64,000 nucleotides of DNA, from contig NZ_CP114013.1 of the NCBI RefSeq assembly GCF_028416635.1, forward strand, positions 5,084,001 to 5,148,000. Direction: 5' to 3'. The notes under the pieces are model-generated. The model was not told the DNA's origin. It saw only the letters and a list, made by a program, of their open reading frames with translations, and did no database searches. Below are positions 1-64,000 of this stretch, piece by piece. The DNA is from Baekduia alba (GTDB taxonomy: Bacteria; Actinomycetota; Thermoleophilia; Solirubrobacterales; Solirubrobacteraceae). A program made the position numbers and the translations under genes. Every line of letters begins with the position of its first letter. Position 1 is the stretch's first letter.

Positions 1-231
1 GCCAACGGCGGCGGCGTGACCGTGAGCTACTTCGAGTGGGTGCAGAGCCACCAGAAGTACACGTGGGACGTCGCCGAGATCCAGGAGCGTCTGCGCCACC
101 AGCTGCACGTAGCGCTGAACCGGATCCTCCAGGCGGCGGAGCGGCACGACGTCGACTGGCGCACCGCAGCGCTGACCGTCGCGGTCGACCGCGTGGCGCA
201 GGCGGCGCGTCTGCGGGCGGTGTACCCATAG
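1..231 (+). CDS. Glutamate dehydrogenase, C-terminal end (partial)
   Basis: The frame is open from the first base and ends at TAG 229-231, so only the last 76 residues are present. It begins with the ANGGGVTVSYFEWVQ segment typical of the NAD(P)-binding domain end of hexameric Glu/Leu/Phe/Val dehydrogenases, followed by a helical tail. Members catalyse reversible oxidative deamination of glutamate to 2-oxoglutarate in the cytoplasm. The family match is confident from this motif. The choice of glutamate over other amino acids rests on the FEWVQ context and is less sure because the substrate pocket lies upstream of the window. The downstream frame begins almost immediately. Confidence 0.85.
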   Translation, partial: ANGGGVTVSYFEWVQSHQKYTWDVAEIQERLRHQLHVALNRILQAAERHDVDWRTAALTVAVDRVAQAARLRAVYP

Positions 232-232
232 G

Positions 233-737
233 TGCGCGGGGGCGAGCGGAGGGGGGACCGGCGCGGCGGACGGCGGCGTCACGCACCCCTGGCTGCTCCT
301 CGGCCCGTGCACGGGCGCGGCGGTGGCCGCGGCCGTGGCCGCGCACGTCCCGAGCCCCGCGATGCTGGCCGGCGTGTTCGTCGGTGCCGCCCACGCGCTA
401 AGTGTCTCGCGGCCGGCCGAGTTGCCGCGTCGATCGGGGCTCTTGGTCCAACCGGTGCTCGGCGTCGCCGTCGGGGCGACGCTGCAGGCGGCGACGTTCC
501 GCACCCTCGCCGCATGGTGGCCGCCGATCGCACTGACGACGTTGGCCACCGTCGGGGTATCGCTGCTCGCGGGGCTGGGCCTGGCGCGCCTCGCAGCCCT
601 GGACCGCCCCGTCGCCCTGGCGGGCATGATCGCGGGCGGTGCCGAGGCCGTCGTCGCGATGGCGGTGGACGCGGGCCGCGACGCGCACCTCGTCGCGGTC
701 ATGCAGTACCTCCGGGTGATCCTCGTCGTGGTCACAG
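233..737 (+). pseudogene. AbrB-family permease, N-terminal fragment
   Basis: Translation in this frame gives HPWLLLGPCTGAAVAAAVA followed by hydrophobic helices and the segment GGAEAVVAMAVDAGRDAHLV then AVMQYLRVIL, which is the conserved helix of AbrB/ammonia monooxygenase-type membrane proteins (a family with a duplicated membrane domain, usually about 350 residues). Only about one domain is left: the membrane pattern ends at about base 737 and the frame then runs into unrelated sequence. No clear ATG/GTG precedes the first helix in frame; the first in-frame GTG is at 323, inside that helix, so the start is lost or shifted (a G-run lies near 250). It is called a deletion remnant fused to the GAF fragment that follows. 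Confidence 0.6.
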
Positions 738-1375
738 CTGCAGGCCGACCTTGCCTGGGGCGGAACGATCAGCGACGGCCTGCTGACCACGACGTATACG
801 TCGGGGACGCGCACCGACGCCCTCATGTCATTGTCCAACCCGTTGGCCATGACCTTGAGCGGCGTGGCGCTGCAGCGTCAGCACACGCTGGTCATCAACG
901 ACTACCCCGCCTACCAGTACCGCACCACGCCCGAGATCCGCGCGGCCGGCCGCGCCGAGGGCGTCATCTCGGCCATGATCGCCCCGATGTTCCTCGGCTG
1001 GCGGCTCGTGGGCTTCGTCAACGTCGGCAACCGCCGGCGCGTCGCGTTCGGCGCGGTGCACAGCTCGCTGCTGTCGACGCTGGCCGCACAGGCCTCCGTC
1101 GCCATGGTCAACGGGATGCTGCAGCGCGAGCTGCGGGCGCGCAACGCGATGCTTGCCGAGTCGCTGACCGTGCATCGCGAGCTGACGGCGTCAGCGGTCC
1201 GCGGAGCGGGGGCCGCCGGGCTGCTCGAGCGCCTCGAGCAGATCCTCGACCGCCCGGTCGAGCTGACGACGGAGCCGACCGACCTGGACCGGCACCGCGG
1301 TGACACACGCGTCCCGGTTCTGGCGCGCGACGACTGCCTCGGCTGGGTCTCGACTCCCGGGGCGCCGCTGGCCAC
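738..1375 (+). pseudogene. GAF-domain regulator fragment (PucR-like)
   Basis: The frame from about 738 reads LQADLAWGGTISDGLL and later AMIAPMFLGWRLVGFVNVGN, a GAF-domain pattern (small-molecule binding core with the strands after the Ala-Pro motif), followed by a helix (LLSTLAAQASVAMVNGMLQR) and a degenerate second sensor segment ending near [15 protein letters not shown]. This order is like GAF-containing PucR/CdaR-type transcriptional regulators, which should continue into a C-terminal helix-turn-helix. Both ends are missing: upstream is an AbrB fragment, downstream is a thiolase fragment. There is no convincing start codon or ribosome site; an internal ATG at 825 is inside the domain. It is interpreted as an internal gene piece left by deletion. 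Confidence 0.55.
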
Positions 1376-2035
1376 TCGATCGACAACCCCTTCGCGCAGT
1401 TCCAGGCCGACTACTCGCTGGACGACGTGCGCAACTCGCCGATGGTCCACGATCCCCTGACCAAGCTGCAGTGCTCGGCCAGCGCCGATGGCGCGGCCGC
1501 CGCGATCATCGCCTCAGAGCGGTTCGTCGACGACCACGACCTGTGGGACCGCGCGATCGAGATCGCCGGGCAGGCCATGGCGAGCGACCCCGCGAACACG
1601 TTCCAGGACACCTCGATCAGCAAGCTCGTCGGGTTCGAGCTCGCCCGGGAAGTGGCGCGGCGGGCGATGGAAGAGGCCGAGGTCGCCATCGAGGACGTGG
1701 ACGTCATCGAGCTGCACGACTGCTTCTCGACGAACGAGCTGATCACGTACGAGGCGCTGGGATTGGCTGAGCGGGGCGAAGGCCACAAGCTCGTCGAAGC
1801 GCAGGCCACGACCTACGGCGGGAAGGTCGTCGTGAACCCGTCCGGCGGCCTGATCTCCAAGGGCCACCCCCTCGGCGCCACCGGGCTCGCGCAATGCGCA
1901 GAGCTCACGTGGCAGCTGCGCGGCACCGCCGACAAGCGGCAGGTCGAGGGCGCGAAGGTGGCGCTGCAGCACAACCTGGGGTTCATCGGAGCGGGCGTCG
2001 TCGGCGTTTACCGCCAGCCGCGGAGCGCGGCATGA
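1376..2035 (+). pseudogene. Thiolase / lipid-transfer acyltransferase, C-terminal fragment
   Basis: From base 1376 the frame reads [18 protein letters not shown] and then the thiolase C-terminal domain: [33 protein letters not shown], and the catalytic [11 protein letters not shown] segment with its His, ending [20 protein letters not shown]. These motifs belong to SCP2-type thiolases (acetyl-CoA acetyltransferase/lipid-transfer proteins). The N-terminal half with the nucleophilic Cys near residue 90 is absent, so the product cannot be an active thiolase. The stop TGA overlaps the next gene start in an ATGA, so the original gene was probably in an operon with the oxidoreductase that follows. 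ATG 1427 could restart a 202-residue piece. Confidence 0.75.
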
Positions 2036-3057
2036 AGGCCATCGTCTTCGACCGGTTCGGCCCGCCGCTCGAGGTGCTCGAGCTGCGTGACGTCCCGATC
2101 CCGGAAGTCGGACCCGGCGAGGCGCTCGTGCGGATGGTCGCCGCCTCGGTCAACCCAGGCGACCTGGCGTATCTGCAGGACTTGTACCCCAAGAAGCCGA
2201 CGTTTCCCCAGATCGCCGGCCTTCAGGGCGCGGGCGTGGTGTGCGCGGTCGGGCCGGACGTCGCGCTGCGGCCTGGGACGTTCGTGGGCTTCTACCACGC
2301 CGACACGTGGGCCGAATACGCCGTCATCCCGGCGGCGTGGCTGATCCCCGTGCCCAGCAGCTATCCCGTCGAACGCGCGGCGCAGTTCATGAACGTCGTG
2401 ACCGCGTGGGACCTGGTCGCGGCGGCCGGCGTCGGCCCGGATCAGTGGGTGGCCCTGACCGCCGGCAACTCCAACGTCGCGACGATGACGCTCCAGTTCG
2501 CCAAGGAGGCCGGCGTCAACGTGATCGCCATCGTCCGGCGAGCGCAGCCCGGCCTGGACCTGCGGGCGCTCGGGGCTGCGGACGTCATCGAGGTGGCTGA
2601 CGGTTCCGAAGACCTCGCCGCACGGATCGCCGACCTCACCGACGGCGCCGGGCTCAACGCCGTCATCGACTGCGTCGGCGGCCCACTGGCCGGCGACCTG
2701 ATCAGGACGATGGCCTTCGGCGGCAACATGGTCATCTACGGCGGCTACAGCCCTGACCCCATCGGGGTCCACAGCTTCGACATCCTGCTCCGCCAGGCCG
2801 TGATCAAGACCTACGCCTACCGCTATTTCTTCACTTCGCCCCCCGCGACCGACGCGACGCTGCTCCAGCACATCGCGGACGTGTCGCGCGCGCCCGGCTT
2901 CCAGACCCCTCAGGGAACCGTGCATCCGCTAGAGGACTTTGCGGCGGCGCTGACGGCCAGCGTCGAGCGCCCCGAGGAGGGCAAGCGCTTCTTCGGCATC
3001 GCGACGCTGGAGGAGGCGCTCGCCACCGCCGGCAGCGCGCCGGTCACGGCGGGGTGA
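2032..3057 (+). CDS. Zinc-independent MDR oxidoreductase (quinone reductase-like)
   Basis: The 341-residue protein is a medium-chain dehydrogenase/reductase. It starts [18 protein letters not shown], has the GroES-like domain with [14 protein letters not shown] at about 40-53, and a Rossmann domain around 135-260 with [20 protein letters not shown], a variant of the NADPH-binding loop, and [15 protein letters not shown]. Catalytic zinc ligands are not seen, as in quinone oxidoreductases and enoyl reductases. The start ATG overlaps the thiolase fragment stop (ATGA). Length and domain order are normal, so it looks intact although both neighbours are broken. Its substrate cannot be told; a role in lipid or aromatic breakdown with the thiolase is inference. 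Confidence 0.85.
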
Positions 3058-3450
3058 TGACGACCTCGAGGTGTCGCGGCCCGTGGACGCCCTCGACGCG
3101 CACGAACCCGATGTCGGACGTCGCCGAGGGGCTGCTGATGAAGGTCACCGGCCGTCGCGTCGCGGCCAGGCGCGCGAGCGACTGCGGCACGGTGCCGACG
3201 ATCTGCGCGGCCCCACGACGCACATGTGGACGTCCGGCAGGAGCGTGATGGCGCGGCGGCCCTGCGCCACGCCGCCGTCCAGGACGAGCGTCCCCGTCTC
3301 GGCGATCGCCAGCGCCCAGCCGGCACGACGGCGTCGACGCCAGCCAGCCAGCCAGCCAGACGATCGTGATCGAGCGGCGGGTCGTCGAGGATCGCCGAGG
3401 CTCCTGACGCCAGCCAGGCGCTCGGCAGGTCGGCCGTCACCCGGCCCACC
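3044..3450 (-). pseudogene. lutC: LutC/LUD-domain lactate utilisation protein, frameshifted fragment
   Basis: Three minus-strand frames together spell the C-terminal half of a LUD-domain protein: DLPSAWLASGASAILDDPPL in one frame, AIAETGTLVLDGGVAQGRR and LLPDVHMCVVG in a second, then QIVGTVPQSLARL and RPVTFISSPSATSDIGFVRV plus [15 protein letters not shown] in a third. These match the order of motifs in LutC, part of the LutABC lactate oxidation system. Two frameshifts (near 3325 and 3220) break it and the N-terminal third is missing. A CCAG tetranucleotide tandem lies at 3340-3359 just upstream of the first break. No lutA or lutB is nearby. The 3' end overlaps the end of the convergent MDR gene by 14 bases. 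Confidence 0.7.
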
Positions 3451-3653
3451 GAGGGTGAGAGGCCAGCGGGCGATCAACAGGCTGCGATGCGACCTGCGCC
3501 CGGCCGTCGCCGGCGACGCGGATCGGGCGTCGTCGTCCTCGACTACCACGTCAAGGCCTGAGGCCTCGCGTGCAAACCGGACTCGACCGGCCGATGGATC
3601 GCCGCGCCGAGCCGAGTCTCCAGTCGTGACCACCCCCGAGCCGAAGGCCTCAG

Positions 3654-4698
3654 ATGGCAACCACCTTGACAACTCCTCACTCCACGTCGCCGCGCATCGC
3701 CTGGACGCTCGTCCTCGCGTCGATCGGCGCGTTCCTGACCTCGTTGGACGTCGTCGCCGTGTCGACCGCCCTCCCCACGCTGCAGAAGGACATTGGCGCG
3801 AGCCTCGCCGACCTCGAGTGGACGATCAACGCCTACAACCTCGCTTTTGCCTGCCTCATGCTGACCGGCGCCGCGCTGGGCGACCGCTTCGGGCGCCGCC
3901 GGCTCTACGTCCTCGGACTCGGGGTCTTCACCGCGTCCTCGTTCGCCTGCGCCCTCTCCCAGACCGCGGACGCCCTGATCGTCGCCCGCGTCGTCCAGGG
4001 TGCCGGCGCGGCGATCGTCCTCCCGCTCACGCTCACGCTCATCAGCGACGCCTTCCCCCTCGAGAAGCGTGGGGCGGCGATCGGGATCTGGGGCGGCATC
4101 ACCGGGCTTGGGGTGGCCGCCGGCCCCGTGCTCGGCGGCATCATCATCAAGCACATCGACTGGGAGTGGATCTTCTGGATCAACGTGCCCGTGGGCATCG
4201 CGGCGATGGCCCTGTCGGTCGTCAAGCTGCGCGAGAGCCGCGGGAACCGGCCGCAGCTGGACCTGCCCGGGCTCATCCTGGTGGCTGCGGCGCTGTTCGC
4301 TCTGACGTGGGCGCCGGTCCGCGCGCCGTCGATCGGTTGGGGGAGCGCCGAAGTGATCGCGTCGCTGGCGGCGGGAGCGCTGCTCATGGGCGCGTTCGTA
4401 GCGTGGCAGCGTCGCGCGCCGCACCCCATGCTGCCCCTCGAGTACTTCGGCCGGCGCGGGTTCTCCACGGCCAACGGCGTAGCGTTCTTCCTCGCCTTCT
4501 CCCTGATCGGCTCGCTGTTCATGATCGCCCAGATGTTCCAGACCGGCCTGGGCTATGACCCGCTCCAAGCCGGGCTGCGGATCCTGGTCTGGACGGCGAT
4601 GCCGATGCTCGTCGCGCCGGTCGCCGGCGCATTGTCGGACAAGCTCGGCAACAAGCCGTTCATGGTGGCCGGGCTGCTGCTGCAGCTGGCTGGCGCCG
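3654..4698 (+). pseudogene. DHA2-family MFS drug transporter, truncated
   Basis: Starts MATTLTTPHSTSPRIAWTLV and shows the DHA2 (EmrB/QacA) pattern: a first helix with LTSLDVVAVSTALPTLQ, WTINAYNLAFACLMLTGAAL in helix 2, the GDRFGRRRLYVLG loop (motif A) and the motif C helix GLGVAAGPVLGGII. About ten helices can be followed to LGNKPFMVAGLLLQLAGA near base 4695. Family members have 14 helices and about 470-500 residues, so the last quarter is missing. Beyond the break the frame becomes Arg-rich nonsense while another frame carries a different protein tail. A ribosome site is weak. It is probably non-functional; a proton-driven efflux role applies to the intact ancestor. Confidence 0.7.
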
Positions 4699-4974
4699 TC
4701 CGGCGTCGTCGTCCACTGCCTGTGCCCGGACATCACCCCGGCGGGCGGCATCGGCGTGACGGCCGCCGCCGCGTTCGGCGCGCCAGACGGGCTGAGCGCC
4801 GGCGACTGGATCGCGCGTCGCTTCAGCACGCCGCGCCTGACGCCAGACGCGGTGGGTGACGCCACCGTCGAGCTCGCCGAGGACCGCGTGGGCGGCGAAT
4901 GGTGGCTGACCAGCGAGGAGCTCGTGCGCTGGGACGTCCTCACCGCTCCGCCCTCGCCGGTGGGCGCACGGTGA
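4699..4974 (+). pseudogene. Possible short-chain dehydrogenase C-terminal fragment
   Basis: In the frame ending at TGA 4974 the sequence GVVVHCLCPDITPAGG resembles the strand and loop after the catalytic helix of short-chain dehydrogenases (where GVxVxxxCPG is usual), followed by an 80-residue tail with SAGDWIARRFSTPRLTPDAV. The catalytic Tyr-Lys and the whole cofactor half are absent. It begins exactly where the truncated transporter stops and overlaps the next sigma factor start as GTGA, so the lost gene was probably translationally coupled to it. The SDR assignment rests on one short motif and is weak; it may be the tail of another family. Confidence 0.4.
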
Positions 4975-6014
4975 CCAAGCCGTCGGGTCCTGCCGTCGAC
5001 ACGCGGCTGCTGGAAGCGGCCCGGCGCGGCGACCACGACGCGTTTCGCGCGCTCGTCGCCCCGCATCTCGCCCCATTGCACCGGCACTGCTACCGGATGC
5101 TCGCCTCGGCCCACGACGCCGAGGACGCCGTGCAGGACGCCCTGCTGCGCGCCTGGCGCGCCCTGCCGCGGTTCGAAGGTCGCAGCTCGTTTCGCTCTTG
5201 GCTTTACCGCATCGCCACCAACACCGCACTCACCATGATCAACCACCGCGCCAAGCGTGTCCTGCGCCTCGACAACCATCCGCCTGGGGATCCCACCGTG
5301 CAGCCGGAGCCACCGATCGACGAGCCGGTATGGCTCGAGCCGATCCCGGAGGACTTCGTCGACGCCGAGCCCTCCCGCTCGCCCGAGGCGAGCGCCGAGC
5401 AGCGCGAGACCCTCGAGCTCGCCTTCGTGGCGGCGCTCCAGCACCTGCCGCCGCGCCAGCGCGCGGCGCTGATCCTGCGCGACGTCATGGGGTTCTCGGG
5501 CTCCGAGGTCGCCGAGATGCTCGAGACCGTCCCCTCGTCGGTCTACAGCCTCCTGCAGCGGGCGCATCAGGCGGTCGACGAACGCGTCCCGCCGGCCAGC
5601 CAGCAGCACACGCTGCGCGAGCTCGGTGACCAGCGCGTGCAGTCCCTGGCTTCCCGCTATGTCACAGCGTGGGAGACGGGTGACGTCGAGGCGTTCACCG
5701 CGCTGCTCACCGAGGATGTCGTCCTGACGATGCCGCCGCGCCCGACGTGGTTCCAGGGGCGCGAGGCCGTGACGGCGTTCGCCGCGCGCGGGCCGCTGGC
5801 GGCGGGAAATCGCTGGCGCATGCGCCCGACGCGCGCCAACGGGCAGGTCGCCTTCGGCAGCTACCTGTGGGACGCACAGCGCGGCGAGCACCTCCCCCAC
5901 TGCCTGCAGGTACTTGCGCTGCATCCTGCCGGCGCCGTCGCCGAGGTCGTCACCTTCCTCGACACCGATCTGTTCGAGCGCTTCGACCTGCCCGAGCGGC
6001 TGGGCACGCCTTGA
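4971..6014 (+). CDS. ECF sigma factor with C-terminal SnoaL-like domain (SigG/ECF56 type)
   Basis: The 347-residue protein from GTG 4971 has sigma region 2 at about 10-85 (YRMLASAHDAEDAVQDALLR, with the RSSFRSWLYRIATN helix) and region 4 at about 155-205 (LQHLPPRQRAALILRDVMGF with the helix-turn-helix SGSEVAEML). After a linker the last 120 residues form an NTF2/SnoaL-like fold (SRYVTAWETGDVEAFTALLT, VLTMPPRPTWFQGREAV). This fusion is known in the SigG/SigJ-type ECF groups, in which the SnoaL domain tunes sigma activity and no classical anti-sigma is needed. None is seen next to it. The gene overlaps the upstream fragment by four bases, is followed by a VOC-gene start, and looks intact. Confidence 0.88.
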   Translation: MTKPSGPAVDTRLLEAARRGDHDAFRALVAPHLAPLHRHCYRMLASAHDAEDAVQDALLRAWRALPRFEGRSSFRSWLYRIATNTALTMINHRAKRVLRLDNHPPGDPTVQPEPPIDEPVWLEPIPEDFVDAEPSRSPEASAEQRETLELAFVAALQHLPPRQRAALILRDVMGFSGSEVAEMLETVPSSVYSLLQRAHQAVDERVPPASQQHTLRELGDQRVQSLASRYVTAWETGDVEAFTALLTEDVVLTMPPRPTWFQGREAVTAFAARGPLAAGNRWRMRPTRANGQVAFGSYLWDAQRGEHLPHCLQVLALHPAGAVAEVVTFLDTDLFERFDLPERLGTP

Positions 6015-6066
6015 GGGCCGAATCCTGTTGGGCCGCAGGGCCCGTCAACCCGAGAAAGGACCATCG

Positions 6067-6140
6067 ATGAGCCTTTCGCTCTCCCATTGCATCATCACCG
6101 TCAATGATCAAGAGGCAGCGCTCGGATTCCAGCGTGCGCT
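6067..6140 (+). pseudogene. VOC/glyoxalase-family protein, N-terminal stub
   Basis: A good ribosome site (GAAAGGA, 7 bases before ATG 6067) leads into MSLSLSHCIITVNDQEAALG, the start of a vicinal-oxygen-chelate (glyoxalase/bleomycin resistance) protein: the first beta strand with its metal-ligand His, then the first helix. After about 25 residues the homology ends and the frame reads through an antisense TetR-like piece to a stop at 6276. VOC genes often follow SnoaL-type sigma genes in actinobacteria, so this was probably the sigma target or partner. The stub cannot fold into the four-module VOC barrel. Confidence 0.6.
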
Positions 6141-6144
6141 CGGG

Positions 6145-6297
6145 GCGTCGCGCCATCCCGCCGCCCGCAGGTTGGCCTCGACGAGCGCGGAGAGGGACGC
6201 GCGGCCCGAGGTGTCGTCGCGCACCTTCTTGATCACCGCCTTGACGGTGCGGTTGGCAAGGCACGCGTCGAGGTAGGCGGTGATGGGGCGCTTGACA
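6145..6297 (-). pseudogene. Possible TetR-family regulator, internal fragment
   Basis: Read on the minus strand the frame gives ITAYLDACLANRTVKAVIKK followed by VRDDTSGRASLSALVEANL, which looks like the helices just after the DNA-binding domain of TetR/AcrR regulators. No helix-turn-helix and no start codon are present; the fragment begins right at an array of inverted repeats (6296-6356) that look like TetR operators. It is best explained as a relic of a regulator whose DNA-binding part was deleted while its operators remain. The family call rests on a loose pattern over 50 residues. Confidence 0.35.
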
Positions 6298-6356
6298 TGA
6301 CCGCCTGGTCATGCCAGTATGACCATGCGGTCATATTTTGATGACTCTACGGTCAT
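6296..6356. promoter_or_regulatory. Array of three inverted repeats spaced 22 bp (TetR-type operators)
   Basis: Three copies of one dyad lie in a row. Copy 1 at 6296-6313 is CATGACC-GCCT-GGTCATG, copy 2 at 6318-6335 is TATGACC-ATGC-GGTCATA, copy 3 at 6341-6356 is ATGACT-CTAC-GGTCAT with one arm mismatch. The centres are at 6304.5, 6326.5 and 6348.5, exactly 22 bp apart, or about two helical turns, which would put bound dimers on one face of the DNA. The ATGACC-N4-GGTCAT form is like TetR-family operators. The local sequence is AT-rich compared with its surroundings. A TetR-like remnant starts at its left edge. Confidence 0.6.
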
Positions 6357-6395
6357 ATTTCCGGTCCACGAGCGACCGTCGCTCATGACCATCAC

Positions 6396-6423
6396 GACGG
6401 CGGCGGTGATTTTCGCCGCCGTC
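6396..6423. other. Perfect hairpin, 10-bp stem
   Basis: GACGGCGGCG at 6396-6405 and CGCCGCCGTC at 6414-6423 form a perfect stem around the loop GTGATTTT. The stretch 6357-6499 that contains it has no convincing gene on either strand. It could end transcription coming from the minus-strand arsR-like gene (stop at 6500), but the U-run is inside the loop rather than after the stem, so its role is unclear. Confidence 0.35.
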
Positions 6424-6499
6424 ATCACGACTCCGTCACGACCGCGTCCGCGCACGTCGGCGCCAGCCTTGCGAGGTCGCCGCGGCTGGCCCGTGCGAG

Positions 6500-6865
6500 C
6501 TACCGTCGTGCCCCGAAAATCGCTTCCAGCAGCCCAGGCGCGACGGCCCCCACGTCCTCCGTGCGCAGCTCGTTGAGCTTCGATGCCCCACGATAGAACT
6601 GGCGGATCAGCCCGGCCTCGCGCAAGACGTGAAAGTGATGCGTGAGCGTCGACAACGACACGCCGCCGTCGAAGGCCCCGCAGCGCATCGGCTCGTCGGA
6701 CGCGCTGAGACGGGCCGCGATGTCGCGACGCACCGGGTCGGCGAGGGCCTCGAGCAAGCCCTGGACGGTGATCTGCTCGGGATCCGGGTGCGGGATCGCC
6801 GCGCGCGACGGACGTGCCCCGCGACTCCCGGTCCCAGTAGGCGTGACTGCGTCGAACGCCGGCAC
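6500..6865 (-). CDS. ArsR-family winged-helix regulator
   Basis: The 121-residue protein has a single winged helix: QGLLEALADPVRRDIAARL at about 34-52 (helix 1 with the usual ALADPxR), SLSTLTHHFHVLREAGLI at about 70-87 as recognition helix, and a short wing RQFYRGASKLNELR. The HHFHVLREAGL form is typical of ArsR/SmtB-like transcription factors lacking obvious metal-binding Cys pairs; one Cys is present at CGAF. Start is GTG 6865. It is divergent from the secreted protein at 7004 and the shared 138-bp gap contains the dyad at 6912-6924, so it probably controls itself and perhaps that gene. The ligand is unknown. Confidence 0.85.
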   Translation of the reverse strand: MPAFDAVTPTGTGSRGARPSRAAIPHPDPEQITVQGLLEALADPVRRDIAARLSASDEPMRCGAFDGGVSLSTLTHHFHVLREAGLIRQFYRGASKLNELRTEDVGAVAPGLLEAIFGARR

Positions 6866-6911
6866 GGCACCATGGTACCGACCTTTCGATGCCGGTCAAA
6901 TTACGATTGTC

Positions 6912-6924
6912 GTCAAAGTTTGAC
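6912..6924. promoter_or_regulatory. Dyad in the divergent arsR-like/secreted protein gap
   Basis: GTCAAA-G-TTTGAC is a perfect palindrome with a one-base centre. TTGACA, a good -35 box reading to the right, overlaps its right arm at 6920-6925, and further TTGAC-like half sites flank it (GGTCAAATTACG at 6894). It is a plausible binding site for the adjacent ArsR-type regulator; no clear -10 hexamer is seen for the rightward gene. Confidence 0.45.
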
Positions 6925-7003
6925 AAACGACGAAGTAACCGCCAGGCTCCGCGCCCGCTGACGGAACCACCCCACTCTCACAACAGACCAAGGAGATAGT
7001 GAC

Positions 7004-7396
7004 ATGTACTCGTCATTGCGTCGCCGCGCGACCCTCAGCCTGCTCGTCGGCCTTGTGTGCTTGATCGGCGCCGCCCAAGCCCAAGCCAGCGCCGACGGCC
7101 CGACGCTCTGCCTCACAGGCTCGCCAGCCTGCGTCTGGTTCACCAACAACGGCGACGTCATCCACGTTCGCGACGGCGCCTGCGACGGGTATTCGGCCGT
7201 CGCCCAGATCCAAGTCCCCTCAGCCGGCATCTACAACTACCTCTGGAACAACGACGGCTGCGGCACAACGCGGACGTACAGCTACGGCACCGCGGTGCCC
7301 GAGGGCGCGATCGTCTACTACCGGCCGTGCATCGGCGACGGTAACGCGGGCGTCGTGCTCCGCTGCACCACCCCGTACGCGCATGGGATCGCCTGA
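7004..7396 (+). CDS. Small secreted cysteine-containing protein, unknown
   Basis: A strong ribosome site (AAGGAG, 8 bases upstream) fixes ATG 7004. The 130-residue product has a clear signal peptide (basic MYSSLRRR, hydrophobic LSLLVGLVCLIGAA, cleavage after AQAQA or ASA near residue 29). The mature part of about 100 residues has six Cys (LCLTGSPACVWF, GACDGY, NDGCGTT, YRPCIGD, VLRCTTP), suggesting three disulfides, and many aromatic and Gly residues, compatible with a small beta-rich exported domain. No family is recognised. It is transcribed away from an ArsR-like regulator across a gap with a dyad. There is no partner gene downstream. Confidence 0.8.
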   Translation: MYSSLRRRATLSLLVGLVCLIGAAQAQASADGPTLCLTGSPACVWFTNNGDVIHVRDGACDGYSAVAQIQVPSAGIYNYLWNNDGCGTTRTYSYGTAVPEGAIVYYRPCIGDGNAGVVLRCTTPYAHGIA

Positions 7397-7981
7397 GCGC
7401 CGTCAGCCGCCGGCCAAGGGCGCGATGTGACCAGCGGGGTGCCGACGGGACGCTGATCCGCGGCACCCCGATGGCCTCGACAACGGGATTCGCCCGCCGT
7501 GGTAACGGTTCGAGCGGTGCGGCAGCGGTCTGCAGCTCACGTTCTGCCAGCATGCGCAGGTCGTCGACACGGTCGCCGCCGGAATCTGCTCCGAGCTGGG
7601 CCTCCGCTCGGGCCGCCGGACGTCGCACTTGGCTCGGTCCACGCCGGTCGCCCGCGCCGTCTTCTCTTCGAGAGGCAACGTGCCTTCTGCCTCCGGGTCG
7701 GGGTCGGACATCGCCGATCTCCTCCGGCCGCAGGACCGTGAAGGGCTCGAGGTCATCGAACGGTGTCGCGTACGCAGACGCCATGACTTGGTCACCTTCT
7801 AGGTCGCGCGAGAAGCCCGATACCCCTCGCCCCAGTTCTAGGAAAGGGTCATCGAGCTGCGGGGGCATGGGGCGCATCGCGCCCCACAACGCCCCAAAAA
7901 CGCCCCACAAGCGAGGCGCGAGGTCGAAATTCGCAGACCCCTGGAAACGAGAAACCCCGCCGTAGCGGGGAGATCCGATGA
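7397..7981. other. Stretch without a recognisable gene, next to tRNA-Thr
   Basis: No frame here resembles a protein family well. Minus-strand frames stay open for long distances (for example from about 7795 to 7403), but with Arg/Pro-rich composition that is expected of shadows in such GC-rich DNA. The region lies at the 3' end of a tRNA gene, a usual integration site, so it may be the worn-out end of an inserted element. A perfect 8-bp stem (TGGGGCGC-ATC-GCGCCCCA, 7868-7886) and two more CGCCCCA repeats to 7908 lie in it. Confidence 0.4.
7952..7970 (-). terminator. Intrinsic terminator after tRNA-Thr
   Basis: On the minus strand CCCCGC-TACG-GCGGGG is followed directly by TTTC, a compact GC stem with a short T-run 12 bases beyond the tRNA end. 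It fits a terminator for the tRNA transcript. Confidence 0.7.
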
Positions 7982-8054
<73 letters not shown>

Positions 8055-8086
8055 GGGTTCGCGGAGTTTAGCTGGGCCGCGAAAAC

Positions 8087-8133
8087 GAAGACGGGCGGGC
8101 GTGCGGAGCAGGAAGTCACGCCCGCCCGTCTTC
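8087..8133 (-). terminator. Strong hairpin terminator, 17-bp perfect stem
   Basis: Arms 8087-8103 and 8117-8133 are exact complements (17 bp) with a 13-base loop. On the minus strand the stem is followed by GTTTTCG, so it probably ends transcription from the response regulator gene (stop at 8323), although it lies about 190 bases beyond that stop. The 8134-8322 interval holds no gene that can be supported. Confidence 0.65.
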
Positions 8134-8322
8134 AGCGGCACGGCGCGGTCCAGAGCAGGGATGACCGCGCCGTTGTGTGGGACGAACAAGTCCGACGCAC
8201 CAGAGGAGAGGGCTGGTGTAGGGGATGTCGGCGGGTGGGGGCTTCGTCCGTTGTAGTCAGTGGATCGGCGCCGGCGGCGGGCGGCCTCATCCCCCGACCG
8301 AGGGAACTGCTTGCCCGGGCGG

Positions 8323-8937
8323 CTACTCGACCAGGCCGCGGCGCATGCCTTCGGCCACGGCGGCGGCGCGGTCGCTCACGCCGAGCTTCTCGTAGACGTT
8401 CTTCAGGTGCGTCTTGACCGTCTCGGGCGAGAGGTGGAGCTCGCGGCCGATCGACGGCGCGCTCTGCCCGCCGGCGGTCAGGCGCAGCACTTCCAGCTCG
8501 CGCGGCGAGAGCAGCGGACGCTCCCAGACCGGCTCGGCGACGTCGACCTGGAGGCGGTCGCCGCGGGCGGCGGCGGCGACCGCGTTGCAGATCGCGTCGC
8601 GGTTGACCTCCTTGGAGAGGTAGGCCAGCGCGCCGGCGGCGAGCGCCTCGCGCGCCTCGGGCGGCAGGACGGTCGCGCTCAGCAGCACGACGGCGACGGG
8701 CAGGTCGTCGCGCTGGATCGCGCGCAGCACCGTGTGGCCGTCGAGCCCGGGCATCTTGACGTCGAGCAGCGCGACGTCGGGCCGGAGCACGCGGATCTCC
8801 TCGAGCGCGGTGCGGCCGTCGTCAGCTTCGCCCACCACTTCGAAATCTGGTCTGCGGCGCAGCGCCAGGACGACGCCATCCCGGAAGACGGGATGGTCAT
8901 CCGCCACATAGACCCTGACCCTCGCGCCGTTGCTCAT
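8323..8937 (-). CDS. NarL/FixJ-type response regulator (orphan)
   Basis: The 204-residue protein starting MSNGARVRVYVADDHP has a receiver domain (acidic pair at VADDHP, phosphoacceptor Asp in VALLDVKMPG near residue 59, the Thr/Ser switch in VVLLSAT, Lys in YLSKE near 109) and a C-terminal LuxR helix-turn-helix (LSPRELEVLRLTAGGQS, then LHLSPETVKTHLKNVYEKLG). Length is usual. An upstream in-frame ATG at 8991 would add 18 residues with no homology, so 8937 is preferred. There is no histidine kinase next to it, so it probably answers a distant kinase. In this family phosphorylation promotes dimerisation and DNA binding. Confidence 0.92.
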   Translation of the reverse strand: MSNGARVRVYVADDHPVFRDGVVLALRRRPDFEVVGEADDGRTALEEIRVLRPDVALLDVKMPGLDGHTVLRAIQRDDLPVAVVLLSATVLPPEAREALAAGALAYLSKEVNRDAICNAVAAAARGDRLQVDVAEPVWERPLLSPRELEVLRLTAGGQSAPSIGRELHLSPETVKTHLKNVYEKLGVSDRAAAVAEGMRRGLVE

Positions 8938-9027
8938 GGCATCCCTGCCGCCTCCCAGCGGCACGCAGGCGATTGTATTGGGGCGCGTCAACCCCGCTGC
9001 AACCGAACGACCCGATGCGACCAGGCC

Positions 9028-9471
9028 CTAGGCCGGCGCGGCAGAGCGCTCCTTCGCCGTCACCGTCGTGACGGGCAGCCCGAGACCGCCGATCTTGGAC
9101 GGCAGGTCGAGCTTGAGCCAGCGCGACACCCTGGCGGGAAGCGTCGACACGATGATCTCGTCGAAGCCGCGGAGGTTCACCGCGTCCTGGACCGCGTTGA
9201 GCGGCTCCGGATCGCCGACGATCCCTTCGACCGGCGTGCCCGCGGCCTCTTCGAGCAGCGGCAGCGCCAGCTCCAGGACGGCCTGCGCCTCGTCGGCGTC
9301 CTGGTCCTCGGCGTCGACGACCCGGTGCAGGCCGTGGGCGGCGTTCGGGACCAGCAGCGTGAACGTGCACGGCCCGCGGGCGGCACGCTCCCGGACGGCG
9401 TCCAGCAGCGCCGGGGTGGCCGCCGTGCGATGGGCGACCACGAGGACGCGCGTGGGCGTGGAGGACTCCAT
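9028..9471 (-). CDS. Universal-stress-protein-like Rossmann protein
   Basis: The 147-residue product starts MESSTPTRVLVVAHRTAATP after a strong ribosome site (AAAGGAG). It has alternating hydrophobic strands and helices (VLVVAHR, FTLLVPN, VEGIVGDPEPLNAVQDAV, FDEIIVSTLPARVSRWLKLD), the order of a USP/HUP-type domain. The end of FDEIIVST is where USPs have the ATP loop, but the GxxGxG pattern is missing, so ATP binding is not expected. Such proteins are common in actinobacteria and function is unknown. It is 102 bases downstream of a 69-bp hairpin repeat and not clearly in an operon with the FKBP gene behind it. Confidence 0.7.
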   Translation of the reverse strand: MESSTPTRVLVVAHRTAATPALLDAVRERAARGPCTFTLLVPNAAHGLHRVVDAEDQDADEAQAVLELALPLLEEAAGTPVEGIVGDPEPLNAVQDAVNLRGFDEIIVSTLPARVSRWLKLDLPSKIGGLGLPVTTVTAKERSAAPA

Positions 9472-9573
9472 GGGAACGGAACTCCTTTCGACTTCGCGGT
9501 GGGCCCATGGTCCCACCGCGACGCGCCGCGCGCCAGTGCCTCGTCCGAGGCGCCGGCGCGCGCAGGGCGTGCC

Positions 9574-9642
9574 CCGCGGGTTTCGCCCCCTGGGCGAACA
9601 CCCGCAAGGGAACCTGGCCCCCTGGGCCAGCGTTCCCCTAGC
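9574..9642. repeat. 69-bp double-hairpin repeat, copy 1
   Basis: This 69-bp stretch is identical to 46266-46334. It has two 30-base hairpins separated by AA: 9576-9605 (GCGGGT/ACCCGC outer stem, TTCGCCC/GGGCGAA inner stem, loop CCT) and 9608-9637 (GGGAAC/GTTCCC outer, TGGCCC/GGGCCA inner, loop CCT). Both have the same layout, with an asymmetric bulge between stems. The element includes the stop codon of the minus-strand FKBP gene (9638-9640), as the second copy includes the stop of another minus-strand gene. It may act as terminator or mRNA 3' stabiliser, or be a REP-like mobile palindrome. Confidence 0.85.
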
Positions 9643-10255
9643 CCTTGGAGATCTTCTTCAGGTCGACCACGAAGACCAGCGGCGCGTTGGCCGGGATCGT
9701 CGGGGGCGAGCCCGCGGCGCCGTAGGCGGCGTCGGCCGGGATGACCAGCACGCGCCGGCCGCCGACCTTCATGCCGGGGATGCCCTGGTCCCAGCCCTGG
9801 ATGACCTGACCCTGGCCGACCGTGAACTCGAACGGCGTGCGGCCCTTCTTCCAGGAGGTGTCGAACTCCTTGCCGCCGTTGAACAGCTGGCCCACGTACT
9901 GGACGGCGACCTTGTCACCCTCCTTGGCAGCCACGCCGGTGCCGGTGACGACGTCGGAGCCCTGCAGCTCCTTCGGCGCCGCGCCGGTCGTCTTCGGGAT
10001 GACGGGCTTGGTCTTGAGGTCGGTGCTCACGCCGACGACGTTCTTCTGCTCGGGCAGCGGCGCGCCCGGCGCGCGGGTCGTGACCGTCGACTTGGTCGAC
10101 GCCAGCTCGGCCGGCAGCGTGGTCGACGGGTCCCCGTCGATCTTGGAGCCGTCGTTGCGGAAGCCTTGGTCGTCGCTGCTGCCACAGCCGGAGGCGAGCC
10201 CGGCGGCCAGGGACAGAACGCTCAGGGACAGTGCGATGGAACGGGTTCTGGTCAT
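9638..10255 (-). CDS. FKBP-type peptidyl-prolyl isomerase lipoprotein
   Basis: The 205-residue protein starts MTRTRSIALSLSVLSLAAGL and has a lipobox LASGC at about 21-25, so it should be a lipoprotein on the outer face of the membrane. After a 75-residue linker the last 110 residues form an FKBP domain: VAVQYVGQLFNGGKEFDTSW, PFEFTVGQGQVIQGWDQGI, PGMKVGGRRVLVIPADAAYG and LVFVVDLKKI. The active-site Tyr, Phe and Trp positions are all there. It catalyses cis-trans isomerisation of prolyl bonds, probably helping exported proteins fold. The stop codon lies in the 69-bp hairpin repeat. Confidence 0.93.
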   Translation of the reverse strand: MTRTRSIALSLSVLSLAAGLASGCGSSDDQGFRNDGSKIDGDPSTTLPAELASTKSTVTTRAPGAPLPEQKNVVGVSTDLKTKPVIPKTTGAAPKELQGSDVVTGTGVAAKEGDKVAVQYVGQLFNGGKEFDTSWKKGRTPFEFTVGQGQVIQGWDQGIPGMKVGGRRVLVIPADAAYGAAGSPPTIPANAPLVFVVDLKKISKG

Positions 10256-10319
10256 GAGGAAGGCGGCATGCTAACCGCAATTTCTTAAGGGAACGTGGTC
10301 CGCGTGTAGCCTGACTGGC

Positions 10320-10727
10320 ATGGAGCGTCCGTCCGGCGGGATCGACGAGCCGCCGCCGATGCCGACGCCCCGTCGCTTCGACGAGGACGGCGACGCCACG
10401 CGGCGGACCTGGCTCGCCTCCGAGCGGACCGTCCTCGCGTGGCTGCGCACCGGCCTGACCGCCACCGCGGTCGCGCTCGGCGTCGGGAAGGTGATCCCGG
10501 ACCTGCGCGACGGCGGGACGTCATGGCCGTTCGTCGCGCTCGGCGCCGGCTACGCGGTGCTCGGAGTGCTCATCGTCGTCTACGGCCTGTATCGCGGGCG
10601 CGAGGTGGACCGCGCGATCCGCGAGGGCCGCTGGCTGCGCCTGGACGACCGCGCCATGTGGCTGGTCGGGGCGATCACGATCGCGCTCGGCGTTCTCGCC
10701 GCGGTCGTGATCGTCGCCGACACCTAG
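10320..10727 (+). CDS. DUF202/YidH-family membrane protein
   Basis: The 135-residue protein has the DUF202 signature TWLASERTVLAWLRTGLTA at about 29-47, then three membrane helices (about 38-56, 68-92, 112-133). YidH-like proteins are small inner-membrane proteins of unknown role. The 40-residue Pro/acidic N-terminus is longer than usual. It shares a CTAG with the stop codon of the convergent cupin gene, so the two genes end on the same four bases. Confidence 0.85.
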   Translation: MERPSGGIDEPPPMPTPRRFDEDGDATRRTWLASERTVLAWLRTGLTATAVALGVGKVIPDLRDGGTSWPFVALGAGYAVLGVLIVVYGLYRGREVDRAIREGRWLRLDDRAMWLVGAITIALGVLAAVVIVADT

Positions 10728-11284
10728 TCGCCCGAGGGCGACGACGGCGGCGGCCACGGCGCCGGCACGTCGTGGAACTCGCGCGGCTGCACCGGCCACT
10801 GCGCGTAGGCCTCGCGCGAGTCGTCGGCGTCGCGCTGCACCGACACGCCGTGGCGCGCGGCCACCGGATCGGCGGGATAGCGCGTCAGCTTGCCCTTGGT
10901 CCGCGCGCCGACCATCCACAGCACGCACGGCTCGTCGCCGGCCGCGCCGACCGTCATGTGCTTCGTGCCGGGCGGGCAGTGGAAGTAGTCCCACTGCGCC
11001 AGCGCGCGCTCCTCGCCCTCGACGACCAGGACGCACGCGCCCTGGAGGACCAGGAAGCCCTCCTGATCGCTCTCCCAGTGGTAGAGGCCGGACGACTCGC
11101 CGGGCGGCAGGACGTGGGCGCCGATCCCGAACTGGCCGAACTCCGCGGTCTCGCTCTCCAGCAGCGACCACGTGCCGCCGCGCTCGGTCGTCTGCCAGGC
11201 GACGTCCCGGAGGTTCAGGACGAACCATCCGGGACCCTGCGCCTGCTGGCCGTTCTCGGTCTGGACCACGTCGGCTTCGCGCAT
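10724..11284 (-). CDS. Cupin-domain protein
   Basis: The 186-residue protein carries one cupin barrel: GIGAHVLPPGESSGLYHWES at about 54-73 (motif 1 with a His ligand), LVLQGACVLVVEGEERAL at about 78-95 and DYFHCPPGTKHMTVGA at about 98-113 (motif 2 with a second His). A metal-bound enzymatic or sugar/acid-binding role is possible, but motif 1 lacks one of the two usual His residues. The start ATG 11284 has no strong ribosome site. It stands alone between two unrelated genes. The substrate is unknown. Confidence 0.8.
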   Translation of the reverse strand: MREADVVQTENGQQAQGPGWFVLNLRDVAWQTTERGGTWSLLESETAEFGQFGIGAHVLPPGESSGLYHWESDQEGFLVLQGACVLVVEGEERALAQWDYFHCPPGTKHMTVGAAGDEPCVLWMVGARTKGKLTRYPADPVAARHGVSVQRDADDSREAYAQWPVQPREFHDVPAPWPPPSSPSGD

Positions 11285-11309
11285 GGCCCAGACCGTACCC
11301 GCGCGCCGC

Positions 11310-12332
11310 CTACTTGTAGAACAGGCGCCGCGTGATGCGGATCTTGTAGATGACGCTCGCGGCCGGGGCCAGCGCCGAGCCCGCGTAGTGCACGCGCAGG
11401 CGGTAGGTGCCCGTGCGGCGCTGCGTGAAGTGCTTGGTGAACGTCGACTTCGACGAGATCTTGACCTTGCCGATCGAGCGGTACTTGCCGCCCTTGCTCC
11501 CGCGCGCGAGCGCGAGCGACACGTTCCCGCGGATCGACTTGTCGCGCACCGTGCCGCGGATCGAGTACTTCGGCCCGCGCGAGTCCGGGAACGTGATCCC
11601 GTCGAGGTCGAACGGGACGATCGCCGACACGGTGACCGGCGCGCTCCACGGGGACGCGTAGGAGCCGTTGGTGGCGCGCATGACGACCGTGTAGGTGCCG
11701 GGGGTGCTGAGGGTCAGGTCGATCGTGTTGGTCGTCGAGCTGACGTAGCCGGTCTGCGGCGAGCCGCTGATCGAGCCGTCGGGGTTGAGCACGGCGCCGA
11801 GCGCGTACTGCACGTCGTAGCTGCCCGCGCCCGGGTTCGGCTGGACCGGCAGCGACAGCGTGTTGGTGGCGAACGCGTTGGGCGCGCGGATCAGGAACGG
11901 ACCAGGCGGCGGCGTGATCGCGACCGACGAGTTGACCGTGTAGACGAACGTCTCGGTCGACGTCGGCGTCTTGCAGTACGTGTCGGCCTTGGTGAAGTTC
12001 GTGAGGGTGACGGTGTAGTTGCCGTTGCCGCGGAAGTCGGGGATGCGCGACCAGTTGTCGTAGGTGTAGCAGTCCATCGACGTGCCGACGGCGACGCCGT
12101 CCGGGCCGGTGAACGTGGCGTTGAAGTGCCCGTCGGAGGTCGGGAAGGCGATGCCGATCTTCGTGGACATGTTGCGGATCGTCGTGCCCGGGGCGATCGC
12201 GACCGGGTTGCCGTCGTCGCCGGTGACCGTGACCGTCGCGGCGGCCTGGGCGGCGGAGGAGGCGATCAGGGCGAGGAAGAGGGACGCGACCACGGCGACC
12301 AGGCCGCGGCGCGCGCTACTGGGGTGAAACAA
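11310..12332 (-). CDS. Large secreted protein with Ig-like folds, unknown
   Basis: Start TTG 12332 is chosen because a GGGAG lies 7 bases upstream and it gives a proper signal peptide: FHPSSARRGLVAVVASLFLA then LIASSAAQA, cleaved near residue 30. The mature 310 residues are rich in Thr, Val and Gly and look like two or three beta-sandwich repeats (NYTVTLTNFTKADTYC, TPGTYTVVMRATNGSYASPW), ending in a basic module (RGTVRDKSIRGNVSLALAR, YRLRVHYAGSALAPAASVIY) common in exported actinobacterial proteins. Two Cys are present. No catalytic motif is seen. A cell-surface or binding role is inference. Confidence 0.65.
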   Translation of the reverse strand: MFHPSSARRGLVAVVASLFLALIASSAAQAAATVTVTGDDGNPVAIAPGTTIRNMSTKIGIAFPTSDGHFNATFTGPDGVAVGTSMDCYTYDNWSRIPDFRGNGNYTVTLTNFTKADTYCKTPTSTETFVYTVNSSVAITPPPGPFLIRAPNAFATNTLSLPVQPNPGAGSYDVQYALGAVLNPDGSISGSPQTGYVSSTTNTIDLTLSTPGTYTVVMRATNGSYASPWSAPVTVSAIVPFDLDGITFPDSRGPKYSIRGTVRDKSIRGNVSLALARGSKGGKYRSIGKVKISSKSTFTKHFTQRRTGTYRLRVHYAGSALAPAASVIYKIRITRRLFYK

Positions 12333-12436
12333 AGGGGGGCTCCCGTCTGGACCGACAAAGTACGGAGGACATATTCCCAGGACGACGCCGTCCGAACCCT
12401 GACGATCCCTGGTCAGGGCGATCACGATGTCTGATC

Positions 12437-12631
12437 TCAGGCCGGCAGGCTCACCAGCAGCACGCCCGCGCCGGTGGCGTCCAGCGCGGTGAGGGCGCGG
12501 GGGTCGGCGTCGACGTCCGCCCGGAACGCGACCAGCTCGTGCGCGTGGGAGATCGCGTTGTCGATCGCCAGCAGGCCCGGACGGCGCAGGACGCGGGTGA
12601 GGTCGTCCCAGTAGGCCGGGTCGTCGGTCAC
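12437..12631 (-). pseudogene. O-methyltransferase C-terminal fragment
   Basis: GTG 12631 overlaps the sulfatase stop (GTGA), and 64 residues follow: VTDDPAYWDDLTRVLRRPGL, then LAIDNAISHAHELVAF and a last strand ATGAGVLLVSLPA. This matches the final third of class I SAM-dependent O-methyltransferases of the YrrM/CCoAOMT type, where YW..L..LLRPGGLIVVDN carries a metal-ligand Asp-Asn. The SAM-binding half is gone, so it is a relic that now begins at a coupled start behind the sulfatase. It could be translated as a short peptide. Confidence 0.6.
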
Positions 12632-14988
12632 TGCAGCCCCATCGCCAGGGTGACCCGGTCCTCCGGCTTGATGAGGTGGTTGTGGTCGTCGAGGCCGAGG
12701 TCGATCTCGACCCACTTGACCTCCCCGGTGAACTTCTTGGCGCCGTAGTCGGTCGTGACGGGCGAGCCGTACTCGTCGCCGACGTCGCAGGTCTCGTCGG
12801 CGGAGAAGAGGAAGGCCTCGGTCTGCTCGACGCGCCCGGTGCCGGCCTCGACGCCGTCGATGAACAGCGTCACGTCGCCGCCCTTGCCGACGCCGCCGCC
12901 GTCGTAGGTGAACTCCATCCGGACCTGATGCTCGCCCGGCGCGATCTTCTTCGTGCCGTCGACGTAGTACCGCTCGAGCCCGAAGAAGTTGTAGCAGTAC
13001 TTCGGCTTCCCGCCCTTGACGTACAGGCTGTGGCCGCCGCTCACGCCGCCCTGGGCGACGATCACGCCCTCGGCGCCGCCGTCGGGCACGACCAGCTCGG
13101 CGGTCAGCGAGAACGACGTGTTCTTCATCATCAACACGGAGTTCTCGGTCAGCCGGCCCATGCCGCCGAACAGCAGCTGGCGCTTGCCCTGGATGAGCCT
13201 CGGGCGCCCCGCGGAGTCCGGGAGCCCGCGCTCGACGAAGCGGTCGTCGAGCGGGACCACGTTGTACTTGACGGCCTCGATGAGCCACAGCCGCTGCAGC
13301 TCGTGCAGCTTGCGCGGGTGCTCGCGCGCGAGGTCGCGGGCCTGCGTCCAGTCGGTCGTCGTGTCGTAGAGCTCCCAGACGTCGTCGTCGAACGCGGGCG
13401 TCTTCGCGTCGGCGCCGGTCTCCCACGGCGTGCGGTGCTTGGTGACCGCGGTCCAGCCCTTGTGGTAGATCCCACGGTTGCCGAACATCTCGAAGTACTG
13501 CGTCTCGTGGCGCTCCGGCGCGGCCGCGTCGTCGAAGGAGTAGGCCATCGAGACGCCCTCCATCGGCTTCTGCTGGACGCCGTTGACGAACGTCGGCTGC
13601 GGGAGGCCGGCGACCTCGAGGACGGTCGGCGCCACGTCGATGACGTGGTGGAACTGCGCGCGGACCTCGCCGCGCGCCTGGAAGCCGGCCGGCCAGTGGA
13701 CGATCGTGCCGTTGCGCGTGCCGCCGAAGTGCGACGCGACCTGCTTGGTCCACTGGTACGGCGTGTCCATCGCGTGCGCCCAGCCGACGGCGTAGTGGTT
13801 GTAGGACTCGGGGCCGCCGAACTGGTCGATCTTCGACGCCATGGCCTTGGCGGTCTCCAGCGCGGCGAAGCCGCCGAGCGTGATCATCTCGTTGAACGTG
13901 CCCTGCAGGGAGCCCTCGGCCGACGCGCCGTTGTCGCCGATGATCGTGATGATCAGCGTCTCCTCGAGGATCTTCATGTCCTCGAGCGCGTCGAGCAGCA
14001 GGCCGACGTGGTGGTCGGTGTTCTCGAGGTAGCCGGCGTAGATCTCCATCTGGCGCGCGAGCACCGGCTTGAGCGCGTCGTCGATCTCGCTCCAGGCCGG
14101 GATGCCGGGGCTGCGCTCGGTCAGCTCGGCGTCGGGCGGGATGACGCCGAGCTCCTTCTGGCGGGCGAAGGTCTGCTCACGCAGCGCGTCCCAGCCGCCG
14201 TCGAACGTCCCCTTGTACTTGTCGGACCAGTCGTTCGGGACGTGGTGCGGCGCGTGCGTGGCGCCGGGCGCGTAGTAGGCGAAGAACGGCGCGTCGGGCA
14301 TCAGCGCCTTCTGCTGGCGCATCCACTTCACCGCGTGGTCGGTCAGGTCGTCGTTGAAGTAGTAGCCGTTCTCGGGCGTGCCGCACGGCTCGACCGGCGT
14401 CGTGCCTTCGTAGAGCGCCGGGTACCACTGGTTGGTCTCGCCGCCGAGGAAGCCGTAGAAGTAGTCGAAGCCCATGCCGGTCGGCCACTGGCGGTAGGGC
14501 CCCATCGGGCTCGTCTCCCAGACCGGGACCTCGTGGCACTTGCCGAACTGCGCGGTGCTGTAGCCGTTGAGGTTGAGGATCTTGGCCAGCGGCGCGGCGG
14601 TGTTCGGCCACATCGAGTTGTTGCCGGGCGCGGAGGTCGCGAGCTCCGCGATGTTGCCCATCCCGACCGAGTGGTGGTTGCGCCCCGTCAGCAGCGCGCT
14701 GCGCGTCGGCGAGCACAGCGCCGTCGTGTGGAACCGGTTGTACTTGAGCCCGGAGGCCGCGAGCCGCTCGAAGTTCGGCGTGCTGCACGGGCCGCCGAAC
14801 GCGCTCGACGCGCCGAAGCCGACGTCGTCAATCAGCACGACCAGCACGTTCGGCGCGCCCTTCGGCGGCCGCAGCGGCACGATCGGCGGGTACGACGTGT
14901 CCGGGTCCTTGGCGTCGTAGGTCGTCAGCCCGACGGGCGGGATGTCCGGGATCGGCAGGACATGGCGGCTGGGCTCGGAGGTCGACAT
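12628..14988 (-). CDS. Type I arylsulfatase
   Basis: The 786-residue protein is a large formylglycine sulfatase. It has APNVLVVLIDDVGFGASSAF (metal-binding Asp pair), the modification site CSPTRSALLTGRN (Cys near residue 92, converted to formylglycine), GKCHEVPVWETSP, PFFAYYAPGATHAPHH and IIGDNGASAEGS, and a C-terminal beta-rich domain ending around VTLFIDGVEAG. It hydrolyses sulfate esters. No signal peptide is evident, suggesting cytoplasmic action or twin-arginine-independent export. Length (about 780) matches the actinobacterial arylsulfatase A-like group. An upstream GTG at 14997 is another start. A methyltransferase stub is coupled to its end. No maturation enzyme gene is nearby. Confidence 0.92.
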   Translation of the reverse strand: MSTSEPSRHVLPIPDIPPVGLTTYDAKDPDTSYPPIVPLRPPKGAPNVLVVLIDDVGFGASSAFGGPCSTPNFERLAASGLKYNRFHTTALCSPTRSALLTGRNHHSVGMGNIAELATSAPGNNSMWPNTAAPLAKILNLNGYSTAQFGKCHEVPVWETSPMGPYRQWPTGMGFDYFYGFLGGETNQWYPALYEGTTPVEPCGTPENGYYFNDDLTDHAVKWMRQQKALMPDAPFFAYYAPGATHAPHHVPNDWSDKYKGTFDGGWDALREQTFARQKELGVIPPDAELTERSPGIPAWSEIDDALKPVLARQMEIYAGYLENTDHHVGLLLDALEDMKILEETLIITIIGDNGASAEGSLQGTFNEMITLGGFAALETAKAMASKIDQFGGPESYNHYAVGWAHAMDTPYQWTKQVASHFGGTRNGTIVHWPAGFQARGEVRAQFHHVIDVAPTVLEVAGLPQPTFVNGVQQKPMEGVSMAYSFDDAAAPERHETQYFEMFGNRGIYHKGWTAVTKHRTPWETGADAKTPAFDDDVWELYDTTTDWTQARDLAREHPRKLHELQRLWLIEAVKYNVVPLDDRFVERGLPDSAGRPRLIQGKRQLLFGGMGRLTENSVLMMKNTSFSLTAELVVPDGGAEGVIVAQGGVSGGHSLYVKGGKPKYCYNFFGLERYYVDGTKKIAPGEHQVRMEFTYDGGGVGKGGDVTLFIDGVEAGTGRVEQTEAFLFSADETCDVGDEYGSPVTTDYGAKKFTGEVKWVEIDLGLDDHNHLIKPEDRVTLAMGLQ

Positions 14989-15024
14989 GCCGCCCACCCT
15001 TGCCGCCGGCCGGGTGAGCCGTGA

Positions 15025-15480
15025 TCACCCCGGGCGGGCGATCGCGGCCGTGTCGCGGGACGCCACGAAGACCCGGATCGCCGCGGCGAAGCGCGCCGGC
15101 TGGTGGCGCATGATCAACGTGTAGCTGTCCTCGATCTCGAGCAGCTCGGCGTCGGGCAGCAGCGCGACGAGGCGCCGGCCGTGGTCGGGGCGCTGGATGC
15201 GGTCCTCGGGCGTCCACACCACGAGCGTCGGCCGATCGAACGCGCGCAGGCCCTCGCAGAGCTCGACCATCTGGCGCCCAGCAGGTCGTCAGGCAGCGGC
15301 CGCTTGGTCAGCCAGCCCATGCCGATCGGGGAGCGGCGGACGGCGCGCAGGCGCATCGCCTGCATCGCCAGGAACAGCCCTCCGGGCGCCATCGCGCTCA
15401 GGCGCAGGTTCTTGCCCGGAAGGCCCGGCGGGTAGTTCTCGAGCGCCTCGCAGCTGGCCTGCGGAGGGTCCGGCGGGCCG
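15025..15480 (-). pseudogene. Alpha/beta hydrolase remnant with deletion and frameshift
   Basis: Two minus-strand frames give pieces of one alpha/beta hydrolase. The first, from the tRNA-Tyr side, reads ASCEALENYPPGLPGKNLRL, MAPGGLFLAMQAMRLRAVRR and MGWLTKRPLPDDLL, the cap region. The second reads MVELCEGLRAFDRPTLVVWT with EDRIQRPDHGRRL and IEDSYTLIMRHQPARFAAAI, the C-terminal strand with the catalytic acid. The nucleophile half is missing, the piece between is deleted, and the frame changes near 15285. The homology starts about 10-40 bases from the tRNA 3' end, so an insertion or deletion at the tRNA is a likely cause. Confidence 0.65.
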
Positions 15481-15487
15481 GACGAGA

Positions 15488-15569
15488 TGGCGGGAGAAGG
15501 ATTCGAACCTTCGAAGGCGTAGCCACCTGATTTACAGTCAGGCCCCTTTGACCGCTCGGGTATCCCGCC
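15488..15569 (-). tRNA. tRNA-Tyr(GTA)
   Basis: The minus strand gives an 82-base class II tRNA: acceptor GGCGGGA pairs with TCCCGCC, anticodon stem CCTGA/TCAGG with loop CTGTAAA (anticodon GTA), a long variable arm (TGGCTACGCCTTCGA), and T-arm GAAGG-TTCGAAT-CCTTC. The discriminator is A and CCA is not encoded. The long variable arm and GTA anticodon identify bacterial tyrosine tRNA. Confidence 0.96.
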
Positions 15570-15635
15570 AGAGCGAGCGCGAAGTTTAGCGACCTGTGGC
15601 GCAACCTTCGCGCGTCGCTTCCCGTCTTACTCCCG

Positions 15636-16697
15636 ATGGCCGCCATCGACACCCCTCCCCCTGCCCTGCCGCCCAGCATGCTCGCCGCGATGGGCGACAG
15701 CACGCTCGTGAACCTGATCGCCGCCGGCAGCGACGACGCGTTCGCCGCGCTCGACGCCCGCTACCGGTCGCGGCTCGTCCGGTTCGCGCGCGGGTTCGTG
15801 CCGGGCGGGACCGCCGACGCAGAGGACGTGGTGCAGGACGCGCTGGTGCGGGCGGTGCGCGCGCTGCGCAACGGCTCGCGGCCCGAGGCGCTGGGACCGT
15901 GGCTGCACCGCATCACGCGCAACTGCGCGCTGGACCTCAACGCGTCGCGCCGGCGCCATCCGGTCGTCGAGCTCGTCGACCACGCCCATCCGCCGGCCGA
16001 GGACGCCGCGACCGAGGTCGAGCGCTCGCTCGGCATGCGGAAGATCGTCGCCGACGTCGGTCGCCTGCCGGACACGCAGCGCTCGGCGCTCGTCCTGCGC
16101 GAGCTCGAGGGCCGCAGCTACGCCGACATCGCCGACGAGCTCGACACGACGGTCCCGGCGGTCAAGTCGCTGCTCGTCCGTGCCCGCCAGGGCCTGAGGC
16201 GCGCACGCGACGACCGCCGCGTCGCCGCCTGGCTGCCGCTGCCGATCCTCGGCCGCATCGCGGAGCGCGTCGGCACGCTGTGGGAGCCCGTGGCCGCCAG
16301 CGCGACCCCGAAGGTCGCGTGCGCCGCGGTCGTCGCCGTCGGCTCGCTGCCGGTGATGGCCGGCAAGACGCCGGTGCCGATCAACCACCACACCGCGCCC
16401 AAGCACGCGCAGGCCGCGGCCACGCCGAAGCCGCCGGCCCCCGTGACGCGCGACACGCCCGACACCCCGGCGCCGAAGGCCAAGGCCGTGGCTGCCGCGC
16501 CCGCGGGCAAGCCCACCAGCAGCATCGCGACCGTCATCCCGACCGCGCTGCGCCAGGACTGCGCCGACGGCACGATCGACGGCCACTACGCCCAGAGCGT
16601 CCTGAACGTCGCCCTCGAGCGCTCCGCCGACAACGGCGGCTCCGAGTACGGCAGCTGCCGCCAGGCGCTCATGCAGGCCCGCCTGCAGCACGGCTGA
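15636..16697 (+). CDS. ECF sigma factor with membrane anchor and exported tail
   Basis: The 353-residue protein has sigma region 2 (about 36-105, GGTADAEDVVQDALVRAVRA and PWLHRITRNCALDLNASRRR) and region 4 (about 140-190, RLPDTQRSALVLRELEGRSY then DELDTTVPAVKSLLVRARQG). A hydrophobic segment at about 226-243 (KVACAAVVAVGSLPVMAG) follows, then a Pro/Ala/Lys-rich linker and a 55-residue tail with two Cys (QDCADGTIDGHYAQSVLNVA, YGSCRQALMQ). The layout suggests that the sigma domain is tethered to the membrane with its tail outside. No anti-sigma gene adjoins. The start ATG 15636 lacks a strong ribosome site. It is convergent with the primary sigma gene across a hairpin-rich gap. Confidence 0.85.
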   Translation: MAAIDTPPPALPPSMLAAMGDSTLVNLIAAGSDDAFAALDARYRSRLVRFARGFVPGGTADAEDVVQDALVRAVRALRNGSRPEALGPWLHRITRNCALDLNASRRRHPVVELVDHAHPPAEDAATEVERSLGMRKIVADVGRLPDTQRSALVLRELEGRSYADIADELDTTVPAVKSLLVRARQGLRRARDDRRVAAWLPLPILGRIAERVGTLWEPVAASATPKVACAAVVAVGSLPVMAGKTPVPINHHTAPKHAQAAATPKPPAPVTRDTPDTPAPKAKAVAAAPAGKPTSSIATVIPTALRQDCADGTIDGHYAQSVLNVALERSADNGGSEYGSCRQALMQARLQHG

Positions 16698-16743
16698 GAC
16701 CGCGCGCGACCGGCGCGCGCCACGTGCACCCCCAGAACGACGA

Positions 16744-16778
16744 ACGGCGGCGGCGCCCACCTCGGGCGCCGCCGCCGT
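16744..16778 (+). terminator. 15-bp stem terminator after the anchored sigma gene
   Basis: Arms 16744-16758 and 16764-16778 pair perfectly (15 bp) around the loop ACCTC, followed by CCTTAAG. It lies 47 bases beyond the sigma stop. The strong stem suggests a bidirectional terminator between two convergent sigma genes; the T-run is weak. Confidence 0.6.
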
Positions 16779-16788
16779 CCTTAAGAGT

Positions 16789-16854
16789 GAGAGGCCGCGC
16801 TCCCCAGCGCGGCCTCTCGGGAAAGTGAGGGGTGCGCTCCCCAGCACACCCCTC
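16789..16854. repeat. Two related hairpins with a shared loop
   Basis: The first (16789-16818) has a perfect 12-bp stem, GAGAGGCCGCGC/GCGCGGCCTCTC, with loop TCCCCA. The second (16827-16854) has an 11-bp stem with one mismatch, GAGGGGTGCGC/GCACACCCCTC, and the loop region TCCCCA. Both keep the core GCGCTCCCCAGC while the stems differ by matched changes, so the fold rather than the sequence seems conserved. They lie between convergent sigma genes. Confidence 0.55.
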
Positions 16855-16890
16855 TGACCCCTCTCCTCCTCCGGGAAATTTCTCCCCGGA

Positions 16891-18045
16891 CTACGAGGCG
16901 TCCCTAAGGCGCTGGGCCTCGGGGAGCGACTCGAGCTTTTTCAAGGTGTGGTTCTCGATCTGACGAATTCGCTCTCGCGTCACGTTGAAGGCGCGTCCGA
17001 CTTCCTCAAGGGTACGCGGTCGACCCCCGGTAAGTCCAAAGCGCATTTCGATGACCTCGCGCTCACGCTGCGGAAGCGCCGCCAGCGCACGGTGCACGTT
17101 CTCCTTGCGGAGGTTCTCCGCGGCCAGCTCGAACGGCGATTCCGCCGTCTGATCCTCGACGAAGTCGCCCAGCTCGGACTCCTCCTCGTCGCCGATCGGC
17201 TTCTCCAGCGAGATCGGCTGCTGGCTCATCCGCAAGATGTCTCGCACCTCGCGCGGCGTGCAGTCCAGCTCGCCCGCGATCTCCTCCGGGGAGGGCTCGC
17301 GGCCGAGCGACTGGACGAGCTGGCGCTCGACGTGCACGACCTTGTTCAGCTTCTCGACCATGTGCACCGGGATGCGGATGGTCCGGCCCTTGTCGGCGAT
17401 CGCGCGCGTCACGGCCTGGCGGATCCACCACGTGGCGTACGTGGAGAACTTGTACCCGCGGCGGTAGTCGAACTTCTCAACCGCGCGGATCAGCCCGAGC
17501 GAACCCTCCTGGATCAGATCCAGGAACGTCAGCCCGCGGCCCAGGTAGCCCTTGGCGATCGAGACGACGAGGCGCAGGTTGGCCTCCACCATCGCCTGCT
17601 TGGCGACCATGTCGCCGCGCTCGATGCGCTTGGCCAGCGACACCTCCTGCTCGGCCGTCAGCAGCGCGACGCGGCCGATCGAGCGCAGGTACAGGCGCAG
17701 CGAGTCCAGCGACGGCTCGACGGTGAGGTCGATCTCCGGCTTCTTGCGCGTGTCGGCCGTCGTGGCCGTCTGAGACTGGCGGGCTTCCGCCGCCGCCTCC
17801 GCGCGCCCGCTCTCGGAATGGACGGGCTTGCCGTCCGCCGAGACGATGGCGATGCCCTCCTGATCGAGATGCGCGTGCAGCTCGGTGAGCTGCTCCTTCG
17901 TGATCTCGACCTCTTCGAGCGTCGTGGTGATCTGCTCGATGGTGAGGAAGCCCCGCTCTTGCCCTTCCTGGATGAGCGTGCGGAGCTCGTCGAGCTCCGC
18001 GATGGGCGCTTCGTCAGCGAGTAGAACGTCGGTCTTGGTGCTCAA
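16891..18045 (-). CDS. rpoD: Primary RNA polymerase sigma factor (RpoD/SigA)
   Basis: This 384-residue protein has sigma-70 region 1.1 ([20 protein letters not shown]), 1.2 ([20 protein letters not shown]), region 2 ([60 protein letters not shown]), region 3 ([20 protein letters not shown]) and region 4 ([36 protein letters not shown]). It directs RNA polymerase to housekeeping promoters. TTG 18045 is preferred as start because AAGGA stands 6 bases before it and region 1.1 begins right after. The length is short, as in actinobacterial SigA/HrdB without the long acidic N-terminus. A leader of up to about 200 bases precedes it. Confidence 0.96.
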
Positions 18046-18285
18046 CCCGATCCTTGTGGACGTCGTTCCCGGACCCCGCACCCCCGTGCCAGGTCCCTCT
18101 CTCTTCCCTGTGCTGCATGTTGGAACGCACCCCGAGGTGCAAGTGCGACGTAGCCGCCGCATGAGGCTGAGCCGTGTTCCTCTCGTGCTGTGACGGAGGT
18201 GCTCTTAGCCGACGTCGGGATTGTTAGCACAGGTTAGGACGACCAGGGAATCCCAAAAAGTGGTGGCGATAGGCTAGATCGGGTC

Positions 18286-19284
18286 ATGCAGCCGACGACG
18301 AGCCTCGTGAACTCCCCAGACGTCCAGGCCCAACAGCCCACCGTGCACGTCTCGCTGTCGCGCGTCGGGGTCACCAACGTCGAGAAGGTCATCCGCATCT
18401 CCCGCGACGGTCGCGAGGAGCTGTACTGGGCCAAGCTCGAGTGCTTCGTCGACCTCGGCCCGCAGCAGAAGGGCGCGCACATGTCGCGCTTCGAGGAGAC
18501 CGTCAACGACGCGATCGGCGAAGTGATCCTTGGATCCTCCGCATTCCGGGCCGAGCAACTGGCGACCCGGATCGCCGAGCTGGTGCGGGAGCGCCAGGAC
18601 GCCAAGCGCGCCGAGGTCACCATCGCCGCGCGCTACCCGGAGCACAAGCCCGCACCGGTCTCCGGCATCCAGACGCAGGAGCTGTACACGCTCTTCGGAA
18701 CGGCGGTCGCGACCGAGTCCGGCACGCGCCGGCTGATCGGCGTCGCCGCGCAGGGCATGACTGCATGTCCTTGTGCACAGCAGCTCGTTGCCGGAGCGGC
18801 AAGGGAGCGTCTGACCGCTGACGGGTTCGACGACGACCAGATCGAGCGGATCTTCGAGCACGTCCCGGTGGCGACCCACAACCAGCGCGGCCTCGGGACG
18901 CTGCACATCGGGTGCCCCGAGGACTACGACAACGACATCGACGCCGCGCAGCTGCTGGCGATCGTCGAGGACTCGATGTCCTCGGAGATCTACGAGATGA
19001 TGAAGCGCTCTGACGAGGGCGCCGTGGTCGAGAAGGCGCACCGCCGCCCGCGCTTCGTCGAGGACTGCGTGCGCGAGATGATCAAGGGCGTCCTCGACAC
19101 CCTCCCAGACCTCGCGCCGGGCGCGTTCGTCTCCGCCCGCCAGGAGAACCTCGAGACCATCCACCAGCACAACGTGGTGGCGGAGCGCTTCGGCCTGCTG
19201 TCCGAGCTCCAGCACGAGCTGGACTCCGGCGAGCACGCCGCGCACCACACGTCGACGCGCGCCTGGCTCGACGGCCTCGAGTGA
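18286..19284 (+). CDS. folE2: GTP cyclohydrolase FolE2 (MptA-type)
   Basis: The 332-residue protein is a type IB GTP cyclohydrolase. It makes 7,8-dihydroneopterin triphosphate, the first step of folate synthesis. Motifs seen: SRVGVTNVEKVIRI near the start, LECFVDLGPQQKGAHMSRFE at about 52-71, the metal Cys in GMTACPCAQQ (Cys161 and Cys163 region), HNQRGLGTLHIGCPED and VVEKAHRRPRFVEDCVREM. FolE2 is unrelated in sequence to FolE1 and uses Mn or Fe rather than only Zn, so it often stands in under zinc limitation. The gene is divergent from the primary sigma gene, and no Zur-type box was recognised in the 240-bp gap. No other folate gene is adjacent. Confidence 0.95.
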   Translation: MQPTTSLVNSPDVQAQQPTVHVSLSRVGVTNVEKVIRISRDGREELYWAKLECFVDLGPQQKGAHMSRFEETVNDAIGEVILGSSAFRAEQLATRIAELVRERQDAKRAEVTIAARYPEHKPAPVSGIQTQELYTLFGTAVATESGTRRLIGVAAQGMTACPCAQQLVAGAARERLTADGFDDDQIERIFEHVPVATHNQRGLGTLHIGCPEDYDNDIDAAQLLAIVEDSMSSEIYEMMKRSDEGAVVEKAHRRPRFVEDCVREMIKGVLDTLPDLAPGAFVSARQENLETIHQHNVVAERFGLLSELQHELDSGEHAAHHTSTRAWLDGLE

Positions 19285-19354
19285 GCTGACGGTGAGCTGA
19301 CCTGCGCGGACGGCGTGCTCAAGTGGGCCGCCGCCGTGCCGACGCCTGAGGGAG

Positions 19355-21847
19355 ATGAGGCGCCGGCCCTCCCTCTCGTCTCCTGTCCTCCAGATCGTGG
19401 GGGTCGCGATCCTGTACGCCGCCGCCGTCCGGCTGGCCTGGGCGCTGCCGGTCCGGTCGGGCCTGATCGCGGTCTGGCCGGCCGCGGGCATCGCGCTCGG
19501 CCTGCTGCTGCGCGGCGGCAAGCGGCTGTGGCCCGGCGTCCTGCTCGGCGCGTTCGCCGCCAAGCTCGGTCACAGCGGCCTGATCTCGGCGGTCGGCGGC
19601 GCGGTCGCGCCCACGGTCGAGGTCCTGCTGTGCGTCGCGCTCATCGACCGGTTCATCCGCCCGCTGATGGCGCGCCCCGCACTCGGGCGCTTCGCCGGGA
19701 TCGGCGTCCTGTTCGTCGGCGCCACGGCCAGCGGCCTGATCGGCCAGACCGCGCTGACGCTCGCCGACCAGCGCTACGGCCCGTTCGCCGAGTCGGTCGC
19801 GCGCTGGGCGCTGGGCGACGTCGCCGGCATGCTGCTCTTCGCCCCGCTGATCGCCGCGGTCGGCCGCGAGCCGCTGCCGCACCTGCGCCCGCTGCGGATC
19901 CTCGAGGACGCCGTCGTCGCGACGGGCCTGGTCGTCGCGTGCCTGCTCATCTTCCGCACCGAGTACGGCCAGATCTGGCTGCTGATCCCGATCGGCGTGT
20001 GGCTCGTCCTGCGCGGCAGCAAGCTGACCGTCGCGCTCGGCTCGATCGGCCTCACGGTCGTCGGGGTCTACGAGACGTCGGCCGGCAACGGCCCGCTGGC
20101 GATCGGCGGGACGCACGACATCCTCGTCGCCCAGGGCTTCGCCGTCCTGATGTCGACCTGCCTGTACCTGCTCTCCGCGCTGACCGACGACCGCCGCCGG
20201 ATGCTCGCCGAGCACCAGCGCCTGTCCGAGGAGGCCGCCGCGCTGCACCGCGTCGCCTCGACGGTCGCCCGCGGCGCCAAGCTGGTCGAGGTCGCCGAGC
20301 TGGCCGGCGCCGAGGTCGCGTCCCTGCTGGGCATGGACGTCGGCGCCGTCGTCGCGTTCGAGGACCGCTCGGACATGGTGCGCTCCATCGGCCACGGCAC
20401 CGCGCCCGGCGTCGTCCCGCCGCATCTGCCGCCGTTCGTCCCGATCGCGCCCGGCAGCGCGATCGACCGCCTCCGCGCCACCGGCCGGCCGGAGCGCTTC
20501 GACGAGCGCGGACTGGCCGTCCCGAGCATGCCGCCCTACCGGCAGCGGATCGCCGCGCCGATCGTCGTCGAGGCCCGCCTGTGGGGCGCGATGAGCGTCA
20601 GCACGCCGCGGACCGACGACCTGGCGTGCGACATCGAGGACCGCCTCGGGCGCTTCGCCGAGCTGATCGGCATGGCGATCGCCAACGCCGACGCCCAGGC
20701 GCGGCTCGTCGCCCAGGCCACGACCGACCAGCTCACCGGCCTCGTCAACCACCGCGCCTTCCACGAGCGCCTGCGCGAGGAGGCCGCGGTCGCGCATCGC
20801 CACGGCACGCCGCTCGCGCTGGCCGTCTTCGACCTCGACCGCTTCAAGCAGGTCAACGACACGCTCGGCCACGTCGGCGGCGACGCTGTCCTGGCCGAGA
20901 CCGCGCGCCGGATGTCCTCCGCCGCGCGCGCGGGCGAGCTGGTCGCGCGCATCGGCGGCGACGAGCTGGCGCTGCTGATGCCCGGCGTCGAGGGCGAGGA
21001 CGCCCATGCGGCGGCCGAGCGCATCCGCCGCGCGGTGGCCGCGCTGCCGTTCGCCGACGCGGGCGCGATGACGTTGAGCGCGGGCGTCTGCGACCTCACG
21101 CAGGCCGACGACCCCGAAGAGCTGCTGCGGCTGGCCGACGGCGCGCTGTACTGGGCCAAGGCCCACGGACGCGACGCGTGCATCCGCTACTCGCCGCACG
21201 TCGTCGAGGAGCTGAGCGCCGCCGAGCGCGCCGACCGCCTCGAGCACGCCCGTGCGCTCGCCGCCCTGGGAGCGTTGGCCCGCGCGATCGACGCCAAGGA
21301 CCCGGCGACGATCCGCCACTCCGAGCGCGTGGCCGCGCTCGCCTGCGAGCTGGCGACCGAGTCGGGCTGGTGCGCCGCCGACGTCGCGCGGCTGCACGAC
21401 GCGGCCGTCGTCCACGACGTCGGCAAGATCGGCGTGCCGGACGCCGTGCTGAGCAAGCCCTCGCGGTTGACCGGCGCCGAGTACGAGATCATCAAGCGCC
21501 ACGCCGACCTCGGCGCCCGCATCGTCGCCGAGATGCTCGACGGCGAGCAGGTCGCGTGGGTGCGCGGCCACCACGAGCGCCACGACGGACGCGGCTACCC
21601 GGACGGCCTCGGCGGCGACGCGATCGCCGACGGCGCCCGCCTCATGGCCCTGGCCGACGCGTGGGACGCGATGACCGGCGCCCGCGTCTACAGCGCGCCG
21701 ATGACGCTCGGCGCCGCGCTCGACGAGGTCCGCCGCAACGACGGCGCGCAGTTCCACCCCGACGCGGTCGCCGCGCTGGAGCGCGTGCACGCGCGCGGCG
21801 CGCTGGGCGTGCTCACGGGCGACGCGACGACGCCGGCCGCGGTCTGA
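19355..21847 (+). CDS. MASE1-GAF-GGDEF-HD-GYP signalling protein
   Basis: The 830-residue protein has an N-terminal membrane sensor of about eight helices (residues 10-290) with the MASE1-like segment LIAVWPAAGIALGLLLRGGK, a GAF domain (about 300-445), a GGDEF domain (about 450-605, FDLDRFKQVNDTLGHVGGDA, site GGDEL at 534-538) and an HD-GYP domain (about 640-815, VVHDVGKIGVPD with His687-Asp688, HHERHDGRGYP near 740-749). HD-GYP enzymes hydrolyse cyclic di-GMP to GMP. The GGDEF site has Leu in place of Phe, so cyclase activity is uncertain. It overlaps the end of the convergent pgsA by 35 bases. No direct partner is adjacent. Confidence 0.93.
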   Translation: MRRRPSLSSPVLQIVGVAILYAAAVRLAWALPVRSGLIAVWPAAGIALGLLLRGGKRLWPGVLLGAFAAKLGHSGLISAVGGAVAPTVEVLLCVALIDRFIRPLMARPALGRFAGIGVLFVGATASGLIGQTALTLADQRYGPFAESVARWALGDVAGMLLFAPLIAAVGREPLPHLRPLRILEDAVVATGLVVACLLIFRTEYGQIWLLIPIGVWLVLRGSKLTVALGSIGLTVVGVYETSAGNGPLAIGGTHDILVAQGFAVLMSTCLYLLSALTDDRRRMLAEHQRLSEEAAALHRVASTVARGAKLVEVAELAGAEVASLLGMDVGAVVAFEDRSDMVRSIGHGTAPGVVPPHLPPFVPIAPGSAIDRLRATGRPERFDERGLAVPSMPPYRQRIAAPIVVEARLWGAMSVSTPRTDDLACDIEDRLGRFAELIGMAIANADAQARLVAQATTDQLTGLVNHRAFHERLREEAAVAHRHGTPLALAVFDLDRFKQVNDTLGHVGGDAVLAETARRMSSAARAGELVARIGGDELALLMPGVEGEDAHAAAERIRRAVAALPFADAGAMTLSAGVCDLTQADDPEELLRLADGALYWAKAHGRDACIRYSPHVVEELSAAERADRLEHARALAALGALARAIDAKDPATIRHSERVAALACELATESGWCAADVARLHDAAVVHDVGKIGVPDAVLSKPSRLTGAEYEIIKRHADLGARIVAEMLDGEQVAWVRGHHERHDGRGYPDGLGGDAIADGARLMALADAWDAMTGARVYSAPMTLGAALDEVRRNDGAQFHPDAVAALERVHARGALGVLTGDATTPAAV

Positions 21848-22442
21848 GCGGCGACGGGTCCTGCGGGGCGGCCTCGGCGGCCGCGACCGCGGCGGCGGCG
21901 CGGCGGCGCTCGTCGGCCTCGCGCAGCATCCGGCGCAGGCCGAAGAAGTAGTCGATGCCCGAGATGACCGTGACCGCGACGGCCGCGTAGACCAGCAGGT
22001 CGACCCACAGCGGCGTCGGGTCGAAGGCGATCAGGAAGAAGATCGCCGCGACCTGCACCATCGTCTTGATCTTGCCCCAGCCCGCCGCCGGGATGATCAC
22101 GCCCTGGGCGGTGGCGGCCATGCGCGTCACGGTGACCGCCAGCTCGCGCGTGACGATGACCATCGCGATCCACGCCTGCAGCCGATCGAGCGAGACGAGC
22201 GCGAACAGCGCGGCGATGACCAGCAGCTTGTCGGCGATCGGGTCCATCAGCTTGCCGAACGAGGTGATGGAGTTGCGCGACCGGGCGAGGTAGCCGTCCA
22301 GCGCGTCGGTGACCGACGCGGCCGCGAAGACGATCGCCGCCAGCAGGTCGTTGCCGGTCTCGCCCAGCAGCGCGACGACCAGCACCGGGACCAGCAGGAT
22401 CCGGACGACGGTCAGGACGTTGGGGAGGTTCAGCGGGAGCAC
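21813..22442 (-). CDS. pgsA: CDP-diacylglycerol--glycerol-3-phosphate 3-phosphatidyltransferase
   Basis: The 209-residue membrane protein begins VLPLNLPNVLTVVRILLVPV from GTG 22442 and contains the CDP-alcohol phosphotransferase motif D46-x2-D49-G-x2-A-R-x8-G-x3-D67-x3-D71 (DALDGYLARSRNSITSFGKL then MDPIADKL). It makes phosphatidylglycerophosphate at the inner membrane. About five helices and an Ala/Glu-rich C-terminal tail of 40 residues follow. It is 26 bases downstream of the DMT transporter gene on the same strand, so it is probably cotranscribed. No clear ribosome site precedes the GTG. Its last 35 bases overlap the convergent signalling gene. Confidence 0.93.
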   Translation of the reverse strand: MLPLNLPNVLTVVRILLVPVLVVALLGETGNDLLAAIVFAAASVTDALDGYLARSRNSITSFGKLMDPIADKLLVIAALFALVSLDRLQAWIAMVIVTRELAVTVTRMAATAQGVIIPAAGWGKIKTMVQVAAIFFLIAFDPTPLWVDLLVYAAVAVTVISGIDYFFGLRRMLREADERRRAAAAVAAAEAAPQDPSPLRPRPASSRRP

Positions 22443-22468
22443 GCGCGTTCGCCGTGAAGTATCGCCGG

Positions 22469-23347
22469 TCAGGCCTCGGCGGACGCGGGTGCGGTCCGCG
22501 AGGAGCCCACGGACGCCACGACGACGAGCGCCATCGCGACCAGCTCGCGGGCGTCGAGCGACTGGCCGAGGATCACGAAGCCCGCCAGCACGGCGACCGC
22601 CGGCTCCATGCTCATCAGCACGCCGAAGACGTTGGCCGGCAGGCGGCGCAGCGCCTCGGTCTCCAAGCTGTAGGGGATGACCGAGGACGCCAGCGCCACG
22701 CACGCGCCGAGCGCCAGCCACTGTGGCTCCAGGAGCGTCGTCCCGGCCTCGGCGACGCCCGGGACCAGCGGGACGAGCGCCGCGACGACCATGGCCAGCG
22801 CGAGCCCTTCGCTGCCCTCGTAGGCCGTCGTCGCGCGCTGCGCGATCAGGATGTAGGCCGCCCAACACGCCGCCGCGGCGAGGGTCAGGACCAACCCCAC
22901 CGTGTCGAGCCCGGCGCCGAACGGGTTGGACAGCAGCACGATCCCGACGGCGGCCAGCGCGGCCCAGACGAGGTCGAGCCGGCGGCGCGACATCGCGACC
23001 GCGACGCCGAGCGGTCCGGCGAACTCGATCGTCACCGCGACGCCGAGCGGGATCCGGTCCAGCGCCTCGTAGAAGAACACGTTCATCCCGCCGAGCGTCA
23101 GGCCGAACAGCGCGACGAGGCGCAGGTCGCGCGCCGACCGCCCCCGCACCCGCGGCCGGACGAGCGCCATCAGGATGACCGCGGCCCACGTCAGCCGCAG
23201 CACCGACGTGCCGGCCGGGCCGAGGTCGTCGAACAGCGTCGCGGCGACGGCGGCGCCGAACTGGATCGACGTGACCCCGGACAGCACCAGGGCGATCGGG
23301 GGAATCCGATCGAGCCCGGGAAGCCCCTGCGCGGTCGCCGTCGGCAC
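22469..23347 (-). CDS. EamA/DMT-family exporter (RhtA-like)
   Basis: The 292-residue protein has ten predicted helices in two EamA repeats. The first ends around DRIPLGVAVTIEFAGPLGVA, a motif of RhtA-type threonine/homoserine exporters, and the second contains SSVIPYSLETEALRRLPANV and LMSMEPAVAVLAGFVILGQS. It should export small amino acids or related metabolites in exchange with protons. It is upstream of pgsA on the same strand and divergent from the MerR operon (gap 76 bp). The substrate is inferred from the motif only. Confidence 0.88.
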   Translation of the reverse strand: MPTATAQGLPGLDRIPPIALVLSGVTSIQFGAAVAATLFDDLGPAGTSVLRLTWAAVILMALVRPRVRGRSARDLRLVALFGLTLGGMNVFFYEALDRIPLGVAVTIEFAGPLGVAVAMSRRRLDLVWAALAAVGIVLLSNPFGAGLDTVGLVLTLAAAACWAAYILIAQRATTAYEGSEGLALAMVVAALVPLVPGVAEAGTTLLEPQWLALGACVALASSVIPYSLETEALRRLPANVFGVLMSMEPAVAVLAGFVILGQSLDARELVAMALVVVASVGSSRTAPASAEA

Positions 23348-23386
23348 GGCGCCAGACGGTAGCGACGACCGCCGGACGCGGCGCCC

Positions 23387-23417
23387 TTGACTTCGAGCGC
23401 GCTCGAAGTCCTACCGT
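23387..23417 (+). promoter_or_regulatory. MerR-type promoter with 19-bp spacer and 22-bp palindrome
   Basis: TTGACT at 23387-23392 and TACCGT at 23412-23417 are separated by 19 bp, the long spacer typical of MerR-activated promoters. A perfect 22-bp palindrome (arms GACTTCGAGCG and CGCTCGAAGTC, 23389-23410) fills the spacer. Transcription should start near 23424, which is the ATG of the merR-like gene, so the mRNA is likely leaderless. It fits autoregulation of the downstream operon. Confidence 0.75.
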
Positions 23418-23423
23418 GGGGGC

Positions 23424-23786
23424 ATGGCCGTCTCGATGACCATCTCCGAAGCCGCGGAGGCCTCCGGTCTCACCGCGCACACGCTGCGCTACTACGAGCG
23501 CGCCGGCTTGCTCGAGCCGATCGGGCGCGAGGCCGGCGGGCGCCGCCGCTACGACGACGCCGACCTGGCGCGCATCGCGTTCCTGACCAAGCTGCGCTCG
23601 ACCGGCATGCCGATCCGCCAGGTCCGCGTGTACGCGGAGCTGCTGCGCGCCGGCGAGGGCAACGAGCGCGAGCGGCTGGCGCTGCTGGAGGCCCACCGCG
23701 ACACGGTGCGCGAACGGCTCGCCGAGATGGAGCGCCATCTCGAGCTCATCGACTACAAGATCGACATCTACCGGGAGAAGATCTAG
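23424..23786 (+). CDS. MerR-family transcriptional regulator
   Basis: The 120-residue protein has an N-terminal winged helix, TISEAAEASGLTAHTLRYYE at about 6-25 followed by RAGLLEPIGRE, and wing RRRYDDADLARIAFLTKLRS, then a long coiled-coil helix (about 80-115). The LTAHTLRYYER form is typical of MerR proteins related to SoxR/NolA types. There are no Cys, so it is not a metal or Fe-S sensor. It heads an operon with an aldo/keto reductase 3 bases downstream. Its own promoter carries the 22-bp palindrome, so it should regulate the operon, perhaps in response to a reactive carbonyl or drug (inference). Confidence 0.93.
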   Translation: MAVSMTISEAAEASGLTAHTLRYYERAGLLEPIGREAGGRRRYDDADLARIAFLTKLRSTGMPIRQVRVYAELLRAGEGNERERLALLEAHRDTVRERLAEMERHLELIDYKIDIYREKI

Positions 23787-23789
23787 AAC

Positions 23790-24769
<980 letters not shown>

Positions 24770-24770
<1 letters not shown>

Positions 24771-25819
24771 TGATCCAGAGCTTCTCCGAGCTGCCCGGGC
24801 TGATCGCCCGGGAGCTGGAGAGGCGTCGGCAGGTCGTGGTGGTCCTGCTCGACGCCTTCGGGTGGGCGTTCGTGCACAGGCACGAGCGCCATCCGTTGCT
24901 GCGCCGGTTCGCCGCCGACGGGACGCTCGCGCCGGTGGCGTCGCAGTTCCCGTCGACGACGACCGCGCACGTGACGACGATGCACACCGGGCTGCCGGTC
25001 GAGGCGCACGGGCTGTACGAGTGGCGCGTGTGGGAGCCGGCGGTCGGCGCGGTGATCGTCCCGCTGCTGGTCGGCGCGGAGCCGGGCTTCGACGCGCGCG
25101 CCGCGCTGCTGCCCGAGGGGCCGTCGTTCTACCAGCGGCTGGCCGTGCGGTGCGGCGCGTCGTCGACGGTCTACTCGCCCGACCGCTTCTCGCCCTCCGG
25201 GTTCGACGCGATCGCGATCCGCGGCGCGCGGCTGGTGCCCTACTCCGACCTGTCGTCGATCACGCTGGACCCGTCGCCGGACAAGTCATACACCTACATC
25301 TACTGGGACATGATCGACGCGATCGGCCACCAGCACGGCCCGTCGAGCCCGCAGTTCGACGACGCCTGCCTCCGCGCCCTGGACGCCCTCTACGGCCTCT
25401 TCTTCGGCCCTTCGGCGCCCACGCACGCCGACACGCTGCTGATCCTCACCGCCGACCACGGCCAGATCGACGTGTCGCCGGACCGCGTCGACCTGCTGAC
25501 GATCGACGGAGCCGTCCGCGCCGGCTCCGCCCGCGACCTCTTCCTCCACGTCCCCGACGACCGGGTCGACGCGACGATCGAGTCCATCAACGCGACCCTC
25601 GGCGACCGCGGGACGGCGGTGCGCAGCACCTCGCTCTTCCCCACCGCCGGCCCTCGCCTCGCTCGCCGCCTGGCACCGATCTGCATCCTCCCCGCTCCGG
25701 GCCGCATGACCTGGCTCTCCTCCCACGCCAACGACCTTCAGCTGTCCTTCCGCGGCCACCACGGCGGCCGGACGCCGGAGGAGTCGACGACGTTCCTCGG
25801 CACCTTCGAGCTGGGCTGA
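24770..25819 (+). CDS. Alkaline-phosphatase superfamily phosphodiesterase
   Basis: The 349-residue protein starts at GTG 24770, which overlaps the reductase stop (TAGTG), so the two are coupled. It has VVVLLDAFGWAFV (metal Asp), FPSTTTAHVTTMHTGLPVEA (nucleophile Thr), YWDMIDAIGHQHGPSSPQF (metal Asp and His) and ILTADHGQIDVSP (metal Asp-His), the pattern of nucleotide pyrophosphatase/phosphodiesterase and metal-dependent phosphatase families. No signal peptide is seen. It probably hydrolyses a phosphate or phosphodiester substrate in the cytoplasm. Its place in a MerR-AKR operon is unexplained. Confidence 0.88.
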
Positions 25820-25841
25820 GGGCGGGCGGAACGACGAAAAG

Positions 25842-25913
25842 CCGCCCTCGCCGGCGCTCGTCGCCGAATGGCCCCTGGACGGCCCATCCGGCGACGACCG
25901 CCCGCGAGGGCGG
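25842..25913 (-). terminator. Large nested hairpin after the USP gene
   Basis: Outer arms CCGCCCTCGC (25842-25851) and GCGAGGGCGG (25904-25913) pair perfectly and enclose a second perfect stem TCGTCGCCG/CGGCGACGA (25858-25866 with 25889-25897). On the minus strand the outer stem is followed by CTTTTC. It fits a terminator for the minus-strand stress protein (stop 25928) and also closes the convergent phosphodiesterase operon. Confidence 0.7.
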
Positions 25914-25927
25914 AGTGAAGTTCGGGG

Positions 25928-26365
25928 CTAGCGGGCGACCGCGACCGGGAAGGGGCGGAAGCCCGGGTGGCGGCCGGAGTCGACGACGAGCATGTCGACG
26001 CGGCAGCTGGCGCGCCAGCGCAGCTCGCGGGCCAGGGAGGTCCAGCCGGCGGGGACGACGATCAGCTCGGCGTCGTGCTCGCTGGCGACCGCGCACAGGG
26101 CCGCGACCAGGCCGCACCGGCGGACATGGCCGTTCACCGTCAGGCCCGCGGCGCTCAGTGCGCCTTGGACGTCAGCCAAGACTGCATCGACTTCGGCTCG
26201 ACGGCCCAGCGTCCTTGCCAGCTCCTGTGCGCGGGCGCCCGGCGGCTCCCATGCCGCCACGACGTTGACGGTGCCGTGACGCGCCTCGGCCACGGCGCCG
26301 GCGTACCAGGCTGCTGCCTCGGCGGCGGGCGAGCCGTCGGCGGGTACGACGATGTTCGTGGTCAT
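25928..26365 (-). CDS. Universal stress protein-like, degenerate
   Basis: The 145-residue product begins MTTNIVVPADGSPAAEAAAW, the start of a USP domain (beta strand then the DGS loop), with VNVVAAWEPPG and VNGHVRRCGLVAALCAVAS in the middle and ELIVVPAGWTSLARELRW then RVDMLVVDS at the end. The ATP loop G-x2-G-x9-G-S/T is not conserved: the corresponding segment is WTSLARELRWRASCRV. So it resembles the non-nucleotide-binding UspA type. GGAG stands 9 bases before ATG 26365; ATG 26389 is an alternative. The divergent FAD oxidoreductase gene is about 140 bp away. Confidence 0.8.
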   Translation of the reverse strand: MTTNIVVPADGSPAAEAAAWYAGAVAEARHGTVNVVAAWEPPGARAQELARTLGRRAEVDAVLADVQGALSAAGLTVNGHVRRCGLVAALCAVASEHDAELIVVPAGWTSLARELRWRASCRVDMLVVDSGRHPGFRPFPVAVAR

Positions 26366-26422
26366 GGTGGCGGTCTCCAGCATGGTCAATCGGCTCCGTG
26401 CACCGCCAGGGCGTTCACTCGC

Positions 26423-26439
26423 ACGGAACGCCGTTCCGT
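26423..26439. promoter_or_regulatory. 17-bp inverted repeat between usp-like and FAD genes
   Basis: ACGGAACG-C-CGTTCCGT has 8-bp perfect arms and a one-base centre. It is in the divergent gap, 64 bp before the FAD oxidoreductase start. The same core GAACGCCGTTC occurs at 36367-36377 upstream of clpP. It may be an operator shared by a stress regulator. Confidence 0.45.
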
Positions 26440-26502
26440 CAGGCCCGAACCACCGATGAACGGTTGTGTCCGGAGCCGTCGTCGGCTACGGTCGCGGCCC
26501 TC

Positions 26503-28602
26503 ATGGGGATGAGCGAACGGAGGCGCGTGGCGGTCCTCGGTGGTGGAGCGGGCAGCCTGGCGGCCGCCTTCGAGCTCACCGCGACGCCGGAGCTGCGCGA
26601 CAAGTACGACGTGACCGTCTACCAGCTCGGCTGGCGCCTGGGCGGCAAGGGCGCGAGCGGCCGCCGGGACGTCGGCGGCGGCCAGCGCATCGAGGAGCAC
26701 GGCCTCCACGTCTGGTTCGGCTTCTACGAGAACGCCTTCGACGTCATCCGCCGCGTCTACGAGGCCCTCGACCGCCCCGAGGGCGCGCCCCTCAGAACCT
26801 GGCGCGACGCGTTCCACCCCACCGACGAGGTCGTCCTCTGCGACGACACCGAGGACGACCGCTGGATCCCGCGCCACTTCCACTTCCCGTCCAACGACGG
26901 GACGCCGGGCATCCCGACCGAGTCGCCGTCGCTGCACCGCCTGATGCACGACGCGATCCACACGCTGCGCCTCGTCGAGCCGCCGGTCCACGCGTCGCTC
27001 CAGCTCCGCGCGCTGGACAAGTTCTTCGACGGCTTCCTGCTCGCGATGGAGAAGTTCCTCGGCGGCGACGACGGCGAGTCCGAGCTCGCCGACCTGTTCG
27101 AGGGCTTCCTCAAGTTCGCCAAGCCCTTCCTCCACATCGGCGCCGACCCGGACGACGCCGAGGAGCCGCTGATCTGCCGGTTCCTGCGCGTCCTGACCGC
27201 GATCATCTGGAAGATCACCGACGGCGACCGCTACGCGATGACCTTCGACGTCACCGCCACCGTCTTCCGCGGCATCCTGGTGGACGACCTCGACGACGAG
27301 GACAAGGGCGGCTTCGGCCAGGTCAACGACGAGGAGTTCATGGCCTGGATGGCGCGCCACGGCGCGCACCCCGAGACGCTCGCCGAGTCCCCGATCCTGC
27401 GCGCCTTCTACCAGCTGTGCTTCGGCTACGAGGACGGCGACCGCGCCCGGCCGTGCATCGCCGCCGGCAAGGCGCTGCAGGCGATGCTGCGCATGTGCCT
27501 CGGCTACCGCGGCGCGATCATGTGGAAGATGCAGGCCGGGATGGGCGACGCGATCTTCGCCCCGATGTACGAGGCCCTGCGCGCCCGCGGCGTGCGCTTC
27601 GAGTTCTTCACGCAGGTGACGAACGTCGGCGTCTCCGAGGACGGCCAGCTGGTCGACCGGATCGGCCTGCGCCGCCAGGCCCGGCTCGCCGGCGACGGCG
27701 AGTACCAGCCGCTGCTGCCCGACCCCGGCGGCCTGCTCTCATGGCCCGCCGCGCCGCTGTACGACCAGCTCGAGGGTGGCGTCGACGTCTACCGCGACGT
27801 CCTCTTCGAGGCCTGCCAGTCCGGCCCCGACGCCCGCGACGAGGAGCTGAAGGTCGGCGAGGACTTCGACGACGTCGTCCTCGGGATGTCGGTCGCCTCG
27901 CTGCCGCCGGTCACCCAGGAGCTCGCCGCCAAGGACCCCAGGTTCCAGCAGATGCTCGACCACGCGATGACCGTCGCGACCCAGGCGCTGCAGGTCTGGA
28001 TGACCAAGACGCCCGAGCAGCTCGGCCCCGAGAACCCGGCCGGCATGGTCTCCGGCGCCTACCTGAAGCCCTTGGACACGTTGTGCGACATGTCGCACCT
28101 GCTGCCCCGCGAGGGCTGGCCGGCGCAGGACGGCGTCGTCTCGATCGGCTACCTCTGCGGCACGATGGAGCAGCCGCCCGACGACACCCAGGACGAGGCC
28201 GACCAGCGCGCGTTCGCCGCCGGCGTCGAGCATCTCAAGACCAAGGCGTTGGTGTTGTGGCCGGGCGCCGAGCAGGCCGGGACCGACGGCGAGTTCGACT
28301 GGGACCTGCTGTTCGACCCCACCAACAACACCGGCGAGGACCGCGTGCGCGCGCAGTACTGGCGCGCCAACATCTTTGGCAGCGAGCGCTACGTCCTCAC
28401 GCCTCCCGGCTCGATCCAGTACCGGCTGCGGCCCGACGAGGCGGCGCCGGCCAACCTCGCGCTCGCCGGCGACTGGACGCGCAACGGCATCTGCGGCGGC
28501 AGCGTCGAGGCGGCCGTGACGTCCGGCAAGCTCGCGGCCAAGGCGCTGTCCGGCCACCCGGCCGTCGTGCCGGGCACCGAGGGCTGGCTCGAATCCGATT
28601 GA
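26503..28602 (+). CDS. FAD-dependent oxidoreductase, phytoene-desaturase-like
   Basis: The 699-residue protein starts RRRVAVLGGGAGSLAAAFEL with a variant FAD Rossmann motif (GGGAGSLAA), then YQLGWRLGGKGASGRRDVGG, typical of CrtI/prolycopene-isomerase-like amine-oxidase superfamily proteins, and QRIEEHGLHVWFGFYENAFD. The C-terminal FAD segment is NLALAGDWTRNGICGGSVEA followed by AVTSGKLAAKAL. Members desaturate or isomerise hydrophobic polyene-like substrates, but it is much longer than CrtI (about 500), with an extra middle domain (about 140-330). Start 26503 (ATG) or 26509 (ATG) are equally possible. It is the first gene of a three-gene set with an acetoacetate-decarboxylase-like and a DHFR-like protein. 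Confidence 0.85.
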   Translation: MGMSERRRVAVLGGGAGSLAAAFELTATPELRDKYDVTVYQLGWRLGGKGASGRRDVGGGQRIEEHGLHVWFGFYENAFDVIRRVYEALDRPEGAPLRTWRDAFHPTDEVVLCDDTEDDRWIPRHFHFPSNDGTPGIPTESPSLHRLMHDAIHTLRLVEPPVHASLQLRALDKFFDGFLLAMEKFLGGDDGESELADLFEGFLKFAKPFLHIGADPDDAEEPLICRFLRVLTAIIWKITDGDRYAMTFDVTATVFRGILVDDLDDEDKGGFGQVNDEEFMAWMARHGAHPETLAESPILRAFYQLCFGYEDGDRARPCIAAGKALQAMLRMCLGYRGAIMWKMQAGMGDAIFAPMYEALRARGVRFEFFTQVTNVGVSEDGQLVDRIGLRRQARLAGDGEYQPLLPDPGGLLSWPAAPLYDQLEGGVDVYRDVLFEACQSGPDARDEELKVGEDFDDVVLGMSVASLPPVTQELAAKDPRFQQMLDHAMTVATQALQVWMTKTPEQLGPENPAGMVSGAYLKPLDTLCDMSHLLPREGWPAQDGVVSIGYLCGTMEQPPDDTQDEADQRAFAAGVEHLKTKALVLWPGAEQAGTDGEFDWDLLFDPTNNTGEDRVRAQYWRANIFGSERYVLTPPGSIQYRLRPDEAAPANLALAGDWTRNGICGGSVEAAVTSGKLAAKALSGHPAVVPGTEGWLESD

Positions 28603-28636
28603 CCCACCCCGACCCCCTCCCTCCAAGGACCCCAAC

Positions 28637-29614
28637 ATGACCGACCTCCCCGCCTACGTCGAGTTCGGCGGCCTCGGCTCCGCGCCCGGCCCGCTGCAGT
28701 GCGACGACACCACGCTGTACGTCTTCGGCCTCAAGGCCGACCACGCCAAGCTCGACGCGCTCTGCCAGAAGGCCTTCAACACGCCCACCGGCGGTGCCGT
28801 CGACTACCGCCCGCTGGGCGACACCGTCATCGTCACCTTCGGCGTCGTCGGCGCCATCCGCCCGGAGTACGAGCCGTGGCACTCGATGGGCACCGTGCGC
28901 GAGCCGCAGGTCGGCTTCTGGATCCCGGTCGCCCGCGTCAAGCACGACGGCGACAAGCTCGTCGCCCAGGACTTCGGGATGTTCTGCGCGGCCATGATGC
29001 TGGACAACCCGATCTCGCTGCTCTCGGGCCGCGAGGACTACGGCTACCCCAAGACCATGGGCTGGTCGACGATGCCCGACGACGCGACCCAGGACACCGC
29101 GCCGTTCACGCTCGACGTCTTCGGCATGGACTTCGGCGGCGACGAGCATCCGGAGCGCCGCCGCCTCATGGACCTCACGCCGGTCGGCGACGAGCTGTCG
29201 GAGGTCGAGCTCGCCCTCGGCGACATCCTCACAGTCGGCGAGTGGATCAAGGACATGCTCTTCGACAGGCCGGGGGTCGACCTCGGCCTGCACTTCGCCA
29301 TCGAGTTCGGCAAGGCGCTCAAGGACCACAAGGTCAACCAGGTGTTCCTCAAGCAGATCCGCGCGACCGCCGACGGGCGCAGGGCCGACATCCAGCAGGT
29401 CGTCGTCGCGCCCGCGATCACCAAGAACATCAAGGTCTCCCAGCTCGTCCACGACTACGACCTGACGATCCAGCACCTGGACAGCCACCCGCTGCACGAC
29501 GAGCTGGGGATCGTCGCGCAGCAGCGCGTGACGCTCGCGCTGCGCATGCGCTTCGACTTCCTGATCGACGCCGGCGACGTCCGCTGGGCGGCGCCCGGCA
29601 CCACGAACGGGTAG
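28637..29614 (+). CDS. Acetoacetate decarboxylase-superfamily protein
   Basis: The 325-residue protein carries the family segment SLLSGREDYGYPKTMGWSTM, where Lys139 corresponds to the Schiff-base lysine of acetoacetate decarboxylase (GRE-x-x-G-[FY]-PK). The barrel before it (DTVIVTFGVVGAIRPEYEPW, PQVGFWIPVARVK) also fits. It is longer than Clostridium Adc (about 245 residues), with an added C-terminal half (VNQVFLKQIRATADGRRADI). AAGGA is 8 bases upstream of ATG 28637, 34 bases after the FAD gene. Many family members are not decarboxylases and act on polyketide or lipid intermediates. Its role with the FAD enzyme is unknown. Confidence 0.85.
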   Translation: MTDLPAYVEFGGLGSAPGPLQCDDTTLYVFGLKADHAKLDALCQKAFNTPTGGAVDYRPLGDTVIVTFGVVGAIRPEYEPWHSMGTVREPQVGFWIPVARVKHDGDKLVAQDFGMFCAAMMLDNPISLLSGREDYGYPKTMGWSTMPDDATQDTAPFTLDVFGMDFGGDEHPERRRLMDLTPVGDELSEVELALGDILTVGEWIKDMLFDRPGVDLGLHFAIEFGKALKDHKVNQVFLKQIRATADGRRADIQQVVVAPAITKNIKVSQLVHDYDLTIQHLDSHPLHDELGIVAQQRVTLALRMRFDFLIDAGDVRWAAPGTTNG

Positions 29615-29623
29615 GCCACGGTC

Positions 29624-30184
29624 ATGCCCGGTCGCCTCATCGCCTCCAACCTCTGCTCGGTCGACGGCTACACGATCGACGCCGACGGGTCGTTCGCCTG
29701 GGCCGCGCCCGACCCGGACGTCCACGCCCACGTCAACGAGGTCGAGCGCCCGATCGGCACCTACCTCTACGGCCGCCGGATGTACGAGACGCTCAAGGTC
29801 TGGCAGACGATGGCGGGCGAGACGCCGGAAGTCCGCGACTACGCCGACATCTGGCGCGCCGCCGACAAGGTGGTGTACTCGACCACGCTGGCCGAGGCCG
29901 AGACGCCGCGGACCCGGATCGAGCGGACCTTCGACCCGGACGCGGTCCGGGCGCTGAAGGCCGCGGCCGGCCGCGACCTCTCGATCGGTGGCCCGACGCT
30001 CGCCGCCCACGCGTTCCGCGCCGGGCTGGTCGACGAGGTCCAGCTGTTCCTGATCCCGATCGCCGTCGGCGGCGGGACGCCGGCGCTGCCCGCCGGCGTC
30101 CGCGTTGGCCTACGCCTTGAAGAGGAGCGGCGCTTCGCCGGCGGCACCGTGCTCCTGCGCTACGCGGTCGGCGCCGCGGCCTAG
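29624..30184 (+). CDS. Dihydrofolate reductase/RibD C-terminal family protein
   Basis: The 186-residue protein resembles the DHFR-like RibD reductase domain: MPGRLIASNLCSVDGYTI at the start, IGTYLYGRRMYETLKVWQTM at about 46-65 and LSIGGPTLAAHAFRAGLVDE at about 125-144 (GGP motif), then VQLFLIPIAVGGGTPAL. These proteins bind NADPH and reduce pterin- or other heterocyclic substrates; the actinobacterial paralogues are mostly uncharacterised. It starts 9 bases after the acetoacetate-decarboxylase-like gene, so it is in the same operon. The last 75 bases run antisense over the end of the MFS gene, a real coding overlap. Confidence 0.88.
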   Translation: MPGRLIASNLCSVDGYTIDADGSFAWAAPDPDVHAHVNEVERPIGTYLYGRRMYETLKVWQTMAGETPEVRDYADIWRAADKVVYSTTLAEAETPRTRIERTFDPDAVRALKAAAGRDLSIGGPTLAAHAFRAGLVDEVQLFLIPIAVGGGTPALPAGVRVGLRLEEERRFAGGTVLLRYAVGAAA

Positions 30185-31537
30185 CCGCAGGAAGACGAAC
30201 GCGGCGCCCGCGACCAGGACGGCGGCGCCGACGCGCAGCGCCGCCTGATAGCCGTCGACGACCGCGGTCGGGTCGGTGTGCGGGCCGAAGGACCCGACGT
30301 GGTTGGCCAGGACCGAGCCGAGGACCGCGATGCCGAGCGCGCCGCCGACCTCGCGGGCGGTGTCGTTGACGGCCGAGGCGACGCCCTGCTTCTCGTCGGG
30401 CAGCGAGCCGACGATCGCGGCGGTCGCCGGCGGGGCGGCCAGCGCCATCCCGAGGCCGAGCAGGACCAGGCCGCCGAGCAGGTGCCAGTACGACGCGTCC
30501 GCGCCCATCGTCGAGGCGACGAACAGGCCGGCGCCGATCAGGACCAGGCCGGGCGGACCGACGCGGCGCACGCCGACGCGCTCGACCAAGCGCGGCACGC
30601 GCGGGGCCAAGGCCACCATCATGACCGCCGCCGGCGCGAGCGCCGCGCCCGCCTGCAGCGGCGAGTAGCGCAGGACGAACTGCAGGTACTGCAACAACAC
30701 GAAGATCGTCCCGAACATCGCGAAGAACTGGACGAAGACCGACAGCGACCCGGCGGCGAAGCCGCGCAGGGCGAACAGGCGCGGATCCAGCAGCGGCTCG
30801 TCGCGGCGCAGCTCCCACGCGACGAACGCGGACAGCAGGACGACGCCCGCGACGAAGCCGGCCACGACGCTCGTCGAGGTCCAGCCCTCCGACGGGCCCT
30901 CGATGAAGCCCCACACGATCCCGCCGAGGCCGAGCGCGGAGAGCACCGCGCCGACGCCGTCGAGCGCCGTGCGCTCGGGCATGCCGGCCGGGACGAAGCG
31001 GATCGTCATCGCCGCGCCGACGCCGGCGAGGGCGACGTTGAGCCAGAAGACGGCCGGCCACGAGAAGACCTCGAGCAGCAGGCCGGCCGCGAGCAGGCCG
31101 ATCAGCGCGCTGCCGCCGGCCACGCCCGCCCAGACGCCGACCGCCTTGTCGCGGTGCTCGGCGCCGAAGGTCGAGGTGACGATCGACAACGTCGTCGGCA
31201 TGATCATCGCCGCGCCCAGGCCCATGACGGCGCGGACCGCGATGAGCGCGTTCGCGTCCGACAGCTGCGTGGCGACGATCGCGCCACCACCGAAGACGGC
31301 GAGGCCCGCGAGCAGGATGCGGCGGCGGCCGAGCCGGTCGCCGAGCGCGCCGGCCGGCAGCAGCAGGCCGGCGAAGACCAGGGCGTAGGCGTCGATGATC
31401 CACTGCAGGTCCGACGTCGACGCGCCGGTCGCGCGGGCGATGTCGGGCAGCGCGACGTTCAGCGACGAGACGGCGCTGACGACGGCCGCGAGCGAGAGGC
31501 AGACCGCGATGAGGATGAGGCGTTCGGGGCGGGGCAT
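30110..31537 (-). CDS. MFS multidrug efflux transporter (DHA2, 14 TMS)
   Basis: The 475-residue protein has fourteen hydrophobic helices. Helix 1 contains VSAVSSLNVALPDIARATGA, helix 2 SDLQWIIDAYALVFAGLLLP, motif A is GDRLGRRRILLAG, motif C LIGLLAAGLLLEVFSWPAVF. Family proteins export drugs or lipophilic compounds with protons. GGAG stands about 8 bases before ATG 31537. It is divergent from a TetR gene, and the two operator-like repeats between them indicate repression by that regulator. The C-terminus (GADRVAQEHGAAGEAPLLFK) is shaped by antisense overlap with the DHFR-like gene. Confidence 0.93.
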   Translation of the reverse strand: MPRPERLILIAVCLSLAAVVSAVSSLNVALPDIARATGASTSDLQWIIDAYALVFAGLLLPAGALGDRLGRRRILLAGLAVFGGGAIVATQLSDANALIAVRAVMGLGAAMIMPTTLSIVTSTFGAEHRDKAVGVWAGVAGGSALIGLLAAGLLLEVFSWPAVFWLNVALAGVGAAMTIRFVPAGMPERTALDGVGAVLSALGLGGIVWGFIEGPSEGWTSTSVVAGFVAGVVLLSAFVAWELRRDEPLLDPRLFALRGFAAGSLSVFVQFFAMFGTIFVLLQYLQFVLRYSPLQAGAALAPAAVMMVALAPRVPRLVERVGVRRVGPPGLVLIGAGLFVASTMGADASYWHLLGGLVLLGLGMALAAPPATAAIVGSLPDEKQGVASAVNDTAREVGGALGIAVLGSVLANHVGSFGPHTDPTAVVDGYQAALRVGAAVLVAGAAFVFLRLGRGADRVAQEHGAAGEAPLLFKA

Positions 31538-31557
31538 GAGGGGCTCCAGGACAATAT

Positions 31558-31616
31558 TTCAACAGCGGATGAACGCACTGTCCCACAGCTCGCGATAGAA
31601 TTCAACACCGGATGAA
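31558..31616. promoter_or_regulatory. Pair of TTCA-TGAA operator repeats for the TetR/MFS pair
   Basis: TTCAACAGCGGATGAA (31558-31573) and TTCAACACCGGATGAA (31601-31616) differ at one base and have TTCA/TGAA arms. The centres are 43 bp apart. The right copy includes the ATG of the tetR-like gene (31612). TAGAAT at 31596-31601 is a likely -10 box for tetR, so the transcript would start at or close to the ATG. Binding would block both promoters. Confidence 0.7.
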
Positions 31617-32214
31617 GAACTCGCCCGAGCCCGTCCCGTCGACCACGCGCCGCGGCCGCCGCGCCGGCAGCCCCGAGACCCGCGGCGCGATCCTCCAGGC
31701 CGCGCGCGAGCTGTTCGCCGCCCAGGGCTATGACGCCACGACGCTGCGCGGCGTGGCGGAGCGCGCGGGCGTCGACGGCGCGCTGCCCAGCTACTACTTC
31801 GGCGGCAAGGCCGGGCTCTTCGCGGCGGCGCTGGAGCTGCCCGTCTCGCCCGCCGCGGCGCTCGCCGCCGTCCTGGCCCAGTCCGACCGCCGCGACGACC
31901 TCGCCGAGCGCATCCTGCACACGCTCCTCAGCGTGTGGGACGCGGCCGGCGGCGGCCCGCTCGCGGCGCTGCTGCGCTCGTCCAGCAGCCAGGAGGACCT
32001 CGTGCACGGCTTCATCGAGGACGAGATCCTGCCGCTGCTGCGCACCGCCATCGACGGCGCGGACGCCGATCTGCGCGCGGCCGGCGCGGCCAGCCAGGTC
32101 ATCGGCCTCGTCCTCGCCCGCCACGTCCTGCGCATCGAGCCGCTGGCCTCCGCCACGCCCGACGCGGTCGTCACGCTCGTCGCACCCGCGCTGCAGCGCT
32201 ACTTCAGCGGGTGA
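31612..32214 (+). CDS. TetR-family regulator (divergent from MFS)
   Basis: The 200-residue protein has a TetR helix-turn-helix at about 24-70: ETRGAILQAARELFAAQGYD, TTLRGVAERAGVDGALPSYY and FGGKAGLF. The ligand domain is of usual size. A basic N-terminus (TTRRGRRAGSP) precedes it. It faces the DHA2 transporter gene and two 16-bp repeats lie between and over its own start codon, the standard arrangement for a drug-responsive repressor that controls an efflux pump and itself. The nine-base gap to the end of the convergent AAA gene is short. The inducer is unknown. Confidence 0.92.
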   Translation: MKNSPEPVPSTTRRGRRAGSPETRGAILQAARELFAAQGYDATTLRGVAERAGVDGALPSYYFGGKAGLFAAALELPVSPAAALAAVLAQSDRRDDLAERILHTLLSVWDAAGGGPLAALLRSSSSQEDLVHGFIEDEILPLLRTAIDGADADLRAAGAASQVIGLVLARHVLRIEPLASATPDAVVTLVAPALQRYFSG

Positions 32215-32223
32215 GCCGCGCGC

Positions 32224-35200
32224 TCAGCGCTCGACCGTGACGCGCCAGACGTCCGGACCCGCCGGGCCCGGGTCGTAGACGCAGAAGACGCCGGTGCGCA
32301 CGGAGCGCTCGAGGTGGTGGCCGAGGCGTGCGTCGTGCTCGGCGATCGCCCGGACCGCGCCGCGGATCGCGCGCGTAACGTTGACCCGCGCGCGCTCGGC
32401 GGCGTTGCCGGCGCGGCGGTCGCGGCCGCCGAGCCCGACGGCGCGCGCCAGCTCGGCGCCGATGAAGTCCAGCTCCTCGCGCAGCCGCGACGCGCGCTCG
32501 ACGTCGTGGAAGCGCTCCGCCTCCTCGAGGTCCTCGCGCAGCTCGACGACGCGCTCGCGATAGGCCGCCTTGGCCTCGGGGTCCAGCAGCGCGCCGGCGT
32601 CGCCGCCGTCGGTCAGCACGACGTCGCCGCTCTCGGCGGTCGCCGCGGCGCCCGCGCCGCCCGACGAGCGCCCGCGCGCGCCGGCGTCGACCGGTCCGTT
32701 GACGAGGTCGATCGCGTGGATCTCGACGTCGGGGCGCTCGAGCAGCGTCGCCAGGTACTGCAGGCCCTTGCGATCCTTCAGGCGCACGGTCTCGGCGCCG
32801 GTGACCGTCCAGATCTCGCCCTCGAGCCGGAACGACGCCGACGGCGCGCCGGACGGCTCCGGCTCGGCGGGCGCGGGCTGCGGCACGGCGGGAGCGCCGC
32901 GGCCGCCGTTCGGCGGCGGCGTCCTCGCCGCCCGCGCCGGTGGGCGGGCCGCATTCGGCATGACCGGGATCGGCAGCGCGCTGAGCGCCTTCTCGTAGCC
33001 CAACAGGCCGGCGGCGCGCCGCGCCAGCGTCGCGCTGCCCAGCCGCTGCGCCGCGGCCGCCGCGCGCTCCAGCAGTGCCCGTCCGCGCTCACGGTCCTGC
33101 GGCCCGTCGCGCAGCAGCAGCAGGCGCGCGGTCGCCAGCTCGGTGCGCGCGACCCAGATCGGCGCGCGCAGCGCCGTGTTCAGGTCGGCCGCGGCGCGCA
33201 GGTGCTCCTCGGCCTCGGCGTACCTGCCGATCACCGCGGCGACCGCGCCGAGGTGGTGGTCGACGCAGCCCCACGCGCTGATGCCCGAGTAGACGACCTG
33301 GCCGCTCCACGGCAGCAGCAGCGCGTAGAGCGCCTCGGCGGCCGCGCGGTCCTGGAGGTGCGCGGCGACCTCGGCGTAGATCGCCAGCCCCGGCAGCCAG
33401 GTGACGTCGGGCGGCAGCTCGGCGAACGCGCTGGAGTTCTCGTGCGCGAGCAGGCGGCGCGCCTCGTCGTCGAGGTCGCCCTCGCAGCAGGCCAGCGCGA
33501 GCACCGCGCGGAAGGCCGGGATGCCCGGGTTGTCGGCCACGACCTGCGCGATCAGCGGCTGCAGCTCGGCCAGGCGGCCCTGCTCGTAGCGGATGTTCGT
33601 CAGCTGCGAGGTGAAGAACGACAGCGCGTCGGGCTGGGCGGAGAGCGTCGCGATCTGCAGCGCCTCGTGCGCGTGCTGCTCGGCCTCGGCGAGGCGGCCG
33701 AGGATGATGTCGAGGTTGCCCTGGTCGTAGGTCCCCAGCCAGCGCATCGTCGGCTGCCCCAGCCGCTCGGCCAGCTGGGCCTCGTGCTCGACGTCGCGGG
33801 CCGCGTCGCCCATGCGCCCCGCCTCCACGAACGCGGCGGCGCGCCAGTGCACCGCGTGGAACTCGGCGACCGGGTCGCCGGTGCGGCGCGCGGCGGCGAC
33901 GTTCTCGTCGCTGTTGGCCAGGCGCTCCTCGAGCGTCTCGGGCATCCAGAGCGTGACGAAGCGCAGGCTCAGGACCCGCGAGAGCGCCGCGGGGTCGTCG
34001 ATGCGGCGCGCGAGCGCCAGCGCCTCGTCGCTCAGCGCCACGCGGCGCTCGCGGTCCGCGGGCGAGAACGCCAGCTCGGCCGCGAGCGTCGCCAGCAGCA
34101 GCGACCGGTCGGCGGCGTCGCCCTCGCCAACGGCGTTCAGCGCGTCCTCCAGCGCGTGCAGGCGCTCGTCGTCGACCACGCCCGACGCGGAGACGAACCC
34201 GCGGCTGTTGGCCAGCACGGCGCGCACCAGGCCCGGGCCGTCGTCCAGCCGCCGCGCCAGCGACGCGGCCTCCAGCAGGGTGGTGCGGAACTCGGGATCG
34301 CCGGCTTGGCGCTGGGCGTCGCCCAACCCCACCAACAACTCGAAGCGGACCGCGTCGTCGGCGCCGCCGAGCTGCGCGAAGAGGTCCAGGCCCTGGCGGT
34401 ACCAGCGCACGCCGTCGTCGGGCGCGAGCTGGGCGACCGCGTGCTCGCCGGCCAGGCGCGTGTAGCGCAGCGCCTTCTGCAGGTCGGCCGGCTCGGCGTT
34501 GAGCCAGTGGCGCGCGAGCTCGCCGACGCGCGAGACCGAGCCGCCGGTCGCGCCGGCGGTCAGCGTCTCCAGCGCCTCCGCCGCGCTGCGGTGCATCCGC
34601 GCGCGCCGCGCCGGGCCGAGGCCGTCGTAGAGCGTCGTGACGATCAGGCCGTGCGCGAACGCGTAGCGGTCGCCCGGGTGGCGCGGGGCGACGACGAGCG
34701 CCGCGTCGGCCGCGGCGTCGACCGCCGCGACGACGCCGTCGACGCCCTGGGCGACCATCGCGCCGACCAGCTCGAGGTCGAACTCCTGGCCGATGATCGC
34801 CGCGGCGGCCAGCGGCTCGCGGACCGCGTCGCCCAGCCGCTGCAGCCGGCGCTCGAGCACGTCGCGGACGCTGGCCGGCACGGTCGCGCCGACGAGGTCG
34901 CCGCCGTGGCGCAGCATCTCGGTGACGAAGAACGCGTTGCCCGACGTGCGCCGCTGCAGCGTGTGCGCGGCGTCCAGCGCCGCGGCGTCGAGGTCGTGCC
35001 CGCTCGCGGCGCGCGCCAGGTCGACGACGGCGTCGGCCCGCAGGCCGGTGAGGTCCACGCGCGTGACGTCCGGCTCGCGATGCAGGTCGGCGAGCAGCTT
35101 GGCCAGCGGATGGTCGTCGTCGAGCTCGGTCGAGCGGAACGTCGCGATGACCGTGACGCGCAGCCGCAGGTCGGACGCCACGAGGTGGCGCAGGAGCAGC

Positions 35201-36171
35201 AGCGTCGGCGTGTCCGCCCACTGGACGTCGTCGAGGAACAGGATCACCGGCCGCTGCGCCGACTCGGCGCCGAGCAGGCCGACGACCGCGCTGAAGAGCA
35301 GGTAGCGCTCGGTGTCGCCGTCGGCCTGGCGGGGCGGGGGCGCGTCGGGCAGCCGGCGCGCGAACGCGGGGATCAGGCGGCCGAGCTCGCCCCCGTGCTC
35401 GGCGACGTGGCGGTCCAGGATGGCCGGCGCGGCGTGCTCGACGAGGTGCGACAGCGCCTCGACGAACGGCTGGTAGGGCATGCGCAGGTCCTCGTCGCAG
35501 CGCCCCTGCAGGACCGTCGAGCCGCGCGCGTGCGCGGTGATCGTCAGCTCGCGGGCCAGCCGGGACTTGCCGATGCCCGGCTCACCGCCGAGCAGCAGGA
35601 CCTGCCGGCCGCCGTGCGACGCGCGGGCGATGAGCGGCTCCAGGCGCCCGAGCTCCTCGGCGCGGCCGGCGAACATCTCGGGCCGCGCGATCTCCAGCCG
35701 CGCGGGCAGCGGCACGACCGGCTCGGGCAGCGGATCCCAGCGGATCTCGGCCGCCGCGTCGGGCCCGCCGAGCCGGCGCGGCTCGCCGAGGTCGAGGTCC
35801 TGCTCGTCGCGCAGCAGCTCGTACAGGCCGGTGTCGACCAGGATCTGGCCGGCGCCGGCCAGCGCGCAGAGTCGGTCGTCGCGCCCCGGCTCGCTGGCGG
35901 CGGCGATGCGCAGCACGCCGGGGACCACCGCGCTGCGGTTGTCGGCCTCGATGCGCTGCTGGAGCTCGATCGCGCACAGCGCCGCGGCGCGCGCGTCGGT
36001 GAACGCGACGCGCAGCGCATCGCCGTCCTGGCGGACGTCGACGGCGGCATCGGTCGTCGCCACGACCGCCTGGAGCAACGCCAGTTGGCGCCCACGAGCC
36101 TCCGCACCGCCCGCGAGGGCGGCGGACAGCTGGATCGTGGTGTTCTGCTCGCGCTGTGCTGGGTCCCCCAT
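32224..36171 (-). CDS. Large cyclase-like/AAA-ATPase/TPR regulator
   Basis: The 1,315-residue protein has an N-terminal class III nucleotidyl-cyclase-like region (about 10-150) that has lost clear metal and base-binding residues, an AAA_16 ATPase domain (about 165-430) with FAGRAEELGRLEPLIAR, P-loop GGEPGIGKS at 195-203, VILFLDDVQWADTPTLLLLR as Walker B and a sensor-like TVIATFRSTE, then TPR-like helical repeats (about 520-1080) and a C-terminal helical module (EAKAAYRERVVELREDLEEA, RVNVTRAIRGAVRAIAEHDA). This is the design of LuxR/MalT-type and cyclase-fused STAND proteins, which switch state on ligand binding. No helix-turn-helix of the LuxR type was recognised at the end. It stands alone. 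Confidence 0.85.
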   Translation of the reverse strand: MGDPAQREQNTTIQLSAALAGGAEARGRQLALLQAVVATTDAAVDVRQDGDALRVAFTDARAAALCAIELQQRIEADNRSAVVPGVLRIAAASEPGRDDRLCALAGAGQILVDTGLYELLRDEQDLDLGEPRRLGGPDAAAEIRWDPLPEPVVPLPARLEIARPEMFAGRAEELGRLEPLIARASHGGRQVLLLGGEPGIGKSRLARELTITAHARGSTVLQGRCDEDLRMPYQPFVEALSHLVEHAAPAILDRHVAEHGGELGRLIPAFARRLPDAPPPRQADGDTERYLLFSAVVGLLGAESAQRPVILFLDDVQWADTPTLLLLRHLVASDLRLRVTVIATFRSTELDDDHPLAKLLADLHREPDVTRVDLTGLRADAVVDLARAASGHDLDAAALDAAHTLQRRTSGNAFFVTEMLRHGGDLVGATVPASVRDVLERRLQRLGDAVREPLAAAAIIGQEFDLELVGAMVAQGVDGVVAAVDAAADAALVVAPRHPGDRYAFAHGLIVTTLYDGLGPARRARMHRSAAEALETLTAGATGGSVSRVGELARHWLNAEPADLQKALRYTRLAGEHAVAQLAPDDGVRWYRQGLDLFAQLGGADDAVRFELLVGLGDAQRQAGDPEFRTTLLEAASLARRLDDGPGLVRAVLANSRGFVSASGVVDDERLHALEDALNAVGEGDAADRSLLLATLAAELAFSPADRERRVALSDEALALARRIDDPAALSRVLSLRFVTLWMPETLEERLANSDENVAAARRTGDPVAEFHAVHWRAAAFVEAGRMGDAARDVEHEAQLAERLGQPTMRWLGTYDQGNLDIILGRLAEAEQHAHEALQIATLSAQPDALSFFTSQLTNIRYEQGRLAELQPLIAQVVADNPGIPAFRAVLALACCEGDLDDEARRLLAHENSSAFAELPPDVTWLPGLAIYAEVAAHLQDRAAAEALYALLLPWSGQVVYSGISAWGCVDHHLGAVAAVIGRYAEAEEHLRAAADLNTALRAPIWVARTELATARLLLLRDGPQDRERGRALLERAAAAAQRLGSATLARRAAGLLGYEKALSALPIPVMPNAARPPARAARTPPPNGGRGAPAVPQPAPAEPEPSGAPSASFRLEGEIWTVTGAETVRLKDRKGLQYLATLLERPDVEIHAIDLVNGPVDAGARGRSSGGAGAAATAESGDVVLTDGGDAGALLDPEAKAAYRERVVELREDLEEAERFHDVERASRLREELDFIGAELARAVGLGGRDRRAGNAAERARVNVTRAIRGAVRAIAEHDARLGHHLERSVRTGVFCVYDPGPAGPDVWRVTVER

Positions 36172-36374
36172 GCCCCCGGCTCCGTGGAAGGCCGTCCGAG
36201 GCCAGCATCATGACGGAGCCGGGGGCGATGGAGGAGAAGCGGCGTGGAATGTCCGGAGGAGGCGTCCATCCCGGGTCCGTCCCTGAACCGTTGGAGCACG
36301 TCATCCCCGCCGCGCTCCTGTGCCGCTGTTCTGTCGTCCTACGACTCCGGGGCGTGACGCGCCGACGAACGCCG

Positions 36375-36389
36375 TTCACCCGCGGCGAA
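36375..36389. promoter_or_regulatory. ClgR-like box upstream of clpP
   Basis: TTCAC-CCGCG-GCGAA, 35 bp before the clpP ATG, differs at one base from the actinobacterial ClgR consensus TTCGC-N5-GCGAA. It lies where an activator of clpP would bind. An overlapping dyad GAACGCCGTTC is at 36367-36377. Known ClgR targets include clpP genes in Corynebacterium, Streptomyces and Mycobacterium; here the link is inference. Confidence 0.5.
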
Positions 36390-36423
36390 CGGCTGCGATG
36401 AACGGACCGCTAGGGTCTTGCTC

Positions 36424-37005
36424 ATGCCCATGGTCCCGATGGTGATCGAGCGCACCGCCCGCGGCGAGCGCGAGTACGACATCTACTCCCGGCTCCTGAA
36501 CGAGCGGATCATCTTCCTCGGCTCCGCCGTGGACGACCAGGTCGCCAACCTCGTGGTCGCGCAGCTCCTGCACCTGGAGTCGGCCGATCCGGACAAGGAC
36601 ATCTCGATCTACATCAACTCCCCGGGCGGCTCGATCTACGCCGGCCTGGCGATCTACGACACGATGCAGTTCATCAAGCCGGACGTGTCGACGATGTGCG
36701 TGGGGATCGCGATGTCGATGGGCTCGCTGCTGCTGATGGGCGGCGCGAAGGGCAAGCGCTTCTCGCTGCCGAACTCGCGGATCCTGATCCACCAGCCGTC
36801 GTCGGGCTTCGAGGGCCAGTCCTCGGACATCGAGATCCATGCGCGCGAGATCATCAAGACGCGTGCGCGGATCGACGAGATCTACGCCGAGCACACCGGG
36901 CAGCCGCTCGAGAAGGTGCACAACGACATGGAGCGCGACCGCTTCTTCAAGCCCGACGAGGCCGTCGAGTACGGCCTCATCGACCGGGTCATCGAGCACC
37001 ACTAG
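36424..37005 (+). CDS. clpP: ATP-dependent Clp protease proteolytic subunit
   Basis: The 193-residue protein is ClpP with the catalytic triad Ser98 ([14 protein letters not shown]), His123 (RILIHQPS) and Asp172 (ERDRFFKP), in positions matching E. coli Clp[19 protein letters not shown] is the oxyanion and strand segment. It forms the 14-subunit proteolytic chamber that works with ClpX or ClpC. The motif before the Ser is MSMG instead of the usual ASMG. Start ATG 36424 is chosen over TTG 36418. No second clpP or clpX follows, although actinobacteria often have clpP1P2; here it is alone. It shares a CTAG stop with the convergent regulator. Confidence 0.96.
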
Positions 37006-37712
37006 CCGCCGAGGCGCACGCCGAGCTGGTCGCGCAGCCCCGCGCGGCCGGCGTCGGTGACGCGCAGGACGCGCCCGCGGGTCGCCTTGGCGCCCGTCGC
37101 CGCCGGCGCGTGCGCGACCCAGTCGCGGTCCAGGATCTCCGTCAGCAGCGCCGCGCCGAGCGCGCCGCCGACGTGCGGCCGGCGCTCGGACCAGTCCACG
37201 CAGGCGCGCGCCGTCGCGCGCCGCGCGCCGAGGATCGCCTCGACGTCGAGCCCGAAGTCGGCGAGCCGGTCCGCGCCGCGGTCGGTCAGCGCGAACGCGC
37301 CGTCGCCGGCGCGCAGGATCTGCGAGCGCACGAGCCCGTCGGCAAGCGCGACCCCCGCCTGGCCGGCGAGGTGGTCGTAGCAGGAGCGCGCGGCCCGCAG
37401 CGCCTCGCCGTGGTGCCAGGCGCGCAGCCCGGTGACCTTCTTGGGCGGCGCGATCGCGGCCAGCCCCTCCAGCGCGCGGCCGACCTCCGGCCCGGCGAGG
37501 CGGACCTCGCGCCGGCGCCCGACGCGCTCGGTCACGACCAGCCCGCCGCGCTCCAGCCGGTCGAGGTGCTCGGTCGCGGTCGACGGCGCGATCCCGGCCG
37601 CGACCGCCAGCTCGCGCGCGCTGTGCCGCCCGCCCGACAGCAGCGCGTCGAGCATGGCGGCGCGCGACGGATCGGCGATCAGCGCGGCGACGGCGGGAAG
37701 GTCGACGTCCAT
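37002..37712 (-). CDS. ArsR-family winged-helix regulator, two-domain
   Basis: The 236-residue protein has an N-terminal winged helix, [60 protein letters not shown], and a C-terminal half of about 130 residues with [20 protein letters not shown] and [20 protein letters not shown]. The arrangement is that of longer ArsR-like transcription factors of actinobacteria with a ligand or dimer domain after the HTH. Two Cys are present (SCYDHL, ACVDW), but no metal-binding pair is clear. Its stop codon is the same CTAG as that of clpP. A possible target is not seen; it may regulate itself. Confidence 0.85.
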
Positions 37713-37743
37713 GCCCGGAAGGCTAGAGCGCCGACGCTTCGGC

Positions 37744-37764
37744 GCCGGCCGAACTTCGGCCGGC
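37744..37764 (-). terminator. Near-perfect palindrome after the phosphodiesterase gene
   Basis: GCCGGCCGAA-C-TTCGGCCGGC has 10-bp arms around one base and ends 2 bases from the stop codon of the glycerophosphodiesterase gene (37767). It can form a strong hairpin in the transcript. No T-run follows. It may be a terminator or 3' stabiliser. Confidence 0.5.
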
Positions 37765-37766
37765 GG

Positions 37767-38765
37767 CTACCCGGCGCAGCTGGCGGGGCGCTGGTGCTTC
37801 TCGAGCACCTGCTCGAACTTCACCGGCTGGGCGGTCATGACGCCGTCCACGCACCAGTCGATGAGCTTGGTCCAGGTCGCCGGCGACTCGCCGTCGTCGC
37901 TGAGCCACGTGTGCCAGGCGTAGCCGGCCTTGTGGGCGTTGGCGACGTTGGCGGCCGTCGTGACGTTCAGCGTCGTGCCGTTGAGCTCGTAGGTGATCGG
38001 CAGCTGGAAGGCGACGACGCCCGGGCCGGGCGACTTGCCGCCGAGCAGGAAGTCGGCGCTGCCGCCGATGCCGGGCGCCAGCGGGATCTTCGGCGCGATC
38101 TCGTGGAACTTGTCCACCGCCTCCTGCTTGAAGGAGACGACGATCAGGTCGCGGCGCGGGTTGTTCTTCAACAGCGCGCCGAGCACCTCGGCGTTCTGGA
38201 GGTACTCGTCGACCGCCTCGGCCTTCGTGCGCCCCTTGATCTCGATGTTGATCGGAGTGTCCGGGAACGCCTTCAGGACGGCCTTCAGCGTCGGGACGCG
38301 GAAGTCGGCGGCCGCGAAGCCCTTGGGCGCCTTCTTCTTGCCGGTCGCGACGCCGCGGAAGGTGTAGGACTTGGCCGAGCGGTCGTGGCGGTAGGCGTCG
38401 TCGGCGGCGTGGAACCAGTAGGCGCCGTCGAGCTTCTCGACCTGCTTGAGCGTGTGCGACGCGATCGTGCCCTTGCCGCTGGTCGTGCGGTCCAGCGTCG
38501 TGTCGTGCATGACGACGACCTGGTCGTCCTTGGTCACCCCGACGTCGAGCTCGAGCATGTCGGCGCCGGCCTTCAGCGCCGAGCGGAACGCGAACATGGT
38601 GTTGGACGGGAACTCGTCCTCACCGCCCTGGTGGGCGATGTTGAGCGGCTGCTTCTCCAGCCACGGGTTGGTCGCGGCGCCGGCCGCGGCGGGCGCGACG
38701 GAGGCAGCGGCGAGGGCCAGCGACAGGGTGAGCGCAGCGAACGGGGCGAATGGGGCGCGAGACAT
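37767..38765 (-). CDS. Secreted glycerophosphodiester phosphodiesterase
   Basis: The 332-residue protein begins MSRAPFAPFAALTLSLALAA with a signal peptide ending near PAAAGAA (about residue 31). The GDPD barrel follows: LNIAHQGGEDEFPSNTMFAF (catalytic His, in which the usual HRG and PENT appear as HQG and PSNT), ADMLELDVGVTKDDQVVVMH (metal Glu and Asp), DTTLDRTTSGKG, and INIEIKGRTKAEAVDEYLQN. It cleaves glycerophosphodiesters to glycerol 3-phosphate and alcohols outside the cell. The substituted residues appear in other actinobacterial GDPDs of this group, so loss of activity is not implied. The FAH gene is 32 bases upstream on the same strand. Confidence 0.9.
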   Translation of the reverse strand: MSRAPFAPFAALTLSLALAAASVAPAAAGAATNPWLEKQPLNIAHQGGEDEFPSNTMFAFRSALKAGADMLELDVGVTKDDQVVVMHDTTLDRTTSGKGTIASHTLKQVEKLDGAYWFHAADDAYRHDRSAKSYTFRGVATGKKKAPKGFAAADFRVPTLKAVLKAFPDTPINIEIKGRTKAEAVDEYLQNAEVLGALLKNNPRRDLIVVSFKQEAVDKFHEIAPKIPLAPGIGGSADFLLGGKSPGPGVVAFQLPITYELNGTTLNVTTAANVANAHKAGYAWHTWLSDDGESPATWTKLIDWCVDGVMTAQPVKFEQVLEKHQRPASCAG

Positions 38766-38797
38766 CGCGCGGCAGTCTGTCACATGGCGCGGCGCCG

Positions 38798-39586
38798 CTA
38801 GGCGATCGTGTGCTCGATCGCGCCGAGCTGCTCGATCTCGATCCGGACGCGGTCGCCGGAGGCGAGGAACTGGGGTGGGTCGAGGGCCTGGCCGACGCCC
38901 GACGGCGTCCCGGTGAGGATCAGGTCGCCGGCCTGCAGCGTGCAGGTCTCGCTCAGGAAGGCCACGATCCGCTCGACGCCGAAGATGAGGTCGGAGGTCG
39001 AGGAGTCCTGGCGCAGCTCGCCGTTGACCCAGGTCCTGAGCCGCAGCGCCTCGGGATCGGCGACCTCGTCGGCGGTCGTGATCCACGGCCCGTAGGGCGC
39101 GGAGTTGTCGAAGCCCTTGGCCCGGGTCCACTGCTTCTCGCGCTTCTGGAGGTGGCGCGCGCTCAGGTCGTCGGCGACCGCGTAGCCCGCGACCGCGCCG
39201 CCGGCGCCGATCACCACGGCCAGCTCGCCCTCGTAGTCCAGCCGGGCGGCCGCGGCCGCCGGCACCGCGACGTCGCCGTTGGGCGCCGCGGCGCTGGACG
39301 GCAGCTTCATGAAGATCATCGGCGCCTCGGGCGGCGTCTGCCCGGTCTCCCGCGCGTGCGCGGCGTAGTTGAGGCCGACGCCGAAGATCGCGCGCGGGCG
39401 CGGGACCGGCGCGAGCAGGCGCACGTCGGCGAGCGCGTGCTGGGCGCCGGCAGCGGGCGTGCGGTCGCCGGAGGCGAGGCGGTCGAGCACGGACGCGTCG
39501 TCATCGAACGCGACGACCGCGCCGCCGCGGACCTCGCCGGCCTGGGGCGCGTCGGCGCCGGGGAGCAGGAACGTCGCGAGCTTCAT
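38798..39586 (-). CDS. Fumarylacetoacetate hydrolase-family protein
   Basis: The 262-residue protein has FGVGLNYAAHARETGQTPPE at about 68-87, PMIFMKLPSSAAAPNGDVAV, LDYEGELAVVIGAGG (metal-binding Glu) at about 116-130, and DLILTGTPSGVGQALDPPQF at the end. This is the FAH/HpaG/HHDD fold, Mg-dependent enzymes acting on ring-cleavage or ketonate products (acylpyruvases, 2-oxo-hydrolases). It is not adjacent to aromatic catabolism genes; the phosphodiesterase gene is 32 bases downstream. Start ATG 39586 gives the usual MKLATFLL. The exact substrate is not told by the sequence. Confidence 0.92.
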   Translation of the reverse strand: MKLATFLLPGADAPQAGEVRGGAVVAFDDDASVLDRLASGDRTPAAGAQHALADVRLLAPVPRPRAIFGVGLNYAAHARETGQTPPEAPMIFMKLPSSAAAPNGDVAVPAAAAARLDYEGELAVVIGAGGAVAGYAVADDLSARHLQKREKQWTRAKGFDNSAPYGPWITTADEVADPEALRLRTWVNGELRQDSSTSDLIFGVERIVAFLSETCTLQAGDLILTGTPSGVGQALDPPQFLASGDRVRIEIEQLGAIEHTIA

Positions 39587-39684
39587 GGCGCGCCGGACCC
39601 TAGCGCGCGGGTCGCCGCGCTCGCCGGCTTGACGGTGCGGCGGCCGCGGACGTCCTCACGCGGCCGGCGTCGCCCGTCAGGCGA

Positions 39685-39915
39685 TCAGGGCGTGCGGGCA
39701 GCGCGGCGCTGCCGGCGGCGCTGCGCCGCCGCGGCGCGGCGGCGATCGGCGGGGCTGGCCGTCGTCTCGGTCTCCTCGCGGTGCTTCGCCCACTTGGCGC
39801 GCTCTTCGTCGCTCATCTTGCGGATGGTCAGGTCGCCACTGTCGACCTGGTCCTTGATCCGCTCGAGCTTCGCTTCACGCGCGGCCTGGTCCCGCTCTCG
39901 CTGCGTCTTCGCCAT
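39685..39915 (-). CDS. Short basic helical protein, unknown
   Basis: The 76-residue protein begins MAKTQRERDQAAREAKLERI at ATG 39915 and contains QVDSGDLTIRKMSDEERAKW, then a very basic Arg/Ala-rich tail. It looks like an amphipathic charged helix with no signal peptide or motif. The upstream ATG 39954 is less likely because it would add a Gly-rich extension. A conserved role in this group is possible; no function is proposed. It is divergent from the PilZ protein gene. Confidence 0.55.
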   Translation of the reverse strand: MAKTQRERDQAAREAKLERIKDQVDSGDLTIRKMSDEERAKWAKHREETETTASPADRRRAAAAQRRRQRRAARTP

Positions 39916-40015
39916 GCCTATAGGGTACCCGCCCGCGAAGCGTGCTAGTGACAATGGTCGCTTGCGTGCAGCGCGGGCTCAAGTTGAGCCGTCCGCGCTC
40001 GATCAAACCGGGAAG

Positions 40016-40669
40016 ATGATCGGGCTGCGCAGGGGCCAGCAGGAGGAGCGCGTGCGCGTGCTCGTGCCCCAGGTCGCGACGCTCGAGGCCGTGGTCGTCC
40101 GCGCGGTCACCGGCGCCGCCGAGCTGGCCGTCGTGGCGGCCGACGCGCGCGTCCCGGCGCGCTTCCTGCACCGCCGCAAGGCGACGATCGTGCCGCTGGC
40201 CGGCGACGACCGCGTCGACGGGACGCTGCTCGCGGTCCCCGGCGCCGGCGGACGCGTCCGCGAGGACCTCCTGCACTTCCTTCAAGCCGTCGTCCCGCTG
40301 GCTCCGCGGCGCGAGGCCCAGCGGCGTGACGACACGCGCATCGACCTCGTCCGGCCGGTTGCGATGATCCCGGACGGCTTCAAGGTCGGGTGGCTCAACG
40401 GCTTCACCCGCAACGTGTCGGCCGGCGGCGTCCTGGTCGCCGGGGCCGACGCGCTGGGCGAGGGCGACCGGCTGCGTCTGCGGTTCGAGCTGGACTCCGA
40501 CGAGGACCTGATCGACCTGCTGGCGCGCGTGGTGCGCGCCGACGAGGACTGGGGCCTGCGCGGCCTGCGGCTGGAGCGGCTCAGCGAGCGCGAACGCCAG
40601 CGGATCGTGCGGTTCGTGTTCGCACGTCAGCGGCGCGCGCTCGCCGAGCTGCGCAGCCGGACCGCCTAG
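40016..40669 (+). CDS. PilZ-domain cyclic di-GMP binding protein
   Basis: The 217-residue protein starts MIGLRRGQQEERVRVLVPQV. An N-terminal YcgR-like beta domain (about 1-100) precedes a PilZ domain (about 105-205) with RREAQRRDDTRIDLVRPV for the RxxxR motif and GFTRNVSAGGVLV for the N-x-S-x-x-G motif, both needed for c-di-GMP binding. It should act as an effector of cyclic di-GMP in motility, secretion or envelope functions. The window also encodes an HD-GYP phosphodiesterase, but far away. Its stop codon is on a CTAG shared with the convergent membrane protein. Confidence 0.88.
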   Translation: MIGLRRGQQEERVRVLVPQVATLEAVVVRAVTGAAELAVVAADARVPARFLHRRKATIVPLAGDDRVDGTLLAVPGAGGRVREDLLHFLQAVVPLAPRREAQRRDDTRIDLVRPVAMIPDGFKVGWLNGFTRNVSAGGVLVAGADALGEGDRLRLRFELDSDEDLIDLLARVVRADEDWGLRGLRLERLSERERQRIVRFVFARQRRALAELRSRTA

Positions 40670-41028
40670 GCGCCGCGCGGCCGGTCGGTCACCTCGTCGC
40701 CGTCGGCCACGCCGTCGCCGTCGCGGTCGCGCACGAAGCGCCGGTGCTCCTCGGACAGGTCGTCGTCGGCCAGGCCCTCCTCGTGCAGCGCCGCACGCGA
40801 CTCGTGCAGCTCGGCCTCGGCGCGCTGGGCGCGGGCCTCGCGGTCGGCGCGGTCGGCGGCGGCCATGCGCTCGGACGCGACCTCGCGGTGGGCGCCGGCG
40901 ACCTCTTCGCGACGACGGACAACCTGGCGCTCGCGAGCACGCGCACGGGAGCGCGGTAGCACGAAGGCGATCAGGGCGAGTACGACGATCGCGACGATGA
41001 CGATCGCGATGATGAGTCCGGTGGACAT
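40666..41028 (-). CDS. Small membrane protein with charged coiled-coil tail
   Basis: The 120-residue protein begins MSTGLIIAIVIVAIVVLALI after a strong ribosome site (GGGGAGGT), giving one N-terminal membrane helix. The rest is charged and helical (VVRRREEVAGAHREVASERM, DREARAQRAEAELHESRAAL) and ends with an acidic segment containing DRDGDGVADGDE, like a calcium-binding thrombospondin-3 or dockerin-type loop. This is a common type of DUF6458-like small membrane protein in actinobacteria, but I cannot assign a family. It is divergent from the Tim44-like gene 62 bp away. Confidence 0.75.
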   Translation of the reverse strand: MSTGLIIAIVIVAIVVLALIAFVLPRSRARARERQVVRRREEVAGAHREVASERMAAADRADREARAQRAEAELHESRAALHEEGLADDDLSEEHRRFVRDRDGDGVADGDEVTDRPRGA

Positions 41029-41089
41029 CGAGACCTCCCCTCCCTTGGGTTGGTGGTTGCCCTCGTGGTACCCGTAGCCTCCGAGTCCG

Positions 41090-42370
41090 ATGAATGGATT
41101 GCTGGGGACGATCGTGGCCGCCGCGGGCGGTGGCTCCTCCGGATTCGGGGGCGGTGGCGGCGGAGGTGGCGGCGGGGGCGGCGGCTTCGGCGGCGCAGGG
41201 GGCGCGGGCGCAGGCGGCGGCTCGCCGTTCCTGTTCCTCGTGATCCTGGTCGCCGTGGTCATCTTCCTGGTGTTCTCGGGGCTGAAGGCCGCGCAGTACC
41301 GCAAGCGGCGCGCCAGGCGCGTGCGCGCGACCGAGCTGGCGGCCGCGGAGGCGGCCGGCGACGACGCCGACTTCGACCCCGAGACCGTGCGCACCGCCGC
41401 GGCGGCGCTGTTCATCGACATCCAGCGGCACTGGTCGGCCAACGACATCGACGCACTGTCGCAGATGGTCGGCGACGACCTGATGGTCGAGTGGCGCCGC
41501 CGGCTGGAGGACTTCCGGCGCAAGGGCTGGCGCAACAAGTGCGAGCCGCTGCGCGCGCCGGACGTCGAGTACATGGGGTTGATCAACCGCGAGGGCGAGG
41601 ACGAGGACCGCGTGGTCGTCCGGATCTCGGCCTCGCTGCAGGACTACGTCGTCGACGCCCGCGGCAACATGGTGATGAAGAAGGGCGAGGGCGACGCCAC
41701 GACGTCGCTGACCGAGTGGTGGACGCTGCATCCGCCCGGCGAGCGCTGGCGGCTGCTGTCGATCGAGTCCGAGGTCGAGGGCCGCCACCACCTCGAGTCC
41801 GAGCTGATCGCGGTGCCGTGGGGAGACGCGCGCGTGGCCGACCAGGCGCTGATCGAGGGCGCGGTCGCCGACGCGGTGCCCGCCGGCGTGGCGGTCGCCG
41901 AGATCGCGCCGGCCGTCGTCGACGCCGACGCGCGCGCGACCGCGCTGGACCTCTCGTTGGCCGACGGCCGCTTCGCGCCGGACGTGCTGGAGATCGCGGC
42001 GCGCCGCGCGGTCGAGGCGTGGGTGGAGGCCATCGACGGCGCCGACGACGCGCTGGAGGCGATCGCCGACCGCGACGCCATCGACACCTTGTTGTACGCC
42101 AACGGTGGCGCCGAGGGGAGCACCCGCGTCGTGGTCCGCGGGGCGCGCGTGGTCGGCCTGCAGATCGTCGCGGTCGACGCGGCGGCGACGCCCGCGACGA
42201 TGACCGCCGTCGTCACGCTGGACGGCCGGCGCTACGTCGAGGACCGCGACACCGCGGCGGTGGTCGCCGGCTCCAAGGGCCGCGACCAGCAGACGACGCA
42301 GCGCTGGACGTTCGGGCTGAGCGACGACGCCGAGCTGCCGTGGCGGCTGGCGGCGGTCGACGAGACCTAG
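41090..42370 (+). CDS. Tim44-like domain membrane protein with poly-Gly
   Basis: The 426-residue protein starts MNGLLGTIVAAAGGGSSGFG, followed by a poly-Gly and Gly/Ala stretch (about 12-45), a membrane helix (FLFLVILVAVVIFLVFSGL at about 47-65), a charged helix, and two Tim44-like domains: TAAAALFIDIQRHWSANDID and DDLMVEWRRRLEDFRRKGW, with RVVVRISASLQDYVVDARG, then a second such unit (VEAWVEAIDGADDALEAIAD). Tim44-like domains bind membranes or other proteins. It may scaffold an envelope process. It is convergent with a TetR gene on a shared CTAG. Confidence 0.8.
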   Translation: MNGLLGTIVAAAGGGSSGFGGGGGGGGGGGGGFGGAGGAGAGGGSPFLFLVILVAVVIFLVFSGLKAAQYRKRRARRVRATELAAAEAAGDDADFDPETVRTAAAALFIDIQRHWSANDIDALSQMVGDDLMVEWRRRLEDFRRKGWRNKCEPLRAPDVEYMGLINREGEDEDRVVVRISASLQDYVVDARGNMVMKKGEGDATTSLTEWWTLHPPGERWRLLSIESEVEGRHHLESELIAVPWGDARVADQALIEGAVADAVPAGVAVAEIAPAVVDADARATALDLSLADGRFAPDVLEIAARRAVEAWVEAIDGADDALEAIADRDAIDTLLYANGGAEGSTRVVVRGARVVGLQIVAVDAAATPATMTAVVTLDGRRYVEDRDTAAVVAGSKGRDQQTTQRWTFGLSDDAELPWRLAAVDET

Positions 42371-42987
42371 GACGCCGTCAGCGCGGCGACGAGCTCGTGG
42401 TCGCCGGAGGCCATGAGCGCACCGACGAGCGTGCCGATGAGCAGGCGGCGCAGCTCGTCGCGGGTGAGGTCGCCGTGGGCGATCCAGTCCAGGCAGGCGC
42501 CGTCCATGAACCACAGCCAGCCGCGGACCGCGGTGCGGGCGCCGGGCGGGACGGGCGCGCCGTCGCCGAGCACGCCGCCGAGGATGCGCTGGGCGGTGGC
42601 GGCCCGCACCTCCTCCACCAGCGCGCGGACCTCCGCGACCTCGCCGGCGGTGATGATGAGCTTGTTGTAGGCCTCGCTGTGCTCCTCGATCCAGCCGAGA
42701 TAGACGTCGAGGCTGCGCTCCAGCTGCTGGACCGGCGGCAGCGACGCGTCGGGCTCGGTGCGCGCCCGCAGCTCCTCGGCCGCCGCCTGCAGCGTCGCCT
42801 CGAAGTACGCCTGCTTGGACGGGAAGTAGTGGTACAGCAACGCCTTCGAGATCCCGGCCTCGCGGGCGATGCGCGCCATCGACAGCTCGGAGTAGGACGA
42901 CGACGTGAACAGCCGCTCGCCGAGCGCGACCAGCTGCGCCCGCCGCGCGTCGACGTCGAGGCGTCGGTAGGCCGGTCCGTCGGGCAC
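42367..42987 (-). CDS. TetR-family regulator
   Basis: The 206-residue protein (GTG 42987) has the TetR DNA-binding domain ARRAQLVALGERLFTSSSYS, ELSMARIAREAGISKALLYH, YFPSKQAYFEATL at about 14-63 and a ligand domain (SLDVYLGWIEEHSEAYNKLI). The pattern is typical of the AcrR-like repressor group. It is divergent from the MFS gene at 43063 (gap 75 bp), so it likely represses that exporter. No dyad was recognised in the gap. Its stop codon shares CTAG with the Tim44-like gene. Confidence 0.92.
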   Translation of the reverse strand: MPDGPAYRRLDVDARRAQLVALGERLFTSSSYSELSMARIAREAGISKALLYHYFPSKQAYFEATLQAAAEELRARTEPDASLPPVQQLERSLDVYLGWIEEHSEAYNKLIITAGEVAEVRALVEEVRAATAQRILGGVLGDGAPVPPGARTAVRGWLWFMDGACLDWIAHGDLTRDELRRLLIGTLVGALMASGDHELVAALTAS

Positions 42988-43062
42988 GCGGCCAGCGTAC
43001 CCGCCTCCTGACCTGCGGTCGGCAAGCGATCCCCCACGGGCGCCGGCCCGGCCCGGCAGACT

Positions 43063-44721
43063 GTGGCGCACGTGCGGTTCCGCCACGCCCTGCTCGCCGT
43101 CGCCGCGGGCCTCGCCCTCGCCGACGCGTCGATCGTCACGCTCGCGCTGCCCGAGCTGCTGCGCGAGCTGGACACCTCGGTGGAGGGCGTCGCGGCGGTC
43201 CTCGGCGTCTACACCGTCGTGCTCGCGGCGGCGCTCATCCCGGTCGAGCGCCTGCAGCGGACGATCGGCGCGCCGCGCACCGGCGGCGGCGGCCTGGCGC
43301 TGTTCGCGCTCGCCTCGCTCGCCGCCGGCGCCAGCGACTCGCTCGGCGTGCTGCTCGCCGCCCGCGGCGTGCAGGCCGTCGGTGGCGCGGCCGCGCTCGT
43401 CGCGGCCTTCGCGCTGCTGGAGCCGGGCGGCGCCGCCGGCGAGCGCGGGCGCCGCCTGTGGCTGGGCGCCGCCGTCCTGGCGACCGCGATCGGCCCCGCG
43501 CTCGGCGGCGCGCTGACCGAGGCGTTCTCGTGGCGCTCGATCTTCTACTTCCAGGCGCCGGTCGCCGCGCTCGCCGCCGTGGCCGCGCTGCGCGAGCCGC
43601 GCCGCGACACGCGTCCGCTGCCGGTGCCGGCCGGCGGCCTGCGGATCACGTTCGGGCCCGCCGCCGCGCTCGCGCTCGTCTCGGCCGCCCTGACGGCCGT
43701 CCTCTTCCTCCTCGTGCTGCTGCTCGTCGCCGGCTGGGACGCCTCGCCGCTGGCCGCCGCCGCGACCGTCACGGTCATCCCGGCCGGCGCGCTGATCGGC
43801 TCGCGCATCGGCGGCGACGCCCGCGCCCGGGCCGCGGCCGGCTGCGCGCTCGTCGGCGCCGGCGTGCTCGCCCTCGCGTTCCTGCCCGACGCGCACCTGC
43901 CGTGGACGTTCGCGCCGCAGGCCGCGGCGGGCCTCGGGATGGGCCTCGCCCTCCCCGCGCTCGGCGGCGAGCTGCTGCCCGAGCGCGACCCGCAGGACGC
44001 GTCGCGCCTGCTGGTCCTGCGCCACGTCGGCATCGCGCTGGCGCTGATCGTGCTCGCGCCGATCGTCTCGCACGACCTCACGACCTCGACCGACCGCGCC
44101 AAGGAGCGCGGGGTCGCCGTCGTCCTGGACGCCAAGCTCAAGCCGACCGACAAGCTGCGCCTCGCGCCTGACCTGCTCGCGGGCGTCGACGACGACCAGC
44201 CGCGCCACGGCCTCCGGCAAGCGCTGCGCAAGGGCGAGAGCACGATCCCGGCCGACGACCGGCCCGCCTACGACGACCTCGCCCACCGCACCGACGACAC
44301 GCTCGTGCTCGCGGTCGGCGAGGCGTTCCGGACGGCGTTCCTGGTGACCGGCGCGCTCGCGCTGCTCGCGGCGGCGGCGGTCCTGCCGCGCGGACGTTGG
44401 ACCGCCGCGCTGGTCGGCGTGGCCGCCACGACCGCCGCGCTCCCGCTGGCCTACGTCGCCGCGCACCACGTCGCGGCCCCGGAGGCCGTGACGATCCGCG
44501 ACCCGTGCGAGCAGCGCAGCCTGCCCGGCACCGGCGGCCTGGAGGGCTTCATCCAGGATCGCGCCCTCGAGCTCCTCGACACCGCCGCCTGCCGCGCCGG
44601 CGCCTCACGCGAGGAGCTGGTCCTGGCGCTCACGGACGAGGGCGACCGCAAGAAGTTCGAGGAGCGCCACGGGGTCGACCCACGCAGCCTCTCCACGGTC
44701 CTTCAGGGACTGCTGGGCTAG
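43063..44721 (+). CDS. MFS transporter with unusual C-terminal domain
   Basis: The 552-residue protein has an MFS core of twelve or more helices (residues about 1-340, with RFRHALLAVAAGLALADASI, VVLAAALIPVERLQRTIG, and RSIFYFQAPVAALAAVAAL). After helix 11 (RHVGIALALIVLAPIVSHDL) an approximately 110-residue hydrophilic stretch follows (DKLRLAPDLLAGVDDDQPRH, YDDLAHRTDDTLVLA), two more helices (about 425-470) and a hydrophilic tail with two Cys (IRDPCEQRSLPGTGGLEGFI, DTAACRAGASREELVLALTD). Start GTG 43063 or 43072. It is a DHA2-like exporter with extra domains and is divergent from a TetR gene. The role of the tail is unknown. Confidence 0.82.
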   Translation: MAHVRFRHALLAVAAGLALADASIVTLALPELLRELDTSVEGVAAVLGVYTVVLAAALIPVERLQRTIGAPRTGGGGLALFALASLAAGASDSLGVLLAARGVQAVGGAAALVAAFALLEPGGAAGERGRRLWLGAAVLATAIGPALGGALTEAFSWRSIFYFQAPVAALAAVAALREPRRDTRPLPVPAGGLRITFGPAAALALVSAALTAVLFLLVLLLVAGWDASPLAAAATVTVIPAGALIGSRIGGDARARAAAGCALVGAGVLALAFLPDAHLPWTFAPQAAAGLGMGLALPALGGELLPERDPQDASRLLVLRHVGIALALIVLAPIVSHDLTTSTDRAKERGVAVVLDAKLKPTDKLRLAPDLLAGVDDDQPRHGLRQALRKGESTIPADDRPAYDDLAHRTDDTLVLAVGEAFRTAFLVTGALALLAAAAVLPRGRWTAALVGVAATTAALPLAYVAAHHVAAPEAVTIRDPCEQRSLPGTGGLEGFIQDRALELLDTAACRAGASREELVLALTDEGDRKKFEERHGVDPRSLSTVLQGLLG

Positions 44722-44725
44722 AGCC

Positions 44726-45439
44726 CTAGAGCAGCTCCGGCAGCGCTTCCTGCGGGTCGCCGTGCAGCAGCCAGCCGTTGTCGGTCCGCTCGACCAGGCC
44801 GCGGCGCGTCAGCACGCCGAGCGCCGTCGTCACCGACGGGCGCCGCGCGCCGACGAGCTTGCCGATCGTCTCGTGCGTGAGCGACAGCGGGACGCGCACG
44901 CCCTGCGGCGACACGCGGCCGTAGCGGTCGGCCAGGAGCCACAGGAGCACCAGCACGCGGGCGTCCACGCGCGGGACCTGGGCGATGGCGCGCTGCACCG
45001 CCAGCTGCCGCGAGCGGCGCGCGGTGCGGCCGATCAGCGTGTCGAGCATCGTCGGCCAGCGTCCGGCGACCGCCGCGAAGCGCCGGTCGAGCACGGCGAC
45101 GCGCGCCGGCTCGAGGACCGCCCACGTGATCGAGCCGGGCAGCGGGTCGAGCGACGTCTCGTCGTCCCAGGGCCGGATCACGTCGCCCTGGCCGAGCAGC
45201 TCGGTGGTAGATCGCTTCGCCAGCTCGACGTCGCGCGTGATCAGGCCGTCGAGGACGAGCAGCCCCACGGCCGGGGCCGCGCTCTCGCTGTTGGGCGAGG
45301 GGAACTCGAACGGACCGGTGGGGAGCGCGTGCACGACGGCGACGGCGTGACGGCGCGCGAGATCCCGGGCATCCCCGCTCAGACCCGCCCCCATCTCGGG
45401 GTCGGCGTCGAGGATCGAGATCAGTGGACGAGAGGTCAT
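44726..45439 (-). CDS. Crp/Fnr-family transcriptional regulator
   Basis: The 237-residue protein begins MTSRPLISILDADPEMGAGL. It has a cyclic-nucleotide-binding-like beta domain (about 25-130, LLVLDGLITRDVELAKRSTT, VIRPWDDET) and a C-terminal winged helix (about 160-230): VPRVDARVLVLLWLLADRYG, PLSLTHETIGKLVGARRPSV, TTALGVLTRRGLVERTDNGW. The cAMP-binding loop signature is absent, so the ligand is not cAMP or it is ligand-free. An ATGTCC-N6-GGACAT dyad lies 139 bp upstream of its start. It is divergent from yqgE and may regulate it. Confidence 0.88.
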   Translation of the reverse strand: MTSRPLISILDADPEMGAGLSGDARDLARRHAVAVVHALPTGPFEFPSPNSESAAPAVGLLVLDGLITRDVELAKRSTTELLGQGDVIRPWDDETSLDPLPGSITWAVLEPARVAVLDRRFAAVAGRWPTMLDTLIGRTARRSRQLAVQRAIAQVPRVDARVLVLLWLLADRYGRVSPQGVRVPLSLTHETIGKLVGARRPSVTTALGVLTRRGLVERTDNGWLLHGDPQEALPELL

Positions 45440-45577
45440 TGTCTGACTGGACACCAGGCTTCGGGTCTTCCCCGTCTGATCGGAGACAAACACGCCGCCC
45501 GCACCGCAACTCAAGCTTGAGTAGGGATGGACCGGAATTTCGTTCGTCGTGTCTTGATTTCGCTGGGACGTCGCGGA

Positions 45578-45595
45578 ATGTCCACCAACGGACAT
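45578..45595. promoter_or_regulatory. CRP-shaped dyad between crp-like and yqgE genes
   Basis: ATGTCC-ACCAAC-GGACAT has perfect 6-bp arms and an N6 spacer, the same layout as CRP sites (arm-N6-arm) with a different arm sequence. It is 139 bp from the Crp-type gene and 105 bp from yqgE, so it may be the binding site of that regulator. Confidence 0.5.
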
Positions 45596-45699
45596 GGTGT
45601 ACAACGCCCCTGCTTCTAGAGCCACCGTTCGGGGGCGGACCACCTCGGGTAGCCGCCCTTCCGATGGCCGATCTCGACCCTGGCACCATGAGGGGCCCC

Positions 45700-46245
45700 A
45701 TGAGCTTCCTCGAAGGGCAGCTGCTCGTCGCCTCCCCCGCGATGTCGGATCCGAACTTCGCGCGCACCGTCGTGGCGATCGCCAACCACGACGAGGACGG
45801 CGCGCTCGGGATCGTCTTGAACCGGCCGAGCGAGACCGAGGTCGTCGAGGCGGTCCCGGAGCTCGACGGCGTCATGGACCCCGACGAGCTCGTCTACGTC
45901 GGCGGCCCGGTCCAGCCCGCGTCGATCGTCGTCCTGGCCGAGTTCGAGGACCCGGCCGAGGCGGCCTACCTCGTGGTCGACGCCGTCGGCCTCGTCTCCG
46001 ACCGCACCGGCCTGGAGCGCCTCGGGTCCGCGACGGCTCGCCGCCGCGTCTACGCCGGCTACACCGGCTGGGGCCCCGGCCAGTTGGAGGCCGAGCTGGA
46101 GCGCGAGGACTGGATCGTCGAGCCCGCGCTGGCCGCGGACGTCTTCGCCGAGGACCCGGGCGAGCTCTGGGGCAGCGTGCTGCAGCGCAAGGGCGGCCAG
46201 TTCCGCCTGCTGGCGCGGATGCCGGTCGACCCGACCGTGAACTAG
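45700..46245 (+). CDS. yqgE: YqgE/AlgH-family protein (UPF0301)
   Basis: The 181-residue protein MSFLEGQLLVASPAMSDPNF has the AlgH/YqgE signature FARTVVAIANHDEDGALGIV with LNRP, then LVYVGGPVQPASIVVLAEFE and VYAGYTGWGPGQLEAELERE DW in order. The function of the family is not known; AlgH was named from alginate regulation in Pseudomonas. GAGGGG 4 bases before ATG 45700 favours this start; ATG 45664 would add 12 residues. It is divergent from the Crp-type gene. The 69-bp repeat lies 20 bases beyond its end. Confidence 0.92.
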   Translation: MSFLEGQLLVASPAMSDPNFARTVVAIANHDEDGALGIVLNRPSETEVVEAVPELDGVMDPDELVYVGGPVQPASIVVLAEFEDPAEAAYLVVDAVGLVSDRTGLERLGSATARRRVYAGYTGWGPGQLEAELEREDWIVEPALAADVFAEDPGELWGSVLQRKGGQFRLLARMPVDPTVN

Positions 46246-46265
46246 CGGCGTGCATCCACGTCCAG

Positions 46266-46334
46266 CCGCGGGTTTCGCCCCCTGGGCGAACACCCGCAAG
46301 GGAACCTGGCCCCCTGGGCCAGCGTTCCCCTAGC
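46266..46334. repeat. 69-bp double-hairpin repeat, copy 2
   Basis: Identical over 69 bp to 9574-9642. It includes the stop codon (46330-46332) of the small minus-strand gene at 46330-46509 and fills the gap to yqgE. In both copies the element starts directly at a minus-strand stop and reads outwards from it. Flanks of the two copies are unrelated. Confidence 0.85.
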
Positions 46335-46509
46335 TCGCGACCAGCGCGAGCACCACGACGACCACGATCCCGACGCCGATCAACCCGTACACGACGGTCT
46401 GCGCGGGCCAGTTGCGCCGCCAGCTCGCGGGGTCGGAGCGGTCGCGCGTGACGTGCCCCTCCGGCGGCGTCCCGACCCAGTCGTCATCGTCGTCGTATCC
46501 AGGGCTCAT
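46330..46509 (-). CDS. Small single-span membrane protein
   Basis: The 59-residue protein has an acidic N-terminus (MSPGYDDDDDWVGTPP), a Trp/Arg segment DPASWRRNWPAQTV and one membrane helix YGLIGVGIVVVVVLALVAS at the C-terminus, so it is tail-anchored. It is divergent from the coiled-coil protein gene, 30 bp away. No family or function is recognised. The stop codon is in the 69-bp repeat. Confidence 0.7.
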   Translation of the reverse strand: MSPGYDDDDDWVGTPPEGHVTRDRSDPASWRRNWPAQTVVYGLIGVGIVVVVVLALVAS

Positions 46510-46539
46510 GTCGTAGGAGTACCCGATACCTTCCGCCGC

Positions 46540-47883
46540 GTGGCGAAGAAGAAGCCCGCACGTCCCGCGCGCCCTAAGAAGTCCGCCGAGCCGACCACCG
46601 CGCAGCTGCGTCAGGAGTACTACGCGCGCCGGGCCGCCGAGCAGGCGCTCGAGGAGCTCGGGCTGCGCATGGACGAGCGACCAGCGCCCAAGGGCGACGC
46701 CCACTGGTGGGCGGCGACCAGGGACGCGCTGGACCGCCTGGAGATCATGCACGCCACCTGGCGCTTCACCGGCCTGACCGGCTACGCGCCCGAGCCGCAG
46801 GACTTCGACCCGGACTCCGGCTGGCCAACCGCCGAGGAGGTCGAGGCGGTCTTCGGCTCGTGGGACAAGATGCTCGACGAGTCGGGCATCGACGACGCGA
46901 TCTTCGGCGTCGTGATCGAGAAGGCGCTCGCCGCGCACGAGCAGCTCGCGGCTCGGGAGAAGGAGCTCGAGCTGCGCGCCGGCAAGCTCGAGGACGAGGC
47001 CAAGAAGATCCCGGAGCTCAAGCGCCGTGAGGAGGTCGCGCGGGCCAAGCGCGACGAGGCCGACGACGCCCGCGCCGCGGCCGAGGCCGACCGCGACGCG
47101 GTAGCCCGCGAGCGCGACAGCGCCCGCGGCGAGCTCGCGGCGCTCCAGGCCGAGGCCACCGAGCTGCGCGCCGCCGCCGCCGCGTCCGCCGACGCGCCGC
47201 CCGCCGAGACCGAGTTGTTGGAGGAGATGGAGCGCGCGCTCGTCGACGTCGCCGCCACCCAGCACGCGCGCGACGAGCTGCACGACCGCATGGAGCGCCT
47301 GCGCACGGAGCGCGAGCAGGACCGCCGCACGATCGCCGAGCTCACGCAGCTGCTGGCGCGCGTGGACGCCGAGGGCGCCGAGGCGGCGGACGGCACGGTC
47401 GTCGCCGAGGCCGAAGAGGTCCCGCCGGCCACCGTCCTCGAAGCCGTCGAGCGCGCCGCCGCCGAGAGCAAGCACCTCGTCTTCGCCCCCAAGGCGTTCG
47501 AGACCGCGTCGGAGTCGCCGTTCCGCCGGCCGGGGCTCGTGCTCCGCACGCTGCGCGGGCTGGACGCGCTGGCGGCCCGGTACGCGCAGGGCGACATGGG
47601 CAAGTCGCTCGGCCAGGCCGCCGCCGAGCACGGCATCACGCAGTGGAAGCCCGACATCGCCGAGACGACCCGCAAGCGCTACGAGGACGACTACTCGTTC
47701 TTCCTGTCCGGACCGGGGTCGCCGAAGCTCTGGGTCGGGCCGCACATCGGCCTCGGCTCCGGGTCAGGCGCGCAGTTCATCGCGCGCATCTACCTCCACG
47801 TCTCCGACGGCAGCGACCCGGACGTGCCGCGCGGCATCGTCGTCGCGGTCGTCGGCCGCCACCTGCCCGACACGACGACCTAG
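46540..47883 (+). CDS. Coiled-coil protein with unknown C-terminal domain
   Basis: The 447-residue protein begins with a basic tail (GTG 46540, VAKKKPARPARPKKSAEP). Residues 20-130 include WRFTGLTGYAPEPQDFDPDS and WPTAEEVEAVFGSWDKMLDE, which resembles the homing-endonuclease-associated repeat. Next is a long coiled coil (about 135-290, rich in Glu, Arg and Ala, without Pro). Residues 300-447 form a separate globular domain: LVLRTLRGLDALAARYAQGD, ITQWKPDIAETTRKRYEDDY, FLSGPGSPKLWVGPHIGLGS, ARIYLHVSDGSDPDVPRGIV, VAVVGRHLPDTTT. I do not recognise that domain. A nuclease-like or DNA-linked role is a guess based on the N-terminal repeat. Confidence 0.75.
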   Translation: MAKKKPARPARPKKSAEPTTAQLRQEYYARRAAEQALEELGLRMDERPAPKGDAHWWAATRDALDRLEIMHATWRFTGLTGYAPEPQDFDPDSGWPTAEEVEAVFGSWDKMLDESGIDDAIFGVVIEKALAAHEQLAAREKELELRAGKLEDEAKKIPELKRREEVARAKRDEADDARAAAEADRDAVARERDSARGELAALQAEATELRAAAAASADAPPAETELLEEMERALVDVAATQHARDELHDRMERLRTEREQDRRTIAELTQLLARVDAEGAEAADGTVVAEAEEVPPATVLEAVERAAAESKHLVFAPKAFETASESPFRRPGLVLRTLRGLDALAARYAQGDMGKSLGQAAAEHGITQWKPDIAETTRKRYEDDYSFFLSGPGSPKLWVGPHIGLGSGSGAQFIARIYLHVSDGSDPDVPRGIVVAVVGRHLPDTTT

Positions 47884-47959
47884 CCGCCACGCGAGATCGG
47901 GGGCTATCCCCCGGATTCGCGGGGCGCGGCGCCGGCGCCGGTACCGTGCTCGACGCACC

Positions 47960-48622
47960 ATGACCACGCGCGCCGTCATCGAGGACGAGCTCCGCCCGCT
48001 GCTGCGCGGCGTCTCGCACGCCTACGCCTTCTGGGCGGCGCTGGTCGCCGCGATCGTGCTCACCGCGGTCGTCCCGGCGGGCACGCCCCGCGTCGGCGCG
48101 GTCGTCTACGGCAGCGGGCTGTGCGGGCTGTTCGCCGCGTCGGGCACCTACCACCGCTGGCGCTGGAACCCGCGCTGGCGGCCGCTGCTGCGCCGCATCG
48201 ACCACTCCACGATCTTCGTCTTCATCGCCGCGACCTACACGCCTGTCGCGCTGCTGGTGATGCACGGGACGCTGCGCTGGGCGATCCTCGTCGCGGTCTG
48301 GGTCGGCGCGCTGGGCGGCGTGATCCTGTCGGTCGCGTGGATCACCGCGCCCCGCGTCCTGAGCGCGCTCTGCTACCTCGCGCTCGGCTGGGTCTCCCTC
48401 TTCGCGCTGCCGCAGATGGTCGACCGCCTCGACATCGCCCCGCTGGTCCTGCTCGCCGTCGGCGGCCTCCTCTACTCGCTCGGCGCCGTCGTCTACGCGA
48501 CCAAGCGCCCGAACCCGTGGCCGCAGACCTTCGGCTTCCACGAGGTCTTCCACGTCCTCGTGATCCTGGCCGCGGCCGTGCAGTTCGTCGCGCTCGCGGG
48601 CTGGGTCTTCCCGCACGGCTAG
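47960..48622 (+). CDS. PAQR/hemolysin III-family membrane protein
   Basis: The 220-residue protein has seven helices. The family landmarks are SHAYAFWAALVAAIVL, SGTYHRWRWNPRWRPLLRRI (first conserved His/Ser), DHSTIFVFIAATYTPVALLV (Asp-His) and GFHEVFHVLVILAAAVQ (His-x3-His), which form a metal site in this fold. Bacterial hemolysin III proteins are membrane hydrolase-like enzymes with unknown substrate. It has its own transcription unit between the coiled-coil gene and the acyl-CoA dehydrogenase gene. Confidence 0.92.
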   Translation: MTTRAVIEDELRPLLRGVSHAYAFWAALVAAIVLTAVVPAGTPRVGAVVYGSGLCGLFAASGTYHRWRWNPRWRPLLRRIDHSTIFVFIAATYTPVALLVMHGTLRWAILVAVWVGALGGVILSVAWITAPRVLSALCYLALGWVSLFALPQMVDRLDIAPLVLLAVGGLLYSLGAVVYATKRPNPWPQTFGFHEVFHVLVILAAAVQFVALAGWVFPHG

Positions 48623-48689
48623 CCGTTCGTCGCGGTTCGCCGCGGACAACTGAACGCTCCCGTTCCTACTTCCTGGTAGCTTCGGTGCC

Positions 48690-49949
48690 ATGGCCAGCAC
48701 CGTCGAGACTCCCCAGAGCACCGAGACCCCCGCCGAGCCGACCTTCACGCTCGCGCTGACGCAGGATCAGAAGGACATGCGCGAATGGGTCCACGGCTTC
48801 GCCGAGGGCGTCGTCCGCCCCGCCGCCCACGAGTGGGACGAGCGCGAGGAGACGCCGTGGCCGATCATCCAGGAGGCCGCGAAGATCGGCCTCTACGGCT
48901 TCGAGTCGCTGCAGCAGTTCGCCGCCGACCCGAGCGGCCTGACGATGCCGATCGTCCAGGAGGAGCTCTTCTGGGGCGACGCCGGCATCGGCATGGCGAT
49001 CATGGGCACGGGCCTGGCCGCGGCGGCGATCGCCGGCCAGGGCACGTGGGAGCAGGTCATGGAGTGGATCCCGCAGTGCTACGGCACCGAGGACGACGTC
49101 AAGGTCGCCGCGTTCTGCGCGAGCGAGCCCAACGCCGGCTCCGACGTCTCCAACATCCGCACGACGGCCAAGTACGACGAGGCCAGCGACACGTGGGTCC
49201 TCAACGGCCAGAAGGCCTGGGCGACCAACGGCGGCATCGCCGACGTCCACGTGGTGATCGCCCAGACCGACCGCGAGCTGGGCTCGCGCGGCCACGCGGC
49301 GTTCATCGTCCCGATCGCGACCGAGGGCATCGAGCAGGGCGCGAAGGTCAAGAAGCACGGCCTGCGCGCCTCGCACACCGCGGACGTCCACCTCGACGAC
49401 TGCCGGATCCCGGGCCGCAACCTGCTCGGCGGCAAGGAGAAGCTCGACGAGCGCCTCGCCCGCGTCCGCGAGGGCAAGAAGGGCAAGACGCAGGCCGCGA
49501 TGCAGACCTTCGAGGCGACGCGCCCGGTCGTCGGCTCCCAGGCGCTCGGCATCGCCCGCGCCGCCTACGAGTACGCGCTCGACTACGCCAAGGAGCGCGA
49601 GCAGTTCGGCAAGAAGATCATCGAGAACCAGTCGATCGCCTTCGCGCTGGCCAACATCAAGATGGAGCTCGACGCCGCGCGCCTGCTCGTCTGGCGCGCC
49701 TCGTGGATGGCCCGCAACGGCATCCCGTTCGAGAACGCCGAGGGCTCGATGTCCAAGCTGAAGGCCGGCGAGGTCGCGGTCTGGGCGACCGAGCGCGCGA
49801 TCCAGATCATGGGCGGCAACGGCTACACCCGCGAGTACCCGGTCGAGCGCTGGCACCGCGACTCCAAGATCTACACGATCTTCGAGGGCACCAGCGAGAT
49901 GCAGCAGCTGGTCATCGCCCGGGCGATCTCGGGCATGCGGATCGCCTAG
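48690..49949 (+). CDS. Acyl-CoA dehydrogenase
   Basis: The 419-residue protein has the three-domain ACAD fold. It shows ITEE-like start QDQKDMREWVHGFAEGVVRP, AAFCASEPNAGSDVSNIRTT and VLNGQKAWATNGGIADVHVV (FAD and substrate segments), GIARAAYEYALDYAKEREQF GKKI and the catalytic Glu in KIYTIFEGTSEMQQL near 390. It oxidises acyl-CoA to enoyl-CoA with FAD and electron transfer flavoprotein. Chain length is not told. The TetR-type gene starts 5 bases after its stop, so the pair is an operon. No ETF gene is near. Confidence 0.95.
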   Translation: MASTVETPQSTETPAEPTFTLALTQDQKDMREWVHGFAEGVVRPAAHEWDEREETPWPIIQEAAKIGLYGFESLQQFAADPSGLTMPIVQEELFWGDAGIGMAIMGTGLAAAAIAGQGTWEQVMEWIPQCYGTEDDVKVAAFCASEPNAGSDVSNIRTTAKYDEASDTWVLNGQKAWATNGGIADVHVVIAQTDRELGSRGHAAFIVPIATEGIEQGAKVKKHGLRASHTADVHLDDCRIPGRNLLGGKEKLDERLARVREGKKGKTQAAMQTFEATRPVVGSQALGIARAAYEYALDYAKEREQFGKKIIENQSIAFALANIKMELDAARLLVWRASWMARNGIPFENAEGSMSKLKAGEVAVWATERAIQIMGGNGYTREYPVERWHRDSKIYTIFEGTSEMQQLVIARAISGMRIA

Positions 49950-49954
49950 TCGCC

Positions 49955-50548
49955 GTGACGCGCGCACGGGCGGCGCATCTGGGGCCGGAGCTGCGACGGC
50001 CGCTCGTCCTGGACGCCGCCCTGCCGCTCTTCGGGCGCGACGGCTACGAGGCTGTCTCCATGCAGGCGATCGCCGACGCGGCGGGTGTCTCGAAGCCCGT
50101 GTTGTACTCCTGCTACGCGTCCAAGGAGGAGCTCTTCGACGAGCTCATGGCGCGCGAGGAGCGCAAGTTGTGGCACATGGTCGAGGACTCGGTCCCGACC
50201 CCGGGCGCGCTGGGCGACAAGGAGGACCTGCTCCGCTTCGGCCTCGCCGCGCTGCTGCGCGCGGTCGTCGAGGCGCCCGACGCGTTCCGCGTCATCTACC
50301 TCCAGCGCCACGGCGAGAACCGCATCGAGCGCGGCCGCGAGCACTGGGAGCGCCGGATGGGCGAGGTGCTCGCGGCCTGGACGCCGCTGCCCGACCGCGA
50401 GACCGCGCTGCTCGGCCGCATGTTGGTGGCCTTGGCCGAGCTCGGCTTCCGGGTGCAGCTGGAGGAGCCCGGCCAGTGGCAGCCGGACGCGCTCGCCGCC
50501 TATCTCGCGCGCGTGGTCGTGCGCGGGATCCCCAAGAGCGACAACTAG
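49955..50548 (+). CDS. TetR-family regulator of the acyl-CoA dehydrogenase
   Basis: The 197-residue protein (GTG 49955) carries a TetR HTH: LRRPLVLDAALPLFGRDGYE, AVSMQAIADAAGVSKPVLYS, CYASKEELFDELMAREE at about 11-68, and a ligand domain with EDLLRFGLAALLRAVVEAPD. It follows the acyl-CoA dehydrogenase by 5 bases and is probably cotranscribed, as seen for fatty-acid-responsive FadR-like TetR regulators. The stop is on a CTAG shared with the convergent LLM oxidoreductase. Confidence 0.93.
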   Translation: MTRARAAHLGPELRRPLVLDAALPLFGRDGYEAVSMQAIADAAGVSKPVLYSCYASKEELFDELMAREERKLWHMVEDSVPTPGALGDKEDLLRFGLAALLRAVVEAPDAFRVIYLQRHGENRIERGREHWERRMGEVLAAWTPLPDRETALLGRMLVALAELGFRVQLEEPGQWQPDALAAYLARVVVRGIPKSDN

Positions 50549-51504
50549 CTCAGTGCCGTCGCCAGGATCGCGCCCGCGGCCTGGACCTGCTCGAGGTCGT
50601 GGACCTCGGGCATGTTCACGATGAGCCCGGTCAGGCCGGCCGCGCGGTGGGCGGCGATCTGCTCGGCCAGGCCGTCGCGGTCGCCGCACAGGACAATGCG
50701 GTCGAACATGTCGGCCGGCATGTGCTCGCGCAGCGCGTCGGCCTTGGCCTCGGCGGCCTCGTGCGTGTCGCCGATCAGCAGGGTCGCGAGCTTGGTGCGC
50801 GCGATCTCGAAGGGGTCGCGGCCGACGTCGGCGCAGTGCGCGTCGAGGACGCCCATCAGGTGCTTGATCTTCTCGACGTCGCCGAAGACGTTGGACGCGT
50901 CGGCGTACTGGGCGACCATCCGCAGCGTCTTCTTCTCGCCCGAGCCGCCGATCAGGGTCGGGATGTCCCCGCGCAGCGGCTTCGGGTTGTTGTAGGCCTG
51001 CTCGACGCTGTGGTGCGTGCCGTGGACGGTCGCGCGCTCCTCGGTGAACATCGCGTGGAAGATCTGCAGGCCGTCCTCGAGGCGCTCGAAGCGCTCCTTC
51101 AGCGGCGGGAACGCGTAGCCGTAGGCGAGGTGCTCGCTGTCGTTCCAGGCCGCGCCGATGCCGAGGATCGCGCGGCCGCCGGAGAGCACGTCGATCGTGG
51201 TGGTGATCTTGGCCAGCAGCGCCGGATTGCGGTAGGTGATGCCGCCGACCATGAGGCCGAGATGGATGCGGCTGGTGCGGCCGGCCAGCGCCGCGAGCGT
51301 CGTCGGGCCTTCGAGCATCCAGTGCTCCTCCGGCCCGACGCCGCGGATCTGGTGCAGGTGGTCCATGACGTACAGCGCGTCGAAGCCGGAGCTCTCCGCC
51401 GTGTGGGCGATCGCGGTCAGCCGCTCGAGCAGATCCGCCGGCTCGGCGCCGGGCAGGTTGAAGCTCGGGATCTGCAGGCCGGCGCGAAACGGAGTGGAGG
51501 ACAT
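50545..51504 (-). CDS. LLM-class flavin-dependent oxidoreductase
   Basis: The 319-residue TIM-barrel protein starts MSSTPFRAGLQIPSFNLPGA and has SGFDALYVMDHLHQIRG, IHLGLMVGGITYRNPALLAK, TIDVLSGGRAILGIGAAWN, and PLRGDIPTLIGGSGEKKTLR. These are the bacterial luciferase-like monooxygenase landmarks, and GIGAAW with the N-terminal pattern points to the F420-dependent group (mer/Fgd-like) common in actinobacteria. Cofactor F420 or FMN use cannot be told for sure. It is transcribed with the HIT gene upstream (gap 9). The end shares CTAG with a TetR gene. Confidence 0.92.
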   Translation of the reverse strand: MSSTPFRAGLQIPSFNLPGAEPADLLERLTAIAHTAESSGFDALYVMDHLHQIRGVGPEEHWMLEGPTTLAALAGRTSRIHLGLMVGGITYRNPALLAKITTTIDVLSGGRAILGIGAAWNDSEHLAYGYAFPPLKERFERLEDGLQIFHAMFTEERATVHGTHHSVEQAYNNPKPLRGDIPTLIGGSGEKKTLRMVAQYADASNVFGDVEKIKHLMGVLDAHCADVGRDPFEIARTKLATLLIGDTHEAAEAKADALREHMPADMFDRIVLCGDRDGLAEQIAAHRAAGLTGLIVNMPEVHDLEQVQAAGAILATALS

Positions 51505-51513
51505 GCCTCGACC

Positions 51514-51945
51514 CTAGTCCTCCCGGTCCAGCGCCTCGGCGATCTTGGCGGCCACGGCATCACGCGCGGCGTCGTCGACGTACTTGGTGCGCGGCCAGAA
51601 GAAGCCGCGCAGCCCGTCCTTGAAGTTGCGCGGGACGACGTGGCAGTGCAGGTGCGCGACGGACTGGCTGACGACGTTGTTCATGGCGACGAAGCTGCCG
51701 ACGGCGCCCATGGCCGGCGGGACGGCGGCCGAGAGCTTCTGGGCCACCGTGAAGAACGGGCCTACGTGGTGCGGCGGAAGGTCGGCGAGCGTGACGACGT
51801 GCGCCCGCGGGACGAGCAGCGTGTGCCCCTCGAACAGCGGCCGCCGGTCCAGGAACGCGACGTGGTCCTCGTCGGCGTACACGATCGACGCCGGGACGGT
51901 GCCGGCGATGATGTCGCAGAAGACGCAGGCGTCGGCGGCGGGCAT
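51514..51945 (-). CDS. HIT-family hydrolase
   Basis: The 143-residue protein has CVFCDIIAGTVPASIVYADE at the start (zinc-like Cys pair), HTLLVPRAHVVTLADLP and the catalytic triad motif SVAHLHCHVVPR (His-x-His-x-His). It cleaves nucleotide-phosphoryl bonds, such as AMP-lysine or Ap4A-type conjugates, in the cytoplasm. The 143-residue length is normal. Its gene is 9 bases upstream of the LLM gene and 10 bases downstream of a small membrane-protein gene. Confidence 0.94.
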   Translation of the reverse strand: MPAADACVFCDIIAGTVPASIVYADEDHVAFLDRRPLFEGHTLLVPRAHVVTLADLPPHHVGPFFTVAQKLSAAVPPAMGAVGSFVAMNNVVSQSVAHLHCHVVPRNFKDGLRGFFWPRTKYVDDAARDAVAAKIAEALDRED

Positions 51946-51955
51946 CCGCCGGAGG

Positions 51956-52207
51956 CTACGAGCTGTCGCCGCCGGCCCGCTCGCGCGCCTCGGCCGACCA
52001 GCCGACGAGGCCGATGGTGACGAGCCACGCCAAGGCCTTGTCCAGCGTCGAGATCGCGTGAGAGCTGGTCATCGCCAGGGCGCAGCTGACCGCGACGACC
52101 GATGCGAACCAGAGCCACCGCGTGCCGGCGGGCTCGTCCAGCGCGCGCACCGCGTAGGCGTAGATCACGACGGCGAAGACGAAGATCGCGAACGCGACGA
52201 GGAGCAC
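51956..52207 (-). CDS. Small two-helix membrane protein
   Basis: The 83-residue protein has three hydrophobic segments (MLLVAFAIFVFAVVIYAYAV, WLWFASVVAVSCALAMTSSH, ALAWLVTIGLVGWS). No motif for function is seen. It is 10 bases upstream of the HIT gene, so it is probably translated from the same mRNA. Start ATG 52207 has no clear ribosome site. Confidence 0.6.
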   Translation of the reverse strand: MLLVAFAIFVFAVVIYAYAVRALDEPAGTRWLWFASVVAVSCALAMTSSHAISTLDKALAWLVTIGLVGWSAEARERAGGDSS

Positions 52208-52263
52208 AGCGCGGATTGTGGTCCATCGGGCGCGCCCTTGGCAACCGGACGCGCGCGGCCGTC

Positions 52264-52491
52264 CTAGGTCAGGAGCAGCGCTGCCGCGGCGACGAGCGCC
52301 GCCGCCTGCAGGACGATGGTCGTCGCCGCGATCGCGCAGGCGATCCGGGCACGGCGGGTCGCGCGCGGGGCCGCGATCCTCAGCGCGGCGGCCGACATGA
52401 CGAACGGCACCGGGCAGATCGCGCCGCCGAGGGCCACCGCGAGGGCGGTCTCGGCGGCGCGCGGGTCCGTCGTCGGATTCGGGAGAGCCAC
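52264..52491 (-). CDS. Small two-helix membrane protein
   Basis: The 75-residue protein from GTG 52491 has two membrane helices (AETALAVALGGAICPVPFVM and ACAIAATTIVLQAAALVAA) with a basic loop between them (RIAAPRATRRARI). It is divergent from the sigma-GATase gene across 103 bp. No family is recognised. Whether it holds the sigma factor, as small membrane anti-sigma factors do, is untested; it lacks an anti-sigma domain. Confidence 0.5.
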   Translation of the reverse strand: MALPNPTTDPRAAETALAVALGGAICPVPFVMSAAALRIAAPRATRRARIACAIAATTIVLQAAALVAAAALLLT

Positions 52492-52540
52492 GGCGGCTAC
52501 TACGCGGCGCGCGCCCGTTCGGATGCCTGCTCCGCCGCCG

Positions 52541-52591
52541 TAGAATCCGGGGCGTGTCCGGTCTGATCGCGCTCGAACGTCACCAGGAGGT
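52541..52591 (+). promoter_or_regulatory. Promoter -10 box and Shine-Dalgarno of the sigma-GATase gene
   Basis: TAGAAT at 52541-52546 is a good -10 hexamer. No strong -35 is seen 17 bp upstream (TTCGGA at 52518). AGGAGGT at about 52584-52590 is a full Shine-Dalgarno 4 bases before ATG 52595, the strongest in the window, which fixes the start and implies good translation of the sigma-GATase protein. Confidence 0.6.
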
Positions 52592-52594
52592 GCG

Positions 52595-53731
52595 ATGACG
52601 TTCGACGCGATCCTCACCGAGCAGACCGGGCCGCTGACGCGGCGCCTGACCCGCATGGTCGGTGACCGCGAGACCGCGGAGGACCTGCGGCAGGAGACGT
52701 TCGCGCGCGCGTGGCGCCGTGCCCCGCAGGGCGCCGAGGCGCCGGTGCTGCGCGCCTGGCTGCACCGCACCGCGACGAACCTGGCGCTCGACGAGCTGCG
52801 GCGCCGGCGCCGGCGCGAGCACGTCCCGCTGCACGCCGGGCTCGTGGATCCGGGCGGCTCGGCGGACGAGGCCGCGCGCGACCCGCGGCTGCGCGACGCG
52901 CTCGGCCAGCTCACCGCGCACCAGCGATTGGTGTTGCTGCTGCGCTTCGAGGCGGGGCTGTCGCTGCGCGAGGTCGGCGAGCTGCTGGACCTCAACGAGG
53001 ACGCGGCGCGCAAGCGCGTCTCCCGCGCGCGGGCCGTGTTCCTGGAGGCCTACGCGGCCGCCGGCGCGCCCGACGAGCGGCCGACCGTCGTGCTCCTGCT
53101 CGGCCGCGAGGACCCGGCGCCCTACGAGGCGTGGCTGGCGGGCGCGGGCGCGCGCGTCCGGACGCTCACCGGCGAGCAGGCCGGGCTCGACCTGGCCGGC
53201 GCCGACGCGCTCGTGCTCGGCGGCAGCGAGACCGACATCCACCCGAGCCTCTACGGCGAGCCGGTCAGCCCGCACACGCTGCGCACCGACCTCACGCGCC
53301 ACCTGCGCGACCTCGCCGCGCTGCGCCACGCGTTGACCACCAACCTGCCCGTGCTCGGCGTGTGCAGCGGCGCGCAGCTGCTGAACGTCCTGGGCGGCGG
53401 CACGCTGCACCAGGACCTGCCGGCGTCCGGCTTCGACGCGCTCGACCATCGGGATGCGCACGACATCGCGACCGGCGACGGGACGCTCGCGCGCCGGCTC
53501 CTGGGCACAGCGCCCGCCGTCGTCTCCGAGCACCACCAGGCCGTCGACCGGCTGGGCGGCGGCCTGCGCGTGACGTCGACCGCGCCCGACGGCCTGATCG
53601 AGGCGCTCGAGGTCCCCGGCCACCCGTTCGCCCTCGGGGTGCAATGGCATCCGGAGCGCTGCGCGGACGGCGCCGAGGGCACGGGCCGCCGGACGGCCGA
53701 GGCGCTGGTCGACGCGGCGCTCGCGGCCTAG
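52595..53731 (+). CDS. ECF sigma factor fused to class I glutamine amidotransferase (PuuD-like)
   Basis: One continuous 378-residue frame carries two domains. Residues 8-75 are sigma region 2 (MVGDRETAEDLRQETFARAW, VLRAWLHRTATNLALDELRR) and 98-152 region 4 (LTAHQRLVLLLRFEAGLSLR, EVGELLDLNEDAARKRVSRA). Residues 163-378 are a peptidase C26/class I glutamine amidotransferase: VLGGSETDIHPSLYGEPV, nucleophile Cys257 in LGVCSGAQLLNVLGGGTLHQ, SEHHQAVDRLGGGL and the triad end QWHPE (His352, Glu354). The closest known enzyme is PuuD, which hydrolyses gamma-glutamyl-GABA. All catalytic residues are there. The full Shine-Dalgarno fixes ATG 52595. No anti-sigma gene adjoins, so the GATase domain may be the control module. 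Confidence 0.92.
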   Translation: MTFDAILTEQTGPLTRRLTRMVGDRETAEDLRQETFARAWRRAPQGAEAPVLRAWLHRTATNLALDELRRRRRREHVPLHAGLVDPGGSADEAARDPRLRDALGQLTAHQRLVLLLRFEAGLSLREVGELLDLNEDAARKRVSRARAVFLEAYAAAGAPDERPTVVLLLGREDPAPYEAWLAGAGARVRTLTGEQAGLDLAGADALVLGGSETDIHPSLYGEPVSPHTLRTDLTRHLRDLAALRHALTTNLPVLGVCSGAQLLNVLGGGTLHQDLPASGFDALDHRDAHDIATGDGTLARRLLGTAPAVVSEHHQAVDRLGGGLRVTSTAPDGLIEALEVPGHPFALGVQWHPERCADGAEGTGRRTAEALVDAALAA

Positions 53732-53770
53732 CGCGGTCCGGTTCGGCGCGGGCCGAGCGTCTTATAGGTG

Positions 53771-54160
53771 ATGACCCCGACAGTCACCATCCGGCCGGCC
53801 TACCCCGACGACGCGGCCGCGGTCGCGCGGCTCGCGGCGCTGGACTCCCAGCGCGTGCCGGCCGGACCGCTGCTGCTCGCCGAGATCGACGGCGAGCCGT
53901 GGGCGGCCATCGCGATCGTCAGCGCGCGGGTCGTCGCGGACCCGTTCCGGCCGACGGCCGCGCTGGTCGAGCTCCTGCGCCGCCGCGTCGCGCAATTGGC
54001 GCAGAACGCCGTCGAGGGGACCTCGAACGGCTCTCGGCGATCGCGCCCGCAACTCGCTGTGGCGCCGGAGCGACCGGTCGCGCGGGTCGCGCGGGTCGCG
54101 CGGCCGTTCAGCCGGCCGCGGCCATCGGCTCGCCGGGGCGGTACATCCGCGGAGGCTTGA
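53771..54160 (+). CDS. Short GNAT-like acetyltransferase N-terminal-type protein
   Basis: ATG 53771 (or GTG 53768) starts a 129-residue product. TVTIRPAYPDDAAAVARLAA then LLLAEIDGEPWAAIAIVSAR and VVADPFRPTAALVELLRRRV follow the first strands and helix of GNAT proteins, but the acetyl-CoA loop (Q/R-x-x-G-x-G/A) is absent, so it is a short member with no enzymatic core. A low-complexity tail with three VAR repeats runs to 54160 and overlaps the convergent SDR gene for 53 bases. It is 39 bases after the sigma-GATase stop and may be in its operon. Confidence 0.6.
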   Translation: MTPTVTIRPAYPDDAAAVARLAALDSQRVPAGPLLLAEIDGEPWAAIAIVSARVVADPFRPTAALVELLRRRVAQLAQNAVEGTSNGSRRSRPQLAVAPERPVARVARVARPFSRPRPSARRGGTSAEA

Positions 54161-54929
54161 TCCCGGCCGACTGGCCACCGTCGATCGGCAGCGTCGCGCC
54201 GGTGATGAAGGCGGCGCCGTCGGAGCAGAGCCAGAGGACCGCGCTCGCGACCTCCTCCGGCTGACCGACGCGACCCATAGGGGTCGAGGCCGCCGCCTGG
54301 CGTTGCGCTTCGGCGCCCGCGCGCTCGAGGTGATGGGTGAGGATCGGGCCGGGCGCGACCACGTTGACGCGGATGCCCCGGTCGGCGTAGTCCAGCGCCG
54401 CGACCTTGGAGAGCATGATGATTCCGGCCTTCGCGGTCGCGTACGGGCCGAGGTTGGCGACCGCCTGCGCCCCGGCGACCGAGGCCATGTTGACGATCGC
54501 GCCGCCGCCGGCGGTCTCCAGCATCGCCGGGATCTGATGGCGCATGCCGAGGAACGTGCCGCGGGTGTTGGCCGCGAGCGCGCGATCGAAGCCGTCGACC
54601 GGGACCTCGGCCAGCGGCGCCGGCATGGTCCCGTCGGTCGCGTTGTTGAAGGCGTAGTCGAGTCGCCCGAACGCGGCGACCGTGCGCTCGACGAGCGTGG
54701 CCGCCGCGGCGGCGTCGGTCACGTCCGTGGGGAGGGCGAGCGCACGGCCGCCGCCGGCTTCGATCCCCGCGGCCACCGCGTCGAGCGCCGCGGCGTCGCG
54801 GGCAGCGAGGACGACGGCCACGCCGCGCGCTGCGAACGCGCGGGCCGTGGTCGCGCCGATGCCGCGGCTGGCGCCGACCACGAGGGCGACGCGCTGGGGA
54901 GCAGGGTCCGGAGCGGAGAGGGACGCCAT
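54108..54929 (-). CDS. Short-chain dehydrogenase/reductase
   Basis: The 273-residue protein begins MASLSAPDPAPQRVALVVGA, with the cofactor motif GASRGIGATTARAF, DVTDAAAAATLVERTVA, the NNAT segment (FNNATDGTMPAPLAEVP, in place of NNAG), catalytic MASVAGAQAVANLGPYATAKAG (Ser, Tyr and Lys), and VNVVAPGPILTHHLER. It is a classical NAD(P)-dependent SDR of FabG type. ATG 54929 is preferred over 54956. It is divergent from a MarR gene, with a 26-bp dyad between them, so MarR probably represses it. The substrate is unknown. Confidence 0.94.
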   Translation of the reverse strand: MASLSAPDPAPQRVALVVGASRGIGATTARAFAARGVAVVLAARDAAALDAVAAGIEAGGGRALALPTDVTDAAAAATLVERTVAAFGRLDYAFNNATDGTMPAPLAEVPVDGFDRALAANTRGTFLGMRHQIPAMLETAGGGAIVNMASVAGAQAVANLGPYATAKAGIIMLSKVAALDYADRGIRVNVVAPGPILTHHLERAGAEAQRQAAASTPMGRVGQPEEVASAVLWLCSDGAAFITGATLPIDGGQSAGIKPPRMYRPGEPMAAAG

Positions 54930-54948
54930 GGGCAGAGAAGCTAGAGAT

Positions 54949-54974
54949 CGAACCATTAGATGTCAAATGGTTCG
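54949..54974. promoter_or_regulatory. MarR-type operator between SDR and MarR genes
   Basis: CGAACCATT and AATGGTTCG are perfect 9-bp arms with an 8-base spacer (AGATGTCA). It lies 20 bp from the SDR start and 36 bp from the MarR start, over both likely promoters. The half-site TTAGATG...CAAATGG also suggests a MarR family pattern. Confidence 0.75.
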
Positions 54975-55009
54975 AGACCGACGTGTTCGGGCGGTAGGGT
55001 GTGCCGGAG

Positions 55010-55441
55010 ATGGGAGCCCCCGACCAGCCGCCGCTCGGCCTCGACCTCGCGCTGACCGCCAAGGCCACCGCCCGCGCCTTCGACGCCGCGCTCACCGCCG
55101 CCGGCGGCTCCCGCTCGACCTGGCTCGTCTTGTTGATGTTGAAGACCGGCGGCGCCCGCAACCAGCGCGAGGTCGCCGACGCCGTCGGCATCCAAGGCGC
55201 GACCCTGACCCACCACCTCAACGCCATGGAGTCGAGCGGCCTGGTGACCCGCCGCCGCGACCCGGAGAACCGCCGCGTCCACGTGGTCGAGCTGACCGAG
55301 GACGGCGAGGTCCTGTTCCGCCGGCTGCGCGGTGCGGCGGCGACCTTCGACCGGCGCCTCCGGCGCGGGCTGGACGACGACGAGGCCACGGCGTTCGCCG
55401 CGACGCTGGCGCGGCTGCGGGCGAACGTGGCGGAGGAGTGA
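55010..55441 (+). CDS. MarR-family regulator
   Basis: The 143-residue protein has a MarR winged helix: LTAKATARAFDAALTAAGGS, TWLVLLMLKTGGARNQREVA, DAVGIQGATLTHHLNAMESS, GLVTRRRDPENRRVHVVELT. The DPxNRRVHVVELT wing is typical. No ligand-sensing Cys is found. It faces the SDR gene across a dyad, the usual form of a MarR repressor/target pair. Start ATG 55010 or GTG 55001 both possible. It is followed by a convergent winged-helix gene after 95 bases. Confidence 0.92.
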   Translation: MGAPDQPPLGLDLALTAKATARAFDAALTAAGGSRSTWLVLLMLKTGGARNQREVADAVGIQGATLTHHLNAMESSGLVTRRRDPENRRVHVVELTEDGEVLFRRLRGAAATFDRRLRRGLDDDEATAFAATLARLRANVAEE

Positions 55442-55536
55442 CGCGGCGTGGCGTGGGACGGCAGACGCGGAAGACACCGCCGCCCCACACCGCCGCCGCT
55501 CGTCACGCGAACGCGACAAGTCGAGTGGGTCGGCCC

Positions 55537-56007
55537 CTAGGCAGCTCGCGCGGTCGACGCCGACGCGATCGCCCGCACCTCGGGCCTCAGCCGCTCGATC
55601 ATCGCCGAGAGCTCCTCGCGAGCGCGGTCGTCGAGCGCGATCGGCTGCGGATACTGACCCTCGGGCCCCGGAACCGTCAGCGCACCGCACAACACGAGCA
55701 GCGCACCGACCGGGTCGGTGAGCTGGGTCCCAGCCGCATCCGCGGTCAGCGCGTAGAAGTGCTCGACGGCACCCCGCACCCGCCCTTCGCCGGCGAGCTC
55801 GATCACGCCGGCAGCCACCAGCGTCCGGACGTGGTAGGCCACGGAACCGAGCGACCCACCAGTGACACGCGCGATCTGCGTCGGGCTGATCGGCTTGCCG
55901 TAGCTGCGCATCACGTCGACGATCTGGTCTCTGACCGGGTGCGGGCGCAGGGAGGCCCGGCGTGCCTGCTTCTGCTGTGCCGTGTGCATTGGTGTGAACG
56001 TACGCAT
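55537..56007 (-). CDS. Winged-helix (ArsR-like) regulator
   Basis: The 156-residue protein begins MRTFTPMHTAQQKQARRASL and has HPVRDQIVDVMRSYGKPISP, TQIARVTGGSLGSVAYHVRT, LVAAGVIELAGEGRVRGAVE, a winged helix with the ArsR-like SVAYHVRTLVAAGVIEL recognition segment and a wing of HFYALT. The C-terminal part is helical (REELSAMIERLRPEVRAIAS). ATG 56007 or 55989 may be the start. It lies 53 bases after the terpene-synthase-like gene on the same strand. It may be the last gene of that cluster or independent. Confidence 0.82.
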   Translation of the reverse strand: MRTFTPMHTAQQKQARRASLRPHPVRDQIVDVMRSYGKPISPTQIARVTGGSLGSVAYHVRTLVAAGVIELAGEGRVRGAVEHFYALTADAAGTQLTDPVGALLVLCGALTVPGPEGQYPQPIALDDRAREELSAMIERLRPEVRAIASASTARAA

Positions 56008-56060
56008 CGGCCGCTGCCGCGAAAAGTCGCGGTGGGACTAGTCCCACCCGGGAACAGTGG

Positions 56061-57152
56061 CTAAACGTGCGTCTCGCCGTAGTGCGTTCTCCAGGTCCGG
56101 AGGACCGGAACGAGCAGGCGCGTCAGCGCTCCTGCGCTGGCGGCGAGCGCGGCGGTGTCGCGCGGCCGCGCCCGCGCGGCATCTCCGGAGAGGTACAACG
56201 CGACCATCGAGGCGACGATGACCTGGTGCCGCGCGCCATGACGCAGCGCGCCGACAGAGCGCGTCGCGCGCCGCGTGAGCTCAGCGAGGCGCCGGACGGC
56301 GTCGGCTTGGCTCGGGTAGTAGTTGAGGTGGTTGTGTTGACCCAGGCGAGCATCGTCCTCAGCATCCACGTAGTTGTCCAAGAGCGCGCTGATCGATGCC
56401 GCCGGGAGATACGCGGCGACGGTCTGCTCCACGTCATCCGGGTCGGAGAGGCCGTCAGCCGCGACGGCCAGGACCGCGATCGCCGTCAACAGCGAGCTGG
56501 CTCCCGCCGTCAGCTCGAACCACGCCATGTCGCGCTGGTCGCCGTACTCGCGCTCGGCAATGCGCTGCAACGCACGTCGACGCACCTCGCCGTCGTGCTC
56601 GTGCTCGAAGTCCAACGTACGACCGCGCTGGACCTCGCGAACGAGCACGGAACGCGCCGACTCGTAGTGCGCCAGTGAACGGCAGCCGGCGCGGCACGCG
56701 CCGGCGAGGGTCGCGAGGTAGCCGCCGTCGTCGTAGTCCGCTGCCTGCTCGTACGCGCCCGGCGGTCGGTGCAGGTCGACCGCCTCGACGAGCGAACCCA
56801 TGTCTCCCGCGGGCCCGGAGGGGATGCCGGCCGCCGCCCGCTCGCTCGCGTGATCGTGGGTGTTGGCCAGGACCTGGAAGGCGACGAGGAGGCGGAGCAG
56901 CTCGGGCTGCCGGCGGTCCGGGATTGTCCAGAACAGGGCGGCGCCGTCGACCAACGCCCGCTTGTCGCGCAGCGCCTCGAGCATCTGGCCCCGGATCGCC
57001 GGGTCCGAGATCGCGGCGGCCCGCCGACACCACCGCGCGTGCTCGGCTTTCACCAGCCGCAGGCCCCAGACGAGCTCGCGAGCGCTGCTGGCGGCAAGCG
57101 CGCGGAGCTGACGGCCGGACAACGGCGCCGGGTCGGAGAGATGGGATGCCAT
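56061..57152 (-). CDS. Tetraprenyl-beta-curcumene synthase-like (YtpB/DUF2600)
   Basis: The 363-residue protein has the DUF2600 pattern: LVWGLRLVKAEHARWCRRAA at about 28-47, VAFQVLANTHDHASERAAAG near 90, DYDDGGYLATLAGACRAGCR, SLAHYESARSVLVREVQ, WFELTAGASSLLTAIAVL and LDNYVDAEDDARLGQHNHLN YYPS near 261-284, with the Asp-rich metal-binding segments of this terpene synthase family. B. subtilis YtpB makes tetraprenyl-beta-curcumene from a C35 prenyl diphosphate. A prenyl diphosphate synthase or cyclase partner is not adjacent. It lies 24 bases after the FtsX-type permease gene of an ABC exporter, in what looks like one transcription unit with it. Confidence 0.85.
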   Translation of the reverse strand: MASHLSDPAPLSGRQLRALAASSARELVWGLRLVKAEHARWCRRAAAISDPAIRGQMLEALRDKRALVDGAALFWTIPDRRQPELLRLLVAFQVLANTHDHASERAAAGIPSGPAGDMGSLVEAVDLHRPPGAYEQAADYDDGGYLATLAGACRAGCRSLAHYESARSVLVREVQRGRTLDFEHEHDGEVRRRALQRIAEREYGDQRDMAWFELTAGASSLLTAIAVLAVAADGLSDPDDVEQTVAAYLPAASISALLDNYVDAEDDARLGQHNHLNYYPSQADAVRRLAELTRRATRSVGALRHGARHQVIVASMVALYLSGDAARARPRDTAALAASAGALTRLLVPVLRTWRTHYGETHV

Positions 57153-57176
57153 GCCCCGGACTCTGGGGCTATGCGC

Positions 57177-59741
57177 TCACATGCGCGGCGACGGCACGGA
57201 TCGCGCGACGAGATATCCAGGGACGATCAGGACGAGCAGCGACACGCCGAGGACGATGCCGACCGTCGTCGCCGCCGTCCCCAGCTGAATCTTCTCGACG
57301 ACCGGATATCCCGTGACCGCCTGGACGCCGCGCGTCGCGAGGATCTGACCGAAGAGCCCGACGACCGCGCCGACGAGGACGCCGACGCCGAACAGGACGC
57401 CGGTCTCCACGAGCAGCGACCGCCACAGCAGGCCCGTGGGCAACCCGATGAACTTTTGGCCGGCGACGACAGGCCGGTGCTGCCAGAGCAGGCCGGTCAT
57501 GGCCGCGCTCATCGCCAGCACGGCCGCGAGCAGCGTCAGCCCCGTGATCTGCCGGAGGCGTGACAGCCCGGTGCGACCGACGGCGCTCTGACGCGCGGCG
57601 CGCTGCTTCGCGGTCTCGACGCGCAGGGCCGAGCGTGCCCCCAGCGCCTGGATGACCTGCCGCTGTCCGGCCGCGGGCCGGACGCCCCACGCGAGATGCA
57701 CCTGGTAGGCGGCGACGGCGGGGCTGCCCCAGGCGTCGGCGAACTCCGACGCGTTGACGATGATCGTGCCCGAAGACCAAGCGAGGCTGGTCGTGATCGC
57801 CGCGACGCGCAGGTCGATGGGGTGGGGCGCCGGCAGGACGAAGCGGTCGCCCTGATCGAGCCCGAGGGCGTCGGCGAGGCCACGCGACACGGTCGCCCAT
57901 CCGCCGCGACGGACCCGTTCGTCGGTCAGCCGTGCGTCGCCCTTCTGGATCTGGCTGGCCGGGACCAGGTTGGGGGCGTCGATCGGTGCACCGACGATCC
58001 ATGCGCGATGTCCCGCGACGTCGAGCAGTCCGCCGCGGTAGAGGCTGACCTGGCGGACGTCGGGCAGCGCACGGAGCTTGGCCGCGGCGTCCGGAGCGAA
58101 CGTCGACGTCGCGATCGAGCTGCCGGCGCCGGGCGCCGTGGCCCACAGGTCGGCGGGAGCGTTCAGGTCGTGCGCGACGCGGTCGAGGCCGGCCTGGAGG
58201 TTGACCTGCGCGCCTTGCAGGGACGTCGCGCCGAAGACGGCGATCGCGCCCGTCGTCGTGATCGCCAGCGCTCGCGTTCGCCATCGGCGCGCGCGTAGCT
58301 GGTGCAGGGCGAGCTCGACCGCGGGAGCCGAACGCGATCGCCGGTTGAGCCGGCCGATCGCGGTGATCGCCCCGGCGAGGATCGGCGACAGCAAGCACGC
58401 GAGCCCCAGCGCGAGGAGCATCAGACCGACCACCGCCGCCGATGGGGCGACCAACGCGATCGTGATCGCTGCGGCCAGCGCGACGAAGCCCACCGCGATC
58501 AGGACGCTCCGTCCGTCGATGCTCGTCTTGCCGCCGCGGCTCCCCTGTCGCCTCGGGATGGCGGCCACGACCAGCTCGCGGACCGGGAACAGGACGCCGA
58601 CGACGGCCGCCAAGAGGCCGCCCATCGCAGCGATCGTGATGCTCTGCCACGTCACGACGCGGGTGTCGCCGATGGGGAACGCGCCCGAGAGGAAGCTCAC
58701 GTCGGACCGGAACCCGTGGCGCGACAACAGCTCACCGGCGGCCAACCCGAGCACGACGCCCACGACGCCGATGGCGCCCGCCTCCACGAGCAACGTCTTG
58801 AGCGTCGCCGACGGCGGGAAGCCCTGACGCTGTTGTTGTATGACCAGCCGGCGGCGGTCCGGCGCGGTGACGAGCAGCGCGCAGACCGCGAAGAGCCAGC
58901 CGACGAGGGCGCTGAGGACGCTGAACAGCACGGTCGCTTGGCTCGTCGGCTTGGCCGCCTGCTCGAACAGGCGCGTCTCGTCGTCCGCGTGTCGTACGTC
59001 GACGCCCCCGAGACGCAGCCGCGCGAGCTCCTCGCGGACCTGGGCCACGCGGTCGGGCTCGGCCTCGACCAGGATGCGGCTGACCTGCGGCCCAGACTTC
59101 GCCATGCGCTGCAGATAGGCGAGCGGGACCAGGACGATCGACGTGTCCGCCAGGCTGCCGATCTGACCGCGATCGGCCACCGTCGCCGGCACGGTGATCC
59201 GCCGGCCGTCGAGCTCGACCCGCACGTCGTTGCCGAACTTCAGGCCGATGCGCGCCGCGGCAGCACCGGGCACGATGACGGTCTCCTGCTCGGCGGCATC
59301 AGCGCTGGTGAAGCCCTTCAGCAGCGTCCCGCGCAGCTTGACGATGCGCGGGTCGGCACCGAAGAACGTCACGTCCGCCTGCCCGCGCGGACCGACGACG
59401 TCGCCGGGCACCTGGAGCTCCGGAGCCGCCCGCCGCACCCCGGGGAGCGAGACGATCTTGTCGTAGGTGCTCTCGGGGATCGTTGTGGCGCCGAGCGCCA
59501 CGACCTGGAGCTGTCCACTGCCGACGATGCCCTCGTTGAGCTTGTGCACCGGTCCCGACAGCGACGAGGACGCGACCTGAGCGGCGTAGAGCAAAGCCAC
59601 GCCCGCGGCGATGCCGAGGACGGCCAGCAGATCCTGGACCCACCGCCACCGACGCAGCCGCCGCCGGTAGATCACCAGCGCGGCGCCGACGCGCAGACGC
59701 CCGGGCCTGACCGGTTCCAGGCCCCACGCGCTCAGTCCCAA
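57177..59741 (-). CDS. FtsX/MacB-like ABC transporter permease, long
   Basis: The 854-residue protein has an N-terminal helix (LLAVLGIAAGVALLYAAQVA), a large extracytoplasmic domain (about 65-255, with MacB-type SGQLQVVALGATTIPEST), three helices with an FtsX domain (TVLFSVLSALVGWLFAVCA at about 270-390), a second set (about 405-470), another external domain (about 490-720) and a terminal FtsX domain (TGLTLLAAVLAMSAAMTGL, FGVGVLVGAVVGLFGQILAT). The duplicated design matches lipoprotein- and lipid-exporting MacB/LolCE-like permeases in actinobacteria. The 10-base overlap with the first ATPase gene supports one unit. The terpene synthase gene follows. The cargo is unknown. Confidence 0.9.
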   Translation of the reverse strand: MGLSAWGLEPVRPGRLRVGAALVIYRRRLRRWRWVQDLLAVLGIAAGVALLYAAQVASSSLSGPVHKLNEGIVGSGQLQVVALGATTIPESTYDKIVSLPGVRRAAPELQVPGDVVGPRGQADVTFFGADPRIVKLRGTLLKGFTSADAAEQETVIVPGAAAARIGLKFGNDVRVELDGRRITVPATVADRGQIGSLADTSIVLVPLAYLQRMAKSGPQVSRILVEAEPDRVAQVREELARLRLGGVDVRHADDETRLFEQAAKPTSQATVLFSVLSALVGWLFAVCALLVTAPDRRRLVIQQQRQGFPPSATLKTLLVEAGAIGVVGVVLGLAAGELLSRHGFRSDVSFLSGAFPIGDTRVVTWQSITIAAMGGLLAAVVGVLFPVRELVVAAIPRRQGSRGGKTSIDGRSVLIAVGFVALAAAITIALVAPSAAVVGLMLLALGLACLLSPILAGAITAIGRLNRRSRSAPAVELALHQLRARRWRTRALAITTTGAIAVFGATSLQGAQVNLQAGLDRVAHDLNAPADLWATAPGAGSSIATSTFAPDAAAKLRALPDVRQVSLYRGGLLDVAGHRAWIVGAPIDAPNLVPASQIQKGDARLTDERVRRGGWATVSRGLADALGLDQGDRFVLPAPHPIDLRVAAITTSLAWSSGTIIVNASEFADAWGSPAVAAYQVHLAWGVRPAAGQRQVIQALGARSALRVETAKQRAARQSAVGRTGLSRLRQITGLTLLAAVLAMSAAMTGLLWQHRPVVAGQKFIGLPTGLLWRSLLVETGVLFGVGVLVGAVVGLFGQILATRGVQAVTGYPVVEKIQLGTAATTVGIVLGVSLLVLIVPGYLVARSVPSPRM

Positions 59742-60445
59742 CGCGCAGCACCTGCCTCCGTGACCCGGTCGTGCAGGACACCGTCCTGCAAGGTGTACAC
59801 CTTGTCGGCGTAAGCGGCGGCGCGCTCGTCGTGGGTGACCAGGAGCGTCGCCATCGCGCGCTCGTGCGTCGCCGCTTGCAGCAGCTCGAGCACCTCCTGG
59901 CCAAGCTGGCTGTGCAGGTTGCCGGTCGGCTCGTCGGCGAGGAGCACCTTCGGCGCCAGCGAGAGCGCCTGCGCGATCATGACCCGCTGGCGCTCGCCGC
60001 CCGACAACGTGTCGGCGCGATGGTCGAGGCGATGGCCCAGACCGAGCTCCTTGAGCAGTGGCGTGACCGCGCGGTGACCGTCGCGGATGCGGCGCGAGGC
60101 CACGAGGTGCTTAATCGCAGCGTTCTCCACCACCGTGGCGCCTTCCTCGAGGTCGGCGTCCTGCTGCACCCATCCCAACTGGTGCAACCGGTAACGCGCA
60201 GACTCCTTCGGTGACAGCCTCGTGATGTCACGACCGTCGACCAGCACGCTGCCGGCGTCGGCGCGTTCGACACCGGCCACGATCCGCAGCAGCGTGCTCT
60301 TGCCCGAGCCCGACGGTCCGTAGAGCGCCACCAGCTCGCCCGGCGCGACGCTCAGCGAGACACCGTCGACCGCCCGGACGCACTCCCCGCCGCTGCTGAA
60401 GTGCTTGCGCACATCGCAGAGCTCCAAGACCGACGTGGCGCTCAT
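59732..60445 (-). CDS. ABC transporter ATPase (LolD/MacB type)
   Basis: The 237-residue protein has all motifs: Walker A GPSGSGKST, Q-loop Q in YRLHQLGWVQQDADLEEGAT, signature LSGGERQRVMIAQALSLAPK, Walker B LLADEPTGNLHSQLGQEVLE and the H-loop TLLVTHDERAAAYADKVYTL. This is the MacB/LolD family that works with FtsX-type permeases. It overlaps the permease gene by 10 bases downstream and the second ATPase gene by four bases (ATGA) upstream. It powers the permease here, most likely as part of a dimer with itself or the degenerate partner. Confidence 0.95.
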   Translation of the reverse strand: MSATSVLELCDVRKHFSSGGECVRAVDGVSLSVAPGELVALYGPSGSGKSTLLRIVAGVERADAGSVLVDGRDITRLSPKESARYRLHQLGWVQQDADLEEGATVVENAAIKHLVASRRIRDGHRAVTPLLKELGLGHRLDHRADTLSGGERQRVMIAQALSLAPKVLLADEPTGNLHSQLGQEVLELLQAATHERAMATLLVTHDERAAAYADKVYTLQDGVLHDRVTEAGAARWD

Positions 60446-61185
60446 GGCTTGCGCTCAACGGACGTCCCGGCGCCGGTTGGGCGCAGCGGGATGACCGACC
60501 CTGCTGAGCGCGTCGACGGCCCGTCAAGGCGCCCCTCGCGGATCGACCAGATCCGGTCGGCGCCCTGAAGCTCCATCAACTCGGCCGCGGTCACCAGCAC
60601 CGCGACGCCGGTCGCCGCGACCGACGCCAGCAAGTTCATGATGTCGGAACGCTCCGTCGCGGCCAAGCCGGCCACCGCATCGTCGACGACCAGCAACCGC
60701 GGACCACGAACGATCGCTTGGGCGATCGCCGCGAGCATGCGCTCGCCGTCGGAGAGATCGCACCAGGCCTCGCCGCCGATGTCGTCCGCTCCGACCCGGC
60801 CGAGCGCGACCCGCACGCGACGCAGCGCCTCGCACCGAGCGCAACTGGTGAGCAACGCCGAGGCCAGCCAGTCTTCGACGGCCATCTCTTCCAGCTCGGG
60901 ACCGCGGCGAGCCGCGAAGCCGATCTCGGCGTACGCCTCGAGGTGACGAGGGCGACCGTCGACGCTGCTCGTCAGCGTCTGGCCGTCGAAGGTCACCGAC
61001 CCCGTGGTCGGCGCGAGGATCCCGGCGACCACTTGCGCCAAGGTGCTCTTGCCGGCGGCACGTCTACCCCACACCCCGGCCAGCTCGCCCGCATGCAGCT
61101 CCATCGACACGTCGACGAGCGCGCGGGCCGAACGCCGCCCACGCCAGTACGTCAGGCCAACTGACTCGACGCGCACCAGCTCCAT
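60442..61185 (-). CDS. Second ABC ATPase, partly degenerate
   Basis: The 247-residue protein has Walker A GRRAAGKST, a signature LSDGERMLAAIAQAIVR and a Walker B LLVVDDAVAGLAATERSDIM that lacks the catalytic Glu (Asp-Asp rather than Asp-Glu). The Q-loop is not clear (EIGFAARRGPELEEMAVEDW). The H-loop His is also missing (LVTAAELMELQGADRIWSIR). So it can bind ATP but hydrolysis is doubtful. A degenerate partner that forms an asymmetric heterodimer with the intact ATPase is a known design. It follows the PadR gene by 6 bases. Confidence 0.88.
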   Translation of the reverse strand: MELVRVESVGLTYWRGRRSARALVDVSMELHAGELAGVWGRRAAGKSTLAQVVAGILAPTTGSVTFDGQTLTSSVDGRPRHLEAYAEIGFAARRGPELEEMAVEDWLASALLTSCARCEALRRVRVALGRVGADDIGGEAWCDLSDGERMLAAIAQAIVRGPRLLVVDDAVAGLAATERSDIMNLLASVAATGVAVLVTAAELMELQGADRIWSIREGRLDGPSTRSAGSVIPLRPTGAGTSVERKP

Positions 61186-61191
61186 CGTGCG

Positions 61192-61764
61192 TCAGCGCTC
61201 CTGCGCCGGCGCGTGCTCATTGAGCGCCTCCAGCTCCGCGCGCAGGTCGCCCAGGATGGTGGCCAGGCTCGCGACGTCGGCGGCCTGCGTCCTCGCTACC
61301 AGCGTCTGGACGACCGTGCGCCATGGAGCCCCGCGCTGCACCAGGCTCCGTGGGTCGCCCATCAGGCTCCACTCTTGAAAGCGCGAGAGGCTCGCGCGCT
61401 CCAGGTGCGCCGCGTAATCGGCCAGCAGCGGGAGATCCTCCGGTCGCGCGGTGCTCAAGCGCAGGCAGAGATCGTCGAAGCTCACGGGCATGGTGCGGGC
61501 GTGACGATCGAACTCCGCGACGCCCGAGGGCGTCGCCGCGTAGATCGTCCGCTCAGGATGGCGCGATGCGGCCGTGGCGACCACGTCGTGCGGCGCGATG
61601 TGCCCCGCCTCGCTGAGCCGGTCGAGGTGCCGGTAGACCGTTGAGCGGCCCGGCCGCAACGCGTCGGGGAGAGGCCAGCGCTCGATCTCGGCGTAGAGGG
61701 CGTAGCCGTGCGTCGGCTCGCGCGCCACCAATCCCAACACGGCATATCGAGTCGACTCCGCCAC
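61192..61764 (-). CDS. PadR-family regulator
   Basis: The 190-residue protein has VAESTRYAVLGLVAREPTHG, YALYAEIERWPLPDALRPGR, STVYRHLDRLSEAGHIAPHD, a winged helix typical of PadR, and a C-terminal helical part (RASLSRFQEWSLMGDPRSLV) of PadR-s2 type. GTG 61764 follows AAAAGGAG by 6-8 bases, so this start is preferred over ATG 61791. It is the first gene of the ABC/terpene synthase operon; PadR repressors often control transporters of toxic compounds. Its ligand is unknown. Confidence 0.9.
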   Translation of the reverse strand: MAESTRYAVLGLVAREPTHGYALYAEIERWPLPDALRPGRSTVYRHLDRLSEAGHIAPHDVVATAASRHPERTIYAATPSGVAEFDRHARTMPVSFDDLCLRLSTARPEDLPLLADYAAHLERASLSRFQEWSLMGDPRSLVQRGAPWRTVVQTLVARTQAADVASLATILGDLRAELEALNEHAPAQER

Positions 61765-61822
61765 ACCTCTCCTTTTCGGATACAGGAGCATATCTGTATT
61801 GGTGCGCAGGATGGAGAAGCAT

Positions 61823-62650
61823 TCAGTGCCGATGTGCTGCGCTCGGCGCGAGCGCTGGGCAGCGCACGACGTCGTCGACCGCGCTGCGGCCGCCGTCGGC
61901 GAAGCGCAGGATCAGGCGAAAGCGGAAGCCGGCTTTCGGACAGCGTCTGGGCAACGGAACGCCGCTCGGGTGGTAGCGCATGACCCGCCCATGCGAGCGC
62001 TTGGTGTAGGAGATGCCGGGACCGCCGAGGACGAGCTGCAGATGCGAGAGCGCGATGGGCGCGCCGAAGGGCAGCTGCGGGATCTGCGGGATCCTGATCG
62101 CGACGCCGATCCCGAAGCCGGGCGGCGGGATGTACAGGTAGCCCTGGTAGGTCAGGTGGAAGCGCGCCGGGTTGTAGGTGTTGGCGATGACGACCAGGCC
62201 CGGCTTGTCGTCGACCGACGCGCCGGCGTGCAGCTCGAGGCTCGCGGCACCGTCGATCGCGGGTTCGACGAGCAGCGCCGCCTGCGCCGAGCCGGTGCCC
62301 ATCAGCGAGTTGGCCGGGCAGGGGTTCTGCGCGACGGGGTTCATGACCGCGGCGATCTCGTCCGCCGGCCGCCTGCAGGACGCGGCCCCGAGTCCGCTGG
62401 AGGTGAGGTCGATGCCTGCGGACGTCAACAGCCGCAGCTCGGTCACCGGCGTCAGCTTCGGGCTCACCGACACCGCGAAGGCCAACGACGTGTCGTGACC
62501 CAGGCGCGCGCCGTCGCCGAAGCCGACGTGGAACGACACCGGGGCAGCGCTCGCGCAAGCGGGCAGCGCCAGCGCCGCGGCGGCGACCGCGCTAGCCGGC
62601 CCCGACGTCAGGAGGTGAACGAGCCGGTGGCGTCGAGGGTGGCGTGCCAT
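61823..62650 (-). CDS. Secreted protein, unknown
   Basis: The 275-residue protein starts MARHPRRHRLVHLLTSGPAS and has a signal peptide (VAAAALALPACASA, cleaved near residue 35). The mature part has a repeat-poor beta-rich pattern (PVSFHVGFGDGARLGHDTSL, AFAVSVSPKLTPVTELRLLT, VVIANTYNPARFHLTYQGYL, YIPPPGFGIGVAIRIPQIPQ). Three Cys may form disulfides. No motif for an enzyme or binding is seen. It overlaps the gene upstream for 43 bases, so the two are likely translated together. A surface or exported structural function is inferred. Confidence 0.65.
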   Translation of the reverse strand: MARHPRRHRLVHLLTSGPASAVAAAALALPACASAAPVSFHVGFGDGARLGHDTSLAFAVSVSPKLTPVTELRLLTSAGIDLTSSGLGAASCRRPADEIAAVMNPVAQNPCPANSLMGTGSAQAALLVEPAIDGAASLELHAGASVDDKPGLVVIANTYNPARFHLTYQGYLYIPPPGFGIGVAIRIPQIPQLPFGAPIALSHLQLVLGGPGISYTKRSHGRVMRYHPSGVPLPRRCPKAGFRFRLILRFADGGRSAVDDVVRCPALAPSAAHRH

Positions 62651-63051
62651 GTGCTGCGGTTCACGACCCCGCTGAACCGACCCGTGCCCTTCGCGTGCGC
62701 GTACCGCCCTGTGCCACCGGTGATCGTCGCGGCGCCGTCGAACTTCGTCCGCATCGACAGCGACCGCGCCCGCCCGTCGACCTTCATCCGGACCGACCCA
62801 CCGCTGGTCGCGATCGTCACCGTGCCGCGCAGGACTACCGAGTGCTCGATGGCGATCCTGGACTTCACGGTGCCAGTGAACGTCCCACTCGCGCGGCCGG
62901 AATGCTGGAACTTCGACGCGCCCGTCTTCTTGACGAGCACGAGGTCGACGTGCTCCTTCACGCTCCTGGCCGAGCCCGCGTAGGCGCTGGTGGCCGCGAG
63001 AAGGGCCGATGCTGCGCAGGCGAGCGCGAGGACATGACGGGACCGGGACAC
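62608..63051 (-). CDS. Secreted small beta-rich protein
   Basis: The 147-residue product (GTG 63051, or GTG 63099 for a longer start) has the signal peptide SRSRHVLALACAASALLAAT with a cut after SAYA. The mature domain of about 115 residues is beta-rich with repeated GTFTGTVKSRIAIEHSVVLR, GTVTIATSGGSVRMKVDGRA and GTGRYAHAKGTGRFSGVVNR, resembling a small exported allergen- or dirigent-like barrel. No Cys remains in the mature part. It is upstream of the secreted protein gene and overlaps it by 43 bases. Confidence 0.6.
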   Translation of the reverse strand: MSRSRHVLALACAASALLAATSAYAGSARSVKEHVDLVLVKKTGASKFQHSGRASGTFTGTVKSRIAIEHSVVLRGTVTIATSGGSVRMKVDGRARSLSMRTKFDGAATITGGTGRYAHAKGTGRFSGVVNRSTWHATLDATGSFTS

Positions 63052-63124
63052 TGCCGGCGCAAGGTACTGCGACGCCACCGGAAACACAACCAGACACACC
63101 GTCGTCCGCGCGGCGCCGGTTCGG

Positions 63125-64000
63125 TCAGCGACGACGCAGCTGGCGCATCGGCAGCGTGGTCACGCGAGTGAGCTCGTGCGGCCGGTTGTGCTGGTTGACC
63201 TCGAGCATCCAGAGGACCGCCCCGGACGCCGCGAGCAGGTTGATCGTGTTGCCGTGGCGCGGGTGCAGCGGGTAGGAGAGCGTCTGCCCGTCGGCGCGGA
63301 CCCGCAGGAGATGGCCCTTGGAGTCTCGCGTCCAGAGCGCGCCGCCCGGGCCCCGCAGGGGATCCGCGTTCAGGTACGCCCCGGGCTGAGCCATGTCGAA
63401 GGTGTTGAGGGTCGCCTGGCCGAGGTCGAGCTGGCAGAGCTCGGAGGCCGCGAGGAGGCAGAGCGACCAGTCGAGCCCACGGCCCGGGCCCGGAGGAAGC
63501 GGGCGCGACACCGCGTGGGGCACGACGGCCGTATGCGAGACCTCGGCGCCGTCGGCACCAAGACGAACGACTTCCTGACCGGGCGCGAACGTGAGCCAGG
63601 CGATGGTGCCGTCGGACTCCACCGCCACCGGCCTCCCGTCGCGCGAGACCGCCGACGTCGTGTGGCGACCGTCCACGGTCACATGGCCGACGCGCCCGAC
63701 GCCCTCGCGGAACCAGGCTCCTCGCCCATCGGCATCGGCGATCGCCTCGGGCAGGATCGCGCCCGACCCGCGGGAGATCGCGATCCGGCGCTCAGCGCCC
63801 GTCGCCGAGAGGTGGACGATCGCACGGGGCGCCTGGGCGCCCGTCGCGGAGCTCGCCGTCAGCCACAGGGCCCCACCGCGCCCCGCGATCAGCCCGCTCG
63901 TGCGAGCGACCGAGGACAGCCGGAACGCCTTGGCGTCCAGACCCGACGAGATCCGCACGACCTCGCCGCCGCCGTCGTGGAACCACAGCGCGCCGTCGGA
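63125..64000 (-). CDS. Virginiamycin B lyase-like beta-propeller protein (partial)
   Basis: The frame is open to the last base of the window, so the N-terminus is missing. The visible 291 residues show repeated blades with DGALWFHDGGGEVVRISS, GALWLTASSATGAQ, AIADADGRGAWFREGVGRVG, DGTIAWLTFAPGQEVVRLGA and GGALWTRDSKGHLLRVRADG, a pattern of Gly-x-x-W/A-F-T-x-x-x-x-x-I repeats of virginiamycin B lyase/streptogramin lyase-type seven-blade propellers. Without the rest the active-site His and metal positions cannot be seen. A sensing or exported role is also possible for such propellers. It ends 26 bases before the adjacent secreted-protein gene region (63099). Confidence 0.75.
   Translation of the reverse strand, partial: SDGALWFHDGGGEVVRISSGLDAKAFRLSSVARTSGLIAGRGGALWLTASSATGAQAPRAIVHLSATGAERRIAISRGSGAILPEAIADADGRGAWFREGVGRVGHVTVDGRHTTSAVSRDGRPVAVESDGTIAWLTFAPGQEVVRLGADGAEVSHTAVVPHAVSRPLPPGPGRGLDWSLCLLAASELCQLDLGQATLNTFDMAQPGAYLNADPLRGPGGALWTRDSKGHLLRVRADGQTLSYPLHPRHGNTINLLAASGAVLWMLEVNQHNRPHELTRVTTLPMRQLRRR

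What the first reader, a model, noticed from the sequence alone, without database searches (positions are those of the whole stretch)
52595..53731. ECF sigma factor fused to a PuuD-like glutamine amidotransferase
A single uninterrupted frame with the strongest Shine-Dalgarno site in the window encodes sigma regions 2 and 4 followed by a class I glutamine amidotransferase with Cys257, His352 and Glu354 all in place. PuuD-type enzymes hydrolyse gamma-glutamyl-GABA in putrescine breakdown. A transcription initiation factor carrying an intact amidotransferase, with no anti-sigma gene beside it, suggests that a glutamyl- or glutamine-containing metabolite controls promoter choice directly, or that the domain is a sensor that has kept its catalytic residues. 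I know of no described ECF group with this partner.
Basis: partly seen in the sequence, partly recalled or inferred. Interest (0 to 1): 0.87.

Follow-up and report, generated by a model that had tools for sequence, protein, structure and literature searches.

The report
Sigma factor fused to glutamine-amidotransferase enzyme domain
A soil-bacterium transcription initiation factor is permanently joined to a glutamine-amidotransferase-type enzyme domain, is conserved across a bacterial order, and appears to switch on its own gene and a handful of others from a shared promoter, which suggests that an enzyme active site directly gates transcription.

Summary
Window 52595-53731(+) is one open frame of 378 aa: sigma-70 region 2, region 4 and a complete class-I glutamine amidotransferase / peptidase C26 domain with Cys257, His352 and Glu354. 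It is no artefact: 27 of 232 genomes of the order (Solirubrobacterales-like) carry it, 21 with an intact frame. The fused amidotransferase domains form one supported clade, and both domains are under purifying selection. Outside the order only stand-alone amidotransferases were found.

The same site precedes a few recurrent genes: a small GNAT-like gene next to the fusion (window 53771-54160), a cupin, a stand-alone amidotransferase-like protein and an alpha/beta hydrolase. So this is an autoregulated ECF sigma with a small regulon and no anti-sigma.

Best model: the amidotransferase pocket is an on-board regulatory domain, as SnoaL is in ECF41. Ligand and gating are inferred. One clade lost His and Glu but kept Cys, so turnover is not always needed. 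A polyamine role is unsupported. New variant of ECFs with C-terminal extensions.

The parts
52555..52581 (+). Promoter of the fusion gene: -35-like TGTCCGGTC (52555-52563), N14, -10-like CGTC (52578-52581), 13 nt before the ATG
   Evidence: G000:C1:5136556-5136581; aligned at the same place upstream of 25 of 26 readable fusion genes
52585..52592 (+). Shine-Dalgarno AGGAGGTG
52595..53731 (+). ECF sigma factor - class I glutamine amidotransferase (peptidase C26) fusion, 378 aa
52634..52816 (+). Sigma-70 region 2 (residues 14-74)
   Evidence: invariant core residues
52886..53035 (+). Sigma-70 region 4 (residues 98-147), helix-turn-helix
53078..53719 (+). Class I glutamine amidotransferase / C26 domain (residues 162-375), about 6 residues after the last sigma4 helix
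53363..53365 (+). Cys257 codon (nucleophile), invariant in all fusions whose sequence covers it
53648..53656 (+). His352 and Glu354 codons; kept except in G017 (QWKPQ) and G314 (QWQPQ)
53735..53761 (+). Second copy of the promoter: GGTCCGGTT (53735-53743), N14, CGTC (53758-53761), 9 nt before the next ATG
53771..54160 (+). c2: small GNAT-like partner gene, 129 aa (in-frame GTG start also possible at 53768); relatives overlap or directly follow the fusion gene in other genomes

Best explanation
It is an anti-sigma-free, autoregulated ECF sigma factor whose regulator is built in. Sigma2 and sigma4 recognise TGTCCGSTY-N14-CGTC promoters. The C-terminal class-I amidotransferase (C26/PuuD-like) domain, joined to the last sigma4 helix by about 6 residues, acts as a ligand-binding regulatory domain that holds or releases the sigma part. 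Its active-site pocket binds a small metabolite, most simply glutamine or a gamma-glutamyl compound. Binding, and in most members turnover at Cys257, changes the sigma-amidotransferase arrangement and so turns on a small regulon: its own gene, the adjacent GNAT-like gene, and a few lineage-specific enzymes. Shown by sequence: the fusion, its conservation, the intact sigma and active-site residues, the shared promoter, and the recurrent targets. Inferred: recognition of that promoter by this sigma, gating by the amidotransferase domain, and the ligand. In most members hydrolysis could end the signal by destroying the ligand; the His/Glu-less clade would work by binding, or by a lasting thioester.
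For: Conserved fusion in 27 of 232 genomes of the order, 21 intact; amidotransferase domains of the fusions form one clade, 98/97. dN/dS 0.19-0.26 for sigma2, 0.31-0.51 for sigma4, 0.33-0.52 for the amidotransferase domain, against 0.68-1.08 for the sigma2-sigma4 linker. Both domains share many invariant residues. Promoter upstream of 25 of 26 fusions at fixed spacing, including 5 not used for the matrix; among 356 predicted genes in the neighbourhoods, fusion genes separate from all other unselected genes (15.5 or more, next other gene 9.3). Recurrent targets: alpha/beta hydrolase present in 4 of 41 genomes, all four with the site 36-37 nt before the start; amidotransferase-like gene with site in both closely related genomes holding it; cupin with site in two and adjacent to the fusion in a third; c2 linked to the fusion in 10 genomes, while 20 unlinked c2 paralogue loci show no sigma neighbour and no comparable site. 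No anti-sigma found beside it. The layout matches ECF41, where TGTCACA-n16-CGTC and a C-terminal extension are experimentally established (PMC3426412).
Against: No experiment: neither sigma activity nor ligand gating is shown. The promoter-sigma link is circumstantial; autoregulation is inferred from position. The target set outside the fusion gene varies between lineages, and genome-wide the motif alone is noisy (16 sites against 10 for the reversed pattern). G298 has a cupin without the site. One clade lacks His and Glu. The placement of the domains relative to each other in the model is not resolved by the scores given (pTM 0.62).
Confidence: 0.6

Rival explanations
1. The amidotransferase domain does not sense a small molecule; it is a scaffold that takes a protein signal, for instance from the adjacent GNAT-like protein c2 or another partner, as the TPR extension is thought to do in ECF42.
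For: c2 lies next to the fusion in 10 genomes, overlapping or directly following it in five of them, the position usual for sigma co-regulators. The clade with lost His and Glu keeps the architecture and promoter.
Against: c2 is absent from the whole g10 genus group, which has the fusion. Active-site residues are kept in nearly all other members, which a pure scaffold would not need.
Confidence: 0.2
2. The domain is an ordinary metabolic gamma-glutamyl hydrolase that happens to be fused to the sigma factor and is merely co-produced, without controlling it.
For: Intact triad in nearly all members; best structural matches are active enzymes or enzyme relatives (PuuD, SpuA, Lin1909).
Against: The fusion is kept as one clade over an order without splitting into two genes; sigma-level expression would be a poor way to make an enzyme; a clade without His and Glu persists in fused form; the regulon is not a polyamine pathway.
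Confidence: 0.13
3. The amidotransferase domain acts on a protein, for instance by deamidating or deglutamylating RNA polymerase, a partner or itself at promoters.
For: A catalytic domain carried to promoters by sigma is topologically possible; class I amidotransferase folds include peptidases (gamma-glutamyl peptidase 9k7l).
Against: No candidate protein substrate; the domain is compact, with nothing added that would bind a protein.
Confidence: 0.04
4. Artefact: two neighbouring genes joined by a sequencing or assembly error.
For: None beyond the novelty of the pairing.
Against: Same join in 21 intact frames of independent genomes; a 78% identical copy in a named Conexibacter MAG, 5'-truncated at the contig end, that spans the join.
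Confidence: 0.005

Closest known systems
ECF41 sigma factors (SigJ, Ecf41Bli; SnoaL-like C-terminal extension; PMC3426412)
   Same: No anti-sigma gene; C-terminal extension directly after sigma4; promoter of the form TGTC...-N16-CGTC in front of the sigma gene and of a neighbouring gene; very small regulon.
   Different: Extension is a class-I amidotransferase of about 215 residues, not SnoaL; -35 is TGTCCGSTY, not TGTCACA; targets are not the carboxymuconolactone decarboxylase / oxidoreductase / epimerase set.
ECF42 / ECF238 / ECF52 and other extension ECFs (review PMC8999054)
   Same: One-component sigma factors with on-board regulation.
   Different: Those carry TPR, Cys-rich metal-binding or zinc-finger plus transmembrane extensions; an amidotransferase is not among the extensions named in the review passages read.
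PuuD (E. coli), SpuA (Pseudomonas), Lin1909: class I amidotransferase / peptidase C26 gamma-glutamyl hydrolases
   Same: Fold over 208-217 residues (Z 28-31, rmsd 1.7-2.2), Cys-His-Glu triad, 31-33% identity.
   Different: They are stand-alone enzymes; here the domain is shortened and fused to a sigma factor; substrate unknown.
MocR transcription factors (GntR domain fused to an aminotransferase-like domain; PMC5320631, listed)
   Same: Principle: an enzyme-like domain reused as the sensor of a transcription regulator.
   Different: Repressor/activator DNA-binding proteins using pyridoxal phosphate, not RNA polymerase sigma subunits.

Membership tests
ECF (group 4) sigma-70 factors | Sigma regions 2 and 4 present, region 3 absent | tested here: met
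   Pfam Sigma70_r2 14-74 and r4_2 98-147 with only a 23-residue linker; above cut-off for NCBIfam TIGR02937 sigma70-ECF
ECF (group 4) sigma-70 factors | Autoregulatory ECF-type promoter with CGT in the -10 | tested here: met
   CGTC or CGTT -10 with a fixed 14-nt gap to the -35 block upstream of 25 of 26 readable fusions; sequence evidence only
ECF41 | SnoaL-like C-terminal extension | tested here: not met
   The extension is Peptidase_C26/GATase
ECF41 | -35 consensus TGTCACA | tested here: not met
   TGTCCGSTY in nearly all; only G388 shows TGTCACA
Class I glutamine amidotransferase / peptidase C26 (PuuD-like) | Fold and Cys-His-Glu triad | tested here: met
   His and Glu lost in G017 and G314
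PuuD (gamma-Glu-GABA hydrolase) proper | Equivalog-level sequence score | tested here: not met
   NCBIfam PRK11366 80.1 bits against a cut-off of 266
PuuD (gamma-Glu-GABA hydrolase) proper | Hydrolysis of gamma-glutamyl-GABA | not testable with these tools
   Needs enzyme assay
Published ECF groups with C-terminal extensions | Assignment by the ECF classification HMMs (Casas-Pastor 2021) | not testable with these tools
   Paper and models not held; review PMC8999054 lists 26 groups without naming this extension in the passages read

The most novel reading that the evidence does not exclude
An RNA polymerase sigma subunit that is itself an enzyme: formation and hydrolysis of a gamma-glutamyl-thioester on Cys257 of the fused amidotransferase domain sets how long the sigma factor is active, so that metabolite turnover directly times promoter selection. 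The G017/G314 lineage, lacking the hydrolytic His and Glu but keeping Cys, would be a latched, covalently switched version (a His-to-Asn change in SpuA was solved with a trapped glutamyl-thioester, PDB 7d50).
Probability: 0.2. Interest if true: 0.92.

Novelty: new variant of a known kind. Interest (0 to 1): 0.72.

Why it matters
ECF sigma factors are normally controlled by separate anti-sigma proteins; those with built-in regulatory domains mostly have unknown signals. Here the built-in domain has a well-understood active site and a predictable chemistry, and the promoter and targets can be read from the genome, so the input (ligand) and output (promoter) of a one-component sigma factor can both be tested directly. 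If confirmed, it would be a case of an enzyme active site wired straight into RNA polymerase, and a compact metabolite-controlled sigma/promoter pair for engineering.

Tried and rejected
1) Sequencing or assembly join: rejected. 2) Polyamine or gamma-Glu-GABA regulon: no such target among recurrent motif sites; a single gltB-proximal site in G017 has a long leader and no parallel was found. 3) A relaxed own-genome motif search with 2 mismatches was mostly noise (839 hits against 649 control) and its listing is incomplete; dropped for exact patterns. 4) Several motif hits in other genomes (DMT transporter start in G386/G198, others) lie inside coding sequence or lack a well-placed gene start and were not counted. 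OsmC (G198) and a pyridoxamine-oxidase-like gene (G000) have well-placed sites but in one genome each: candidates only. 5) c2 as a universal anti-sigma: rejected because a whole fusion-bearing genus group lacks it. 6) Two small membrane proteins divergent from the fusion in the window were considered as anti-sigma candidates: no family match above cut-off and not conserved at other fusion loci. 8) Genome contig scan uses exact peptide words and returned mostly single-domain relatives. 9) Literature search for the fusion and for the SpuA thioester paper found nothing relevant in the held library.

Full report
OBSERVATION. The frame at 52595-53731(+) is real and uninterrupted. It encodes sigma region 2 (residues 14-74), region 4 (98-147) and a class-I glutamine amidotransferase / peptidase C26 domain. 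The AlphaFold model has mean pLDDT 84.6 and pTM 0.62; only the sigma2-sigma4 linker (74-94) is disordered, and the last sigma4 helix (135-156) runs almost directly into the first amidotransferase strand at 164. The C-terminal domain superposes on Lin1909 (Z 31.1, rmsd 1.7, 212 aligned), PuuD (Z 29.7, rmsd 2.2, 217 aligned) and SpuA (Z 29.4-28.2, rmsd 2.0, 208-216 aligned).

IT IS CONSERVED. The gene is single copy in its one-contig genome. In the order, 28 of 232 genomes hit the fusion profile (13 of 54 genera, three families); 21 hold an intact full-length fusion, six are cut by contig ends, gaps or a frame break in a draft assembly, and one (G294) has a TPR-like N-terminus at a contig edge instead. 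In a sample of 396 genomes of the phylum, hits outside the order covered only the amidotransferase domain. The amidotransferase domains of the fusions form one side of a well-supported branch (98/97) against 17 stand-alone relatives, so one origin suffices. In three close relatives dN/dS is low in sigma2, sigma4 and the amidotransferase domain and near 1 in the sigma2-sigma4 linker. The window's organism is close to Conexibacter: a 78% identical copy, 5'-truncated, lies in a Conexibacter MAG.

ACTIVE SITE. Cys257 is invariant in every fusion that covers it; His352 and Glu354 are kept in nearly all. Two members of the window's genus, G017 (QWKPQ) and G314 (QWQPQ), have lost both but keep Cys, the fused architecture and the promoter. 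They fall next to each other in the trees, though one common loss is not shown beyond doubt. So the pocket is under selection, but complete turnover is not essential everywhere.

THE PROMOTER. Upstream regions of 21 fusions line up, without being forced, on TGTCCG(G/C)T(T/C)-N14-CGTC(T) at a fixed spacing with a free spacer sequence, close before the start codon. Twenty of 21 match well; G388 has a TGTCACA...CGTT variant. Five further fusions (G776, G775, G774, G768, G314), not used for the matrix, all carry it. Among 356 genes predicted around the fusions, 18 fusion genes score 20 or more and a further one 15.5, and the next gene not fetched because of its motif scores 9.3. This is the usual sign of ECF autoregulation. 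It has the same spacing as the ECF41 promoter TGTCACA-n16-CGTC (PMC3426412), but a different -35.

THE REGULON. In the window a second site (53735-53761) precedes the next gene, c2 (53771-54160). c2 relatives are linked to the fusion in 10 genomes, directly overlapping or following it in G270, G226, G328, G353 and G298. In G142 and G342 a decayed duplicate of the fusion's 5' end, with promoter, precedes c2. Twenty unlinked c2 paralogue loci in fusion and non-fusion genomes have no sigma neighbour and no comparable site near the gene. c2 has no Pfam match above cut-off and no NCBIfam match; its model (pLDDT 82.1) is a beta-alpha-beta-beta-beta-alpha unit resembling, weakly (best E 0.013), the first half of GNAT acetyltransferases. 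Elsewhere the site recurs before orthologous genes: a cupin in G000 and G270 (adjacent to the fusion in G314; absent in G298); a stand-alone amidotransferase-like protein in G000 and G270, the only two genomes of 41 with a close copy; and an alpha/beta hydrolase in G111, G198, G228 and G386, the only four of 41 genomes with it, all fusion genomes. Sites with single-genome support (OsmC in G198, a pyridoxamine-oxidase-like gene in G000, gltB in G017) are leads only. The motif on its own is not specific genome-wide (16 sites against 10 control); the strength lies in position and recurrence.

MECHANISM. Shown: fusion, conservation, intact sigma elements, near-universal active site, shared promoter, recurrent targets, no recognisable anti-sigma. 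Inferred: that this sigma uses these promoters, that the amidotransferase domain controls it, and what it binds. The most economical reading is a one-component sigma factor in which the amidotransferase pocket replaces an anti-sigma factor, by analogy with the C-terminal extension of ECF41, which is known to control activity (PMC3426412). In most members hydrolysis could also end the signal. The PDB holds SpuA H221N with a glutamyl-thioester (7d50), so a natural loss of His with Cys kept, as in G017 and G314, could give a long-lived covalent state; this is speculation.

KNOWN OR NEW. Reviews describe ECF groups with SnoaL, TPR, WD40, Cys-rich and zinc-finger/transmembrane extensions (PMC8999054); no paper found in the open library describes an amidotransferase extension. 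The defining classification paper was not held, so an unnamed group containing it cannot be excluded. I file it as an ECF sigma factor with a new kind of C-terminal extension, not as ECF41 and not as PuuD.

Noticed in passing
L307 (G294:C147:120-755): A member of the fusion amidotransferase clade has a TPR-like N-terminus instead of sigma regions, at a contig edge; possible domain swap.
   Followed up: partly
L194, L196 (G342, G142), about 600 bp upstream of the fusion: Decayed duplicate of the fusion's 5' end with an intact promoter, now placed before the c2 gene: a promoter duplicated and re-used.
   Followed up: partly
L207 (G017:C1:4316854): Full-score promoter site upstream of glutamate synthase gltB with a leader of well over 100 nt; only in this genome.
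   Followed up: partly
L208, L209 (G111:C5:229619; G198:C1:3032658): Near-identical sites before a small protein of about 70 aa (MNPALT...FFGREHG) of unknown function in two genomes.
   Followed up: partly
L336-L365 (alignment A3) and window 53771-54160: c2 family: about 100-aa half-GNAT-like proteins, up to five copies per genome in the order, with no Pfam or NCBIfam family.
   Followed up: partly
L199, L201-L204 (genus g10 genomes): In four g10 genomes the fusion sits between a siroheme-synthase-like gene and MoaC/Mog, an ABC ATPase and cytochrome-maturation-like genes; in the fifth (G228) it also follows the siroheme-synthase-like gene, but the order downstream is broken.
   Followed up: no
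window 51956-52492 (-): Two small predicted membrane proteins divergent from the fusion gene, not conserved at other fusion loci.
   Followed up: partly
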